A stretch of DNA of 64,000 nucleotides from Chloroflexota bacterium. Lineage in GTDB: Bacteria; Chloroflexota; Anaerolineae; Anaerolineales; UBA11579. The DNA is taken from positions 1-64,000 of the forward strand of contig VRUJ01000003.1 in the NCBI GenBank assembly GCA_019456165.1. The letters run 5' to 3'. A model generated the notes under the pieces. That model had not been told where the DNA came from and did not search any database. It saw only the letters and a list, made by a program, of their open reading frames with translations. Both the position numbers and the translations under genes were made by a program. Positions 1 to 64,000 of this stretch are shown here, in pieces; position 1 is the stretch's first letter, and the number at the start of each line of letters is the position of its first letter.

Positions 1-47
1 TGCCGCCTTATCAATATGCTGCGGCCAAACCCTAAATGTGTCCACTT

Positions 48-395
48 TCACTTGGTACTAAAAATGGGAGCTTGACATGGTGCCTGGAGTAAAAACATCA
101 CCCGTAAAACCACAAATAATAGAGCGAATACTAAAATTATCCAACCCATCAAATCAACACGTTCAAACTTGTCCACTATCAAACTTTGCAGTCCACCTGC
201 GAGGAGAATTAGCGTGTAATCAATTAACAAAACTAATAAAATCTGTTCAACTCCTCCAGAACTTAGGAACCCACTTATAGCTACGATACCAGAAATCTGC
301 ATCGCTAATGCATTACACATGAGGATAAACCCAAGGACAAAAAATACACCTCCCTCCCCGGGCTGTAAACGAAACATTCTTCTCAAACCATTCAT
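48..395 (-). pseudogene. N-terminal fragment of a multi-TM transporter-like (MFS / ATP-ADP-translocase-like) membrane protein
   Basis: Hydrophobic multi-TM ORF that stops after 115 aa, far shorter than a complete transporter; the remaining ~47 bp to the window edge stay open in other frames. Confidence 0.45.
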
Positions 396-514
396 AAGCT
401 GGAAGTCCTCGGTCTCGCAAACAATATATTAATTAATTTACGTAATGATTCTGATTTGAATTTTTTTTTACACAAATCCGATCAAGCACAATATTGGCCA
501 ATTCAAGTTAATTT

Positions 515-1273
515 TTACTCCTCAACCAATCTATCTGCAAGCTGTTTTAAAGCATCAGTGACAGGATGATCCGGAAATTCTAATACGAAGATACCATTGC
601 TGCCGAGTATCATCATCTCATCCGCATGCGGCATTAGTGCAGCAACTTCTGTGTTATATGTGCTCTCAACTTTCTCTTTGACTTCATCCATCGGAAATAC
701 ATCAGGTATTTTGTTAACTACCAGCATTAAGTTGGCTACATCCAGCTTGCGAGCCACCTCAACTGTAACACTTGTTCCAAGATAATCCTGTTGGTCAGGA
801 CGCAGTATCAAAACGACATTGTCAGATATCGCAATTGAAAGTAATGTTTCTTCGTTCAATCCAGGATGAGTATCGATCAATAACGCATCCAGTTCAAGAT
901 CGGAAACTAATTCTTGAAAGCCAGAATCCAGAAGGCCAACGTCATAGCCTTCTCGTAATACGCGCGCGATCTCACCAGCATTTAAACTAGATGGGATTAA
1001 AAAGATTTTCCCTTCAATTTTTTCTATAAGGTTTTCGGTAACATCATACGCGGCTTCCGAAATACTGCACAAACCCCACAAGTAATCGTTTAACGAGTGC
1101 TTTAGTTCCGATTGCTCTAATCCAAATAGAGCATTAATTCCCGGTGATTGAATGTCTGTATCTACCACCCCAACTCTTTTCCCAGATTGGGCTATTATAA
1201 CAGCCAGATTAGCAGTAGTATTTGACTTGCCGGTCCCCCCTCGGTACGAATGTATTGAAATTATATTTGACAT
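515..1273 (-). CDS. MinD/ParA-family P-loop ATPase
   Basis: Deviant Walker A-like SYRGGTGKSNTTANLA, VGVVDTDIQSPG, LLIDTHPGLNEETL. Confidence 0.9.
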   Translation of the reverse strand: MSNIISIHSYRGGTGKSNTTANLAVIIAQSGKRVGVVDTDIQSPGINALFGLEQSELKHSLNDYLWGLCSISEAAYDVTENLIEKIEGKIFLIPSSLNAGEIARVLREGYDVGLLDSGFQELVSDLELDALLIDTHPGLNEETLLSIAISDNVVLILRPDQQDYLGTSVTVEVARKLDVANLMLVVNKIPDVFPMDEVKEKVESTYNTEVAALMPHADEMMILGSNGIFVLEFPDHPVTDALKQLADRLVEE

Positions 1274-1373
1274 TGACTCGCCTCTTTTTGATAAAATTTT
1301 AATCAGTTTTATGCATTATTGTGATTACTTTAGATTTGGCACGATTTCTATTTGAGTTAGCTTCATTACCAGT

Positions 1374-1769
1374 TTACTCATCGCCATCTGCTTTAGGATC
1401 TGCTTTTTCCCTCTTTTCAATCTTATCATCTAACGCGGACCAGATTCCTTGAGCCAGACTACTCCCAGGTTTTCGTCGTAAGTTAACTTTATAGCTTGCC
1501 CGGTCCTTCTCGCCCCGAGAGATCAACCAACCTTGTTTTGCTAGCGTCTCCAACATCTTGCCAAGTTCATCTTTGCTCATTTGCTCCCCATCTTCCGTAC
1601 CACTAAGCGCCTCCCACAACCTATCGAATGATAGCTCTACTTCACGTAACATTAAACGTATTATTTTGCGTAAAGGAGCTGAAAGCTCTGCTAGATCAAG
1701 AGGAGAAATTCCGTCTTCTTTCTCTCGTCCCTCAATTTCGTTCTGAAGTCGATCAAATAATCCGCTCAT
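1374..1769 (-). CDS. Conserved hypothetical, winged-helix-like protein
   Basis: 131-aa ORF between co-oriented genes; helical pattern with LAELSAPLRKIIRLMLREVELSFDRLWEAL. Confidence 0.6.
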   Translation of the reverse strand: MSGLFDRLQNEIEGREKEDGISPLDLAELSAPLRKIIRLMLREVELSFDRLWEALSGTEDGEQMSKDELGKMLETLAKQGWLISRGEKDRASYKVNLRRKPGSSLAQGIWSALDDKIEKREKADPKADGDE

Positions 1770-1807
1770 AAAAGCACACTCGCATTAGTAACTAAACGTT
1801 AACCCTG

Positions 1808-2017
1808 CTAGTAAAGCTCAGGCATTGGAATGGCATCTTGAGGATTGCAAATGCCGCACCAGATCGAATCTGAAACTGGTACAACTTTTGGAGTTTCGTT
1901 GCTGCCAAGAAACATAGCTAATATATTCGGCCTTCGGCTTGCGTGGTCTTTGCAAACAAATCGACCACAAAACGGACAGGCTGCTCTTGCCGGTTTATCG
2001 CATTCCCAACATTGCAT
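1808..2017 (-). CDS. Small zinc-binding (B-box/ribbon-like) protein
   Basis: CWECDKPARAACPFCGRFVCKDH and CGIC cysteine/histidine pattern. Confidence 0.65.
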   Translation of the reverse strand: MQCWECDKPARAACPFCGRFVCKDHASRRPNILAMFLGSNETPKVVPVSDSIWCGICNPQDAIPMPELY

Positions 2018-2040
2018 ATCAAAGGCCTCTTAATAATTTA

Positions 2041-2820
2041 TTAGTCAAACTCAATTATAGTTTCTGCTATTTCTTTTACGGCTTTTGACCATGGGTGATC
2101 GGGTTCTCTCAGCGAAAAGATATCTTTACTCTGATTTTCAACCAAATCCTCTGTCAAAGGCATGACACCCGCAACCTTCACATCATATGTTTTCTCAATT
2201 TCTTCACGAATTTGGTCTGGATCATATCTGGAGAGAGCTTTATTCACAGCTAATACCATATTTGGCACATCTAAGGCTCGAGCGATGTCAACTGTAACCG
2301 CAGTTCCCTGAAAGTCTTGTTGGTCTGGGCGTAAAATAATTATCAAAATATCTGAGATTGTTATTGAGAGTAAAGTCTCTTCGTTTAAACCAGGATGTGT
2401 ATCTATAAATAAGTAATCTAGCTCTTTTTCTTTGATTAAGGTTTGCAGCCCAGCATTGAGTATATTTGGATCATAACTATTTTTTAGGATATCCGTGATC
2501 TCGCGTAAATTAATGCTAGACGGAATCAACCAAAGATACTTGTCTTTAAGTTTTTTTCTTCCAGGCTCGTTCCCAACATTTTCTCCTATTTGCAAGGCCA
2601 CATCTCCAATCGAACACTCATTGCGCAAGAATTCATTTAGAGTGTGCCCCATACTTTCCTCGTTCAACCCAAAAAGAACATGGATGCCTGGAGATTGAAT
2701 ATCAGTATCTACCACACCCACTCGTTTTCCTTCCATCGCAACTAAAGATGCGATATTAGCAGTTGTATTAGATTTTCCTGTGCCCCCACGAAATGAATGT
2801 ATCGAGACAATTTTTCCCAT
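2041..2820 (-). CDS. MinD/ParA-family P-loop ATPase, paralog of 515..1273
   Basis: HSFRGGTGKSNTTANIASL, DTDIQSPGIHVLFGL, FIDTHPGLNEETLL. Confidence 0.9.
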   Translation of the reverse strand: MGKIVSIHSFRGGTGKSNTTANIASLVAMEGKRVGVVDTDIQSPGIHVLFGLNEESMGHTLNEFLRNECSIGDVALQIGENVGNEPGRKKLKDKYLWLIPSSINLREITDILKNSYDPNILNAGLQTLIKEKELDYLFIDTHPGLNEETLLSITISDILIIILRPDQQDFQGTAVTVDIARALDVPNMVLAVNKALSRYDPDQIREEIEKTYDVKVAGVMPLTEDLVENQSKDIFSLREPDHPWSKAVKEIAETIIEFD

Positions 2821-2840
2821 TTGTTTCCTCTTTATTTAGA

Positions 2841-3584
2841 TTATTTCTTAACTCGGTTTCCTCGGAGTTGAGTACTTTCTGCTTTTATCTTCTGGAATAT
2901 TTCACTATTAATAACGCTATCGATTTCTTCGTCCCGCTTTGCTTGATCAATCTCAATGGTGAGCTGAACCAGTTGTGTTTTCAGAGCATCTTCACGAGAT
3001 TTGATTCCTTCTAACATTCGGAAAAAAGCATCTAGGAAGCGGTTTGCTCGGACATCATCCGGTTTACTCGTGTCAATTATGTTTGTTTTTTGAATTTCGT
3101 CCGTTGCAAAGTCATAATCTCCACTCGCAATGCGATAACTCCACTGAATCGCTTTCTCCACATATGTAGAAGTAAACCGCATACGTGAGGAAATATTGGC
3201 AATTATGTGTAAAGCAATCTCAGGATTTTCATACAAGATATTGATAAAATCGTCTCGCTTTAATTCCAATGCATGGATTGATGATAATGCCACAACTGAG
3301 GCGGAGCGAGGTTTTTGATCTACCAGAGAAAGCTCACCAACGAATTCACCTGGACCCAAATGGTTGAGCACAACTTCACCTCCCAGAGCGTCCCCCGCTA
3401 CGATTTTTACCCACCCATCGTAGATATAGAATACAGAATCGCCTTTATCGTTCTTGCGGATTAATACTTCGTCTTTATCTAATTCGTATGAAATCACCTT
3501 CGTTGCCAAGTCTTTTAAGACTTCATCTGGCAGCGATTGAAACCAAGAAGAATGTTTTAGTGCTTTTATTATTTTTTTCGACAT
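2841..3584 (-). CDS. Cyclic nucleotide-binding (CRP/cNMP) domain protein
   Basis: GDSVFYIYDGWVKIV...LGPGEFVGELSLVDQKPRSASVVAL is a typical cNMP-binding fold signature. Confidence 0.85.
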   Translation of the reverse strand: MSKKIIKALKHSSWFQSLPDEVLKDLATKVISYELDKDEVLIRKNDKGDSVFYIYDGWVKIVAGDALGGEVVLNHLGPGEFVGELSLVDQKPRSASVVALSSIHALELKRDDFINILYENPEIALHIIANISSRMRFTSTYVEKAIQWSYRIASGDYDFATDEIQKTNIIDTSKPDDVRANRFLDAFFRMLEGIKSREDALKTQLVQLTIEIDQAKRDEEIDSVINSEIFQKIKAESTQLRGNRVKK

Positions 3585-3640
3585 TACGATATTATCTTAC
3601 CATAAATACAAGCGTGGTATGTTTGTCGCTATCCACAAGT

Positions 3641-4780
3641 TTAGCCGAGTTTATCGAAGGCGGTTGTGTGGTCAGATTCGTTACGAATCGCTTCTAGTTT
3701 TGAATATAAGCTCCCGCTGGCAGTTGCAGGTAGACTTGCCAAGCGTTCTGTAATTACGTCTTCAAAATGCCCCCATAAATGGCTGTCATCTTCGGGAAAT
3801 ATACCCCTCAAATACATCATGCAATATGTTCCAACCACCTTGCGGGCCTCATCCATTTCTTGCCGGATATTTCCCATTTCTAATTCGACGGATTTTACCA
3901 TTTTTTCGTCTGGAAGTTTTTCGAGGGTTTTTCGCATGATCCCGAGGTGTGCCTGGAGTAATAAGAAATGTTCTATTTGGGAGGCTTTTTCTGACCCGAA
4001 GCGTTTTGCTAAAGGTGCTAAAATGACCTCAATGTCAGAAAGCCTTTGGACAGCCGCCGCCTCTCCAGCAGTCACTCTATCAGCTTCGCCAAGAGTTTCT
4101 TTTATCCAGGTTTGTTCTTCTGCTATGCCTCTTTTGATTGCTCCCCATATCACAGACAAGCCAGCAATACCTACGCCTGCTGCGTAAATCAACAACAATC
4201 CACTTCTAACCCTGGTTACCAGATTGTTAAAACCTATATGTAAAATCATTGCAAAAGTAAAGCCACCAAGAATGAATCTGGCTTTCCCAAAAGTTCTCTC
4301 AAACCGTGCTTTGCCGAAAGCGATTCCCACTAAGGCGCTCCCAGTAGCGTGAATAAGATTTGTGGATATCACTCTGCCGATCGCAACAGCAAGGGCAGCT
4401 CCTAAATTGTTAAAAATGTATTCGTAGTTCTCAATAATAGCAAATCCTATACCGGCTGCAAATCCGTAAATGGCGCCATCGACAAAATATGTGAACTGCG
4501 GTCTACGTACCAGATAAATAAGAATCAAACCCTTTAATATCTCTTCTGTGATGGGGGCTGTAAACCTGACAACCATATCTCTGGTTTCAACTAAACCGCT
4601 ATCCAGCATCCAACGGTTTACTCCGCTTGCAAACAAAAATGCAGCTCCTCCCCAAATAAAACAAAGAAGGATCAAGCGAAATGTCCCCATACCATACAGA
4701 TCGCGGTTGTAGATGATATATAAAACAACCAATGGGATTACTGTCGCGATTATCAGGGCAATTATAGAAATTATATTCAT
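3641..4780 (-). CDS. PrsW-family intramembrane metalloprotease
   Basis: Multi-TM with APITEEILKGLILIYLV (EExxK), NLIHATGSALVG and MILHIGFNN motifs. Confidence 0.85.
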   Translation of the reverse strand: MNIISIIALIIATVIPLVVLYIIYNRDLYGMGTFRLILLCFIWGGAAFLFASGVNRWMLDSGLVETRDMVVRFTAPITEEILKGLILIYLVRRPQFTYFVDGAIYGFAAGIGFAIIENYEYIFNNLGAALAVAIGRVISTNLIHATGSALVGIAFGKARFERTFGKARFILGGFTFAMILHIGFNNLVTRVRSGLLLIYAAGVGIAGLSVIWGAIKRGIAEEQTWIKETLGEADRVTAGEAAAVQRLSDIEVILAPLAKRFGSEKASQIEHFLLLQAHLGIMRKTLEKLPDEKMVKSVELEMGNIRQEMDEARKVVGTYCMMYLRGIFPEDDSHLWGHFEDVITERLASLPATASGSLYSKLEAIRNESDHTTAFDKLG

Positions 4781-4873
4781 AGCCTAATTTTACTCAAGGA
4801 ATAATTTCCTAACTACGATAATCATAGAAGTTTTCACACCACCTGATTTCGTTATTAAAACTACAAAACAATA

Positions 4874-5389
4874 TTAACGCTTCCTTTTTACAAACCACCA
4901 CACCGCTATCCCTAGTGCGAGCAGGGAAAAAACGATGAGAGGGAATAACCCCCCTTGATTTGCGGCACCTGGTAAACCACCGTTGTCCGCAGGAAATGTA
5001 AAAACAATCATTACCATCACAATAATTGTGAAAAGTGCTAATCCAATGGTTAAGGTTTTTTCCCGTTGTCTTGTCGATCTCCACTCAGATTTTTTTGGAG
5101 AAAGCCATCCAAATAATCCTTGCCTAAGGAATCCGGTTTTTTGGGGGGGCCATTTTGCTTTCCATTCAGCCTCCAAAGTTTTTCGAATACGTTCAGAAAC
5201 ATCTTCGTTAGGAACCCCATCTCGTCCAACCTGATAGATTAATTGGGCTAATTTAAGATTCTCGCGCATATCAACGTCATCTGTCTCCGCCCCAGAAATA
5301 TTTGGACTCTTTCCAGAAAGCAGCTGATCAGTAAAATCAGAGAGGATATTATCTTTTTGTAGAGAATTGTTGTTGGTTTCGTCAGCCAG
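4874..5389 (-). CDS. Putative membrane anti-sigma factor (two C-terminal TM helices)
   Basis: Directly downstream of and overlapping the ECF sigma gene. The ORF extends N-terminally beyond ATG 5269 (ETNNNSLQKDNILSDFTDQLLSGKSPNISGAETDDVDMRENLKLAQLIYQ). No ATG/GTG/TTG lies upstream of 5269 in frame; SD AGGAG (5396-5400) precedes CTG 5389. Confidence 0.6.
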   Translation of the reverse strand: MADETNNNSLQKDNILSDFTDQLLSGKSPNISGAETDDVDMRENLKLAQLIYQVGRDGVPNEDVSERIRKTLEAEWKAKWPPQKTGFLRQGLFGWLSPKKSEWRSTRQREKTLTIGLALFTIIVMVMIVFTFPADNGGLPGAANQGGLFPLIVFSLLALGIAVWWFVKRKR

Positions 5390-5963
5390 CGGAATCTCCT
5401 AGTTCGGTGCGCAAGGTTGAAATTGCCCTTCTATAACGAGATTTCACAGCCTCTAATGACAATCCCTTGAATTCAGCAATTTCCACAAACTTCAATCCCT
5501 CAGCAAATCGCAATAGAATGATTTCTCGATAGTCATCTTTCAATTGATCCAAACCCTGGCGTAAATAAATCATTTCATCTTCCCTAGCAGTGTTGGTGAG
5601 CTGATTCGGAGCATCGGAAATTTTTGTTTCGATATCACTCCATTCAATCTCTTTTTTTGTTCTTCTTCCTTGACGATAATAGTTTGCAATTTGTCGATTT
5701 GTTATTGTTCTCAACCAAGTGCTGAATTTCGCATCGCCCCGAAAACTCTGGATAGATTTCAACACATTAATGAAAACATTCTGTGTGACGTCATCCACAT
5801 CTTGGCGAGGGACCGAATACCAAACTCTTTTATACACAGCTGGTAAGTAGTGGTCATATAAGGTCGTGAAGGCATCCAGGTTGCCTTCACCAGCGAGTTG
5901 AACCAGTGATTTCTCGCTTTTACCCTTGATTAACAACGAAACTTCATAATTGCTTTGATTCAT
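5382..5963 (-). CDS. RNA polymerase sigma factor, ECF/sigma-70 family
   Basis: DVDDVTQNVFINVLKSIQSFRGDAKFSTWLRTITNRQIANYYR (region 2) and YREIILLRFAEGLKFVEIAEFKGLSLEAVKSRYRRAISTLR (region 4). Confidence 0.95.
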   Translation of the reverse strand: MNQSNYEVSLLIKGKSEKSLVQLAGEGNLDAFTTLYDHYLPAVYKRVWYSVPRQDVDDVTQNVFINVLKSIQSFRGDAKFSTWLRTITNRQIANYYRQGRRTKKEIEWSDIETKISDAPNQLTNTAREDEMIYLRQGLDQLKDDYREIILLRFAEGLKFVEIAEFKGLSLEAVKSRYRRAISTLRTELGDSAG

Positions 5964-5991
5964 TAGTCGCCAAGTGTAAATAAAAAAGGTC
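5964..5991 (-). promoter_or_regulatory. Promoter-like motif GACC-N18-CGACTA upstream of the sigma gene
   Basis: Matches motifs at 8124-8151, 10291-10318 and 12705-12732 with identical 18-nt spacing; abuts the annotated ATG. Confidence 0.5.
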
Positions 5992-6059
5992 GGAATATTA
6001 TCCTTGATTTCCTAACAAAAGAGTTATCCAAACTATAATCATTATACCTGTGACAACGT

Positions 6060-6093
6060 CAAAGTGGTGGGCAAGTCTGCCCACCACTTTGAT
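6060..6093. other. Perfect inverted repeat (hairpin) 3' of TolB-like gene 1
   Basis: caaagtggtgggc-aagtct-gcccaccactttg; no U-run follows on the minus strand. Confidence 0.7.
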
Positions 6094-6116
6094 CATTTTA
6101 TTTGGCCCAAATTCAA

Positions 6117-7909
6117 TGTTATTGTCCGCGGCTGCCATTCTCCTTAGACGGTGACCATTCAGACCACTTGTCTGTGGCCGGGTCAATCGTTAAGTTGGAT
6201 TGCTCTCCACCTTGCCAGAATACTTGCAAGACGTTCGGGTTGCCATCACGCAAGGAGGTGAATGATACCATCGTGCCACCACAATCCCAACTTGGAGAAC
6301 TATCAACACCTTCATAGTCGGTCAACTGGTAATACTCATCCGTTTCCAGATCGTACGTGTGTACGTCCAGGTTGTCATCCTGCCACGACTGGTAGGCAAT
6401 CCGATCTCCAACTGGTGACCAGCTGTGGTTTCCAGCATTGGCGTCCCCGGTGGATATCAACTTGGGGTTATCTCCATTCGAATCTGCTATATACAGGTCC
6501 CAGATGCCGTTCTGGTTTGATAAGAAGGCGATGTGTTCACCGTTTGGCGACCAAGCCGGGAAGATCTGATCTGAGTTTTCTCTGGTGACCTGAAACTCAT
6601 CGCCAGTCGTCAGATTGAGCAGATATATATTCTCGGTTCCCGACCGGTTGCTCTGGAATGTAATCCACTCAGGATCGGGAGAAAAGTACGGGTACTGATC
6701 ATCTGCTGTATCAGTGGTCAATTGTCGCGGACCTGCATCCAGGTCGTTGATATTGATAGTAAATATATCCCAGTTTCCATTCAGGTCGCTTTGGTAAACA
6801 ATGGTTTCATTGTCAGGCCCGAACATTGGGTTGATATTATTCGCGTTTGTGTCTGTTAGTCTGAATTGGAAGCTTCCTTCCGGATCAGTCAGGTACAGCT
6901 CAATGTTTCCATCCCGATTGCTCTCAAACACGATATGGCTATCATCTGGAGAACGGCTAGGTCTTGAATCTTCAGAGGCAGCGAAGTTAGATAAATTGTA
7001 AAGTACCGCATTTGGGTCGCCTTCGGCACCGTTGTGCAAACTATAGACTTCCAGATCTCCATCACGGAATGTGTGGAAGATTATGTACTCAATACATACT
7101 TGTGGTTCTGGAACGATCGTTACGGGTGGTGGCGTATCCAAAGGTGTAGGTGTTGGTCTTACCGGGCATCCACCTGGTGGTGCTGGAATGATGTCGCCGC
7201 TATGCCCCAGGTGTTCTGTGTACTCCGATGAGCCTTCTGTAACAGAAACTAGTTCATAGTTGCCAGCGTTATCAATCAAATGGCAAAGTGAAAGCTCACC
7301 CGGCTGGGTTGCGGTGGGGGTTGCGGTTGGGGGCGTTGTACTTGTTGGTGGAACAGGACAACCTCCCGCAGGAGCGGGGATGATGTCACTCCCATGACCC
7401 AAATGCTCATTGTGTTCTGATGAGCCTTCTGTCACAGTTACAAATTGGTAATTGCCAGCATTATCAAGTACGTGGCAAAGCGAAACCTCGCCGGGCTGGG
7501 TGGCAGTTGGTGTGCTTGTTGGCGGCGGTGTATTTGTTGGAGGCGGGGTGTTCGTGGAGGTAGGTGGTAGAGTATTCGTGATGGTTGGTGGTAGAGTATT
7601 TGTGGATGTAGGTCTTTGAGTGTTTGTTGGTGGAGGTGTATTGGTGGGAGGTACATCGCCCCATTTAATTTCAACGTGGGAAATCTCCTTGCAGTCGGGG
7701 CCTTCGCCTATTCTGCTAATATTTACGGAATTTGTGCCGATACCGTTCACCCTATAGCAGCCATCGTTGCCATTGCTGGTGAAAGTGAAACAATTTGTAC
7801 CAGCTTTGATAACAACCTTTGTTATTATCTTCCCATCTGGAGCAGAGTATGAATAACTTTCAGCGCTGTAATCAAGCTTGATATCTGAATTAATACAATT
7901 CCCCCCACC
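6117..7909. repeat. Direct repeat copy A (~1.79 kb), partner 8275-10067
   Basis: Line-by-line identical sequence at a constant offset of 2158 bp; first mismatch at 7910/10068. Confidence 0.9.
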
Positions 7910-8029
7910 GCCAGCGCCTGCAAACGCATCACCTAACGCTCCGCAAGCTGAAAGGACAATACTAAATATAATTAATATTGACCAGGCAATTAAAAATGTC
8001 TTATTGTTACTACTTGATAATTTCATCAA
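6119..8029 (-). CDS. TolB-like beta-propeller lipoprotein (copy 1)
   Basis: Lipobox LSACGA, Thr/Pro-rich linker, two LCH...HLGH.DIIPAP modules, repeated SPDxxxIxFxSNRDGxxxLY propeller blades. Confidence 0.9.
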   Translation of the reverse strand: MMKLSSSNNKTFLIAWSILIIFSIVLSACGALGDAFAGAGGGGNCINSDIKLDYSAESYSYSAPDGKIITKVVIKAGTNCFTFTSNGNDGCYRVNGIGTNSVNISRIGEGPDCKEISHVEIKWGDVPPTNTPPPTNTQRPTSTNTLPPTITNTLPPTSTNTPPPTNTPPPTSTPTATQPGEVSLCHVLDNAGNYQFVTVTEGSSEHNEHLGHGSDIIPAPAGGCPVPPTSTTPPTATPTATQPGELSLCHLIDNAGNYELVSVTEGSSEYTEHLGHSGDIIPAPPGGCPVRPTPTPLDTPPPVTIVPEPQVCIEYIIFHTFRDGDLEVYSLHNGAEGDPNAVLYNLSNFAASEDSRPSRSPDDSHIVFESNRDGNIELYLTDPEGSFQFRLTDTNANNINPMFGPDNETIVYQSDLNGNWDIFTININDLDAGPRQLTTDTADDQYPYFSPDPEWITFQSNRSGTENIYLLNLTTGDEFQVTRENSDQIFPAWSPNGEHIAFLSNQNGIWDLYIADSNGDNPKLISTGDANAGNHSWSPVGDRIAYQSWQDDNLDVHTYDLETDEYYQLTDYEGVDSSPSWDCGGTMVSFTSLRDGNPNVLQVFWQGGEQSNLTIDPATDKWSEWSPSKENGSRGQ

Positions 8030-8123
8030 CGAGCCTCCTTAAATATTATTACAAAAATATCTTCTTCTACGCTCTTTGGACATTCCAAAACTGGTTTACA
8101 TAGTTTATCGGAGCTTACAATAG

Positions 8124-8151
8124 TAGTCGTTTAACATTAATAAAAAAGGTC
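8124..8151 (-). promoter_or_regulatory. Promoter-like motif GACC-N18-CGACTA upstream of TolB-like gene 1
   Basis: Same motif and spacing as at 5964-5991; 95 bp upstream of ATG 8029. Confidence 0.55.
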
Positions 8152-8217
8152 GTAAATATTATCCTTGAATTCCTTAGAATTGAGTTATCCAAAATGCAAT
8201 CATGATAACTGGGCTAA

Positions 8218-8251
8218 CGATGAGGTAGAGGTTGAATCCTCCACCTCATCG
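8218..8251. other. Near-perfect inverted repeat (hairpin) 3' of TolB-like gene 2
   Basis: cgatgaggtagagg-ttgaat-cctccacctcatcg, one mismatch. Confidence 0.65.
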
Positions 8252-8274
8252 ATAATAACTAAACTCTAAGGTTT

Positions 8275-10067
8275 TGTTATTGTCCGCGGCTGCCATTCTC
8301 CTTAGACGGTGACCATTCAGACCACTTGTCTGTGGCCGGGTCAATCGTTAAGTTGGATTGCTCTCCACCTTGCCAGAATACTTGCAAGACGTTCGGGTTG
8401 CCATCACGCAAGGAGGTGAATGATACCATCGTGCCACCACAATCCCAACTTGGAGAACTATCAACACCTTCATAGTCGGTCAACTGGTAATACTCATCCG
8501 TTTCCAGATCGTACGTGTGTACGTCCAGGTTGTCATCCTGCCACGACTGGTAGGCAATCCGATCTCCAACTGGTGACCAGCTGTGGTTTCCAGCATTGGC
8601 GTCCCCGGTGGATATCAACTTGGGGTTATCTCCATTCGAATCTGCTATATACAGGTCCCAGATGCCGTTCTGGTTTGATAAGAAGGCGATGTGTTCACCG
8701 TTTGGCGACCAAGCCGGGAAGATCTGATCTGAGTTTTCTCTGGTGACCTGAAACTCATCGCCAGTCGTCAGATTGAGCAGATATATATTCTCGGTTCCCG
8801 ACCGGTTGCTCTGGAATGTAATCCACTCAGGATCGGGAGAAAAGTACGGGTACTGATCATCTGCTGTATCAGTGGTCAATTGTCGCGGACCTGCATCCAG
8901 GTCGTTGATATTGATAGTAAATATATCCCAGTTTCCATTCAGGTCGCTTTGGTAAACAATGGTTTCATTGTCAGGCCCGAACATTGGGTTGATATTATTC
9001 GCGTTTGTGTCTGTTAGTCTGAATTGGAAGCTTCCTTCCGGATCAGTCAGGTACAGCTCAATGTTTCCATCCCGATTGCTCTCAAACACGATATGGCTAT
9101 CATCTGGAGAACGGCTAGGTCTTGAATCTTCAGAGGCAGCGAAGTTAGATAAATTGTAAAGTACCGCATTTGGGTCGCCTTCGGCACCGTTGTGCAAACT
9201 ATAGACTTCCAGATCTCCATCACGGAATGTGTGGAAGATTATGTACTCAATACATACTTGTGGTTCTGGAACGATCGTTACGGGTGGTGGCGTATCCAAA
9301 GGTGTAGGTGTTGGTCTTACCGGGCATCCACCTGGTGGTGCTGGAATGATGTCGCCGCTATGCCCCAGGTGTTCTGTGTACTCCGATGAGCCTTCTGTAA
9401 CAGAAACTAGTTCATAGTTGCCAGCGTTATCAATCAAATGGCAAAGTGAAAGCTCACCCGGCTGGGTTGCGGTGGGGGTTGCGGTTGGGGGCGTTGTACT
9501 TGTTGGTGGAACAGGACAACCTCCCGCAGGAGCGGGGATGATGTCACTCCCATGACCCAAATGCTCATTGTGTTCTGATGAGCCTTCTGTCACAGTTACA
9601 AATTGGTAATTGCCAGCATTATCAAGTACGTGGCAAAGCGAAACCTCGCCGGGCTGGGTGGCAGTTGGTGTGCTTGTTGGCGGCGGTGTATTTGTTGGAG
9701 GCGGGGTGTTCGTGGAGGTAGGTGGTAGAGTATTCGTGATGGTTGGTGGTAGAGTATTTGTGGATGTAGGTCTTTGAGTGTTTGTTGGTGGAGGTGTATT
9801 GGTGGGAGGTACATCGCCCCATTTAATTTCAACGTGGGAAATCTCCTTGCAGTCGGGGCCTTCGCCTATTCTGCTAATATTTACGGAATTTGTGCCGATA
9901 CCGTTCACCCTATAGCAGCCATCGTTGCCATTGCTGGTGAAAGTGAAACAATTTGTACCAGCTTTGATAACAACCTTTGTTATTATCTTCCCATCTGGAG
10001 CAGAGTATGAATAACTTTCAGCGCTGTAATCAAGCTTGATATCTGAATTAATACAATTCCCCCCACC
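8275..10067. repeat. Direct repeat copy B (~1.79 kb), partner 6117-7909
   Basis: See copy A. Confidence 0.9.
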
Positions 10068-10184
10068 CCCAGCGCCTGCAAGCAAATCTCCAATAGCCCC
10101 ACAGGCGGTTAGGCCAATACTAAATATTATTAATATTGACCAGAAAGCTAATAAAACCTTTTTCTTACCTATTAAATTAGTCAT
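8277..10184 (-). CDS. TolB-like beta-propeller lipoprotein (copy 2)
   Basis: Identical to copy 1 from GGGGNCINSD to the C-terminus; only the signal-peptide region differs. Confidence 0.9.
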   Translation of the reverse strand: MTNLIGKKKVLLAFWSILIIFSIGLTACGAIGDLLAGAGGGGNCINSDIKLDYSAESYSYSAPDGKIITKVVIKAGTNCFTFTSNGNDGCYRVNGIGTNSVNISRIGEGPDCKEISHVEIKWGDVPPTNTPPPTNTQRPTSTNTLPPTITNTLPPTSTNTPPPTNTPPPTSTPTATQPGEVSLCHVLDNAGNYQFVTVTEGSSEHNEHLGHGSDIIPAPAGGCPVPPTSTTPPTATPTATQPGELSLCHLIDNAGNYELVSVTEGSSEYTEHLGHSGDIIPAPPGGCPVRPTPTPLDTPPPVTIVPEPQVCIEYIIFHTFRDGDLEVYSLHNGAEGDPNAVLYNLSNFAASEDSRPSRSPDDSHIVFESNRDGNIELYLTDPEGSFQFRLTDTNANNINPMFGPDNETIVYQSDLNGNWDIFTININDLDAGPRQLTTDTADDQYPYFSPDPEWITFQSNRSGTENIYLLNLTTGDEFQVTRENSDQIFPAWSPNGEHIAFLSNQNGIWDLYIADSNGDNPKLISTGDANAGNHSWSPVGDRIAYQSWQDDNLDVHTYDLETDEYYQLTDYEGVDSSPSWDCGGTMVSFTSLRDGNPNVLQVFWQGGEQSNLTIDPATDKWSEWSPSKENGSRGQ

Positions 10185-10290
10185 ATCCGATCCTCCAAAA
10201 CTAAGGTACTTCTTAATTTTGACTATCCTTTTAACTCTTGGTTCCGCTCAAAGGACTATTACAAGAATAGAAAACACACACTTGTAATAA

Positions 10291-10318
10291 TTGTCGCATA
10301 AAGAAATAAAAAAGGGTT
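10291..10318 (-). promoter_or_regulatory. Promoter-like motif AACC-N18-CGACAA upstream of TolB-like gene 2
   Basis: Same architecture and spacing; 107 bp upstream of ATG 10184. Confidence 0.55.
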
Positions 10319-10401
10319 GATATTTAACAATAGCCTTTCCATTTTCCACCAGATTATACACTATATTCTAGTAAATATGATGAAATTAGCCCTATTTTCG
10401 C

Positions 10402-10429
10402 TTGACATCTGTTTAAGATAGTGTATCAT
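10402..10429 (+). promoter_or_regulatory. Sigma70-type promoter TTGACA-N16-TATCAT
   Basis: Consensus -35 and near-consensus -10 upstream of ORF 10525. Confidence 0.55.
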
Positions 10430-10524
10430 ATAGTCTAATTCCACGCTAAAATATTATTCACTGCGGGTGAAATTTGGAGCTTTTTCCCCTGGTCATATGA
10501 ATTCCTAGAAAGAGGAGCCATATC

Positions 10525-11352
10525 ATGCAAAAAACAAATTTGATTTTTCGAATAGTTATTTTACTTTTTATTGCAATGCTACTTTCAGCTTGTGGAGGAG
10601 ATGGACCAGTAATTCTAACCTCCCCCCAACCTGAAGTCAGCGTCGACACCCCCGAACCAGAAACACCTCAAGAAACGAGTGAGCCACCCGCGCTCCCAGA
10701 CCCGGTGGACACGATATCCGCGGATATCCATTTGGACCCCGCGGTAGTAAGTATGGATGATGAAGATTCGCTTCTGATTTGCAGATTCATCTACGAAGGT
10801 CTTGTAGGATTAGACGGAGATGGCAATCTGGTACCTACTTTAGCTCTCTCATGGACCGTTTCTGACGATGAACTGGATTATATTTTCTACCTTCGGCCAG
10901 ATGCAGTTTTCCATGATGGTACACAATTGGATGCCGATTTGGTCGCCGCCAACTTCAACCGTTGGTTCGACCCAGATCATTCCCTGCATGGCGATAGTTC
11001 CTTCGAAGCCTGGGAAACCTACATGCTGGGTTTCAAGGATGAAACAAATGATGACGGTTCTCCAGTGTCGGTTTTTGACGGCATCGAAAAAGTAAATGAC
11101 CTGACGGTACTCGTTCACCTTAATCGCCCAGTTCCCCAATTTTTAGAATATCTTGCGCACCCGGCATTCAGCATTCTCAACCCCACAGCTTTGGCTGCTG
11201 ATGGGGACGCCTATGGCACGGCTAGTGGTAGCTCAGTCGGTACAGGCCCTTATTCGGTCGCTGACTGGACAAATGAAGCACTAACTTTGAGCTCAAACTC
11301 CAATTACTGGGGAACACCTCCAGGAGAAGGTTTGGAGTTCCCCTTCGAATAA
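10525..11352 (+). pseudogene. 3'-truncated peptide/oligopeptide ABC transporter solute-binding lipoprotein (SBP_bac_5-like)
   Basis: Lipobox LSACGG; ILRPD-type features (FYLRPDAVFHDGTQLDADLVAANFNRWFD, GTGPYSV..W.....LTLSSNSNYWG), but it ends at 275 aa where the family normally runs to 500 aa or more. Confidence 0.7.
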
Positions 11353-11388
11353 ATCGCTAACATTACGACTTCAGCCGTTCGCTTAAAT

Positions 11389-11426
11389 AAAGACACGGGT
11401 CACAAATTATTGACCCGTGTCTTTTT
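11389..11426. terminator. Bidirectional intrinsic terminator
   Basis: AAAGACACGGGTCAcaaattatTGACCCGTGTCTTTTT between convergent genes. Confidence 0.85.
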
Positions 11427-11471
11427 CGTTTCTATAAAATAAGCTTAAATTTCTAAGCTGTGGTTATCGAT

Positions 11472-12665
11472 TTAATTTGGCGACCAATCCGGACTACCGT
11501 CAAAGGCTGGAGAGACAAATGTCAAACGCGTATAACTGCTGCCATCAGCTGCAATCAAATATATCTCTGCATTTCCATCCCGATTCGATTGAAATACCAA
11601 ATGCAGGCCGTTTGGAGACCAGATAGGATCACCGTCATACGCCCCATCTTCAGTTAACATGGTCAATCTGTCCTCCGAAACATCGAAAGTAAATATTTCC
11701 CAATTCCCATTTTTCTCCTCACGGAAAGCCATTTTTCTACCATCTGGAGACCATGCAGGGATACCATCGTCTACCATGTTATCGGTAACTCGCACCAATC
11801 CATCTCCATCAACATCGAGAATATAAATTTCTGCATTTCCATCTCTCCAAGATCGGAACGCAATCTGGCTGCCGTCTGGAGACCAAACTGGGTCAGCGTC
11901 AGCCGCTTCGTTTTGTGTTAGCCTTCTTAATCCACTGCCATCAGCGTTTACTAAATATATATCCGCACTCCCCCCTCTGTTGGAATCAAAAGCTAATTGC
12001 TGACCATCAGGCGACCACACTGGCCTACTATCAGCAGCTAAATTATTCGTAATTCTGCGCAAATTATCTCCGTTTGAGGACATAATATAAATTTCCCAAT
12101 TCCCATCCCTAAAAGATGTAAAAGCAATCCTGTTTCCCTCTGGAGACCAATTCGGAGCCCAGTCCTTGCCAACTTCGTTGGTCAATCTAGTTAAACTGCC
12201 CCCACCTGCATGCATAACATAAACATCCCAGTTATCTTCATAATATGCCGAAAAAGCGATCCAATTTCCATTAGGAGACCATTGTGGCACATCTTCCTCT
12301 TCTTGTGTTGTTGTCAGACGCCTGAGCTCGGTTCCATCTGCGTTCATAGTGTATATCTCGTTATTACCATCACGAAAGGAAACGAACGCCAGCTTCCCTA
12401 TTGGAGATGGATACGGGGTTGCTGTTGGAGTCGGAGTAATTGTTGCAGTTGGCGCAAGAAGAGTCTCGGTATTGGTTGGAATGGAATGCGGGTCTTCAGG
12501 AGTTCCATGGACACCGAGATCAGAAACGCCACCCGCTCCCGCTAAATCTGAAGTGCATCCAGTGGACATGAAAGCAAGTAAAAGAATCAAGATCCCAAAT
12601 CCTTTTATGGATTGCAGATTACCGAATTGGAAGCTATTAGAAATTATCTTTAAATTAATATACAT
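11472..12665 (-). CDS. TolB-like beta-propeller lipoprotein (third paralog)
   Basis: Repeated WSPDGxxIAFxSxRDGNxEIYxxNxDG blades; lipobox MSTGCTSD. Start ATG 12665 preferred over 12788 because AAGG RBS and the promoter-like motif lie just upstream. Confidence 0.85.
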   Translation of the reverse strand: MYINLKIISNSFQFGNLQSIKGFGILILLLAFMSTGCTSDLAGAGGVSDLGVHGTPEDPHSIPTNTETLLAPTATITPTPTATPYPSPIGKLAFVSFRDGNNEIYTMNADGTELRRLTTTQEEEDVPQWSPNGNWIAFSAYYEDNWDVYVMHAGGGSLTRLTNEVGKDWAPNWSPEGNRIAFTSFRDGNWEIYIMSSNGDNLRRITNNLAADSRPVWSPDGQQLAFDSNRGGSADIYLVNADGSGLRRLTQNEAADADPVWSPDGSQIAFRSWRDGNAEIYILDVDGDGLVRVTDNMVDDGIPAWSPDGRKMAFREEKNGNWEIFTFDVSEDRLTMLTEDGAYDGDPIWSPNGLHLVFQSNRDGNAEIYLIAADGSSYTRLTFVSPAFDGSPDWSPN

Positions 12666-12704
12666 AAAGAACCTTTTTTGAAGAGTAATTACATTGTACA
12701 ATAT

Positions 12705-12732
12705 TTGTCGTATCCCATCTCCAAAAAGGGGC
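12705..12732 (-). promoter_or_regulatory. Promoter-like motif GCCC-N18-CGACAA upstream of the third TolB-like gene
   Basis: Same spacing and -10-like CGACAA; 40 bp upstream of ATG 12665. Confidence 0.45.
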
Positions 12733-12840
12733 ATACCAAACAAAACGTTAAGGATTAAAATATTAATTATTTTATTATCAATCCCCAATACGGGTCTCGA
12801 TTAAAATCGTTCGTAATTGCTAACCAAGAGTTGCTCTAAA

Positions 12841-13269
12841 TTACTCATTATTATTCAAGGTTTCCTGCAATCTCTCGTTCGCACCAATCCATGGGGTTCC
12901 CAACCCATGTTTTTTCGGCAATTTTACATTAGCGAGTTTTTCTCCCATGTTTGCAGCACAAGCTGCAATTACTGACCAATCTTCATCTAAAACAGCTTGC
13001 CGCATCTTGTCTCCTAGAGTGATTGTCCAATCCCAATCCATCCGGAATCGATCTGCTTTTAACCAGTAATTGCGTTTTTCCCAAGGAGTAACTGTGCGGT
13101 CAACATTTGCAGAAATTTCTTTAAGCGTTAAAACAATAAACGATGCGATATCGCGAGTTTGTTCATTCGGCTCAGGTTGAATCAACAATTCCCGCAGGGA
13201 AAGCACAACAGCGCGGGTCAACAATTTGCGTTGTTTCCCGACACTGTCTGGATTAATTATTCGACTCAA
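12841..13269 (-). CDS. Conserved hypothetical protein
   Basis: 142-aa ORF; no recognised family. Confidence 0.6.
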   Translation of the reverse strand: MSRIINPDSVGKQRKLLTRAVVLSLRELLIQPEPNEQTRDIASFIVLTLKEISANVDRTVTPWEKRNYWLKADRFRMDWDWTITLGDKMRQAVLDEDWSVIAACAANMGEKLANVKLPKKHGLGTPWIGANERLQETLNNNE

Positions 13270-13362
13270 AACAAAACTCCGATAATTCTTCTATTCCAGC
13301 CGATGATTATAACGTAATTGTTGACTATGTCCATTACTTGCCTTATAATTCATCAGAAGGTC

Positions 13363-13444
13363 GGGGAAGTGCTGGAATTGGCAGACAGGCGTGACTTAGG
13401 ATCACGTGCCGCAAGGCGTGAGGGTTCGACCCCCTCCTTCCCCA
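13363..13444 (+). tRNA. tRNA-Leu (anticodon UAG)
   Basis: Acceptor GGGGAAG/CTTCCCC, anticodon stem CGTGA-CTTAGGA-TCACG, long variable arm, T arm GAGGG-TTCGACC-CCCTC; CCA not encoded. Confidence 0.95.
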
Positions 13445-13595
13445 CTCATTAGGCCCTTTACTCTCCCAAGTATCTGCAAACGAATGGATAGCAATACCTA
13501 GGTGATAAATTTATCCGCGCAATATTTATAATCCTCTGATATTGCTAATTTATTGCCATGATATAATCCTTCCACTTCAAATAAAGGATTAGATT

Positions 13596-15023
13596 TTGAA
13601 AATCGACACTAAAAAACTCGAAGATCATCAAGTAGAGCTGACGGTTGAACTTGAAAATGAAGTAATGGAAAAAGCCAAACACAGGGCTGCTCGAAAAATC
13701 TCCAAAAATGTTAAGATATCTGGTTTTCGCCCCGGGAAGGCTCCATACAGCGTAATTCAAAATCAGATTGGAGACGGAGCTATCCTAGAGGAAGCCTTAG
13801 ATCTGCTATTGGATGACCTCTATCCAAAAATAATCGAGAAAGCAGAGATCGATCCATATGGACCCGGATCACTAAAAAATGTTGCCAGTTTGGAGCCTCC
13901 AACGCTTGAGTTTTTGGTTCCGCTCGCTCCAGAAGTTGAAATTGGAGAGTACCGTGGAATTCGGATACCGTGGGAGCCAAAAGAAGTTAAAGAAGAAGAT
14001 CTACTTGAAGTATTGGAGAACCTACGTGAGCAGCAGGCAATCATCGAACCGGTAGACCGGTCCGCTCAAGAAAGCGATATGGTTTCCGTTATCCTAAAGG
14101 GGAAGCGTGTAGATCAAGATAATGTCGAAAATGAAGACAATAGTCTTTTCGACGAGCGCCATTTACCGATAGTCATCGAAAAAGAAGAAACCGACACTGT
14201 TAATGAGTGGCCATTTCCTGGATACTCTCGCATGTTAATTGGAGTCGCCGTGGGAGAAAATAAGAAAATGGATTTCTCATTTCCAGATGATTTCGAAAGA
14301 GAAGAATGGCAAGGCATCAAAGCAGAATTTCAAAGCGAAATTGAGGAAATAAAAGCGAGATCACTTCCCAAACTGGATGATGAATTCGCCAAATCGGCCG
14401 GAGATTATCATAGTCTGGAAAATTTACGAGAAGAAATTAATAAATCCATTTCCGAGCGATTTAAAATTGAACAAAACGCCGATTATGACAATGGAATAAT
14501 TGAAAAAATACTAGAAATAGCCAAATTTGAATTTCCTCCGCAAATGGTCGATCATGAAATCGATCATCAACTCCAGGATCTCTCCCAAAGATTAAGTTAT
14601 CAGGGCTTGGATATGGAAGTTTATCTAAAAAGCCGCGAGATAGACAAGGATGGACTTCGCGAAGAAATGCAACCGCTTGCGGAAGAACGCATCCGGCGGG
14701 GCCTGATATTAACTGAAGTTGCCAAACAAGAAAGCATTGAAGTCAACTCAGAAGAGGTTGAGGAACGCCTCAAACAAACGATAGATGAAATAAACAATGT
14801 TTTTCCAAAGGATGAAGCAAAGAAGTTGCTTTCTGGCGAGAGCCTTCAAAATTTAGTAAATCGCTTGATTACCGATGAAGTTACAGAACGGACCCTTGAA
14901 CGCCTCAGGCTTATTGCCAAAGGTGAAAAAATCCCTGAAGTTCAACCAACCAAACCAGAAAGTGATACTTCGCCAATCGAGGAAGATAAGTCTGAGACAA
15001 TAAAGCAAGTTGAGAAAAAATAA
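13596..15023 (+). CDS. tig: Trigger factor
   Basis: N-terminal KISGFRPGKAPYSVI signature and the FKBP/C-terminal layout. Confidence 0.93.
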   Translation: MKIDTKKLEDHQVELTVELENEVMEKAKHRAARKISKNVKISGFRPGKAPYSVIQNQIGDGAILEEALDLLLDDLYPKIIEKAEIDPYGPGSLKNVASLEPPTLEFLVPLAPEVEIGEYRGIRIPWEPKEVKEEDLLEVLENLREQQAIIEPVDRSAQESDMVSVILKGKRVDQDNVENEDNSLFDERHLPIVIEKEETDTVNEWPFPGYSRMLIGVAVGENKKMDFSFPDDFEREEWQGIKAEFQSEIEEIKARSLPKLDDEFAKSAGDYHSLENLREEINKSISERFKIEQNADYDNGIIEKILEIAKFEFPPQMVDHEIDHQLQDLSQRLSYQGLDMEVYLKSREIDKDGLREEMQPLAEERIRRGLILTEVAKQESIEVNSEEVEERLKQTIDEINNVFPKDEAKKLLSGESLQNLVNRLITDEVTERTLERLRLIAKGEKIPEVQPTKPESDTSPIEEDKSETIKQVEKK

Positions 15024-15086
15024 CCAGATTCGGCATAAATCAATTAATGTTATTTTGGCGAACATAATAAGAAAGGAAGGCAGAAT

Positions 15087-15698
15087 ATGATTAACCCCCA
15101 AGCTGTAGTCCCAATGGTTATTGAAACGACTGGCCGCGGAGAACGAGCGTATGATATTTACTCACTTCTTCTTAAAAGTCGTATCATATTGGTCAGCGGC
15201 CCTATCAATGATCAAATTTCAAGCTTAATCGTTGCCCAACTAATGTATTTGAGTAATGAAGATCCAGAATCCACGATCCAGATGTATATTAGTTCGCCCG
15301 GCGGGGGTGTGTATGCTGGTCTGGGCATTTATGATACCATGCAAATGGTGCCCAACCAAATCAGCACTGTTGCGGTTGGCTCAACCGCATCTTTCGGAAC
15401 CGTATTGTTAACAGCAGGGACACCTGGTCATCGCTACGCACTACCTAACGCTACCATCCACCTGCATCAACCAATTGGAGGTGCTCAAGGGCAGGCCTCT
15501 GATATTGAAATCCAAGCCAATGAGATCTTGCGATTAAAAAAGAGGATTGGTGAGATAATTTCTGTTCACACAAATCAAACGGTTGAAAAAATATCCGAGG
15601 ATACCAACCGGGATATTTTCATGACAGCAAAAGATGCTGTAAAATATGGTTTAGTCGATCAAGTTCTTGAACCACCCGATGATAAAAAGGTCGAATAG
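15087..15698 (+). CDS. clpP: ATP-dependent Clp protease proteolytic subunit
   Basis: MYISSPGGGVYAGLGIYDTMQ, VGSTASFGTVLL, ATIHLHQPIGGAQGQASDIEI. Confidence 0.96.
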   Translation: MINPQAVVPMVIETTGRGERAYDIYSLLLKSRIILVSGPINDQISSLIVAQLMYLSNEDPESTIQMYISSPGGGVYAGLGIYDTMQMVPNQISTVAVGSTASFGTVLLTAGTPGHRYALPNATIHLHQPIGGAQGQASDIEIQANEILRLKKRIGEIISVHTNQTVEKISEDTNRDIFMTAKDAVKYGLVDQVLEPPDDKKVE

Positions 15699-15723
15699 AC
15701 CATAATAGCTAATCAAACCCATA

Positions 15724-15758
15724 AAATAGCCGAGGTTATACTTCGGCTATTTTTTTTG
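15724..15758 (+). terminator. Intrinsic terminator after clpP
   Basis: aaaatagccgaggttatacttcggctattttttt. Confidence 0.85.
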
Positions 15759-15780
15759 GATTTACTTTATAATTAGATGT

Positions 15781-16560
15781 ATGCATATAAAAACCATAAA
15801 AGCGCTAATATTGGATATGGATGGAGTTATTTGGCGAGGCGAAGAACCAATTGGTGATCTTCCATCCATATTTAATCATTTCGATGAAATAAAACTAAAA
15901 ATTATTTTTGCTACCAATAATTCAACGCTTACAATTGATGATTACATAAATAAACTGGACACTTTTGGAGTAAAATCGGAACCATGGCAAATACTTACTT
16001 CGGCGACTGCTACATCTGAATATTTGAGGGCAATTCACCCGAGAGGTGGACCGGTCTATATTATCGGAGAAAATGGGTTGAAGTCTGCACTTAAGGAAAA
16101 CAATTTCGATCATGTGGATGAAAATGCATTAGCTGTCGTGGTTGGTCTTGACCGGGAAGTGGATTATAAAAAATTGCTTAGCGGCTCTCTTCTTATCCAG
16201 GCAGGGGCAACATTTTTGGGCACAAATCCAGATCAAACTCTTCCTACTCCCCAAGGTTTAGCTCCGGGTGCTGGAGCGATCATCAACGCTCTTGAGTCAG
16301 CAACAGGTGTTAAAGCCAAGATAATTGGAAAACCACAGACAACAATGTTTACACAAGCACTTGAGCGACTGAAAACTGAACCTGAGGAGACTCTGGTAGT
16401 AGGTGACCGAATTGAAACGGACATCGCTGGAGGTCAGGCAGCTGGCTGCAGGACAGCACTTGTCCTTTCGGGAGTGACCAACCAAGAAATGGCAGTTACT
16501 TGGACCCCATTACCAGATATTATTCTGCCAGATTTATCCACTCTTTGTGAAAAATTATGA
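15781..16560 (+). CDS. HAD-superfamily hydrolase, NagD/subfamily IIA
   Basis: ILDMDGVIWRG, ATNNSTLT, VVGDRIETDIAGGQAAG. Confidence 0.9.
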   Translation: MHIKTIKALILDMDGVIWRGEEPIGDLPSIFNHFDEIKLKIIFATNNSTLTIDDYINKLDTFGVKSEPWQILTSATATSEYLRAIHPRGGPVYIIGENGLKSALKENNFDHVDENALAVVVGLDREVDYKKLLSGSLLIQAGATFLGTNPDQTLPTPQGLAPGAGAIINALESATGVKAKIIGKPQTTMFTQALERLKTEPEETLVVGDRIETDIAGGQAAGCRTALVLSGVTNQEMAVTWTPLPDIILPDLSTLCEKL

Positions 16561-17603
16561 ATGATCCAGAATCTCTTGGCCTAGTATATGACCATGATCT
16601 TGACAGCTTACTTGGCATTTTTGAGGATTGGGGAGAACCCACCTATCGCGGGAAACAAATTTGGGAAGGCCTTTACAGGAACCTTTGGGGTAATCCCTCA
16701 GAATTCACGAACATATCAAATATTTTACGCGAAAAACTAGCTGATAATTTTTCCTTCAATCATCTTTCTCCAATTTCTAATTTAGAATCGAAAGACAAAC
16801 TTACCCAAAAATCTCTCTTTAGATTAACAGACGGCAAAACGATTGAAGCAGTTCTAATGCGCTACAACAAACGCTGTACTTTATGCATTTCCACACAAGT
16901 GGGGTGCGCCATGGGCTGTACTTTTTGCGCTACCGGGCAAATGGGTTTTGGGCGCAATTTATCTAGCGGCGAAATCGTTGAACAAGTAATCTTCTTCTCT
17001 CGGTATCTAAAGAAAGAGGATAAGCGGCCAACCAATATTGTGGTCATGGGAATGGGAGAACCATTGCATAATTATGAGTCTACTATCCAAGCAATTAGAC
17101 AGCTTAACCACCCAGATGGATTCAACCTAGGTATGAGGCGAATAACAGTTTCTACTGTGGGAATCATACCTGCCATTCGCCGCTTTGCAAAAGATCTGCC
17201 CCAAGTTAATTTGGCGATTTCACTTCACGCAGCAGACGATGAATTGCGCAGCTCAATGTTGCCAATCAATGAAAAATATCCCATCCATGATCTCATGCAA
17301 ACTTGTCGCGAATACACAAAACAGACGGGACGGCGAATCTCATTCGAGTGGACTCTCATCCAGGGAATTAATGATACCTTTGAGCAAGCTCAAAAGCTGT
17401 CTCGCTTAATCGAAGGCATGCTTTGCCATGTAAATTTAGTGCCTCTGAATCCAACTAATGGGTACGATGGAAAAAAATCATCACGCGAACGCGCCAAAGC
17501 ATTTAAAAGTGAGTTAGAAAGCCATAAGATTCCATGTACAATTAGAGTACGCCGAGGAATCGAGATTCTTGCTGGATGCGGACAATTAGCAACAAATAAT
17601 TAA
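16557..17603 (+). CDS. rlmN: 23S rRNA (adenine2503-C2)-methyltransferase / radical SAM
   Basis: CAMGCTFCATGQMGFGRNL, NIVVMGMGEPL, AISLHAADDELRSSMLPIN. Confidence 0.96.
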   Translation: MNDPESLGLVYDHDLDSLLGIFEDWGEPTYRGKQIWEGLYRNLWGNPSEFTNISNILREKLADNFSFNHLSPISNLESKDKLTQKSLFRLTDGKTIEAVLMRYNKRCTLCISTQVGCAMGCTFCATGQMGFGRNLSSGEIVEQVIFFSRYLKKEDKRPTNIVVMGMGEPLHNYESTIQAIRQLNHPDGFNLGMRRITVSTVGIIPAIRRFAKDLPQVNLAISLHAADDELRSSMLPINEKYPIHDLMQTCREYTKQTGRRISFEWTLIQGINDTFEQAQKLSRLIEGMLCHVNLVPLNPTNGYDGKKSSRERAKAFKSELESHKIPCTIRVRRGIEILAGCGQLATNN

Positions 17604-17685
17604 ACTAAATTTCATCGAGTCAAGATTTCAAAACGTGCTAAAATGCACTAGATAAGGGTAAAATCCCAACTTCCAGGAGTTTATC

Positions 17686-17916
17686 ATGACAGAACAAGTC
17701 ATCCGTTTGATCTACCCACCGACCAAGAGTAAAACTCCGTTAATCAATCAACTAATCCGGAAGCATCAGGATCTCACTGTCAATATATTGAGAACCAAAG
17801 TAAACACAATAGAGAGTTGGTTGGAAATTCAAATCGTAGGTAGAGCAGCCGTGATTGAAAACGCGATCAACTGGATCAGGGAACAAGGAATTGAAGTACA
17901 AACCCTAAGCGCATAA
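17686..17916 (+). CDS. Stand-alone NIL-domain protein
   Basis: RLIYPPTKSKTPLINQLIRKHQDLTVNILRTKVNTI...AINWIREQGIEV. Confidence 0.75.
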   Translation: MTEQVIRLIYPPTKSKTPLINQLIRKHQDLTVNILRTKVNTIESWLEIQIVGRAAVIENAINWIREQGIEVQTLSA

Positions 17917-17931
17917 GATTGGAAATAATTA

Positions 17932-19290
17932 ATGAGTGACCGCCAACAATTCCGCGAAAAAACAGCCGAACTCATCCAAGAAGCACTCAGCAACAATCGC
18001 AATGAGGTAGCGGTCGATGTATTTGTGGAACTTCATCCAGGCGATCAAGTTGAAGTATTTAGTATCCTGAGTGAAAATGAACGCGCAGGATTAATATCGA
18101 GTCTTGACATTTCAGCAACCGCTGATCTTTTCAACCACCAAGAAGATAGCGAAACACTCGAAGCCGCAGAGGGTCTTTCCATCGAGCGGTTAGCAGATGT
18201 CCTGGATGAGATGGAGCCCGATGAAGCCGCAGATTTATTGGGGGATTTACCTAAAGAACAAGCTTCGAAAGCCCTCCAAGAAATGGAGGATACCGAAGAC
18301 GTTCTCCCATTATTGAATTATCCTGACGAGACTGCTGGTGGTCGCATGACGACAGCTTTCATCTTCATGCACCGTGCTGCCACAGCTGAACAAGCCATTG
18401 AAAACTTGAGAGAGATTTCTCCAGATAACGAAGCTCCATATTATATATTTGTAACAGATCAAAACAAGGAATTGGTCGGGGTTGTGGGACTCAGAGAATT
18501 GGTAGTAGCCTCAAAAGATACTAAGATAGATTCAATAATGGCATCTGAGGTGATTTTCGTCAAAGCAGATACAGATCAAGAAGATGTTGCACAGGTAATG
18601 CAGCAATATGACCTTTCTGCCCTTCCAGTTGTAGACGAGCAACATCAATTGGTTGGTATCATCACCCACGACGATATTCTTGATGTCCTGACTGAGGAGG
18701 CCACTGAAGATATCTACCGCCTTGCCAATGTAGGGGATTCCGAACTCGAGCCAGAGAGTGATATTATAGAGCAATTAAAAGGACGTTTACCATGGCTTTA
18801 TCTTAACTCGCTAACCGCCCTATTCGCATCCTGGGTGATCAGCAATTTTGAATCCTTGATAGCCAGTATTGCAGTTTTGGCGGTTTTTCAATCTGTTGTA
18901 GCCGGACAAGGTGGAAATGCAGGCAGCCAGAGTGTGGCAATAATCGTGAGATCCTTAGCCCTTGGGAAAATTTCCCCCAAGCGGATTTGGCGCATACTTA
19001 CTCGTCAGTTGCTCGTTGGCTTACTTCAAGGCATATCAGTAGGGTTAGTGGTTGGGATAGGTGTTTTTCTATGGAAAGGGAATGCCTTTCTTGGCTTAGT
19101 CTTAGGGCTTGCGCTCGTAGGCAATATGATCGTCGCGGCAATTGCCGGGACTGCAATTCCCCTCGGTTTAAAAGCCATTGGTCAGGATCCCGCGCTTGCG
19201 TCCTCTGTATTGGTGACGGCTGCCACAGACAGCCTCGGATTCCTCATATTCCTCGGCCTTGCCACATATTTTATGGAAAACCTACTCTAG
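17932..19290 (+). CDS. mgtE: Magnesium transporter MgtE
   Basis: N-domain plus paired CBS plus C-terminal TM domain (GQGGNAGSQSVAIIVR, ATDSLGFLIFLGLAT). Confidence 0.93.
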   Translation: MSDRQQFREKTAELIQEALSNNRNEVAVDVFVELHPGDQVEVFSILSENERAGLISSLDISATADLFNHQEDSETLEAAEGLSIERLADVLDEMEPDEAADLLGDLPKEQASKALQEMEDTEDVLPLLNYPDETAGGRMTTAFIFMHRAATAEQAIENLREISPDNEAPYYIFVTDQNKELVGVVGLRELVVASKDTKIDSIMASEVIFVKADTDQEDVAQVMQQYDLSALPVVDEQHQLVGIITHDDILDVLTEEATEDIYRLANVGDSELEPESDIIEQLKGRLPWLYLNSLTALFASWVISNFESLIASIAVLAVFQSVVAGQGGNAGSQSVAIIVRSLALGKISPKRIWRILTRQLLVGLLQGISVGLVVGIGVFLWKGNAFLGLVLGLALVGNMIVAAIAGTAIPLGLKAIGQDPALASSVLVTAATDSLGFLIFLGLATYFMENLL

Positions 19291-19295
19291 CTCAT

Positions 19296-20198
19296 ATGAC
19301 AGCAAAAGTTATTTTTAACCCATACTCATCTCGCTGGAAATCACTCCGCCGCCGCGATGAAGCAGAAAATGCCTTAAAAGCCGCGAGGATTGATTATGAG
19401 ATTGAGTTAACTAATGCCCCTGTCCATGCCTCTGAAATTGCCTCTGAAGCCGTAAAAAAAGGCTTTGATCCAATCATCGCTGCTGGGGGTGATGGCACGA
19501 TTGGCGAAGTTGTAAATGGGATGATTCTGTCTGCGAGGGATGTCTCAAAAATATCCGTTGGAATATTACCTTTGGGGACTGGTAATGATTTAGCTGCAAA
19601 TCTTGGGCTACCGCTAGATTTGAATTCAGCCGCAGAGGTCATCGCTGTGGGGAATACACGCAGGATAGACCTGGGGAAAGTAAACGATTATATTTTTATA
19701 AACAACGCAGGCATCGGTTTAGAGTCTTATATTGGTGCTATTCAACAAAAGATTACAAAGGTGCATGGAATTCTACGCTACCTTTTGGCAACCTTCATAG
19801 GTATTTATCACAATATACAATGGAGCATAACCCTTGAATGGAATGAAGGGCAGTATAGCGGCCCTGTGACACTGGTTTCAATAGGGAATGGGGCCAGAAC
19901 AGGAGATGTGTTTTACACTGTTCCAAATGCCGATCCCTTCGACGGAAAGCTCTCCTTCGCGTATGGCTTTATTCCTACCAGAATACTAATTCTCGGTGTG
20001 CTCCCAAAAACCATGCGTTCCGGTGAGGGTAACTATGTTGAACATCCTGCAGTTAATGAAGTACATTGCACTTGGCTGCGCGCCCGAGTTGAACCGGCTA
20101 CCCCAGCCCATGCCGATGGTGGGATTTTTGCATCCGCAATCAACACCCTTGAATACAGCATATTGCCTGCGCACCTTCCCATATTGGTGGGAAATTAA
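19296..20198 (+). CDS. Diacylglycerol/lipid kinase family protein
   Basis: KVIFNPYSSRW, AAGGDGTIGEVVNGM, LPLGTGNDLAANLGLP; start set at ATG 19296, not ORF-track 18987. Confidence 0.9.
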   Translation: MTAKVIFNPYSSRWKSLRRRDEAENALKAARIDYEIELTNAPVHASEIASEAVKKGFDPIIAAGGDGTIGEVVNGMILSARDVSKISVGILPLGTGNDLAANLGLPLDLNSAAEVIAVGNTRRIDLGKVNDYIFINNAGIGLESYIGAIQQKITKVHGILRYLLATFIGIYHNIQWSITLEWNEGQYSGPVTLVSIGNGARTGDVFYTVPNADPFDGKLSFAYGFIPTRILILGVLPKTMRSGEGNYVEHPAVNEVHCTWLRARVEPATPAHADGGIFASAINTLEYSILPAHLPILVGN

Positions 20199-20201
20199 AG
20201 T

Positions 20202-20849
20202 ATGCAGGTGTTTATCAGCAAGATATTTTCTGCTGCCCTGAGGATGTTTTTCCACCTGCTCTACAATCAATTTGCATGGACCTATGATTTAGTATCTTCC
20301 AGTGTTTCTGTAGGTATGTGGAACGATTGGGTTGTTTCTATCGCGGGCGATCTGGACGGTGCCTATATCCTCGAGCTAGGTCATGGGCCTGGTCATTTGC
20401 AAGAAGCATTAATCACTGCCAACAAGAATGCTTTCGGATTAGATAAAAGTCCCTACATGAGCGGCATAGCAAAAAAACGTTTGGGGAATAAAGGTCTGAG
20501 TTATGCTCTCGTTTCCGGGGAATCCCAACACCTGCCTTATCCGAGCAACAAATTCAAATGCGTTGCAGCCACCTTCCCGACCGAATATATCATTAGTCCC
20601 GACACTTTATCTGAAATTTACCGAGTGCTAATTTCAGGCGGCAAACTTATCATCGTTCCGCTTGCTTGGATCACGGGGCGTTCATTGCTCCACAAAGCGG
20701 CAGCCTTGCTTTTTCGGATAACCGGCCAAGTCTCAGATTGGGATGAAAATCAGCTATCGCCATATTCGCAGGCCGGCTTTGAGTTAGAAACACATTTCCG
20801 CGAGATCAAGGCCAGTAAAGTTTTAGTTATCAGCGCCCAAAAACCCTAA
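20202..20849 (+). CDS. Class I SAM-dependent methyltransferase
   Basis: ILELGHGPGHLQEAL, GLDKSPYM, CVAATFPTEYI. Confidence 0.85.
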   Translation: MQVFISKIFSAALRMFFHLLYNQFAWTYDLVSSSVSVGMWNDWVVSIAGDLDGAYILELGHGPGHLQEALITANKNAFGLDKSPYMSGIAKKRLGNKGLSYALVSGESQHLPYPSNKFKCVAATFPTEYIISPDTLSEIYRVLISGGKLIIVPLAWITGRSLLHKAAALLFRITGQVSDWDENQLSPYSQAGFELETHFREIKASKVLVISAQKP

Positions 20850-20991
20850 ACCTATATGTGGGATGATTTTGGTACTAACCCTGAAGGATTTTGAAAACCC
20901 TTCGGGTTTAATTTTCGGTAACGCTTATCACCATCACAATTCCCCATCCCAAATCTACTCCAAGTACCATTTTTGTTGTAAAATTCAAACT

Positions 20992-21693
20992 GTGGAAATT
21001 CAAATTGGTGCAGCCAAGATTAACAAATATGCTTCCTCTGAAAGCCGGGATGCTCTCGAGGTGGTTGAACGTCCAAGTGGCGGTCTCTCAATAGTTCTAG
21101 CTGATGGGCAGCGGTCTGGAAAAAGCGCCAAGCGCATCTCCAATATGGTTATACGCAAAGTGGTATCTTTATTAGCTGAAGGTGTGCGCGACGGCGCCGC
21201 GGCGCGGGCGGCCTCGGACTATCTGTACGCGGAGCGCGGCGGCAAGGTGCTCTCAACTCTGAATATCATCTCCATCGATCTGCAATCTAAAACCCTGGTA
21301 ATATCTCGCAACAACCCGGCACCAATGGTTGTGATCCATGCTGGCAATATTCAGATTTTAGAACAGGAAAGCCAGCCAGTCGGCGTATATCGCAATACTC
21401 GTCCGGCAATCGATCAACTCCCCCTTGAAGAAAATCTGACCGTGATTGCCTTTTCTGACGGGCTGGTGCATGCAGGGGATCGCATCGGTTAGAAAATGGA
21501 TTTAGAATCCCTCTTGGCAGAAATAATGGCTGCAAATCTGAACGCTCAAAACATAGCCGATGGATTATTAGCCCATGCTCTAGAGTTGGACCAAAACCGG
21601 CCCATCGATGATATCAGCGTGGTCGCGGTGCAGGTGCTTCCCAAACAAGGCGACGACGTGCGCCGTTTAACTGTGCGCTTACCAATCCCATGA
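20992..21693 (+). pseudogene. SpoIIE/PP2C-type serine phosphatase interrupted by an in-frame TAG at 21490-21492
   Basis: Two ORFs in the same frame (GTG 20992 to TAG; then KMDLESLLAEIM...NRPIDDISVVAVQV) together make one PP2C/SpoIIE domain. Confidence 0.7.
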
Positions 21694-22040
21694 AATCAGA
21701 TCCTCTGGTGGGAATAGTGGGGCCGAGTAAATCCGGAAAATCTACCCTAAAAAAGGGGTTGGAAGCCAATGGTTACAGGGTGCGCCACATAGCCCAGGAG
21801 CACTCTTTTGCCCCCTCCATGTGGAAACTCATTAGCAACCCAGACGTATTGATCTTTCTCGATGTCGCTTACCCTCAAACTCTTGAGCGCGGCCAACCAA
21901 GCTGGACACAGGAAGAGTATAATGAAGAAATCCAACGCTTGGAACACGCCCGCGAACATGCTAATCTATACATTAATACGAATGAGGTTACCAGTGATGA
22001 AACATTGGCTGCGGCTCTGGATTTCTTGGGGAAAAACTAG
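21690..22040 (+). CDS. P-loop NTPase-like protein
   Basis: GIVGPSKSGKSTLKKGLEANGYRV; ATGA overlap with the upstream gene. Confidence 0.75.
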   Translation: MKSDPLVGIVGPSKSGKSTLKKGLEANGYRVRHIAQEHSFAPSMWKLISNPDVLIFLDVAYPQTLERGQPSWTQEEYNEEIQRLEHAREHANLYINTNEVTSDETLAAALDFLGKN

Positions 22041-22114
22041 CGGAAGATTATAAGGTTTTAAAGGATTTTAGCAAAATAGTAGTAATTATTAGTAATTGGG
22101 TTTTATAAACAAAA

Positions 22115-22138
22115 GACAAGGGGTTTAAACCCCTTGTC
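22115..22138. other. Perfect 24-bp palindrome
   Basis: GACAAGGGGTTTAAACCCCTTGTC. Confidence 0.8.
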
Positions 22139-22180
22139 TAGAACAGCATAATATTCTATTGCGTAAATCCTAAGTTATAA

Positions 22181-22216
22181 AAAACGAGCAAGGAATTATC
22201 CCAGCTCGTTTTTTTG
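22181..22216. terminator. Bidirectional intrinsic terminator between convergent genes
   Basis: AAAACGAGC...GCTCGTTTTTTT. Confidence 0.75.
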
Positions 22217-22233
22217 TATATAACGATAAACTA

Positions 22234-23571
22234 TTAAAACTCTAATTCCACCGCCGCGGGCAGCACGTAATTCTGAGAGGCTGTGTATTTGAGAGTGACA
22301 TTTGCGGTACCGGTGATCTTAATCGAGTAGCACAAAAATTGCGAATCTACGCCCAGCGATCCGCTGGAACCGGCAATTACGCATTTTGGCTGTGTTTCCG
22401 GGCTGGAAGGTCCAATTGCATATATCGTTCCCCGATAAGTTGAACCGCTGCTGCCGGTGAGGATTATTTGCTCAGTTTGATCTTCATCCTGATAAACCAA
22501 CATGCCGGCCCATTGGTTGCCATTCGCGTCCACCAGATCTGTGCTGGCAAACAGATTGACAGTGGTGTTACCGCCCAGATCAAACCCACCGTCCATCAGA
22601 TAAATGAAAATTCCATCCCCATCGACTGAACCGCCGTTGGCGGAAAAACCTCCGCTGCCGGTAATGCAGTACATTCCCGGTTCCATTTCTAAATCTGCAT
22701 TTGAACCTACACTAATTTCAGAATAAACTCCCTGAGTTATTGTGTCTGAAGCGCCAGAACCTAAGGAGTAGCTGCCAAAATTGCCCATCGCCTCACTGCT
22801 GCCTTCAACCATATTTGGTCCAGTGCATGTCGGGGATGGAACATCCGGTAAAGTTTGCTGCTCAGCTCCACCCGTTGGAGCGGGAGTAATGCTGCCGCTG
22901 CCGCCGACTTCCACAGTACCAACCGCTTCCAGATTGCCTCCGGTTATGGTTGTATTTCCAGAGCCGCCCTTTTCCGCAGAGTTGCAGCTTCCACTAGCCG
23001 CGCTAGAGTTGGAAAATATACCGCCTCCGATGATCGTGGTATTACTGGAACCGGTAATCCAGATCGCTTTACAGCCCGAAGGGGCCGCTCCAAACATAGA
23101 ATAACCAAAGGCGATGTTCTGCCGCGGTCGAGCTTTGGCCGTGGCTACCACTGTAGTTTGCAGATCACCGCCGAACACTAAATGCGCAAAAGTGGTCTCC
23201 AGCTTAGATACGATTTCTACCTCAACCAGATAATAGTAACCATTATTACTATACGGACCTGTGATGAGCACATTAACTTCAACATCTGGATCATCATCAT
23301 CATAGTTATTGCTAACGGACCGCACGTCAATCGCAGCTTCAGCATTATTGATCGTGCCGGCAGGTAAAGAAGTGGGATCGCCTCCGGGAGATTGCGCGAT
23401 GGCCAATGCTCCCGCGAAAGCAGAAGTGTCGGCAGTATTTTGGGCTTTGCGGCGGTCTGAATAAATCCTGCCACCATCAATTGCCAAAGCCACAAAACCA
23501 AACATCACGATCAGGCCTACGGCGATAAGATACATCACCTGTCCGCTTTCTGATTTTTTTAGTTTACTCAT
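22234..23571 (-). CDS. TadG-like pilus-assembly protein with Gly/Ser-rich polymer-like C-terminal region
   Basis: ESGQVMYLIAVGLIVMFGFVALAIDGGRIYSDRRKAQNTADTSAFAGALA. Confidence 0.8.
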   Translation of the reverse strand: MSKLKKSESGQVMYLIAVGLIVMFGFVALAIDGGRIYSDRRKAQNTADTSAFAGALAIAQSPGGDPTSLPAGTINNAEAAIDVRSVSNNYDDDDPDVEVNVLITGPYSNNGYYYLVEVEIVSKLETTFAHLVFGGDLQTTVVATAKARPRQNIAFGYSMFGAAPSGCKAIWITGSSNTTIIGGGIFSNSSAASGSCNSAEKGGSGNTTITGGNLEAVGTVEVGGSGSITPAPTGGAEQQTLPDVPSPTCTGPNMVEGSSEAMGNFGSYSLGSGASDTITQGVYSEISVGSNADLEMEPGMYCITGSGGFSANGGSVDGDGIFIYLMDGGFDLGGNTTVNLFASTDLVDANGNQWAGMLVYQDEDQTEQIILTGSSGSTYRGTIYAIGPSSPETQPKCVIAGSSGSLGVDSQFLCYSIKITGTANVTLKYTASQNYVLPAAVELEF

Positions 23572-23603
23572 GATATCTTCCTATTTCCTTATCTACACAC
23601 AAA

Positions 23604-24065
23604 CTAACACATCGGGCGTAGAATTGTGTCCGTCATGCTTGCAAATATGGGGATCTGCTGAGATGGCAGCATCACCCCTAACAAAGGCATAATAAATTCA
23701 AAATCGTATCTCACGGTAACTGTAATGCCGTTGTCGCTGCCCGCGCAAAGACCGCTGGGATTAGTATACGAAACTTGTATCTGTACCGCGGTGGTATCAG
23801 TAAGATCGACTGGGTTAGAAGAGCTGGTTTGCACATGTTCAAAAATTCCGGGAACATCTGTAGGAAATAATGAACCATAGATTGCGCCCTCTTGGGCGGC
23901 ATCGCGAATTGCAATAAAAGAAAAGAACACCCTGCCAAGATCAACTGCCCCTGCTAACAAGAACATGATTACTGTAAAGCTAAGGGCCATCTCAACCATG
24001 CTCTGTCCCCGGGTCTTCGGGTCTGTCAATCTTTTTTCTGCTGATAGTTTTACTAAATCTGACAT
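23604..24065 (-). CDS. TadE family protein
   Basis: RGQSMVEMALSFTVIMFLLAGAVDLGRVFF...RDAAQEGA. Confidence 0.85.
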   Translation of the reverse strand: MSDLVKLSAEKRLTDPKTRGQSMVEMALSFTVIMFLLAGAVDLGRVFFSFIAIRDAAQEGAIYGSLFPTDVPGIFEHVQTSSSNPVDLTDTTAVQIQVSYTNPSGLCAGSDNGITVTVRYDFEFIMPLLGVMLPSQQIPIFASMTDTILRPMC

Positions 24066-24082
24066 GAATAAAACCTAGTGGT

Positions 24083-25450
24083 TTAGGGTGTTGGTGTTGG
24101 TGTTGCTGGTTTCGCGAGTGTGAACGTTATTGAAACCCAATCTGAAAAATCACCATTGGTGTTGACTGCGCGCGCGCTGAGTGTATATACACCATTAGGT
24201 GCAGCCGCGAACAGGATACTCGCAGTGTCATCCCAAAAGCCGCAAGGTCCGTTGCCGTCAAATGCACAATAACTGACGTTGAATTCATCCGTATCAGGGT
24301 TCAGAAGATCTTCCCCGCCAGGGCCGATGAGGTTTATATAAACTCGATCAATACCATCGCCATTGTTGGTTCCAATAGTTGGCCACCATGCTTGCATTTC
24401 AAAGTATGTCTCGCTTATATCGGTGATGGTGGTTCCGTTAACGGGATAGAAAACTAGTACAACAATTTCCGTATTATTAATCAGTATCCCATTACTACAA
24501 AGATATTCCATGGTTAACCGTTCTGACCACGGGAGGACAGGGAAGACTGCTAGGACCTCATATTCGATTGTTGCACCATTAGCAAGCGAATCTCCCGTCA
24601 CCCAAATAGTTGGGAATGGGTCTGCAGGGGAAAGATCAAACTGTAAATTGCCATTTCTATATACATTGTAATAATCGGGAACAGTACCCGGATTGGAGGC
24701 CCAATCCGAATTAGGCTCCCAGGAGAAAATTATATTTGTACAATTATTCCCGGATGTGTCAGCCCCCGCCAATGGGTTTGTAGGGGCGCTAATAGGTAAA
24801 GGGGTTGCTGTTGGTGTTGGGGTTGGACTGTTGAAACCTACGGGCGTTTCGGTTATTGTTGGTGTTGGGGTTAGAGTTGGCCCCCCTGGCGTGATGGTTG
24901 GGACAGGTGTGGGGGTGTCAGTTGGTGTCTCAATAGCCCCAACAGATGTGCCTCCCTCAACAACATTTGCATTCTTTATGATCGACCGCCTGGATTCTGA
25001 TACCACATTAAACTGCGGTAAATTTACCAACGGCAGAGCAGGTATCGGATTATACATGCCATTCACTTCGACAACAATTCGATTCCCCAAGGTTATATCC
25101 CCTTCTGAAACTGGACACGGAGTGAGACTCCCAGCAGGAACGTTCATTTCTGAGGGAGATTCGTAACCAACAAAGACATCAGTAGCTGCTACACCTACGA
25201 GATTGGCAATGCGCAAGGCTGCATCACGTATTCCCGCGCAATCAAGGTATTGCGGAGTTCCAGCTGGGTTCTTCCCAACAGCAGAACCATAGCGAGCAGC
25301 TTCACGCGCAGCCGAGGTGACCGCGGAATAAATGAACATCAGGCGTCCGAATTCAATCAGTCCGAGGACGAGCATTAACAATACGGGCAGGACGATGGCA
25401 AACTCCACCATCCCTTGCCCGGAGAATCTCTTACGCAGTTTTTTAGGCAT
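24083..25450 (-). CDS. TadE family protein with Thr/Pro linker and beta-rich (FN3-like) extension
   Basis: GQGMVEFAIVLPVLLMLVLGLIEFGRLMF...AAREAARYG, then TPTDTPTPVPT linker and FSWEPNSDW..YYNVYRNG. Confidence 0.8.
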   Translation of the reverse strand: MPKKLRKRFSGQGMVEFAIVLPVLLMLVLGLIEFGRLMFIYSAVTSAAREAARYGSAVGKNPAGTPQYLDCAGIRDAALRIANLVGVAATDVFVGYESPSEMNVPAGSLTPCPVSEGDITLGNRIVVEVNGMYNPIPALPLVNLPQFNVVSESRRSIIKNANVVEGGTSVGAIETPTDTPTPVPTITPGGPTLTPTPTITETPVGFNSPTPTPTATPLPISAPTNPLAGADTSGNNCTNIIFSWEPNSDWASNPGTVPDYYNVYRNGNLQFDLSPADPFPTIWVTGDSLANGATIEYEVLAVFPVLPWSERLTMEYLCSNGILINNTEIVVLVFYPVNGTTITDISETYFEMQAWWPTIGTNNGDGIDRVYINLIGPGGEDLLNPDTDEFNVSYCAFDGNGPCGFWDDTASILFAAAPNGVYTLSARAVNTNGDFSDWVSITFTLAKPATPTPTP

Positions 25451-25630
25451 AAATTACTCTTCGAGTTTCAATTATACAATACTTATAATACTTTGTCTCT
25501 TACTATAGAATCAATATTACTTTTTAGCAAGACCAAATCGTGCTACATTGGTACTATTATTTGTGTTTTCGGCTAACAAATTAGTAAGGTATCTGTTTAT
25601 TTCCTATAATCCTTGGAAAAACCACTAATA

Positions 25631-26395
25631 TTAAGGCAAAAAGATCCCTTTAAAATATAAAAGCATTACTGCACCCAACACGAGAAATGGTCCATAAGGA
25701 ATCACTGAAAATGGTTTGTACCGTTTAGCGACGATCATTCCGCTGATGATAAAAAAGCTAAAAACCCCTGCAGAGAAAACACCCAAAAATATACCAGCAA
25801 GTATTCCGGGCCAGCCTAACATAAGCCCAATCACCCCGGCGAGGTTCACGTCACCAAAACCTAATGCAATTTCTTCAAGCTCTTCATTTCTCCTACGGGC
25901 AAGTCTTTGAGCAAATATACCTCCAAAAAAATACAAGAATAACATTATCCCGAATCCCCCTGCCCCGCCGAAGATGGTGTCCCAAAACCCATGCAGCCAA
26001 ATTCCAATCCCCAGGCCCAACACTGCTCCAAAGATACTCACCGGGTGCAATATCACGCGGTGTTCCAAGTCCATAATGACCAAGCTGCCAAAGTAAACCA
26101 ACAAAACAAAACCAACCCAAAAACCCAGAATCTCAGGAGGTGAGTACCACAACCATAAGGCTATAATGATTGCAATTGCATCCACTGCCCAAATGCGTAA
26201 ACGTCTCCGTTTGCCACACGAGGGGCACAGCCGCGGCCAAAGAATATAATTGGCCCAGGATTGGGGATGTCCACAATTCATACAAATTGGTTTCGAAAGC
26301 GTGCGAGTTTGGGGAAGCACATCGCTGATGTAGTTCACAAAAATCCCGCCCGCAAAACCAAGTAAGGCAATCTTGATTGGTAAAATTATACGCAT
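25631..26395 (-). CDS. Prepilin peptidase (A24 family)
   Basis: CMNCGHPQSWANYILWPRLCPSCGKRR, MDLEHRVILHPVS, GFGDVNLAGVIGLMLGWPG. Confidence 0.9.
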   Translation of the reverse strand: MRIILPIKIALLGFAGGIFVNYISDVLPQTRTLSKPICMNCGHPQSWANYILWPRLCPSCGKRRRLRIWAVDAIAIIIALWLWYSPPEILGFWVGFVLLVYFGSLVIMDLEHRVILHPVSIFGAVLGLGIGIWLHGFWDTIFGGAGGFGIMLFLYFFGGIFAQRLARRRNEELEEIALGFGDVNLAGVIGLMLGWPGILAGIFLGVFSAGVFSFFIISGMIVAKRYKPFSVIPYGPFLVLGAVMLLYFKGIFLP

Positions 26396-26450
26396 GAGGT
26401 TATTATAGCAGGCGATTGGTATAATGAGTTAACCAAGGAGCTGTGAAGTT

Positions 26451-27743
26451 ATGGAAAAATTCATAATCGAAGGTGGGCACCGACTAAGAGGGGAGGTAAC
26501 CCCTTCTGGGAATAAAAACGCAGCGCTACCAATGCTTGCAGCGTGTCTTCTCACAGAGGAGCCGGTTACACTGCACAACATTCCTAACATACGAGATGTA
26601 TTAACCATGAAAGCTTTATTGCAAAGCTTGGGGGCTTCGGTAGAAGCCATCGATGAGCATACCTGGAAAATCCAAGCAAAAAATATTAAGGCCTCTGACC
26701 TTGACCCCGAATTATGCAAAGAAATCCGTGCCTCAATCCTATTGGCTGGACCGATGACAGCACGAACTGGTGAACTGCGCTTATCTCCCCCAGGCGGGGA
26801 TGTTATTGGGCGCCGTCGTGTGGATACCCACATCTTGGCTCTAAAATCTTTAGGAGCAAGCGCAGCTTACGAGCCCCAAAATAAGAACTTCCATTTCAAA
26901 GCTAAAAACGGTTTGTCTGGCGCGGTTATTTTGTTAGACGAGGCCAGCGTGACTGCAACTGAGAATGCCATCATGGCGGCAGTAGTGGCTAAAGGAGAAA
27001 CGGTATTACGAAACGCAGCATCTGAGCCGCACGTTCAGGAACTCTGCCGCTTTCTAAATTCTTTGGGGGCAAAAATCGAAAATATTGGTTCGAACACATT
27101 ACACATCCAGGGTGTTTCAAGTTTAAATGGTGGAGAATTTACAATCGGCCCAGATTATTTGGAGGTGGTTAGTTTCATCGGAGCAGCAGTTGTAACCGGA
27201 GGATCCATACGACTAAAAAACTCAGCCCCCCAATATTTAGACATGGTGCGACTGGTTTTCAACAGGTTAGGCGTGGATTGGGGTGTTGAGGGGGACGACC
27301 TCATAATCCCCGAAGAACAAAGATTAGTCATTGAGCCTGATTTGGGAAACGCGATACCTCAAATCAGTGTGATGCCTTGGCCGGCTTTTCCGACAGACCT
27401 GATGAGTATAGCCATTGTTGTAGCCTCACAATCGAAAGGCACGATTCTTTTTCATGATTGGATGTACCCTAGTCGGATGTATTTCACAGACAAGCTTGTC
27501 GGCATGGGAGCTCATATTGTATTGTGCGACCCCCACCGGTGCATCGTCCAAGGCCCAGGTTCACTAGTAGGCGAATATTTGGATAGCCCAGATATCAGGG
27601 CAGGCATTGCTTTAGTTCTAGCTGCTCTCGCCGCCAGGGGTAAATCTGAGATCCGCAATGTGCAGCAGATAGACCGGGGATATGAGCGAGTTGATCAAAA
27701 ACTCAAGCTTTTGGGAGCGAATATCGAGCGCGTTGCCGATTAA
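26451..27743 (+). CDS. murA: UDP-N-acetylglucosamine 1-carboxyvinyltransferase
   Basis: GGHRLRGEVTPSGNKNAALPMLAA; MPWPAFPTDLMS; DIRAGIALVLAALAA. Confidence 0.93.
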   Translation: MEKFIIEGGHRLRGEVTPSGNKNAALPMLAACLLTEEPVTLHNIPNIRDVLTMKALLQSLGASVEAIDEHTWKIQAKNIKASDLDPELCKEIRASILLAGPMTARTGELRLSPPGGDVIGRRRVDTHILALKSLGASAAYEPQNKNFHFKAKNGLSGAVILLDEASVTATENAIMAAVVAKGETVLRNAASEPHVQELCRFLNSLGAKIENIGSNTLHIQGVSSLNGGEFTIGPDYLEVVSFIGAAVVTGGSIRLKNSAPQYLDMVRLVFNRLGVDWGVEGDDLIIPEEQRLVIEPDLGNAIPQISVMPWPAFPTDLMSIAIVVASQSKGTILFHDWMYPSRMYFTDKLVGMGAHIVLCDPHRCIVQGPGSLVGEYLDSPDIRAGIALVLAALAARGKSEIRNVQQIDRGYERVDQKLKLLGANIERVAD

Positions 27744-27751
27744 TAAAGTAG

Positions 27752-27780
27752 AACCCTGCTGTAACCAGCAGGGTCTATTT
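27752..27780 (+). terminator. Hairpin terminator after murA
   Basis: aaccctgctgtaaccagcagggtctattt. Confidence 0.6.
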
Positions 27781-27837
27781 GAAATTCCCTAATTGTAAAA
27801 ATACTAGGATTTATCTAGCCCGCGATACTCGATTAAA

Positions 27838-28212
27838 CTATCCCACCTCTTCGGAAACCTCGTCTGATACCTCATCTGCCGCAACGTGAATAAATTGGTC
27901 AAATAGGTCGCGCAATACGGGTTCTGGTAGAGCGCCCACCTGACGGTGGATCAACTTTCCATTTGCAAAAAACATCATCGTAGGAATTCCCTGAACTCCA
28001 TAATGGCCAGCCCATTGCGAATCTTCATCGGTATTGACTTTAGCGATGATAACTTTATCAGCATATTCTCCCGCTAATTTGTCTAAGATAGGCGCTACCA
28101 TTCTGCAAGGGCCACACCATGGGGCCCAGAAATCTACAACTACGGGTAATTCGGATTGCATTATTTTTTCTTCGAAAGCATCATCGGTTACAGCAATGGG
28201 TTCATCAATCAT
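27838..28212 (-). CDS. trxA: Thioredoxin
   Basis: VVDFWAPWCGPCRMVAPILDKLA. Confidence 0.96.
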   Translation of the reverse strand: MIDEPIAVTDDAFEEKIMQSELPVVVDFWAPWCGPCRMVAPILDKLAGEYADKVIIAKVNTDEDSQWAGHYGVQGIPTMMFFANGKLIHRQVGALPEPVLRDLFDQFIHVAADEVSDEVSEEVG

Positions 28213-28321
28213 TATTTATCTCCTGTTACTATTCTCAACTATCCAATAACTACCACTCTGACCAATTTTCATGGCGACTTCTTACCTCGACTTGGCTTGA
28301 TAAGGTAAAGTATAATGCATC

Positions 28322-29119
28322 TTGATGGAATCTCATACAATTGATCAATATCCCCCCTCTTATACAGTAGCAACTCCAATCTTCGAAGGACCGTTAGATC
28401 TACTTCTACAATTGATAAAGCGCGCAGAGCTTGATATTACCAACCTGGCCCTGGCTCAAGTTACCGATCAATTCTTGTTGCACATAAAAGATATTCAAGA
28501 AGTCGCATTCGACGAGGTGTCATCCTTCCTGGTTATTGCCTCTAAATTAATGCAAATTAAATCCGAAGCCTTACTGCCGCGGCCACCTGAGATAGAGCCG
28601 GGAGAAGAAGATGTGAGCGACGACCTTGTGCGGCAACTCATCATTTACAAGCGTTATAAAGAGATTGCTGAATTTTTGAACGAGCGAGAATCCCTTGGCT
28701 TGCGCACCTACTTACGTATGGCTCCGCCCCCAAAGGTTGATGGGAAATTAGATCTTAGTGGAGTAAATATTGATGATTTGATCAATGCTGCCGTCCAGGT
28801 TTTTTCAAGGATAAAAGAAAGTTCCCCAATTGGTCCCAAAGTTACCCCCTACAGAGTTTCAATTGTAGAAAAAATAAAACATATAACCGCAACCCTACGT
28901 GAAAAAAGAGCATCTAGCTTCAAAAGCTTGCTTGGAAAAACTTCCACCAAGGTTGAGATTGTGGTTACTTTTTTAGCAATGCTGGAGCTAGTCAAACGTT
29001 ATTTAATAATCGCAGATCAAGAAGTATTATTCGGAGAAATTAAACTCAAGCCAACAGAGGGCTGGGATGATTTGCCAGATATTGAGTCTGAATTTTCCGA
29101 AGCTGATTACGATCTGTAA
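28322..29119 (+). CDS. scpA: Segregation and condensation protein A
   Basis: FEGPLDLLLQLIKRAELDITNLALAQVTDQFL; ASKLMQIKSEALLPRP. Confidence 0.92.
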   Translation: MMESHTIDQYPPSYTVATPIFEGPLDLLLQLIKRAELDITNLALAQVTDQFLLHIKDIQEVAFDEVSSFLVIASKLMQIKSEALLPRPPEIEPGEEDVSDDLVRQLIIYKRYKEIAEFLNERESLGLRTYLRMAPPPKVDGKLDLSGVNIDDLINAAVQVFSRIKESSPIGPKVTPYRVSIVEKIKHITATLREKRASSFKSLLGKTSTKVEIVVTFLAMLELVKRYLIIADQEVLFGEIKLKPTEGWDDLPDIESEFSEADYDL

Positions 29120-29478
29120 GCATTCAATAACAAAGCCAAACCCCCGCCAAAGCTGTCAATTAAAACATCGACAAAACTCCCATAACGTCCTTCAACAAAA
29201 GATTGATGGAACTCGTCACTAATTGCGAACAGAATTACTAGCAGCCAGGCAAGCAGTTTTGCCTGAGATGTTTGTTTTCCAATGCCCATAAGGTAATAAT
29301 TTGCCAATAGGCCATATCCAATTAAATGGCCTCCTTTCTTCACCACCAAATCAAGCCACCCAAAATTTGGAAGCTGAGTAGAAGGTCTTGAAGACACAAT
29401 AAAAATAATGAGCATTACAATAATGGCCGGAATCCACCGGAATCTTTTGTCGAAAAACACATAACGATTGTTTCGCAT
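29107..29478 (-). CDS. VanZ family protein
   Basis: [11 protein letters not shown]...[27 protein letters not shown]. Confidence 0.88.
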
Positions 29479-29513
29479 TAAACTATTCTACCAGTTCTAT
29501 TCAAGGGCAACAT

Positions 29514-31550
29514 ATGACCAACAGATTAGCAAAACAAAGTTCTCCTTATCTCCTCCAGCATAAAGACAATCCAGTAGATTGGTACCCTTGGGGAGAAGAA
29601 GCCTTGGTGGAGGCAAAGAAGAGTGACAAACCGATCTTTCTCAGCATAGGTTATGCGGCGTGCCATTGGTGTCATGTAATGGAACACGAGTCTTTCGAAG
29701 ACAAAGAGACCGCGGAGATAATGAATCGGAATTTCATTAACATAAAGGTTGACCGAGAAGAAAGGCCTGATCTAGATGGAATTTATATGGATGCGGTTGT
29801 GTCTCTAACCGGCCAAGGTGGTTGGCCAATGAGTGTATTTTTAACTCCGGGCAAACAACCATTTTACGGAGGTACATATTTCCCTCCTGTTCGGCGATAC
29901 AATATGCCTTCATTCAAAGAGGTATTGTTATCAATAGCCAAAGCATGGGAGGAAAACCGTGAAGGATTAGTTAAATCGGGAGAGGAGATTACAGAACACA
30001 TTTTGGCCAAATCATTATCCCCTGAAGATTCCCGGCCTATAGATCCTGAAACAATAGATCAAGCCGCCCTAACCCTAACTCAAAACTATGACTGGAGGAA
30101 CGGCGGTTGGGGAAACGCCCCTAAATTCCCACAACCGATGATTATCCAATTCCTCCTTAGTAGAGGTTCTGAGGGAGATAAGTTAGCGTTAGATATTGCC
30201 ACGCATGCACTCGGGGCAATGGCCAAAGGAGGTATGTATGATGTTGTTGGAGGTGGATTCGCGCGTTACAGCGTAGATGACGAGTGGTTGGTCCCTCATT
30301 TTGAAAAAATGCTTTACGATAACGCCCAGCTAGCACGCGTCTACTTGCATGCGTATTTATTGACCGGAAATAATTTCTTCCGCCACATCTGCGAAGAAAC
30401 GTTAGACTTCGTTGTCCGTGAAATGACCCATTCTCAAGGAGGCTTTTTTAGCAGCCTGGATGCCGATTCTGAAGGGGAAGAGGGCAAATTCTATATTTGG
30501 TCTCATGATGAAATCGAATCCATTTTCAAGGACCAAAAAGATTTTCAATTATTCAAAGCAGCTTACGCGCTAACACGTAAAGGAAATTTTGAAGGACGCA
30601 CGATTCTACGGCGAGCTGTTGATGACAAGCAGTTATCAAAACAATTCAAGATCCCCGTGGAACAAATTCCTGAGAAACTTAAAGAGCTACATAATATCCT
30701 GCTATTGGAACGTGGAGCAAGAGTTCGCCCCGGAACAGATAACAAAGTGTTAGTTTCCTGGAACGCTTTAATGTCGATCGCATTTGCAGAAGCAGCCAGG
30801 TATCTAAAGCGTCCTGACTATCTCGCAATCGCTCAAAAAAATGCCCGTTTTCTCATCGATGAATTGCATCCTGAAGATCGCTTACTCCGGTCGTGGCGCG
30901 AAGGAGTTGCGAATCACAACGCTTATTTAGAGGATTATGCGGCTTTTATTCTTGCATTATTAGAGCTATATCAATCGGACCAAAATCCGTTTTGGTTTCA
31001 GACGTCTGAAAATTTAACAAAAGATTTGATTACCCATTTTCAAGACCATGAAGGCGGGTTTTTTGACACACGCAACGACCATGAAGAGCTTCTCACCCGT
31101 CCCAAAGATGTTCAAGACAACGCGGTGCCATCCGGAAATGCTTTGGCTGCATTAGCCCTCCTCAAACATTCAGCTTTTACCGGGAATGCTGAATATTATG
31201 AGCTAGCAATCAAATTGCTAAGTACGCTTCAGGAGGCGATGAAGAAGTATCCAACTGCTTTCGGAAAATGGCTATACGCATTATTCTTTGCTTTCCAAGC
31301 AATAGAAGAGATTGCGATCTTGGGAGATATGCAGGATACCAAAACTCAAGATTTGATTGAAACGGTGTGGTCCCAATTACGCCCCTTTACAGTCGTTGCC
31401 GTATCAAAATCACCGCCTCTTAAAGGCTCACCACCTTTGTTAAATAATAGACCATTGCTTGACAATAAACCAACCGCTTACGTCTGCAATAATTTCATTT
31501 GCAAAAAACCTGTCAACTCACCTGAAGAGTTAGGAGTTCTTATAAATTAA
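29514..31550 (+). CDS. Thioredoxin-domain protein, DUF255 / YyaL (SPATA20-like) family
   Basis: [47 protein letters not shown]. Confidence 0.95.
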
Positions 31551-31553
31551 CAA

Positions 31554-32318
31554 TCATTTCATGATCAGCGTAACCGGGCAGTGATCTGAGCCGATCACTT
31601 GATCATTAATGACCACGTCCTCAACCATAGGAAACAATTTCTCCGATACCAAATAATAATCCAAGCGCCAACCAATATTCCGTTTTCGGGCATTATAACG
31701 GTATGTCCACCAGGTATATTGGACTCGTTCGGGATAAAAAACGCGGTAAGCATCCACAAAACCATGTTCTATGTATTTATCAACCCATGCCCGTTCTTCG
31801 GGAAGGAAACCTGATGTTTTGCTGTTTTCTTTAGGGTTTCGCAGGTCGATTTCACTATGTGCCGTATTAAAATCCCCACAAATTATGACCTGTTCACCCT
31901 GGGAATGTAATTCGTCACAATGCTCAAGCAGTTTTGCATAGAAATCCAATTTATATTTCAAGCGCTTTTTATCCCTCTGTCCATTTGGAAAATACACATT
32001 GAAAAGGATAAAATCGTCAATCCGAGTCTGGATGATTCGTCCTTCTCTATCAAATTTCTTGATTCCCAGGCCATTTATATTGATTAATTTTCGCTCTTTG
32101 CTGAGCGTAAGAACACCGCTATATCCGGGTCTTTCTGCTGGATTCCAATGAGTTGCTAAAAGATCAAATTCAGTCTGCTGTTCAGTCGTTAGCTGATCTG
32201 GGCGAGCTTTGATTTCTTGCAGGCAGACAAGGTCCGGAGATTCAGATACCACCCATTCCCAGGCTCCTTTTCGCAATAATGCCCTGAACCCATTCACATT
32301 CCAGGTTATGATTTTCAT
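31554..32318 (-). CDS. xth: Exodeoxyribonuclease III
   Basis: MKIITWNVNGFRALLRKG, CLQEIKA, GDFNTAHSEIDL, GSDHCPV. Confidence 0.94.
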   Translation of the reverse strand: MKIITWNVNGFRALLRKGAWEWVVSESPDLVCLQEIKARPDQLTTEQQTEFDLLATHWNPAERPGYSGVLTLSKERKLININGLGIKKFDREGRIIQTRIDDFILFNVYFPNGQRDKKRLKYKLDFYAKLLEHCDELHSQGEQVIICGDFNTAHSEIDLRNPKENSKTSGFLPEERAWVDKYIEHGFVDAYRVFYPERVQYTWWTYRYNARKRNIGWRLDYYLVSEKLFPMVEDVVINDQVIGSDHCPVTLIMK

Positions 32319-32398
32319 CCATTTGCCTCCATAGTACGTATTACAAAATTGTAACTCACAAACTTATTGTGTGTTAAAATCGAAGCTCTAAATTCAGC

Positions 32399-33694
32399 AT
32401 GGACAATGATATGAATGATGTAATCCAAGCCGTAAAAGGCACCCGAGACTATTACCCCGAAGAAATGGCTGTCAGAAGGTGGCTGTATGACAACATACGC
32501 CAAGTATCTGAATCTTTTGGCTACCAAGAATGGGAGGGTCCATTCCTGGAAAAAATTGAGTTATATGCTGCCAAATCTGGAGAGGAGATTGTTGAGAAAC
32601 AATCCTATGTCTTCGAGGACCGTAGTGGAGAAAGAATAGCGCTGCGCCCAGAATTAACACCCACATTAGCTCGTTTGGTTGCAAAACGCCAACCCCAATT
32701 AGTTTTTCCTTTGCGGTGGTGGTCCTTTGGTCCATTTTGGCGCTATGAACGGCCGCAAAAAGGGCGCGGCCGAGAGTTCTTCCAATGGAACATCGATCTA
32801 ATTGGTGATCACTCACCTGAAGGGGATGCAGAGCTGGCGGTAATTGCAGCAACTTTTCTTCAAAAGATCGGGTTCAAATCTGATGAGGTCAATATTTTAG
32901 TCAACAATCGCAAGCTAATGGAACAGAAGACTGAGGCTTTAGGCATTGATGCTGAGATGCGTCCAGCGGTATACAAATTGATCGATCGTCGTGATAAATT
33001 GAAAACTGCCGATTGGGAAAATTATGCCGAAGAAATCGGATTATCCAGCACTCAAATCGACAGCCTCATGGATATTTTAGAAAACGATCAGCTGTGGCAA
33101 GAATCCGATGAGCTACGTAGGTTTTTTAAAACCGTTGAGATTTTTCAAATCAAGGATTATATTAATTTTGCACCACATATCATCCGCGGGTTAGATTACT
33201 ACACTGGAACAGTATTTGAAGCTTGGGATACAGCTGGAGATTTCCGCTCATTATTTGGGGGTGGGCGTTATGACAACTTAGTTGACGATGTGGGGGGGAA
33301 ACCAGTGCCTGCGGTCGGATTTGCCGCCGGAAATTTGGTGATCACTCTCCTACTAGAAAAGCTGGGTAGACTGCCTACAGTTGGGAACTCGCCTGCCCAA
33401 GTTTTGGTAACCATCTTCGACAGCGAACACATATTGCCATCTTTGCTCCTGGCAGATGAGCTTCGCCAGTCCGGGATGAAAATTGCTACTTATCCAAATC
33501 CAGTAAAACTCGCAAAGCAATTTAAATACGCTGATAGGATCGGAACACCTCTCGCGATAGTACTAGGCCCTGACGAACTCGCATCAAATCAGGTAACGGT
33601 TAAAGATTTGCGCAGCGGCGATCAACACAATATTCCTAGAGATCAATTCCCCAAAGCTATCTTAGATTTGCTTGAAGGCGATTCTGCTTCGTGA
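32399..33694 (+). CDS. hisS: Histidyl-tRNA synthetase
   Basis: KGTRDYYPEEMAVR, LRPELTPTLARL, GLDYYTGTVFEAW, GGGRYDNLV. Confidence 0.96.
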   Translation: MDNDMNDVIQAVKGTRDYYPEEMAVRRWLYDNIRQVSESFGYQEWEGPFLEKIELYAAKSGEEIVEKQSYVFEDRSGERIALRPELTPTLARLVAKRQPQLVFPLRWWSFGPFWRYERPQKGRGREFFQWNIDLIGDHSPEGDAELAVIAATFLQKIGFKSDEVNILVNNRKLMEQKTEALGIDAEMRPAVYKLIDRRDKLKTADWENYAEEIGLSSTQIDSLMDILENDQLWQESDELRRFFKTVEIFQIKDYINFAPHIIRGLDYYTGTVFEAWDTAGDFRSLFGGGRYDNLVDDVGGKPVPAVGFAAGNLVITLLLEKLGRLPTVGNSPAQVLVTIFDSEHILPSLLLADELRQSGMKIATYPNPVKLAKQFKYADRIGTPLAIVLGPDELASNQVTVKDLRSGDQHNIPRDQFPKAILDLLEGDSAS

Positions 33695-33712
33695 TAAAAT
33701 ACCGCTTGTCAA

Positions 33713-33788
33713 GGTGGATGTAGCTCAACGGCAGAGCGCCGCACTGTGGATGCGGTGGTTGAGGGTTCGATTCCCTTCATCCACCCCA
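33713..33788 (+). tRNA. tRNA-His (anticodon GUG)
   Basis: Extra G(-1), GTGGATG/CATCCAC acceptor, anticodon loop CTGTGGA, encoded CCA. Confidence 0.96.
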
Positions 33789-33793
33789 AGACT

Positions 33794-33825
33794 ACGGCCA
33801 ACAATAATTTGTTGGCCGTTTTTTG
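33794..33825 (+). terminator. Intrinsic terminator after tRNA-His
   Basis: acggccaacaataatttgttggccgttttttg. Confidence 0.85.
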
Positions 33826-33885
33826 TGAATAACCAGATTTCGGTCCCATGCGTTCCTGGGCACTAACATCAAATTGATTTCAATC

Positions 33886-34719
33886 CTAACCGATTGTCCT
33901 CCACTCGGGAAATTTTTTTTCCAGTGTTGCCCCAAACTCTGCTCCAAAAAAGAACAACAGACCGACTAAAAATGCCCAAAAACCTAAAACCACAATCCAT
34001 GCTAAGGAACCATAAACGAAGCCAAAGTTTGTAAAAGCAAGCCCAATATAATAACCAATAACAGCTTGAGCTATCTCAATTAGGGAGGCGGCCATTATTG
34101 CCCCAGCCAATGCTGGTTTCCAGTAAACATCTCTATTAGGAAAAATCCGGAATACCAGGAAACTAGTCAATACGTTTAGACCAAAACTAAAGCCCAAATT
34201 GAGCCATCTCTTATAAACCACACTATCCTCAGCCCACAACCATGTGGTTAATGGCTTTAGGGAAAATGAAGCGATAAAAACAAAACTTAACGCTAAAACC
34301 GAAACAGCCGCTAAGCCCCGGCGGCGCCAGAATGGGCTTGGGTTTCCATTCCAAATCACACTCAGGGTCATTTCGAGAATTCCAAACACAGATGATGCTG
34401 ACCACAACAACCCAATCGCGCCAACTATCCCGATCGAACTTCTAACAATTAATGCTTGGCTAATAATCATCTCTAGATTTTTTGGGTTGATTGGGAGTAC
34501 CCTACCTAAAAAAAGATCTAGGTTTTCCCGGGCAACATCCGAAGTTAGGACTGTGCTGCCTAGGTATATTAGAAATGATAAAAGAGGTACAATGGAAAAC
34601 AATGCGAAATACGCTAAGGACGCTGCCCGGAGGCTGCATTCATGTTTATCAAAATTCTCGAAAACAGACCAGATAAACTTCCAGCCATTTTTCAGTAAAT
34701 TGCCTGCTTTGTTATTCAC
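33886..34719 (-). CDS. YihY/BrkB family inner-membrane protein
   Basis: HECSLRAASLAYFALFSIVPLLSFLIYLG; GAEFGATLEKK. Confidence 0.9.
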   Translation of the reverse strand: MNNKAGNLLKNGWKFIWSVFENFDKHECSLRAASLAYFALFSIVPLLSFLIYLGSTVLTSDVARENLDLFLGRVLPINPKNLEMIISQALIVRSSIGIVGAIGLLWSASSVFGILEMTLSVIWNGNPSPFWRRRGLAAVSVLALSFVFIASFSLKPLTTWLWAEDSVVYKRWLNLGFSFGLNVLTSFLVFRIFPNRDVYWKPALAGAIMAASLIEIAQAVIGYYIGLAFTNFGFVYGSLAWIVVLGFWAFLVGLLFFFGAEFGATLEKKFPEWRTIG

Positions 34720-34980
34720 GGGCTGAATTATAAACTATCCTCGCAATATTTCTAGTTTATTATTAAAGCAATAATTCTTGTAGTGTAAGCGAAGACTCCC
34801 GCACCAAACTGCGGAGTTTTTCAGATGAATTCTCCAAAGAAAAAAGCCTAATCGGAGCTTTCCCCCAAACACCATATTGGCATTCATCCCTGCTCCAAGA
34901 GGCAGGATATGCTGGCTATTTCAACAAAATCCCCTAATATCTATATCGAATTTCTCGGATAATCGATTAGAATCTATCCC

Positions 34981-35754
34981 ATGCAAAGATTTGAATTCAA
35001 TCCCATAATAAAGTTTTTTTCTACGGTTGAAGGCGTAAAAGTTCCAGCTCTAACTGAGCAACAAATGCGAGAAGTGGACCGTATCGCAGTCGATGAATTC
35101 AATCTAGGCATTTTGCAGATGATGGAAAACGCCGGACGCAATCTGAGCATGATGATCATAGAAATGTTGCAAGACAAACCCGGGGAGATTACAATCCTAG
35201 CTGGTCCAGGCGGGAATGGCGGTGGTGGGATATGCTCTGCGCGCCATCTCCGAAACCATGGCTATAAAGTAAATTTGATATTATCCAAAGACACAAAAGC
35301 CTATCTGGGAGCAGCAAAAACCCAATTGACTATTACACAAAAAGCTGGCTTAATTCCCACTCCAATTATTCAAGCCCAAAAAACAATTAGTAAATCTCAA
35401 ATAATAATTGATGCATTAATTGGCTACAGCCTAAAAGATGCTCCCTATGGCAATATCGCCCACTTGATCGAAATTACCAACCGTTACTCAACGCGCGTTC
35501 TGGCTTTAGATATTCCTTCGGGTATGGATTCAACTTCGGGGAATGCTCCTGGATCTGTTATTGTAGCAGAAAGAACTTTAACCCTCGCACTTCCAAAACT
35601 TGGCTTGAATAATCCTACTGCCGGAGAGCTATACTTGGCAGATATTGGCATACCCCCAGAGGTATATCACTCAATTGGAATCAAATTCGATCCATTTTTT
35701 GGGAATCAATACAATTTACGAATTCTACGTATCCCAGATGAAAGCACGGATTAA
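34981..35754 (+). CDS. nnrE: NAD(P)H-hydrate epimerase (YjeF_N)
   Basis: LTEQQMREVDRIAVDEFNLGILQMMENAGRNL, GPGGNGGGGICSARHL, DALIGYSL; the true start may lie downstream. Confidence 0.88.
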   Translation: MQRFEFNPIIKFFSTVEGVKVPALTEQQMREVDRIAVDEFNLGILQMMENAGRNLSMMIIEMLQDKPGEITILAGPGGNGGGGICSARHLRNHGYKVNLILSKDTKAYLGAAKTQLTITQKAGLIPTPIIQAQKTISKSQIIIDALIGYSLKDAPYGNIAHLIEITNRYSTRVLALDIPSGMDSTSGNAPGSVIVAERTLTLALPKLGLNNPTAGELYLADIGIPPEVYHSIGIKFDPFFGNQYNLRILRIPDESTD

Positions 35755-35795
35755 AGTCAGATCCCCAAAAATGAAATAAAATCCACGATCGATTG

Positions 35796-37073
35796 CTATT
35801 TATAAATAAGGAATTGGAGTCTCAATTTACCCAATAGGATAATATCCCCGTGATTTAGTTTGTATGGGGTATTCACCCGTAGCTTTCTACCGGAATGCCA
35901 AGTTCCATTGGAAGATCCTAAATCTGATATTGATACATCTTCATCTCCAACCACAACTTTAGCGTGCAGCCGCGAGATTCCCCATTCATAACCTTTGAAA
36001 GGTGTTAAATCAATATCAGGTATTAATGGTTGGCCTTTGTATTTTCGACCGATTGTGTATTCTGCTTGAGTCTTTAGATTTAATATTTGCCCTGTATCAA
36101 TAAAATAAACTGACACCTGGGTGCGTTCATCGCTCGGTAGTCTCGTGGTTGCGCCAGTAGATTCCTGCTTGGTGCTTACATTGGCAATATCAATAAGGCT
36201 CGAATTTTGCAGTCTAGCAGTTTTTATCGTAGGCTGAAATTTTACCAAATCCTGGAGTAAGAGGTCTATGCTTTGATAACGTTCTTCTTTTGTTTTTGCC
36301 ATCGCTTTTTGAATTATCTGGGCGATTTGATCGGGGAGTTCTGGATATATTAATCTAGGCGACGGAAAAGGCTCGTTCACATGTTTCATCGCAATAGCCA
36401 ATTGATGCTCAGCATCATAGGGTAGTTGGCCAGTTACTAGCTCATAAAAAACCACCCCGAGAGAATATATATCCGAAGCGCCCTCCCCGGATTTGCCCAT
36501 AGCTTGTTCGGGGGAGATGTAAGCTGGCGTCCCTGTCAAAGTCCCAGGTACTGTTTGTTTTTTCCCTGATAGCAATCGTGCAAGGCCAAAATCCGCAAGA
36601 ACAACGCGCCCAGACCTTTCTATAAGTACATTACTCGGTTTAATATCTCTATGGGCAATATTTCGCCCGTGAGCATAAGATAGACCCACACCAATATTTT
36701 GGATCATCCGTATGGACGCTCCAAGGGGAACCCGGACTTGTCGCTTTCTAGCGTCCTCAATCAAATGTTTCAGGGTAGGTCCATTTATGTATTCCATTAC
36801 CATATACGGTCTCTTCCCATAGATATCAAAATCGTAGACTTGGACTATATTCGGGTGGCGTAAAGAAGCGAGGTTTCTAGCTTCGATTTTAAATCTCTCA
36901 ACAAAATCCTCTTCTCTCGTGAAGTGAGGGTGAAGTAATTTAATTGCTACATTACGGTCTAATACTGGATGATAAGCTTTGTATACTTGGGCAACTGCAC
37001 CGTAACCCAAGTATTCCAACACGTCATATTTCCCCAACGTTTTGCCTACTAGACCTTCTTGTCGTTCTGTCAT
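35796..37073 (-). CDS. Serine/threonine protein kinase with C-terminal FHA domain
   Basis: VAIKLLHPH, IAHRDIKPSNVLI, ADFGLARL; FHA: YTIGRKYKG..ISRLHAKVVV..SDLGSSNGTWHSGRKL. Confidence 0.95.
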   Translation of the reverse strand: MTERQEGLVGKTLGKYDVLEYLGYGAVAQVYKAYHPVLDRNVAIKLLHPHFTREEDFVERFKIEARNLASLRHPNIVQVYDFDIYGKRPYMVMEYINGPTLKHLIEDARKRQVRVPLGASIRMIQNIGVGLSYAHGRNIAHRDIKPSNVLIERSGRVVLADFGLARLLSGKKQTVPGTLTGTPAYISPEQAMGKSGEGASDIYSLGVVFYELVTGQLPYDAEHQLAIAMKHVNEPFPSPRLIYPELPDQIAQIIQKAMAKTKEERYQSIDLLLQDLVKFQPTIKTARLQNSSLIDIANVSTKQESTGATTRLPSDERTQVSVYFIDTGQILNLKTQAEYTIGRKYKGQPLIPDIDLTPFKGYEWGISRLHAKVVVGDEDVSISDLGSSNGTWHSGRKLRVNTPYKLNHGDIILLGKLRLQFLIYK

Positions 37074-37287
37074 TTCTATTTAGTAATTAATCACCTTTCC
37101 CATAACGATACCCGCCTATTCAATACTGCGATGCTGATTTCTTCTTAGCAAAGCATTAGAAGAATACCAGAATTTACGGTAAAATTAACTGGGCAAAGTC
37201 TCGAAAAGTGTATTTATTAAATTTTATCCCAAAAGAACCTAAATTGCCAGTAGTAATATCTCTTTATGAAAAATCAGTATTCAAGGT

Positions 37288-38031
37288 TTATTTAAGAATC
37301 TGATTAAAAAAGGCTTTTGTTCTAGCCTCTTTGGGATTATTGAACATATCTTCCGGTGGCCCATCTTCGACGATCAACCCGGCATCCATAAAAACCATGC
37401 GGTCTGCTGCTGCTCGTGTAAACCCCATCTCGTGAGAAACAACGATCATGGTCATGCCCTCTTTTGCTAAATCTAACATCACGTCAAGTACTTCTTTGAT
37501 CATTTCGGCATCCAACGCGCTTGTTGGTTCATCGAACAACATGATTTTTGGGTTCATCGCTAGTGATCGTGCGATTGCCACCCTCTGCTGCTGTCCACCA
37601 GAAAGTTGAGTGGGGTATACAGCAGCTTTTTCCGGAATTCCAACCCTTTTTAATTGCTCCATCGCAATTTCTTCGGCTTCATTGGCAGTGCGGCCTCGTA
37701 CAATGCGTTGAGCAAGTGTGATATTTTCTAATGAAGTAAGGTGTGGGAATAAATTAAAAAGTTGAAATACCATACCAATTTCAGCGCGAACTTCGTTCAA
37801 TTGCTTTTGATCGCTAGTAAGAAGCTGGCCGTCTACCCAAATTTCTCCCTTAGTTGGCGTTTCCAGGTAATTTATACAACGAAGCAAGGTTGATTTACCC
37901 GAACCGCTGGGCCCAATGACGACAATAACTTTTCCTTTTTCAACAGTAAGGCTTACCCCATCTAATGCCTTTACCTTTTTGAAATGTTTATATAGGTCTT
38001 TTACTACAATAATATCTTTTGTATCAGTCAT
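37288..38031 (-). CDS. Polar amino-acid ABC transporter ATP-binding protein
   Basis: [47 protein letters not shown]. Confidence 0.95.
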
Positions 38032-39211
38032 CTTGGCGCATACGCCTTTCCAACAATCGAACCAACAAAGAGAGGGAAACGGTCATGGTCAAGTATAGAA
38101 TAGTTAGAACTGTAAAAGCTTCCTTATAACGAAATGAGGTGCCAGTATATTTTCGAGATAGCTGGGTTATATCTTGAACAGCCAAAACCGATACCAGAGA
38201 AGAATCTTTCACCATTGCAACAAAATCATTCCCCAGGGCTGGCAGCACATTTCTTACAGCTTGTGGGAGAATTACATAGCGCATTGCCTGACTGATGCTC
38301 ATTCCCAAAGATCTTGACGCCTCCATCTGCCCCCGCCCAATAGATTGGATGCCTGCCCGAAATATTTCTGCCAAAAATGCACCATATGTAACTGACAAAG
38401 CGATGATAGCCCTCCACTCGGAAGGAATATTTCTAATACTTAAATCAGCCAAAAATTGCCCTAATTGGGTCATTCCTTTTTCAATTAACTGTCCCCCCAA
38501 ACCATTAAGGCTTTCCACTAAAGCTGGTACGATCACCAAAGCGATAATAAAAATTAATACAAGTATTGGTATTCCTCGAATCAATTCAACATACAATGTA
38601 GATAAGTTGTTAAAGAATTTATTACTTGATATTCGTCCCAAACCAGCAAAAAGCCCAAAAACCAAGGCGATAAGGTAAGAAAAAATAGAAACCCGAACTG
38701 TGATCGTGAGGCCAACATAGATGAATTCAAACGATTCCCAATAACTCGCAGTATTGTTTAAGGTAAGTGAACGACCGATCAACTCCAGTTTTCCATTATG
38801 CTCACTTATAAATTTTTTAGATGCTTTTTCACTTATAACAATCGAGTCTACTTCGCCATCAAGCAGAGCTTGGATTGCTTCAGTGATTGTTTCAAAAGCC
38901 ACAATTTCCACCCCATCAAGAAACATTGATGCAATTTCATAACTTCTAGATCTGGCTAGGGTACCTAAAACCAAATCATCGTTTTCCATAAAATCCTCAA
39001 TTTTTGTGAAGCGGTCTTCTTCCATCCGAACTAGCAATCGGTCGATGCTAGCGTAGCTCCTATAAACAAGAATTCCCACAAATATTATCAATATAACGAT
39101 AGCGAATAACCACCACGGCAGCTGAGAGAGATTCCGCCTAGAAAACCAGCGTGTATCCTTTTGGGGGAAATCTTCTATTTCTAAAATCTCTGAGTCGTAA
39201 TCTTTCATCAA
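38024..39211 (-). CDS. Polar amino-acid ABC transporter permease with N-terminal TM anchor and isolated SBP lobe-2-like segment
   Basis: Permease: [21 protein letters not shown]..., [30 protein letters not shown]. Residues '[14 protein letters not shown]...[12 protein letters not shown]' align with the SBP at 39301..40929. Confidence 0.92.
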
Positions 39212-39234
39212 TTACTTATCTCCCTTGAATAAGC

Positions 39235-39270
39235 AGACCGGTACAAGGATTCGAAATCCTGTACCGGTCT
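39235..39270. other. Strong hairpin between SBP gene and permease gene
   Basis: agaccggtacaaggat tcg aaatcctgtaccggtct inverted repeat, no U-run. Confidence 0.75.
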
Positions 39271-39300
39271 GGATTATTTTCAACGGGCTAAATTTAGAAC

Positions 39301-40929
39301 CTAGTCCTCAGTGTAAGCACCATCTCCAATATCGTCATACGAAACAGTGAAGCCCGGACCAAAGTATTCGGTATTCAAAGCATTCAAGAAACCATCCTCG
39401 ATCATAGCTATCAATGCTTGGTTGAAGGGTGCAACCAAGTCGCTGCCATTCGGGAACGCAAAACCTAATACGTCACTGGAAAGCGAACGCCCTACCAACT
39501 TCAACACATCGGCGTTCTCACCCAGATATCCCAGCCCGGCTACTTCGTCGATCATGACTGCATCAATATCTCCAGCAATCAAGGCTGAAATAGCAAACGG
39601 GAAAGTATCGAAGGTTGAAATTTCGTCTGGATCAATGAATTGGCTGGCCGTCTCATAGTTAGTTGTTCCAACTTGGGTACCTAATATAAGGTCAGGATCG
39701 TTTGCAATATCTTCAATTTCTTCGATGCGGTCTTCGTCAAGCCTAACCAAAAGTCGCTGGTCGATGCTCACATAACCCATCGAAAAGTCTACGATCTCAT
39801 CACGATCTTCTGTGATTGTGATGCCATCTGCAGCTACATCCCACTGTCCATCTGCTACACCCTGGATCATGCCTTCCCAGACTGCTTCAACGTAAACAGG
39901 CACACAATTCAATCGAGCGCATATTTCATCTATGGCATCATAATCCCAGCCTTTTGCAAGACCATCGGCGAGATCAACGTAGTTGAAGGGTAAGTAGGCG
40001 TTCTCTACGACTACTGTTACTTCGCGTCCGCCAAGATCCGGAAGAGCGCTTTCTTCTTCCTCTTCAGCATATGCACCATCTCCGATATCGTCATACGAAA
40101 CGGTAAAGCCCGGGCCGAAATATTCGGTATTCAAAGCATTCAAGAAACCATCCTCGATCATAGCTATCAATGCTTGGTTGAAGGGTGCAACCAAGTCGCT
40201 GCCATTCGGGAACGCAAAACCTAATACGTCACTGGAAAGCGAACGCCCTACCAACTTCAACACATCGGCGTTCTCACCCAGATATCCCAGCCCGGCTACT
40301 TCGTCGATCATGACTGCATCAATATCTCCAGCAATCAAGGCTGAAATAGCAAACGGGAAAGTGTCGAATGTTGAAATTTCATCTGGATCAATGAATCCGC
40401 TGGCTGTCTCATAGTTGGTTGTGCCAACTTGCGTTCCCAGGACTAGGTCTGGATCGCCGGCAATATCCTCGATCTCTTCAAAGCGGTCCTCGTCAAGCCT
40501 AACCAAAAGTCGCTGGTTGATGCTCACATAACCCATCGAAAAGTCTACGATCTCATCACGATCTTCTGTGATTGTGATGCCATCTGCAGCTACATCCCAC
40601 TGTCCATCTGCTACACCCTGGATCATGCCTTCCCAGACTGCTTCAACGTAAACAGGCACACAATTCAATCGAGCGCATATTTCATCTATGGCATCATAAT
40701 CCCAGCCTTTTGCAATACCATCGGCGAGATCAACGTAGTTGAAAGGTAAATAGGCGTTCTCAATGACAACCGTTACCTCGCGACCGCCAAGATCCGGAAG
40801 AGCGCTTTCTTCGGGGGCTTGGGTTTCCGGCGCCTGGGTTACTACTGGCGTATCATCGCCGTCACCACATGCTCCCAACAACAAAACAAGGATTAACATT
40901 GTAAAGAAAAGAATTTTATACTTTTTCAT
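39301..40929 (-). CDS. Amino-acid ABC transporter solute-binding lipoprotein with two tandem near-identical SBP_bac_3 domains
   Basis: Lipobox LLGACGD; the module ALPDLGGREVTVV.ENAYLPFNYVDLADG...DDIGDGAY occurs twice. Confidence 0.95.
   Translation of the reverse strand: MKKYKILFFTMLILVLLLGACGDGDDTPVVTQAPETQAPEESALPDLGGREVTVVIENAYLPFNYVDLADGIAKGWDYDAIDEICARLNCVPVYVEAVWEGMIQGVADGQWDVAADGITITEDRDEIVDFSMGYVSINQRLLVRLDEDRFEEIEDIAGDPDLVLGTQVGTTNYETASGFIDPDEISTFDTFPFAISALIAGDIDAVMIDEVAGLGYLGENADVLKLVGRSLSSDVLGFAFPNGSDLVAPFNQALIAMIEDGFLNALNTEYFGPGFTVSYDDIGDGAYAEEEEESALPDLGGREVTVVVENAYLPFNYVDLADGLAKGWDYDAIDEICARLNCVPVYVEAVWEGMIQGVADGQWDVAADGITITEDRDEIVDFSMGYVSIDQRLLVRLDEDRIEEIEDIANDPDLILGTQVGTTNYETASQFIDPDEISTFDTFPFAISALIAGDIDAVMIDEVAGLGYLGENADVLKLVGRSLSSDVLGFAFPNGSDLVAPFNQALIAMIEDGFLNALNTEYFGPGFTVSYDDIGDGAYTED
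39317..40828. repeat. Two tandem 756-bp direct repeats (252 codons each) within the SBP gene
   Basis: gcaccatctcc..atatcgtcatacgaaac at 39317 recurs at 40073; long identical tracts with a divergent patch. Confidence 0.9.
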
Positions 40930-41045
40930 GAAGCTCCTCCAATTTTTTAGAGCGATAGTTGATACCCCAAAGTATAAGGAATGTTAGGTAGTTTGTCAAA
41001 CGAATTTCTATTAATTATAGCAGCACCCTGGCATCTTAAGCAGTT

Positions 41046-41348
41046 TCAAGGAACTGGCTGAGGCCCAAGTAGGCTTCTGCATGAGCTTTTAGGACTACGA
41101 TGGCGGGTAAACAGCCGCAAGTCTCTAACCTCCTTAGGGGCTGCGTAAGCCGTTAGCAGATAGTTCAGCCGGGCCAAGTGTGCTAGCACACCAGCATCAA
41201 TCCGGTCAGTCTTGACAGCCGCAGATGCGATTGTCTTGACCTCTTTGGGATGTGCTAATTCCACTCGTGCCACGTGGTTAGTCAGCAGATCGTACATGAA
41301 TGGCCAGTTGCGGGTAGCTTCCAGAACCGCATAGGTCTCTCGTGGCAC
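41046..41348 (-). pseudogene. IS110-family transposase fragment
   Basis: ETYAVLEATRNWPFMYDLL...VELAHPKEVKTIASAAVKTDRIDAGVLAHLARLNYL matches the IS110 DEDD N-terminal region; truncated at both ends. Confidence 0.8.
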
Positions 41349-41470
41349 ACTTTGGGCAAGTTAGTCTGCAACTTCCGTGTTTGGTAGACGCCATACACTT
41401 CTTAACGTTTGGGCATGCACAACAGAAGTATTTTTTTTTGAAAATTATTCCTGAAGAATTAGATCCCTAC

Positions 41471-41896
41471 CTATTTTTTGTCTTGATTATTTATTAATTC
41501 ACGCAATGTTTTTACCAGGATTCCAGTATCAATGCCCTTAACTAAAATACTACCCACCCCTGCTTTTTCTAATTCCACCCGGGTGGAAGTATCCACAAAT
41601 GCAGTCAATACTACAATGGAAGCAATGGGCAATTGATCTCTAAACTCTTTAATCGCTCTCATTCCAGAGCCATCCTGCATAATTGGGTCTATCAATATTA
41701 TTTCAGGCTTAGTTTCTTTAGCAATAGAAATTGCTTGGGCGCCATTGCTGGCCGTTCCCACTAATTCAAAATCATCCTCTTGAGATAAACGCGTTTCTAT
41801 CCGGTTTAGCACTTCGGGATGTTCGTCCACGATTAAAATTCGTACTGGAAACATTAAATCCTTTCTGGTTCTGATTAATACCGGATGGGATTTCAA
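41471..41896 (-). CDS. Response regulator receiver-domain protein
   Basis: RILIVDEHPEVLNRIETRL, IILIDPIMQDGSGMRAIKEF, VVLTAF. Confidence 0.88.
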   Translation of the reverse strand: MKSHPVLIRTRKDLMFPVRILIVDEHPEVLNRIETRLSQEDDFELVGTASNGAQAISIAKETKPEIILIDPIMQDGSGMRAIKEFRDQLPIASIVVLTAFVDTSTRVELEKAGVGSILVKGIDTGILVKTLRELINNQDKK

Positions 41897-42021
41897 ATAC
41901 GCTAAAATTATATTTGGATTGGTAGCCTATTTTAAGGGGCAGATGTCCCTTGGAAGCAGGACATTCATACCCTTTGAAAATCAAAGAATACCTGACATGT
42001 ATAGTAATTAATAATAGATAT

Positions 42022-43395
42022 TTATTGCTTTACTGGTACTTTCAATGAAACAATCGTACCCCCACCTTCTCTTGGAAAGATGGAAATATTTCCATTCAGT
42101 GCAACCGCTCTTTCATGCATATTATGCAGACCATTGCCCGTTGGATTTTTAATTTCAGATGCCGAGATACTAATCCCATTATCTTCAATTATCAAAACAA
42201 CGTTTCCATTATTGAGTTCTAATCGAATGCTTACATCATTTGCCCGAGAGTGCTTGCGCACATTTGCCAAAGCTTCTTGAGCAATATGTAATATTTCAAC
42301 AACCTGTTCAGGTTCACCTAAATCGTTGCCAACCCCGTTGGTGTCAAGAGAGACAGTAATAAATGTATTTGCGCGCAATGCCCGGGCTAATTCTTCTAGT
42401 CCCTGCAATAAATCACGCCCCTGGAATCTCTGTGGGCGAAGGTCGAGGATATAGTTGCGGAGATCACTAATTACATCATTTAGACCATGAATGGCTTGGG
42501 AAATACGGTCGCCCGAAAGTACGGGTTCAACAACGATCTTACGTTGAATATCATCTAGCATTAATCCGATTGCATAAATGGATTGAATGATGCCATCATG
42601 CAAATCCATCCCAATGCGTTCGCGCTCTTTTAAAAGAACCAAATCCTGAACCTGGCGATATAGTCTTGCATTGTCAATAGCAATTGCGACTTGGACTGCA
42701 AACATCTCCAAAACACGCTGATCTTGATCGTCAAAGCCAATTATTCCATCCTCTCCCTTTGGATTTTGCGAGATTTTATCTGCAAGATATAGATCGCCGA
42801 TAACATTTCTGTTTGAAACGATAGGAACCCCAATTAATGAATTCATCTTTGGATGATTTGATGGAAAGCCAGAAGCCAAATGGTGACTTTGAATGTCTTT
42901 TACCCTCAGAGTTGTCCCCACTTTCAATAATTGGCTAAAAAACCCTTTCGTGCTAGGCGGGTCTCCAATTTTTTCTTTTTGCTCATCTGTAATACCAGAG
43001 GAAACAAATCGGTCAAAATATTCGTCATTTTCGCTAAGAATTCCTAAAGCCCCATATCTAGCTTGAACCAATTCGCGGCATAAATCGACAGCTTTTTGTA
43101 ATACTACCTCCAGATCTAGCTCAGTGGTTAATTCTAAGGCTGCAGCGTTCAAGGATCCAAGCTGGTCAGCTCTTCTCTCAATTTCAGCTTCGTTTATATT
43201 TATGCTCCTAAATACCCAATTTGAAAAAGCAATTGCACCAATTGAAACGAGCAGAGAAGTAAAAATAATTTCAGCAGTTGAGTGAGTGGAATCAAATAAT
43301 TCTCCTGACATGTACAACACGATTAGCCAGAAAGAAACTGGAAGAATAATCGTCAACCATTTAAGGATTCTCTTGCTCATAACAATTGTCAACAA
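42022..43395 (-). CDS. GAF-domain sensor histidine kinase (HisKA_3 type)
   Basis: ERERIGMDLHDGIIQSIYAIGLML; HIAQEALANVRKHSRA; IEDNGIS..GNGLHNMHERA. Confidence 0.93.
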   Translation of the reverse strand: MLTIVMSKRILKWLTIILPVSFWLIVLYMSGELFDSTHSTAEIIFTSLLVSIGAIAFSNWVFRSININEAEIERRADQLGSLNAAALELTTELDLEVVLQKAVDLCRELVQARYGALGILSENDEYFDRFVSSGITDEQKEKIGDPPSTKGFFSQLLKVGTTLRVKDIQSHHLASGFPSNHPKMNSLIGVPIVSNRNVIGDLYLADKISQNPKGEDGIIGFDDQDQRVLEMFAVQVAIAIDNARLYRQVQDLVLLKERERIGMDLHDGIIQSIYAIGLMLDDIQRKIVVEPVLSGDRISQAIHGLNDVISDLRNYILDLRPQRFQGRDLLQGLEELARALRANTFITVSLDTNGVGNDLGEPEQVVEILHIAQEALANVRKHSRANDVSIRLELNNGNVVLIIEDNGISISASEIKNPTGNGLHNMHERAVALNGNISIFPREGGGTIVSLKVPVKQ

Positions 43396-43456
43396 ACATG
43401 CTATAATTAGTTTAGAATGATTATATCTTTCCCCTACAAAGTGGTCAAATCGTAAA

Positions 43457-44113
43457 ATGTTAAAAATTCTCCTGGTTGACGATCATGAAGTTGTCCGTTT
43501 GGGATTGAAAGCATTGCTCTCAAATTATTCAAATTTTGAAGTAGTCGCTGAAGCCAGCAATGCTGATGAGGCTGTGTCTCGATCATTGGATTATAAGCCC
43601 GATGTCATCGTCATGGATATCCGTCTTCCCGGCAAGAGCGGTATAGACGCAACCCGTGAGATCATGGCTGCACAACCCGATACAAAAATCGTCATACTCA
43701 CTTCATATGCCGAAGATGAACTATTATTCGATGCTATTGATGCCGGAGCTTACGGGTACGTTCTTAAGCAGATAGGTAGTGACGACCTCGTCCACGCTCT
43801 TGAAGCGATTGGGCGCGGAGAATCTCTCTTAGACCCCGCGGTTACTCAAAAAGTATTCAAAAGGGTGCGCGAGGCATCCCGCAAGGCAACAGCAGAGGCT
43901 TTCGCAATTCTTACTGATCAAGAGATTCGCATTTTAGCGTTGATTTCAAAGGGGAAAACGAATAAAGATATCGCAAGCACGATCTTCTTGAGTGAAAAGA
44001 CCGTGCGCAACTACGTTAGCTCAATCCTGAGTAAATTGAGTTTAAAAACCAGGGCAGAAGCGGCCGTTTACGCTGTTAAGAACAACATAGAAAATCATCT
44101 CCCTTCAAATTGA
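43457..44113 (+). CDS. LuxR/NarL-family response regulator
   Basis: [60 protein letters not shown]. Confidence 0.95.
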
Positions 44114-44186
44114 ACCCCAAGTTAACATAACACAATAGGCATGATTGTTTGTTTTAATTCAAATATAGATCGCTTATTTATTTAAA

Positions 44187-44609
44187 TTACTTTGATTCAG
44201 TGATTTCTATAAGAGCGCGAAACAAATCTGATTCCGTAGTAATACCTACGACATTGTCCCCATCGACCACTGGCAAGCCGCCAATTTTATTCTCTAGCAT
44301 CAGCTTTGCAGCATCATATAGTGTAGTTTCTGTTGACACTACGATTGGTGAGGGTGTCATAATTTCCGAGATTTTTAGCATCGCAATCAGATATTTTAAC
44401 TCGTAAATACTTAGAGATGTGGCATCGGAGGGACCCGCTTCTCTCAAATCACCACGAGTAATAATGCCTACAAGTTTGTCATCAACCACGACAGGCAACC
44501 GCCTAAAATTATTTTCTTTTAGAATGTTGTGTGCCTCGGGAACTGTTGTTTCCGAATCTATAGTTACAGGTTCAGATGTCATCCATTCTTTTAGGTAGGT
44601 CGTTTTCAT
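44187..44609 (-). CDS. CBS-domain pair protein
   Basis: RRLPVVVDDKLVGIITRGDLREA; GGLPVVDGDNVVGITTESDLFRAL. Confidence 0.92.
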   Translation of the reverse strand: MKTTYLKEWMTSEPVTIDSETTVPEAHNILKENNFRRLPVVVDDKLVGIITRGDLREAGPSDATSLSIYELKYLIAMLKISEIMTPSPIVVSTETTLYDAAKLMLENKIGGLPVVDGDNVVGITTESDLFRALIEITESK

Positions 44610-44669
44610 TTTCTTTACGCCTTTCTCTGTGATAAGTTTATATATTATTGACCCTAATCCATAACGCGA

Positions 44670-45659
44670 TTAACTTTTGCGTTCAGTTAATTCTAAAGCT
44701 AGTTCAATTAGCACGCCTTGCTCATTATTAGCTGGCAATTCCTCCAATGCACGAATTCCTCGTTCGCTGTACCTTCGAGCTTCTTCAAGTGCTCGCTCAA
44801 TCGCACCGCTATCCCTGATTGATTCTACCAACCTTTCGGTGATTGCGTCGTCCGCTAGTCCCCCATTCACCATATTTAATGATTTCTCAATCGCAGGATC
44901 GTTCGGATGACTTTCAATGTAATAAAAAACCGGCAAAGTTATCAAACCCTGGCGTAAATCGCTGGCCACAGGTTTACCAACGGTTGATTGTTTTCCGGTG
45001 AAATCTAAAACATCGTCAACGATCTGAAATGCCATTCCAATCTCACGACCAAACATGCTCACTGCATCAATAACATCTTCATCTACAGGGCTAAGGTAAG
45101 CTGCAGCCTTAGTTGCGGCTTCGAACAATGAAGCTGTCTTTGCATAAATTCGTCTATAGTACTTTTCCGGGTTTGTAGGTTCACTCTTTTCGAATAGCTG
45201 GGTGACTTCACCATTAACAATAGTTGCTAAAGTATCTGCAAACAAGCGGATTATTTCCAAAGATCCTGTTTCGGCTGCTAGTTTCGCAGAATGAGAAAAC
45301 AACAAATCCCCAGCAAGTACGGTTTTTGCAGCATTCCAGCTAGAATTAAGGGTTGGTGTTCCTCGCCGAAACAAGGCTCCATCTATCAAATCATCGTGAA
45401 CCAGCGTCGCGGTATGGAGCAATTCGATAGCCGCAGCAGATGTAATTAATTGATCTGAATTTGCGTTCAACATTCGGCCAACTAATAGATTCAATTTTGG
45501 CCTAATTCGTTTTCCCCCGTAAACTAATAGTTTCTCGAGCGCGACTCTAAAATCAATGGGATACGATTTAGTAAATTTTTGCATGCGCGCTTCAACAAGC
45601 GGCATTAGTTCTTGGATCGGTGAGATTAAATTAACTGTAGTCAAATTATTACCTACCAT
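44670..45659 (-). CDS. Polyprenyl synthetase (trans-isoprenyl diphosphate synthase)
   Basis: GGKRIRPKL, LVHDDLIDGALFRRG, FQIVDDVLDFTG. Confidence 0.92.
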   Translation of the reverse strand: MVGNNLTTVNLISPIQELMPLVEARMQKFTKSYPIDFRVALEKLLVYGGKRIRPKLNLLVGRMLNANSDQLITSAAAIELLHTATLVHDDLIDGALFRRGTPTLNSSWNAAKTVLAGDLLFSHSAKLAAETGSLEIIRLFADTLATIVNGEVTQLFEKSEPTNPEKYYRRIYAKTASLFEAATKAAAYLSPVDEDVIDAVSMFGREIGMAFQIVDDVLDFTGKQSTVGKPVASDLRQGLITLPVFYYIESHPNDPAIEKSLNMVNGGLADDAITERLVESIRDSGAIERALEEARRYSERGIRALEELPANNEQGVLIELALELTERKS

Positions 45660-46447
45660 TCAAACAGTCGGGCTGCATTATTATACGTTCTTTTAGCTAA
45701 TTCATCATTACTTATTCCACGCAAATCAGCAATTTTATCTGCCACAATTCTTACTCTCGCGGGTTCGTTGCGTTTTCCACGAAAGGGGTGTGGAGAAAGG
45801 AACGGCGCATCGGTCTCGATAAGAACCTGGTTTAGGTCCACCTCAAGTATAACCTCTCTTAGTAAATTTGCATTATTATAAGTTATTGGGCCAGTAACCC
45901 CAACAAATAAATTCATTGCTTTCGCCTGTTCATATTGTTTGATATCCCCAGAATATGAATGCAATACACCCGGTCTTTCAACCAATTCAGAATCAGTTTC
46001 TTCAAGCGTTTTATACCATTCGTTTAGTAACTGTATCGTTTTGGTTGTTGCATTACGGTGATGGACGACAACAGGTAATTTTGTATCTTTTGCTAATTCT
46101 AATTGTTCTCGAAAGATATTCTCTTGAACTTGCTTTGGTTTGTGTTCATGAAAAAAATCCAAGCCAATCTCACCAATTGCAACAACTTTGTCGTGCTTGG
46201 ATAACTTCATTAATTTCGCAAAAGTGTCTTCGTTCCATTCTGAACCACTATTTGGGTGTACGCCTACTGCTGCAAATACCTGCGGGAATCTCTCAGCCAA
46301 ATTTATTGCTGAACGGCTGGAGTTGAGATCAATTCCTGGTATCAAGATTCTCTCGATTCCATTTTCGATGGCGCGATTAATTACTTGTTCCCGATCATCA
46401 TCAAAATGTTCGAGATATAAATGGCAATGGGTATCGGTCAATTTCAT
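45653..46447 (-). CDS. TatD-family metal-dependent DNase
   Basis: LTDTHCHLYLEHFDDDR, AIGEIGLDFF, LIETDAPFLSPHPFRGKRNEP. Confidence 0.94.
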   Translation of the reverse strand: MKLTDTHCHLYLEHFDDDREQVINRAIENGIERILIPGIDLNSSRSAINLAERFPQVFAAVGVHPNSGSEWNEDTFAKLMKLSKHDKVVAIGEIGLDFFHEHKPKQVQENIFREQLELAKDTKLPVVVHHRNATTKTIQLLNEWYKTLEETDSELVERPGVLHSYSGDIKQYEQAKAMNLFVGVTGPITYNNANLLREVILEVDLNQVLIETDAPFLSPHPFRGKRNEPARVRIVADKIADLRGISNDELAKRTYNNAARLFEW

Positions 46448-46456
46448 TTCTATATT

Positions 46457-47881
46457 TTATTCTATACCGGCAATTCGCATCCCATCCTCAAGAATTGCTG
46501 CTACCTTGTTCCCATGAGTTGTCTCACAATAAACCCTGATTTTTGGTTCGGTACCAGAAAACCGGATCAATAACCAGCCACCGTCTTCAAGGCCAAACTT
46601 ATATCCATCCGTTTCCGTTAAACCAGTAACTTTCAAGCCGCCAATTTTTTCCGGATTTGCGGCTCGAATTCTTTTGATTTTTTCTTCCCGATCTCCGCTA
46701 AATAGCCTGTCAATTCGGTCGTAATAATGAGCGCCCACTTTACTAAAAAGTAAGTCTAATAACTCGGTGGGTTTTTTTTCAAGTTTAACCATCATGTCCA
46801 AGAAATATAAACCTGCAAGGATTCCATCTCTATCCGGCACATTTCCCCTAAAGGCATACCCCCCAGATTCTTCTCCGCCAATCATTGCATCCACTTCCAA
46901 CATCTTTGGGGCAACAAATTTGAACCCAACTCCTGTCTCAAAAACAGGCACTTCATATAGTTCGCCCAATTTATTGAGCATATTTGTGGTAGATAAGGTC
47001 TTTACTATCGGACCCCTTTCGCCGCGCACTTCTAAAAGGTAATACGCTAATAATCCATACACCCGCAATTGGTCAACAAATTTACCGTTTTCGTCCCCTA
47101 TCCCAACACGATCGGCGTCCCCGTCCAATATTAGCAACACATCAGCCTCATTATCTAAAGTTGCTTGCAATCCGGCGTCAACATTGGGAGGTATGGGTTC
47201 TGGTCTCTCCATTTCTGGAAAAATGGGATTGCGTTCATCATGCACTTCAATAACTTTTGTTTTCCCGCCTGACAGCAAACCGGTAAACCAGCCCGAACCG
47301 TTCCCCCACATGACATCGATCAAAATTGTTAACCCAGCATCTTTAATCGGCTGTAAATCGATAAGGGGTTTAATATGCTCAATATAATCATCCGAGGGGT
47401 CAAACTTGATTACTAACCCTTGTTCTTCGGCTTTACGCAATCCGATCGTATTTACTTCTCGTACAGAATTTGGGATACCCGATTCAATTTTTTTTAGACC
47501 TTCAGGCGGAATAGCGCCTCCATTTTCATCTCTAACTTTAAAGCCATTATCTTTTGGGGGGTTATGTGAGGCGGTAATGTTAACAGCCGCTACTGCGCCC
47601 TTCGCTACGACAGCAAAGGAAATTACAGGGGTTGGAGTAGCTTTATCGGTCAAAAAAACGTGGAAACCGTTCCCCGCTAAAACTTCTGCAGCAGTGGCAG
47701 CAAAATTCTCTGAATGGAATCGCTGATCATATCCAACCACGACCCAACTTCCTTGGTGCCCTTCCTCCAATAAGTATGTGGCAAACCCCTGAGCGCAGCG
47801 AGCCACATTATCAAACGTAAAACCCTTGGCAATTTCCCCTCTCCAGCCATCAGTTCCGAAACGGATATGATAGGTCATCAA
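46457..47881 (-). CDS. Phosphoglucomutase/phosphomannomutase family protein
   Basis: [67 protein letters not shown]. Confidence 0.94.
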
Positions 47882-48009
47882 AGCTCCGTATTAGATATCA
47901 ATGATCGATAGTGATATTAAGTACAAATATATTATAACAGTATTTGATGGATTTCGGGTAATGATTAGCTTATTTGAATACATAAATCAAAACAGGATAT
48001 AATCAGACT

Positions 48010-49182
48010 ATGATGGAAAACCCAAAAACCTATCTAGACTATGCAGCAACTACGCCAGTTGATAGCCGCGTGGTTGAGGTTATGCTCCCATATTTTAGTC
48101 AAATTTATGGGAACTCCTCTTCAATCCATTTTAATGGCCAACAAGCCGAAACTGCTATTGAAAATTCACGCGAGACGATTGCTAATATTATAAATTGTAA
48201 ACCTGAGGAAATTGTTTTTACGTCTGGGGGTACAGAAAGCGACAATCTAGCGATTCGAGGTGTCGCTTTTGCCAGCCGCGAAAAACGTCGAGCAAACCAT
48301 CTGCTAATCACACCTGTGGAACATCACGCGGTTTCAAACACAGCTTTACAATTGGCAAAACTACATAATTTTGACGTTGAATACTTGCCGGTAAATAAGT
48401 ACGGCCAAGTACGACCAGATGATGTGTCAGCTCTTATCCGCAAAGAAACTGCCTTGGTTTCCATTATTCTTGCTAATAACGAAATCGGAACTATTAATGA
48501 AATATCAGAAATTGGCTCAATTTGCCAGGAAATGGCACTACCTTTGCATACCGATGCTGTTCAAGCCGCCGCCTATCTACCCATCAATGTCAACGAATTA
48601 AATGTCGATTTGATGTCCATTGGCGCGCATAAATTTTATGGACCAAAAGGTGTCGGGGTTTTATATATCCGCGACGGCACACCGATACTTCCCATTCAAA
48701 CTGGGGGTGACCAAGAAATGGGCTTGCGAGCTGGCACGCCTAATGCACCCTACATCGTAGGCATGGCTGAAGCATTCCACATTTCTCATTCTGAACGCGA
48801 TAATCATAATCCAAAAAACGCAGCATTGCGGGATCGCATTATCGAGTATGTGTTAGAAGAAATTCCGGATTCAAAACTGACGGGCCATCCTATTGAAAGG
48901 TTGCCAAACCACGCAAGTTTCCTATTTCACGGTGTTGACGGCAATATGTTGTTAACTATGTTAGATGTGGCAGGGTTTGCCTGCTCTTCAGGCTCAGCGT
49001 GCAAGACAGGCTCACCGGAGCCTTCAGATGTTTTGCTTGCACTCGGGTACTCCCATGAATGGGCGTTCGGTTCATTGCGCGTAACCCTTGGGCGTCAAAC
49101 CACCAGGACAGATATCGACTCTTTTCTTTCGAAGCTGCCTGAATTGGTGGCTCATGCACGCAAAGGAGTTAAATCTCTTTGA
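48010..49182 (+). CDS. Cysteine desulfurase (NifS/IscS-like)
   Basis: YLDYAATTPVD, GAHKFYGPKGVGVLYIR, ACSSGSACKTGSPEPS. Confidence 0.95.
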   Translation: MMENPKTYLDYAATTPVDSRVVEVMLPYFSQIYGNSSSIHFNGQQAETAIENSRETIANIINCKPEEIVFTSGGTESDNLAIRGVAFASREKRRANHLLITPVEHHAVSNTALQLAKLHNFDVEYLPVNKYGQVRPDDVSALIRKETALVSIILANNEIGTINEISEIGSICQEMALPLHTDAVQAAAYLPINVNELNVDLMSIGAHKFYGPKGVGVLYIRDGTPILPIQTGGDQEMGLRAGTPNAPYIVGMAEAFHISHSERDNHNPKNAALRDRIIEYVLEEIPDSKLTGHPIERLPNHASFLFHGVDGNMLLTMLDVAGFACSSGSACKTGSPEPSDVLLALGYSHEWAFGSLRVTLGRQTTRTDIDSFLSKLPELVAHARKGVKSL

Positions 49183-50306
49183 GTAAACACACCAAGGTTG
49201 TAGTTGCAATGAGCGGTGGAGTTGATAGCTCTGTCGCTGCTGCAATACTCGTAGAGCAAGGCTACGATGTTATCGGTATGATGCTGCGTTTATGGAGCGA
49301 ACCCGGGCGCGAAACACATAACCGCTGCTGCACACCAGCTGCCATGGCAATGGCTCGAAAGGTTGCGGCTCAATTAGAAATTCCTTTCTACGCTGTGGAT
49401 GCGAAAAATATTTTTCACGAGATAGTTGTTAACAATTTCATTTTTGGTTACACCCAAGGAATCACCCCCAATCCATGTCTTTCGTGCAACCGTCAAATCC
49501 GCTGGGAATTTTTATTCAACCACGCTTTGGGAATGGGGGCTGAGTACATGGTAACCGGTCACTACGCCCGTCTGGTTCGTAATCCCGGCCAACCAGTAAA
49601 ATTGTTTCGCGCCAAAAACATTAAAAAAGACCAATCCTATGTATTGAGTTTTCTTACCCAAGAAAAACTACAACACACCATGCTCCCTTTAGGAGAATAC
49701 TCGAAACAAGAGGTCAGAGACCTTGCCAAATCATACAATTTGCCGGTTGCGGAAACCAAAGACAGCCAAGATCTATGTTTCTTAGCAGGCAGCGACTACG
49801 CTAGTTTTTTAGAGCGGAATGCTGCGGATACAATTAATCCCGGGGTAATTCTCTCAACCAGCGGTGAAGTTATCGGCAAGCACAAAGGGTTGGCTTTCTA
49901 CACCATTGGGCAGAGGAAAGGATTGGGGCTTAAAACTCTCCTGGCGCATTATGTACTTGAAAAAGACGTTGAGCGCAATGCTTTGATTGTGGGTGGACAA
50001 AACGAACTTGGAAAAGATGAGTTAATTGCGGGTAATGTGAATTGGGTGAATGGAAATCCTGCGAGCGAACCCTTCCGCGCCCAAATAAAAATTCGCTATA
50101 CTTCGAAACTCTCCTGGGGTAATGTATCCATTTTAGATTCCGGAATGGTGAAAATAACCTTTGATGAACTACAGCGTGATATAACACCAGGTCAGGCAGC
50201 AGTGTTTTATGTGAATGATGAGGTAATTGGTGGTGGTGTGATAGTTAATCCCCAAATTACAATTCAAAATAATAACAAGGCAATTAAATTCGAGGCCGCG
50301 AGATGA
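49179..50306 (+). CDS. mnmA: tRNA-specific 2-thiouridylase
   Basis: VVVAMSGGVDSSVAAAIL, NPCLSCNRQIRWEFL, KDSQDLCFLAG; TTG start overlapping the upstream stop. Confidence 0.95.
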   Translation: MSKHTKVVVAMSGGVDSSVAAAILVEQGYDVIGMMLRLWSEPGRETHNRCCTPAAMAMARKVAAQLEIPFYAVDAKNIFHEIVVNNFIFGYTQGITPNPCLSCNRQIRWEFLFNHALGMGAEYMVTGHYARLVRNPGQPVKLFRAKNIKKDQSYVLSFLTQEKLQHTMLPLGEYSKQEVRDLAKSYNLPVAETKDSQDLCFLAGSDYASFLERNAADTINPGVILSTSGEVIGKHKGLAFYTIGQRKGLGLKTLLAHYVLEKDVERNALIVGGQNELGKDELIAGNVNWVNGNPASEPFRAQIKIRYTSKLSWGNVSILDSGMVKITFDELQRDITPGQAAVFYVNDEVIGGGVIVNPQITIQNNNKAIKFEAAR

Positions 50307-50572
50307 CTTTGCCGGCATATTTTCTTGGTTTCTTAATTTCCACTCTCTATGGTGCCATTTTTCATTTGTTGCGCGGAGGTAGTTTAGGCCGTTTACTGCT
50401 TTACATCCTGCTGGGATGGGTTGGCTTTTGGAGCGGACAAATCGCAGCCACTCTGCTAACCTGGAATTTTTTCAGCCTTGGTCCACTACGCCTCGGGATG
50501 GCTACGTTGAGCAGTTTGATTTTTCTTGGCGTGGGTTACTGGTTAAGTCTTATTGATGCAGAAAATTCATAA
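50303..50572 (+). CDS. Small membrane protein
   Basis: 89-aa hydrophobic ORF overlapping mnmA stop (ATGA). Confidence 0.7.
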   Translation: MTLPAYFLGFLISTLYGAIFHLLRGGSLGRLLLYILLGWVGFWSGQIAATLLTWNFFSLGPLRLGMATLSSLIFLGVGYWLSLIDAENS

Positions 50573-50770
50573 ATTATTGTGAGGCAAACGAAAATTAATG
50601 AAGTACAAACAATATTTACCCATCCTGCTGATTTCACTAAACTAATTACTCGTTAACTCAGATCAATCGACCGAAATACAGCCCATTCCGGCTACTTGAT
50701 ATTTGCTCGAATTTTTTTTCAAATTGCGTATAAACTATCATTACCCCCTAAGATAAAGAGGAAAATAATC

Positions 50771-51370
50771 ATGAGGCGCAAACACAGACCCGGAAGATCC
50801 CCAGGCAGACGACCACCAATGCGAGGTATGCGCCGTCGTGGTCACCGCGGAATATTTAAACCGCGCATCCAAAAAGAATTACGGCGCGCAAACCATTTAA
50901 ATGAAACTGGCGATCATGCAAACGCTGCTGTGATTTTTGAACGCCTAGCAATCGATGCCCATGATAAAAATATTCTGAGGCATGCGCCCATGCTTTACTT
51001 GCAAGCAGCACATGCATTCATACTCTCTAGCCAAGTTGCAGAGGGAGTGGAACGGGCACGCACCGGTTTAGAGATACTTGCCGAAACTGGCAGATGGCAT
51101 GCTTTACAAAACGCAGGCCAGAGAACGGCTAATCTTCTATCCGAATTAGGCTTTACTGATCAAGCTCAGGAAATCGATCAATGGCTGGAGCAAAACCTTG
51201 CAGAACATGCACGAATCAATCTCTCGGAAGGCAAGCAAGACTTCTCGCACGGCAAACTACCACCTAAATGCCCATATTGTGGGGCAACGGTTCGTCCCGA
51301 TGAGACCAATTGGATAAACTCCACATCTGCTGAATGCGTATATTGCGGCAGTACGATTCAAACTAAATAA
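50771..51370 (+). CDS. TPR-like protein with C-terminal zinc ribbon
   Basis: Basic N-terminus, helical repeats, CPYCGATVRPDETNWINSTSAECVYCGS; start ATG 50771 preferred. Confidence 0.75.
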   Translation: MRRKHRPGRSPGRRPPMRGMRRRGHRGIFKPRIQKELRRANHLNETGDHANAAVIFERLAIDAHDKNILRHAPMLYLQAAHAFILSSQVAEGVERARTGLEILAETGRWHALQNAGQRTANLLSELGFTDQAQEIDQWLEQNLAEHARINLSEGKQDFSHGKLPPKCPYCGATVRPDETNWINSTSAECVYCGSTIQTK

Positions 51371-51388
51371 TAATCAAAGCTACGCATT

Positions 51389-52000
51389 ATGTATTCGAAT
51401 TCCTTAACCGAGCAAGAGATTGCAAAACGCTTAAACAGGTTTATTTCTCCCGAACCAATCAATCATATTCCAGAAAGTTTCCTCGATGGCAATCCTAAAC
51501 CAGCTGCCGTTTTGATCCCGCTTCTGCAAATAGAAAACGCATGGCATATTTTATTTATCCGCAGGACAAAGATCGAGGGAGACCTTCACAGCGGTCAAGT
51601 AGCTTTTCCAGGAGGCGGGTGCGACCCTGAAGACAACAACAGCGAGGAGGCCGCACTGCGAGAAACACAGGAAGAAATTGGCATCCGCCCTAAAGATGTC
51701 ACCATTTTGGGGAGGTTACAAGATTTCGTCACAATCAGCAATTATGTTGTAACACCGGTCATTGGTACAATTCCCTGGCCTTATAAATTGGTGCCTTCTC
51801 CAGAAGAAGTGGAGCGCGCTTTTACTATTCCACTAGATTGGTTAGTTGATCCCAATAATCGAGAAGACACGCTACGTGATGTCCCAGGATTCGATTCTCC
51901 TGTGCCCGTGACATATTACAAAGAATATGACAAGGAAGTTCTATGGGGAGCAAGCGCAAGATTCACTGTTCTTTTTTTAGAAGCCCTAGATTTAATTTAA
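51389..52000 (+). CDS. NUDIX hydrolase (CoA pyrophosphatase-like)
   Basis: HSGQVAFPGGGCDPEDNNSEEAALRETQEEIGI NUDIX box. Confidence 0.93.
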   Translation: MYSNSLTEQEIAKRLNRFISPEPINHIPESFLDGNPKPAAVLIPLLQIENAWHILFIRRTKIEGDLHSGQVAFPGGGCDPEDNNSEEAALRETQEEIGIRPKDVTILGRLQDFVTISNYVVTPVIGTIPWPYKLVPSPEEVERAFTIPLDWLVDPNNREDTLRDVPGFDSPVPVTYYKEYDKEVLWGASARFTVLFLEALDLI

Positions 52001-52026
52001 GCAACAACCACTAATTGTAAAAATAA

Positions 52027-52056
52027 ACAGCCCGCTTTGTGGGCGCGGGCTGTTGG
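52027..52056. terminator. Hairpin between convergent genes
   Basis: acagcccgctttgtgggcgcgggctgttg. Confidence 0.6.
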
Positions 52057-52082
52057 CAAATTATTAATAAATTAGCTCGTGG

Positions 52083-52757
52083 TCATTCTTCCTCAGCCGG
52101 TTCCGTTTCGACGCCATCTTCTTCGGCTTCGCCTTCCCCAACAACACCGGGTTCACCTTCGAGCAGTAATTCCTCTTCTTCTAATTCTTCTTCTTCCTCT
52201 TCAACAACTTGAGATGTAACTACCACAATCATTTCTTCCGGATCGTCCAATATACTTACGTTCGCTGGAGGAATTAGATCGCGCACATAAATGCCATCTC
52301 CAATCACTTCAAGAACTGATATGTCGACAGTGATTCTTTCCGGCAAATCTTGAGGTAAGCTTTCGACCTCCACTTGTTCGAGTCCATAAATTAGTAAACT
52401 TTCATAATCGGAAATTGCCGGCGCCTCTCCTTCCAAAACGATATTCACTTTGGCACGAACAGTTTCAGTAAGAGATACAACTAAAAAATCTATATGAAGA
52501 TAGGTGCCAAGTATAAAATCACGCTGGCGTTCTCGAACCAGAGTAGTGAACTCCTCTCCTTCTACATCTACAGTAAGAAGGCTGGAAGAAGATGTACTTT
52601 TAAGTATTTGGGTTGCTTTCTTTAAATCTAATGTAATCGGAAGCGGTTCTGTAGATTTTCCGTATAGAATTGCCGGCAATTTCGCCTCAAGCCTTAAGGT
52701 TTTTACTTTTTTGCCGCTGATTTCTCGGCGGCTTGCTTTCAATACAATATTATCCAT
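52083..52757 (-). CDS. rplY: 50S ribosomal protein L25/CTC family
   Basis: KASRREISGKKVKTLRLEAKLPAILYGKSTEPLPITLD; acidic C-terminal tail. Confidence 0.9.
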   Translation of the reverse strand: MDNIVLKASRREISGKKVKTLRLEAKLPAILYGKSTEPLPITLDLKKATQILKSTSSSSLLTVDVEGEEFTTLVRERQRDFILGTYLHIDFLVVSLTETVRAKVNIVLEGEAPAISDYESLLIYGLEQVEVESLPQDLPERITVDISVLEVIGDGIYVRDLIPPANVSILDDPEEMIVVVTSQVVEEEEEELEEEELLLEGEPGVVGEGEAEEDGVETEPAEEE

Positions 52758-52771
52758 TTCAACCTTCCCTC

Positions 52772-52810
52772 GGAGCGCCTCTAACCAAAAGCTTGGTTTA
52801 CCTTCGCTCC
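52772..52810 (-). promoter_or_regulatory. Structured 5' leader candidate of rplY
   Basis: ggagcg cctct aaccaa aagc ttggtt tacctt cgctcc: outer 6-bp and inner 6-bp stems. Confidence 0.4.
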
Positions 52811-53064
52811 TCAGATTATTTGCTTCTCATGGATTTCAATCCATGAATTTTCAGGGAGACTTTTCTCTTCCTCGTAAAATAATGCAGACCTCAAGGGGAG
52901 ACTTCTGAAAACAGCCCAAATTTTATTCTGGTTAGGGCAATTCGTCAATAGCAATACTCAAAATAAAAATATTACCCATTGGCATTTTGCTGCATTTATT
53001 TACCAGGAAACTCGGCACATATCTTGCAACATCAATATCGTAATTTGTCAGAGGAGAGAACGAC

Positions 53065-53397
53065 ATGGAAACACTAAGTTCGCAAGAGATATTATTCATC
53101 ATGGCGGGTTCATTGTTTATTTTGGGAATTACCACGTTCTGCATGGGAATCTTTGTTCTTGTAGCCCGCGCGATGGGCCGTGACATTCGCACGATTGCCA
53201 ATCAAACCGCCCGGTTGGCCCAAAAAGGGATTACGGAAAATGTTACCGGATTGATAGGAAATATCTCAGCACTGCTTAACGCAACCAGACAGCTTGTACG
53301 TACGGCTGCCGGTATCGGCATCTTCTTAACATTTATGGGCTTGTTGTTAATAGTTGCGTCTTATTGGTTATTCCTCCAAATAAACTGGCCAGCTTAA
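53065..53397 (+). CDS. Small two-TM membrane protein
   Basis: 110 aa; hydrophobic segments at both ends; upstream of the large TPR gene. Confidence 0.75.
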   Translation: METLSSQEILFIMAGSLFILGITTFCMGIFVLVARAMGRDIRTIANQTARLAQKGITENVTGLIGNISALLNATRQLVRTAAGIGIFLTFMGLLLIVASYWLFLQINWPA

Positions 53398-53415
53398 AAC
53401 TCAAGTCCAAATACT

Positions 53416-56400
53416 ATGCAATCATTCATAGCCAAACTTAAAAACACCATCCCCGAAGATAATTGGCCCTGGGTTTTAGCCGCCTTACGCCAGGATGAAA
53501 TTATTTGGAAGAGTTTACAAGATAATAAGTTCAGCCAAAAAGTGATTACTCATTCCAAGGGAGATATCAGATTTTGGTCACCCGCTTCTATTGCTCTTCT
53601 AGCAATCAAACAACCAATCGCTTTAGATCGACTTCTTGAAACCCCACTTCAGCCAGTGAGCCACAAACTCCGAAATTTAGCAGCAAACGCTTTTGAAGAG
53701 TTGGCTGTTTCGACGAAAAAAAATGGGATGCCAGATCTCAACCTCGAAAAAGCTGGTCTCCTGGCACTCGCACTCCGTGAAAGAGGTCGTTTATTAGGAA
53801 ATTGGGACAACCTTCTTGAAGACTTGAAGGTCGCTCCTTTAGATTCGTGGGTCACTCCGCTAGCTTGCTTAATCGGAATGCTGCCAGATCCCACTGATTT
53901 GCTAAATGTATTCCTTTCACCAAAATGTTCATACGAACAAAATTCTTTGGTTATTCATGCGCTAATTTCCAACCCACTCCCTCCAGATGAAATTAGTCAA
54001 ATAATTTATTCTGTCATTGAAAATCACGATCTCCAAAAACAGCTAGAAGTTTTAAGGATTATCGCAAAGCAACGCAGGGATTTAGTGGAAAATCTCGCTA
54101 ACAAAATAATTGAAGATTACCAAAAGTCTCCTGAACCAACTTCATCAGGTTTTGATCAGATTCAAAATTTGTTACAGCTATCTGAAATTCTTCAATTTGG
54201 TGGCCAACATTCCCAAGCTATGCCATTGATGGAAGAAGCCTGGAAAACCTTACGGCGATTAACAGCCGATAAGACTGCGCAGCTTGCCCATTCTGCTGCT
54301 AGAAACAATGATACCAAAACAGCTTTAGAAGCGTTAAACCAAGCTACACATTTGGCCGGCAACGACCGAAACCCCAATCCGAATCTTACCCTCGCAAAGA
54401 TTGAAACCGGCCAATTAAACCCTGAACATCTCCAAGAATACGAACAAACAGATTTACCCAATGAACAAATCCAGCTTGCATCGAAGGTTGCGGCCGCTCA
54501 AATCGCTTTTCAATCTGAAGACAATAACCGGGCGAGAGAATTAGCCCAAGAGGCGTATGAGATTGCAATTCAAACAAAGTATTCTCACGAAATTCAATCA
54601 GATGATACAAAAGAATATTTTAATAATTCCCCTCCGGATTTCATCAGGCCTTTAACGAAATTGCTGTTGGATTTAGGATTTGCGACTGAGGCCAACAAAA
54701 CCGTGATTTTAGCTCTTGAGAACAGCCCTAATGATCCAGACTTGCTTTCCTATCAAAGTCAGGCTCAACTAATTTGCGGGAATCTTAATGAAGCAAATCA
54801 TGCCGCGCATATAGCGGTTGGGCTTCAACCTGACCGCATTGACCTTCGCCGCCACCTTACTAAAGTTTTGATTAACGGCCGCAGGTGGGAGGAAGCGGTA
54901 AAAGAATTAGATATCATTGTTTCCCGCCAAACAATTCCCCTGCCAAATGACTTACTATCATTGGCAAAATGTGCACTCCAAGCAAATGACACAAAGCTCG
55001 CTGCCAACGCGTGCCAACAATTAATTAAATTAGCTCCCGCAGAGGGAGAAGCTTATGCTGTTCTTGGCGAGGCTCTACTCATTCTGGGAAATCCTCAAGC
55101 TGCAATTGAAAATTTCCAAAAATCGATTTTGCTTACCCCCCAACTACCCTCCCCGTGGATTAATTTGGCAGAGCAACAAAACAAAAGTGGTCAACCCGAC
55201 CTGGGAATAAAAACGCTCTTGGGTGGCATGGATGCAAATCCTGAAGACCCTCAGATACCTTTTGCCCTTGGTAAAGCCTACTTAAAGAAAAACAATCAAC
55301 ATGATGCCCTGGCTGCTTTTGAAACAGCTGCCAGGCTGGTCTCTGACATTATTGCACCTTCAGGAATTTTATATGAAGAAATCGCTCACAAGCTTGGAAA
55401 AACTCTTTTCGAGTTAGATCGTTTGGATCAAGCCCACAAAATCCTCGAAAAAGCTCATATTGCATACCCTGTTAACCCTGAAATCGCGCACGCTTATGGC
55501 CGAACTTTATTAGCGCAAAACGAGAGCGAGGCGGCAATTGCTGCTATTTCAGTAGCAAAACAAAGCAACCCAAATAACATTAACGTTCTGCTGGATTATG
55601 CGCGCGCTCACCTTGCTCATGGTCTCTACCCAGAAGAAGCTGTCAAAGCTGCCACGAGAGCATTAGAACTAGAAGAAGATCGTCCCGAAACGTTAGCGAT
55701 CTTGGCAGAGGCAACAGCTAAAAATAACGACTTTCAAACTGCTCTCGTGCTCTATCAACAAGCCTTGGAGACACCATTGGGGAAAGAGTCCGAATGGCAA
55801 TTAAAATTAAGCTTAGGTTTGTCTAAAGCAGCAATTGAGCAGGGACATCCTGAAATTGCAATAACCAGGTTATTAGAAGCTCAACAATCACTTGGTCCAA
55901 ACATCCGATTAACAAAAGCATTATCCGAAGCTTACAGCGAATCGGGTTTGATTAAAGACGCATTGGAAACAGCAAAGAAGATTTTTCGGATTGCACCAAA
56001 AGATACCGAAGCTCTGGTTTGGCTCGCAAACCAGGCTTTTAGTTTTGATGCTTATGAATGTGCAAACGAAGCATTTGGCAAGGCTTATCAACTCGCCCCA
56101 GAAAAAACCGAATTTCTAGTCCGCAAGGGCAGCTTAATGCTCGAATTGGGGAAGAAAGATGCGGCAATTCAAACCTTCGATAATTTATTATCATCCAAAC
56201 ATACCAAGGCAAACGATTTGCGCCAGGCTGCCCATGCATTGATCGGAGCTGGAGTGTTTGCTAAACCTGTCGAATACTTAGATAGAGCAATTGAATTAAT
56301 TCCCGAACCATCTCCAGTGATCCTACTAGAATTAGCCGTTGCACAAAAGAAAAACAAAACTTTTGATGAAGCTTTGGAAACCATAGAAGAGATAATTCGA

Positions 56401-58785
56401 ATTTCACCCAACAACCCAGAAATATTGATTGAAAAAGCTCACATATTGGTTGCTCTTGATCGCCCAAGGGGAGCAATTGCTAGCATTGATAAGGCTCTTG
56501 ATCTGGCACCAAATAATCCCCAGAATCATTTTTTGGCCGCAGATATGTTATATGAAACTGGTGATCTCCCGGCGGCATTAGAACATGCTAATAATGGCCT
56601 TAATTTAGATCCACACAATTTACATATGCGTTATTTAGCAGCAGAGCTTGCTAGGGCTTGTTTGTTAGACGACAAAGCAATAGAAATTATCAACAAAAAT
56701 GGGGATGAACTTAATAACTTAACTAGTGACGATCTTATTGCAAGTCCTCAAACCGGATTGATTGATGTGCTTTGCATCCAAGCCGAACTAGCTCTTGAGA
56801 AAGGCGAGGAGATTATTGCTGCCCAAATAATCGAACCGGTTATCGCCAACGAATCGATTTCTCCAAGGTTATTAGCATTACAAACTCGATTTACCCAGCG
56901 CAGTGGTAATCATAAGAAAGCTGCGAAAATCTTCAGAAGCGCTCTAAAATCTGGTGAACAATATTTTGTTGAAAACCCATCCACAATTCATAAAAGTATT
57001 TTGTACTCAGCTCTAATTGAAGCCGCTATTGAACTTCAGGATTGGGAAAAAGCGTATAAACTCTCAAAACAAACAATCAAAGAGTTTCCCACGGAACCCT
57101 TGCAACACCTCCATTTGGCTCGTTGCATAATATTACGTGCGGAACTGCAAAGAATATGTCAGACACTCGAAGCCATTCAACACGCTCCTGGGGTAGTTAG
57201 TTTAAACAAACAATCGGAAAAGGATTTTTCAGAGGCGATAAAATCTGCAAAACGATTAGCTACTTCTGAGAAAGCTCAGAGGCGAATTTTAGGTTGGGAG
57301 TTACGCGGTAACAACGTATTTCACCCTGAGAGTTTTAATCCAGAAAAAATTGCGGATATGAAATTGAATGAAGAAGAGGCAGCGTCGGTGATATCAGCAT
57401 TACGCCTTACTGGAAACAACACTGAAGCAATAGAGTTTGCTTTGAACCAAATCGAGCACCCTGAGGTTTTGCAGCAGCTCGCCATGGCTTATGCGAAGGA
57501 GAATCCAAAGGAAGCCCTTATCTCCGCAACAAAAGCCGCCGAAATTGACCCGACGAACCCCCTCAACCACTCATTAGCAGCTTTCATGGCACGGCGCTCT
57601 GCTGATACGACTTCTGCAATCAGGAGCATCAACCAAGGCTTAGCAATTTGGCAGGATGAACCCAGATGGCATTTAATGGCCGCGAAATCTCAGCTAGAAA
57701 ACCAACAAGCGAACCAGGCGATTTTGCATCTTGATCAAGCCATCCAACTTGAAAAAGATTATGCCCCAAGTCATCTTGCTTTGGGTCAAGCACATTTGAT
57801 GAATGAAACGCCGGAGATGGCTATCCGGGCTCTAGAAAAAGCTTGCAGTCTAGATTCAAATGATGGTGATGCCTGGCTTGCACTCGCATCTGCAAATTAC
57901 CAAGCTGGGAATTTATCTAAAGCGGAAAAATTTTCCAATCAAGCATCAAAATTCGCACCCACTCGAATTGAGCCCCTAATAATTAAGGCTCAGATTGCCT
58001 TGGATTCTGATAAATCCGAGAAAGCAAAAAAGATCATTCAAAAAGCGAGAAAATTAGAACCAGATAATCCCAAGGCATTAATATTATTGGCCAAATCTCT
58101 TAATAACTCTAAACGTCCCAAAGAAGCTATAAAAGTTCTTGATGAAGCAATTAGTCAAGCAAGCGATCCGACCGAACTAACGCTAGAAAAAGTCGAGATT
58201 ATCAAAACAATGGGGGGAGAAAAAGCTAGTTTGGAAGCTCTCAAAAAACTATCTGAACAGTTTCCCAACGAGACGAAAGTTTTGGTCGCATTAACGAATG
58301 CTTTGGCTGATGCAGGAGAAACCACTGAGGCTATTCAGATATCCCAACATGCTTTATCAATCGCTTTAGAATCTTTTGATCCTAAGGAGACAGCTAAATT
58401 GCATTTCCTTCTAGGTACCCAGTTACATCAAGGTGGTCAGCTGGATCAAGCGATCCACCACCTTAGCGAGGCAATCGAGCAATCTCCAAATTCCCTTGAG
58501 CCCTATCTAGAAATAGGATTAGTCCATCAGAAACGCCGCCAACCTCAACTGGCGCTGGATTATTTTCAGCAAGCCATCGAGGTCGCCCCATATGATTCCA
58601 GAGCCTTCGTCGAGGCTGGTCGCAATCTTAAAGAAAGCAAAGATTACATTGCTGCAGAAGAGATGTTTCGACGAGCAGTTTTTGTATCTCCAAAAGAAAC
58701 CTCTATTCAACGGCAATTAGCAGCCATTGTTGCGCTTAATCTTATCCATCAACCTAGGTCAATTACAGCCTCAGTGGACGTATGA
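53416..58785 (+). CDS. Giant TPR-repeat protein (1789 aa)
   Basis: Many TPR units, e.g. AYAVLGEALLILGNPQAAIENFQKSILLTPQLPSPWINLAEQQNKSGQPDLGI. Confidence 0.95.
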   Translation: MQSFIAKLKNTIPEDNWPWVLAALRQDEIIWKSLQDNKFSQKVITHSKGDIRFWSPASIALLAIKQPIALDRLLETPLQPVSHKLRNLAANAFEELAVSTKKNGMPDLNLEKAGLLALALRERGRLLGNWDNLLEDLKVAPLDSWVTPLACLIGMLPDPTDLLNVFLSPKCSYEQNSLVIHALISNPLPPDEISQIIYSVIENHDLQKQLEVLRIIAKQRRDLVENLANKIIEDYQKSPEPTSSGFDQIQNLLQLSEILQFGGQHSQAMPLMEEAWKTLRRLTADKTAQLAHSAARNNDTKTALEALNQATHLAGNDRNPNPNLTLAKIETGQLNPEHLQEYEQTDLPNEQIQLASKVAAAQIAFQSEDNNRARELAQEAYEIAIQTKYSHEIQSDDTKEYFNNSPPDFIRPLTKLLLDLGFATEANKTVILALENSPNDPDLLSYQSQAQLICGNLNEANHAAHIAVGLQPDRIDLRRHLTKVLINGRRWEEAVKELDIIVSRQTIPLPNDLLSLAKCALQANDTKLAANACQQLIKLAPAEGEAYAVLGEALLILGNPQAAIENFQKSILLTPQLPSPWINLAEQQNKSGQPDLGIKTLLGGMDANPEDPQIPFALGKAYLKKNNQHDALAAFETAARLVSDIIAPSGILYEEIAHKLGKTLFELDRLDQAHKILEKAHIAYPVNPEIAHAYGRTLLAQNESEAAIAAISVAKQSNPNNINVLLDYARAHLAHGLYPEEAVKAATRALELEEDRPETLAILAEATAKNNDFQTALVLYQQALETPLGKESEWQLKLSLGLSKAAIEQGHPEIAITRLLEAQQSLGPNIRLTKALSEAYSESGLIKDALETAKKIFRIAPKDTEALVWLANQAFSFDAYECANEAFGKAYQLAPEKTEFLVRKGSLMLELGKKDAAIQTFDNLLSSKHTKANDLRQAAHALIGAGVFAKPVEYLDRAIELIPEPSPVILLELAVAQKKNKTFDEALETIEEIIRISPNNPEILIEKAHILVALDRPRGAIASIDKALDLAPNNPQNHFLAADMLYETGDLPAALEHANNGLNLDPHNLHMRYLAAELARACLLDDKAIEIINKNGDELNNLTSDDLIASPQTGLIDVLCIQAELALEKGEEIIAAQIIEPVIANESISPRLLALQTRFTQRSGNHKKAAKIFRSALKSGEQYFVENPSTIHKSILYSALIEAAIELQDWEKAYKLSKQTIKEFPTEPLQHLHLARCIILRAELQRICQTLEAIQHAPGVVSLNKQSEKDFSEAIKSAKRLATSEKAQRRILGWELRGNNVFHPESFNPEKIADMKLNEEEAASVISALRLTGNNTEAIEFALNQIEHPEVLQQLAMAYAKENPKEALISATKAAEIDPTNPLNHSLAAFMARRSADTTSAIRSINQGLAIWQDEPRWHLMAAKSQLENQQANQAILHLDQAIQLEKDYAPSHLALGQAHLMNETPEMAIRALEKACSLDSNDGDAWLALASANYQAGNLSKAEKFSNQASKFAPTRIEPLIIKAQIALDSDKSEKAKKIIQKARKLEPDNPKALILLAKSLNNSKRPKEAIKVLDEAISQASDPTELTLEKVEIIKTMGGEKASLEALKKLSEQFPNETKVLVALTNALADAGETTEAIQISQHALSIALESFDPKETAKLHFLLGTQLHQGGQLDQAIHHLSEAIEQSPNSLEPYLEIGLVHQKRRQPQLALDYFQQAIEVAPYDSRAFVEAGRNLKESKDYIAAEEMFRRAVFVSPKETSIQRQLAAIVALNLIHQPRSITASVDV

Positions 58786-61349
58786 CAATGACAACTACAT
58801 CAAATGAGAAAGACCCAATGATATTTCTCAATCGCACTCAAATTCTTTCCCTCCTAGAAAGCGGTTTAGCAACCAAGGAAATTCGCTTCGTGCGTAGACT
58901 TAGTTCAAGCTGGCTAGATGAATTTCCGGGCGATTTAGGCGTTAAGTTATTACTCTCGCAAGCTCTTATTCAAAACAAGCTATATGAGGATGCGGTTTCC
59001 AATCTAGAAAGTCTGGTGAACGCAGATGCTGAGTTTGTAGAGGCTCAAATAACACTTTCAAATGCTAGTTATCATTCGAAAAATATTTCGTCCGCTTCTA
59101 TCCGTGCCAGCATTAAAGCGTTAGGTGGAATTCAATCCAATGACAGCAAAACACCTCAATGGGGAGCAGCCCTGTTTAGAGCAAAGCAGGCTTTAGTTGA
59201 TAGTAATCAGATGCAGGCTGAATCAAACGTTCAAGCGGCCCTGTTAGAAAATCCCGATTCACCATTGCCTGCAATTTTTCACATTAAGATAGCAAAATCC
59301 TTTTCTGGCTGGTTAGCTGTTCGCAATCTCACAGAGATGTACCAGAAACGGTGGCCAAAAAGTATTGCAATAAATTTAATGTGGGCAGATTTTCTGATAG
59401 ACAGCGGGGAAGACCAAGAAGCTGTAGCAATATTGCACGAGTGTGCGTCTACAGATGTTTCCGGCCAAGTAGCTGAACGATTGTGGGGTAAAAACCATGC
59501 TTATCAATCACTTTGGCCAGAAAAACTGGAAATGAAAATGAACCTTCCGATTCCAGCAGCAGTCTCAAAAGCATTAGGTTGGAATCGTTTAGCCTTCAGT
59601 AAGAGTGAAACACCAGGACAAACTAAAAAGCAAGCTAGAAAGAAGAATAAACCACAAACAATAAAAAGATCCAAAAACCGTCTTTCCAAAGGCAAAGATA
59701 CCTTGCGTTCTATTCGTGAGGAGATTGTACGAGTGGCGGACAGAATTAAACAACCTCTACTTGGGCGAGCAGACGGGCGTTTTCCTGTTCTTATTGTCCT
59801 TACTACTCGGCATGGTTTAGTTAGGAAATATGGGGCAGAGCAAATCCCTGCGATTGATTTTGCTATGCAAGAAATCGCGGAGCTTACACGTTTACAAAGG
59901 AACTGGAATGCCCAAGTAATTTATGTAGATGATGCGGAATTTGCATCTAGTTTGGGATTAACTCCCGCAAAACCTAATGATCCTTGGTCGATCAAAAATT
60001 ATATAAAAGACTTGGACGAAGCCTTACGAAGTCGCGGCGAAATGATTGGGGCTCTCTTGATTGTTGGATGTCCAAAAATCGTGCCTTTCCACCACCTACC
60101 CAACCCAGTGGATGACGACGATGTTGAGGTTGTTTCTGATAATCCTTATGCAACCACAGACGAAAATTATTTCATCCCAAGCTGGCCTGTTGGTAGAGTG
60201 CCAGGCGATTCGAGGTCCAATCCAGAAGCGCTGCTCCACAATCTTCAAAATATCGCTGATTCAAGACGAAATTTCCACAAACATCAATCGAATCGCGGGT
60301 GGAGGAGATTATTCAGGTGGCTGCCCTTTCAACGGAAGTTGAAGGCAAGCTTTGGCTACACCGCCGAGGTCTGGCAGCGAGCATCTCATTCTGTTTACCA
60401 CATCATTGGAGAAAACCAGGCTTTAGCAATTTCGCCTCCCACCTGGGCAGACGAGCTGCCAAAACGAGCAAAGCAAGATGTTGATCTCGGTTATTTCAAT
60501 TTACACGGCTTGGAAGAAGCCCCGGAATGGTATGGGCAACGCGACCCAAGAGAGACAGCCGATGGCCCTGATTATCCAGTTGCTTTACGTCCGAAAGATA
60601 TTTTAAACAGCGGACGAGCACCCCAGATCGTATATACTGAGGCTTGTTATGGGGGCAATATATTCGACAAAACCATAGACAGCGCGATGGCATTAAAATT
60701 CCTTTCAGCTGGTACGCAAGCCGTGGTTGGTTCCACGTGTACTTCCTATGGTTCTATTTCCATGCCTTTGATCGCCGCAGATCTTCTCGGAAAAGCTTTT
60801 TGGAAACTTTTGAAAGAAGGACATACTGCCGGTGAGGCTTTGATGAGAGCCAAGATTTATCTTGCCCGCGAAATGCATAAGCGTCAGGGGTATTTAGATG
60901 GCGAAGATCAAAAAACACTCATTCAATTTGTCCTATATGGAGATCCGTTAGCCCAACCACATTTGCATTCAGCTAGATCAAAAGGTTTCCCTATTCAGCG
61001 ATACCCAACAAATAATGTTAGGACCGTTTGCGATAAAGTAAATACATCCACCGATGAACCACAAGCCATTCCAGAAGAGGTTTTAAATCAAGCCAAGAGA
61101 ATCGTAAAAACATATTTACCTGGAATGACGAGATCAAAAGTGATTTTCAGCCAAGAACACACCGAATGCGTTGGGCACTCCTGCCCACATATCTACTTTG
61201 GTGCCAAAAACATACCCTCAGAATCTCCAAGCCGGCAAGTAATAACTCTTAGCAAGCATGTAACTGATGCCTCACAAACCCATCCTCATTATGCAAGAGT
61301 CACAATAGACAAGCAAGGTAAAGTGGTTAAATTGGCTGTTTCCAGATAG
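58782..61349 (+). CDS. TPR protein with clan CD (C25 gingipain/caspase-like) cysteine peptidase domain
   Basis: N-terminal TPR-like repeats; candidate catalytic His in DLGYFNLHGLEEAPEWYGQ and Cys in QIVYTEACYGGNIFD; QFVLYGDPLAQPHLH; 4-bp overlap with the upstream gene. Confidence 0.82.
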   Translation: MTMTTTSNEKDPMIFLNRTQILSLLESGLATKEIRFVRRLSSSWLDEFPGDLGVKLLLSQALIQNKLYEDAVSNLESLVNADAEFVEAQITLSNASYHSKNISSASIRASIKALGGIQSNDSKTPQWGAALFRAKQALVDSNQMQAESNVQAALLENPDSPLPAIFHIKIAKSFSGWLAVRNLTEMYQKRWPKSIAINLMWADFLIDSGEDQEAVAILHECASTDVSGQVAERLWGKNHAYQSLWPEKLEMKMNLPIPAAVSKALGWNRLAFSKSETPGQTKKQARKKNKPQTIKRSKNRLSKGKDTLRSIREEIVRVADRIKQPLLGRADGRFPVLIVLTTRHGLVRKYGAEQIPAIDFAMQEIAELTRLQRNWNAQVIYVDDAEFASSLGLTPAKPNDPWSIKNYIKDLDEALRSRGEMIGALLIVGCPKIVPFHHLPNPVDDDDVEVVSDNPYATTDENYFIPSWPVGRVPGDSRSNPEALLHNLQNIADSRRNFHKHQSNRGWRRLFRWLPFQRKLKASFGYTAEVWQRASHSVYHIIGENQALAISPPTWADELPKRAKQDVDLGYFNLHGLEEAPEWYGQRDPRETADGPDYPVALRPKDILNSGRAPQIVYTEACYGGNIFDKTIDSAMALKFLSAGTQAVVGSTCTSYGSISMPLIAADLLGKAFWKLLKEGHTAGEALMRAKIYLAREMHKRQGYLDGEDQKTLIQFVLYGDPLAQPHLHSARSKGFPIQRYPTNNVRTVCDKVNTSTDEPQAIPEEVLNQAKRIVKTYLPGMTRSKVIFSQEHTECVGHSCPHIYFGAKNIPSESPSRQVITLSKHVTDASQTHPHYARVTIDKQGKVVKLAVSR

Positions 61350-61364
61350 CTTGCTTCCCCTAGA

Positions 61365-61856
61365 TCATTCAATTTCAATCCAGCTAAGCTCTTTTTCATT
61401 TGGGGAATAGATTGCCAAGCTACTGCGTCCGTTTAATCCCATCACCTCACCAGGATTGATAAGTAAGGTTTCACCAACCCACTCATCATATGCGGTGTGG
61501 TCATGCCCATAGCAGACCAAATCATAACGAGCAGTCGAGGCCAAGGCGTGCCCGATTTGGGGATAATGCGTGAGTGCAATATGGTTTCCTTCAATTTTAA
61601 TTTCCGCAAAATCCCCATGCATGTGAATGTTTCCGGCTTTTTGTGCAACCCGGGTCAATAAACGCTTATCTCCATCATTATTTCCCCAAACAACGTGGAT
61701 CGGCTTTTCCCCTAGGTTTTCTGCCAATTGCTTTACTACAAACGGCGAACAAATATCCCCGCAATGCAAAATAAAATCCGATGCGGCTAAATGGGGCATG
61801 GCGCTTCCAAGTTTCCAAATATTGTCGTGAGTGTCACTAATTATGGCTATGCGCAT
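61365..61856 (-). CDS. YfcE/MJ0936-family metallophosphoesterase
   Basis: IISDTHDNIWKL, LHCGDICSPF, VWGNNDGDK, YGHDHTAYDE. Confidence 0.93.
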   Translation of the reverse strand: MRIAIISDTHDNIWKLGSAMPHLAASDFILHCGDICSPFVVKQLAENLGEKPIHVVWGNNDGDKRLLTRVAQKAGNIHMHGDFAEIKIEGNHIALTHYPQIGHALASTARYDLVCYGHDHTAYDEWVGETLLINPGEVMGLNGRSSLAIYSPNEKELSWIEIE

Positions 61857-62006
61857 AATGTCTCCTTTTTATTAATGTTATCTCTAAATTCAGACATCAA
61901 TTTTAACCTATAACATTTAGTTATTTCCATGGCTAGATTCGAGGCTTATTTCCGAACAATGTAAAAATAATAAATGCTTCTCGCCCCTCCATGTTACACT
62001 ATTCAC

Positions 62007-63164
62007 ATGAATAGAAAACAATCACTCATATTAGTAATTTTTATTAGCATCAGTCTCATCAGTTCATTTACGGGAGGCTTTTTCTTCCACGAATTTCTCG
62101 AGAACAAAGACCGAGAATTCCCAGTGCTGATGGAGGCACACAACCTACTTGTACGCAATGGATTTAACGAGATTCCAGAAGCACCCGAACTTGAATATGG
62201 AATGATCCGTGGAATGCTAAATGCTTATGGTGATCCATTCACAATTTTCCTAGAACCTCCGCAGCATGAATTGCAGACAAACAACCTTCAAGGGAGCTTT
62301 GGGGGAATCGGGGTTCAACTAACCCGTGATGATGAATATTATGTCATCCTGCACCCATTTACAACTGGTCCTGCTTTGCAAGCGGGCGTTTTGGATGGAG
62401 ATCGCCTCGTTAGAGTTGACGACCTGTTGATAACCTCAGATGTGTCTCTGGACGTTGTGGTAGCTAGCTTGCGTGGCCCAGAGAATCAAATTGTTGAGAT
62501 CGGGATTAGCCGACCGCCGGAAAACACCGAAATGAGCTTTGAAATTATTAGAGTTAACATTGGTTTGCCATCCGTAACATGGTTTCTGTCATCTGATGAG
62601 CCGCGGCTTGGTGTGGTGGATATCAATTTGATAGCCGCAAGTACTCCTGATGAAATCGAAAATGCAGTTGCAGATCTCGAAAATCGCGGGGCTACACACT
62701 TTATCCTTGACTTGCGCGGCAATGGAGGAGGTTTACTCGATGCAGGAATTGATGTCGCCAGATTATTTCTTGAGGAAGGTGTAGTAATTGAGCAGCAATA
62801 TCAAGGCGAGTCTGTTGAAACTTATGAAGTAAGTAGACCTGGTGCTCTGGCGGAAATTCCAATAGTTGTTTTGATTGATGCTAACACGGCGAGCTCAGCC
62901 GAAATCATAGCGGGTGCCCTGCAAGCAAACGGTAGGGCATCCCTCTTAGGATCTCTGACGTACGGGAAAGACAGTATCCAACTAATTTTCGAGCTACAAG
63001 ACGGTTCTAGTTTACATGTCACCTCTGCTCGATGGTGGTTTCCAGATCTGGAATTTCCGACCCAATTCGGTGGACTCCTAGCAGATATCGAAATAGTCCC
63101 AGATGGCTCCGAGGTAGATCCAGGTATATATGCTGCTATTCAATATTTCTTTGGAGATTCGTAA
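62007..63164 (+). CDS. S41-family C-terminal processing peptidase with PDZ domain
   Basis: GIGVQLTRDDEYYVILHPF, ILDLRGNGGGLLDAGIDVARLFL, VLIDANTASSAEIIAGALQ, YGKDSIQ; start set at ATG 62007. Confidence 0.93.
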   Translation: MNRKQSLILVIFISISLISSFTGGFFFHEFLENKDREFPVLMEAHNLLVRNGFNEIPEAPELEYGMIRGMLNAYGDPFTIFLEPPQHELQTNNLQGSFGGIGVQLTRDDEYYVILHPFTTGPALQAGVLDGDRLVRVDDLLITSDVSLDVVVASLRGPENQIVEIGISRPPENTEMSFEIIRVNIGLPSVTWFLSSDEPRLGVVDINLIAASTPDEIENAVADLENRGATHFILDLRGNGGGLLDAGIDVARLFLEEGVVIEQQYQGESVETYEVSRPGALAEIPIVVLIDANTASSAEIIAGALQANGRASLLGSLTYGKDSIQLIFELQDGSSLHVTSARWWFPDLEFPTQFGGLLADIEIVPDGSEVDPGIYAAIQYFFGDS

Positions 63165-63239
63165 AAAAAAATTCCTGATTGTTCTAAGATTGCACTTAAA
63201 CAAAAATAAGGCGGGGTTTTCCCGCCCTATCTGCGTGTT

Positions 63240-63584
63240 TTAAGCCGCTTTTGGCGGTGTGAGTGTTTGTTTTTCTTTCATTTGCTTTTTCACCTGGTGT
63301 AGTAATCCCAAAGCGCTTAATATCGAAATAACTACTCGAATTCCAGCAAATAACAATATTATTAAACTAGCTCCTGCACCCAGTGTTAATAATCCAGTTT
63401 GTAGAGATTTGGCAGGTATTCCAAATACCTTTCTAGCTGGCTCACCAGTGAATTGGCGCCGCAAGTTTTTAACAAATTCTGGTCGTGGTTTCATTTGCTT
63501 TAAACTAGCGGCTAATAAGCTCTCTAAAGAGGAAAAATTTGATTCTTTGTTTCTCTTTCGCCAAGGTACTCTTAGTTTCATCAT
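63240..63584 (-). CDS. Hypothetical membrane protein downstream of ECF sigma (possible anti-sigma-like)
   Basis: 114 aa, one strong TM segment, co-oriented with the sigma gene at 63625. Confidence 0.6.
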   Translation of the reverse strand: MMKLRVPWRKRNKESNFSSLESLLAASLKQMKPRPEFVKNLRRQFTGEPARKVFGIPAKSLQTGLLTLGAGASLIILLFAGIRVVISILSALGLLHQVKKQMKEKQTLTPPKAA

Positions 63585-63624
63585 ACACCTGCAATTATTT
63601 AATATTTTTTAAACAGTTCGAATT

Positions 63625-64000
63625 CTACTGCTCTGCCTTTCCATTATCGCTGAAATGTCCAGTACTATCATTATTTATGTCATCTCGGAGTGCAATTAAA
63701 GTGCGATGATAAAGACTTTTGACTGCGCCTTCCGTGCGTCCCATAATATTACCGATCTCAGCATTTGACATATGCTCGACAAATTTCAGTATAAGAAGTT
63801 GTTGGCGTTCTTCAGGTAAACGACCAATCAACTTCAACAGCGCCTGCTGCTCTTCGGTGTGTAATAATGCTGATTCAGGATGCTCGCCTTCATAAACTGA
63901 ATGAAACCCATCTTCCAATGGAAGCTCCTGGCGGCGGCTGTTATCTCTGTGCCAGTTTGCTACCAAATTATGGGCTATGCGGTATAGCCAAGCGGAAATC
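63625..64000 (-). CDS. ECF sigma factor, N-terminus beyond the window
   Basis: The frame stays open to the window end (ISAWLYRIAHNLVANWHRDNSRR); region 4 LPEERQQLLILKFVEHMSNAEIGNIMGRTEGAVKSLYHR. Confidence 0.92.
   Translation of the reverse strand, partial: ISAWLYRIAHNLVANWHRDNSRRQELPLEDGFHSVYEGEHPESALLHTEEQQALLKLIGRLPEERQQLLILKFVEHMSNAEIGNIMGRTEGAVKSLYHRTLIALRDDINNDSTGHFSDNGKAEQ

Follow-up and report, generated by a model that had tools for sequence, protein, structure and literature searches.

The closest described systems to the permease reported here are the GlnP and GlnPQ transporters of Lactococcus lactis, in which sequence of a family-3 solute-binding protein (SBP) is joined covalently to an amino-acid permease on its outer face. 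The binding domains (SBDs) of GlnPQ are complete, bind ligand and act as the transporter's own receptors (PMC8025302). Another permease subunit with an extracytoplasmic domain is MalF, whose P2 domain (MalF residues 91-271) contacts the SBP MalE (PMC3150292). Domain 2 of TmArgBP (crystal structure 6gpm), a laboratory-made, soluble and thermophilic domain, is an example of lobe 2 of an amino-acid SBP on its own. It denatures at 102.6 C (PMC11328109), and of the isolated TmArgBP domains only D1 binds arginine (PMC7589609). Finally, PAAT permeases of Anaerolineales with an extra N-terminal transmembrane helix (TM) share an orthologous TM1 and core and the same SBP-permease operon with the present case, but carry no lobe.

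Like GlnPQ, the permease examined in this paper bears family-3 SBP sequence; unlike GlnPQ, it bears a single lobe that lacks ligand residues, and a complete SBP is encoded separately next to it. It does not show the features that define the fusion class, though it may work alongside the SBP. The gene lies in the window, that is, the whole stretch of 64,000 nucleotides of a Chloroflexota contig (VRUJ01000003.1) that was analysed. Its operon includes the adjacent SBP_bac_3 (family-3 SBP) protein and a GlnQ-like ATPase. The features of the ATPase and permease genes are as follows.

37288..38031 (-), GlnQ-like ATPase, whose ORF shares 8 bases with the permease ORF
38024..39211 (-), amino-acid ABC permease of the PAAT type with inserted SBP lobe 2 (ORF and Pfam)
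38027..38743 (-), BPD_transp_1 permease core, aa 157-395, starting with YWESFEF, at most 69% identical to lobe-less relatives
38765..39055 (-), inserted lobe 2, aa 53-149, equivalent to GlnBP residues 85-180 (BLASTP, fold and GlnBP alignment)
38831..38833 (-), Ser127 where GlnBP has its ligand-contacting Asp, D157 (alignment)
38942..38959 (-), degenerate ligand loop, aa 85-90, LARSRS (QVGTTN in the SBP; alignment)
39059..39121 (-), TM1, aa 31-51 (21 residues), orthologous to the FPWWF... helix of relatives

Read from TTG, the permease ORF encodes 395 aa; the start is probably at 39208, since codon 2 after the TTG is ATG. Both Pfam matches of the permease exceed their cutoffs, namely BPD_transp_1 on aa 183-393 (102.7 bits against a gathering score of 26.4) and HEQRo_perm_3TM (55.2 bits against 42.2). 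TM1 is preceded by the positive residues of RWFSRR, which implies an N-terminus inside and therefore a lobe outside.

The insert, of about 97 residues, is placed between TM1 and the BPD_transp_1 core. In BLASTP, permease aa 52-150 matched the two SBD copies of the neighboring SBP with 46% and 47% identity, 67-68% positives, and E values of 6e-23 and 7e-23; the two copies stand at equal distance from the lobe. Alignment to E. coli GlnBP, whose sequence was checked at 16 positions, almost all of which are given in PMC7400645, sets permease Y53 on GlnBP Y85, the start of the hinge, and L149 on GlnBP L180, the end of the small domain. In GlnBP, the small domain comprises residues 90-180 and the hinge residues 85-89 and 181-185 (PMC7400645). 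Since the borders match these residues and domain limits, the insert is, as judged by alignment, lobe 2 preceded by the first strand of the hinge; the permease contains no sequence from lobe 1. SBP_bac_3 has no Pfam match on the permease or on the lobe alone, so that no two-lobed domain above the gathering score is seen in the inserted segment, and no Pfam model recognises the isolated lobe. It is detectable solely by comparison with the neighboring SBP, where its homology is to lobe 2, or by its fold. The first-pass annotation had read a permease with an isolated lobe 2 after one TM helix, lacking lobe 1 and about 45% identical to the middle segment of the SBP, and each of these points agrees with the coordinates, borders and identities given here.

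The partner SBP and its two lobes 2 are located as follows.

39301..40929 (-), partner SBP, a lipoprotein with an LLGAC lipobox and a tandem pair of near-identical SBP_bac_3 domains
39475..39777 (-), second SBD, lobe 2, sharing 46% identity with the permease lobe
40231..40533 (-), first SBD, lobe 2, sharing 47% identity with the permease lobe

Over 300 nt, the two SBD copies are 97% identical to each other. The genome contains only three copies of lobe 2, the two in this SBP and the one in the permease, and another donor within the genome was rejected because only these three are present. The neighboring SBP gene is therefore most simply the donor, by its position and as the only donor in the genome. 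Of the two placements tried, the codon likelihood prefers the one in which the lobe is sister to its own SBP. In the protein tree, the lobe does not group with that SBP, the AU test separates no placement, and the lobe branch reaches 2.5 substitutions per site. Identity was 67% against a mean of 78% for lobe 2 of the partner SBP, 68% against 73% for its lobe 1, and 65% against 70% for the permease core; co-adaptation drawn from the faster evolution of this lobe 2 was set aside as suggestive and too weak to use. Tandem-type SBP ORFs also occur in relatives, with two lobe-2 matches in L045, L061, and L063 and a tandem length in L043. Their presence in several relatives points to recurrent duplication or to concerted evolution. 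A fragment of an IS110-family transposase (PF01548, 7e-9; 41046-41348, minus strand) lies immediately upstream of the SBP gene. The SBP-permease locus is prone to rearrangement, because of the tandem SBDs here and in relatives and the transposase fragment.

The ligand contacts of GlnBP are K115, G119, S120, L155, and D157 (PMC7400645), and the corresponding permease residues are L85, R89, S90, V125, and S127. From the SBP to the permease lobe, GTTNYE has become RSRSYE and DAVMIDE has become DSIVISE, the two losses of ligand motif that had been noticed at first reading, and the former ligand loop holds two new arginines. None of the seven ligand-facing columns, which were selected with the sequence already in view on the basis of the motifs and the GlnBP mapping, is kept, compared to 36 of the 58 other conserved columns (Fisher P 0.002). 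Among the always-hydrophobic columns, 30 of 33 are still hydrophobic in the lobe. Since lobe 1 is missing and every ligand contact has changed, the permease lobe alone would be unable to bind an amino acid.

Modelled alone by AF2, the lobe gave alternating strands and helices (pLDDT 83.4, pTM 0.77), with an alignment of 36 SBP lobes whose rows bias the model toward the SBP fold. In the full-length permease modelled without SBP rows, the lobe had low confidence, with a pLDDT of about 40-60; a mixed alignment (A1), in which SBP lobes were set onto the permease core, was excluded from modelling. The alpha/beta lobe anticipated by the first-pass annotation was thus obtained with SBP homologues in the alignment, and without them the lobe was of low confidence. 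The best 50 PDB matches listed by Foldseek were all amino-acid SBPs or SBP-like domains. Among known structures, isolated domain 2 of TmArgBP has the same fold as the lobe model (TMt 0.81, rmsd 1.8 A); that domain was made in the laboratory, whereas the lobe here is natural and joined to a permease. The alpha/beta fold of the insert is likely because of its 46% identity homology to SBP lobe 2. By analogy, the permease lobe should fold but not bind, since isolated D2 of TmArgBP folds and D1 alone binds.

No other lobe-bearing permease was found among 61 relatives, among the matches listed for 400 genomes of the order (166 with an orthologue at E 1e-60 or better), in 24 genomes of the family, in 396 genomes of the class, or in 80 further loci, and a query spanning TM1, lobe, and junction gave no second case in 400 genomes of the phylum. 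In the order sample, the best matches per genome were scored and the matches listed reach E of about 1e-65, where a lobe-bearing orthologue should rank high. The genome samples overlap and amount to 1,304 genome searches in all. Partial SBDs on permeases were also not found in the literature, as covered by open-licence papers searched with narrow phrases. The half-lobe architecture is as unusual in these samples as had been supposed from the single sequence. For the listed orthologues, matches start near query residue 143-180, i.e. at the permease core, and TM1 is joined directly to the core with no SBD between. Relatives read ...FPWWF-TM1-(N)YxEAFxFI..., whereas here LPWWL-TM1-YRS is followed by the lobe and a further 15 residues. 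A full SBD within the permease, which would have made the lobe a strain-specific deletion according to the annotation, was seen in none of the 166 orthologue-bearing genomes of the order, nor in the family or class sample. These comparisons support lobe 2 as a lineage-specific insertion, seen in a single species among the genomes searched; it appears to have been inserted and not left after loss of lobe 1, because orthologues join TM1 to the core and none carries an SBD.

One match from residue 10 in another Anaerolineales genome (L036:239-1381, also G146 contig C14 and L121) was rejected as a second case, since its insert of about 70 aa at the same TM1 exit is unrelated to the lobe. This insert has no Pfam match and is absent in the other 20 genomes of its family. 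Because of it, the TM1 exit looks like a permissive slot. In L032, a relative from the family, the permease ORF is longer N-terminally (362 aa), with apparent extra hydrophobic helices before TM1.

The open frame of the lobe is no evidence of function, because any stop codon there would also abolish the downstream permease, and conservation across species is not demonstrable as the lobe is known from one species only. In a branch codon model with the lobe as sister to its own SBP, the topology with an lnL 6 better than the alternative tested, omega was 0.53 and indistinguishable from 1 (lnL difference 0.1). Under the alternative topology, omega was 0.10 and a value of 1 was weakly rejected (twice lnL difference 5.1). 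Neutral simulations were identity-matched and started from reconstructed ancestors; a neutral test begun from the present-day SBP was rejected as biased, because changes in the SBP itself could account for differences. Positives numbered 77 against 67.1 (sd 3.3) in the simulations (P 0.002), and 68 against 61.3 when the permease was left out of the reconstruction (P 0.04). For core hydrophobicity, P was 0.07, and 0.02 with the permease left out; for ligand-column loss, the values were 0.004 and 0.01, respectively. The joint P of a kept core and a lost site was 6e-4, and below 1 in 1,988 with the permease left out. As to the purifying selection for which a test had been proposed, the branch omega of the better-scoring topology does not reject neutrality and the simulations favor a kept fold. 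Taken together, this is moderate evidence, from one sequence, that the fold is under relaxed but real constraint and the binding function has been lost.

The explanation proposed here, to which we give about an even chance, is that an inserted copy of lobe 2 of a family-3 SBP forms a folded accessory domain outside the membrane, which faces the SBP and does not itself bind ligand. Lobe 2, most simply that of the neighboring gene, would have been copied in frame at the TM1 exit; it would form an alpha/beta domain at the outer face of the membrane, as homology and the model suggest, and alone would bind no amino acid. No second permease gene was seen beside the lobe-bearing permease, and since none adjoins, the permease is probably a homodimer, each transporter having two lobes at its mouth. 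The lobes would most likely touch or tether the tandem-SBD lipoprotein and so dock or stabilise it, in a role like that of MalF P2. P2 occupies a different place in its chain and its function was shown by experiment, whereas the role here is suggested by analogy. To our knowledge, P2 is not derived from an SBP. The docking platform or gate named in the first-pass annotation is compatible with the evidence.

The main rival, a substantial possibility although short of even chances, is that a chance insertion of lobe 2 at a permissive surface site left transport undisturbed and has been drifting since as a tolerated passenger, its reading frame surviving only because a stop or frameshift would abolish the permease downstream. 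Occurrence in one species, the very long lobe branch, an omega not distinguishable from 1 under the better of the two codon topologies, and a site that takes foreign sequence, as with the unrelated insert of about 70 aa, are all in accord with such drift. On the other hand, conservative replacements and core hydrophobicity exceed the identity-matched neutral simulations while the ligand columns are all lost (joint P at most 6e-4), and the borders of the insert are exact lobe borders. Both of these points speak for the accessory domain. If the lobe instead closed onto a docked SBP's lobe 1 or onto released substrate, forming a composite site or exit gate, its fold would be right and its predicted position outside the membrane near the pore suitable; the change of all seven ligand columns, including the Asp and the G-T-T loop, and the two arginines in that loop make this improbable.

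Descent from a GlnP-like fusion, with a complete SBD once on the permease and both halves of lobe 1 lost, was also suggested by the annotation and draws on the order of TM, SBD sequence, and permease core, which resembles GlnP, and on the fact that SBD-permease fusions are well known (PMC8025302). It is very unlikely. It would take two distinct deletions, the SBP is encoded by a gene of its own, and the direct TM1-core junction and missing SBD of the orthologues contradict it; the permease itself has no complete SBD, only the equivalent of GlnBP 85-180, and keeps 0/7 ligand residues. An assembly artefact joining SBP and permease sequence is less probable still and can nearly be dismissed: the genome is in 63 contigs and an internally repeated SBP gene invites misassembly, but the frame is open across both junctions, and the insert is no misplaced SBP copy because DNA identity between the two is only about 55%.

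The architecture is real, an unusual variant of the SBD-permease fusion for which a function is plausible. Known fusions of this kind carry whole binding domains. A natural, isolated, and degenerate lobe 2 on a permease would indicate that a two-lobed receptor can supply one of its halves as a structural domain, and would suggest how permeases gain periplasmic domains that contact the SBP. More tentatively, and with some doubt, one lobe of the transporter's own receptor may have become a permanent, non-binding component of the membrane subunit that aids SBP docking or the triggering of release, as an evolutionary intermediate on the way from soluble SBPs to periplasmic domains built into the permease. 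Downstream of the transporter operon, a serine/threonine protein kinase with a C-terminal FHA domain is encoded at 35796-37073 on the minus strand.
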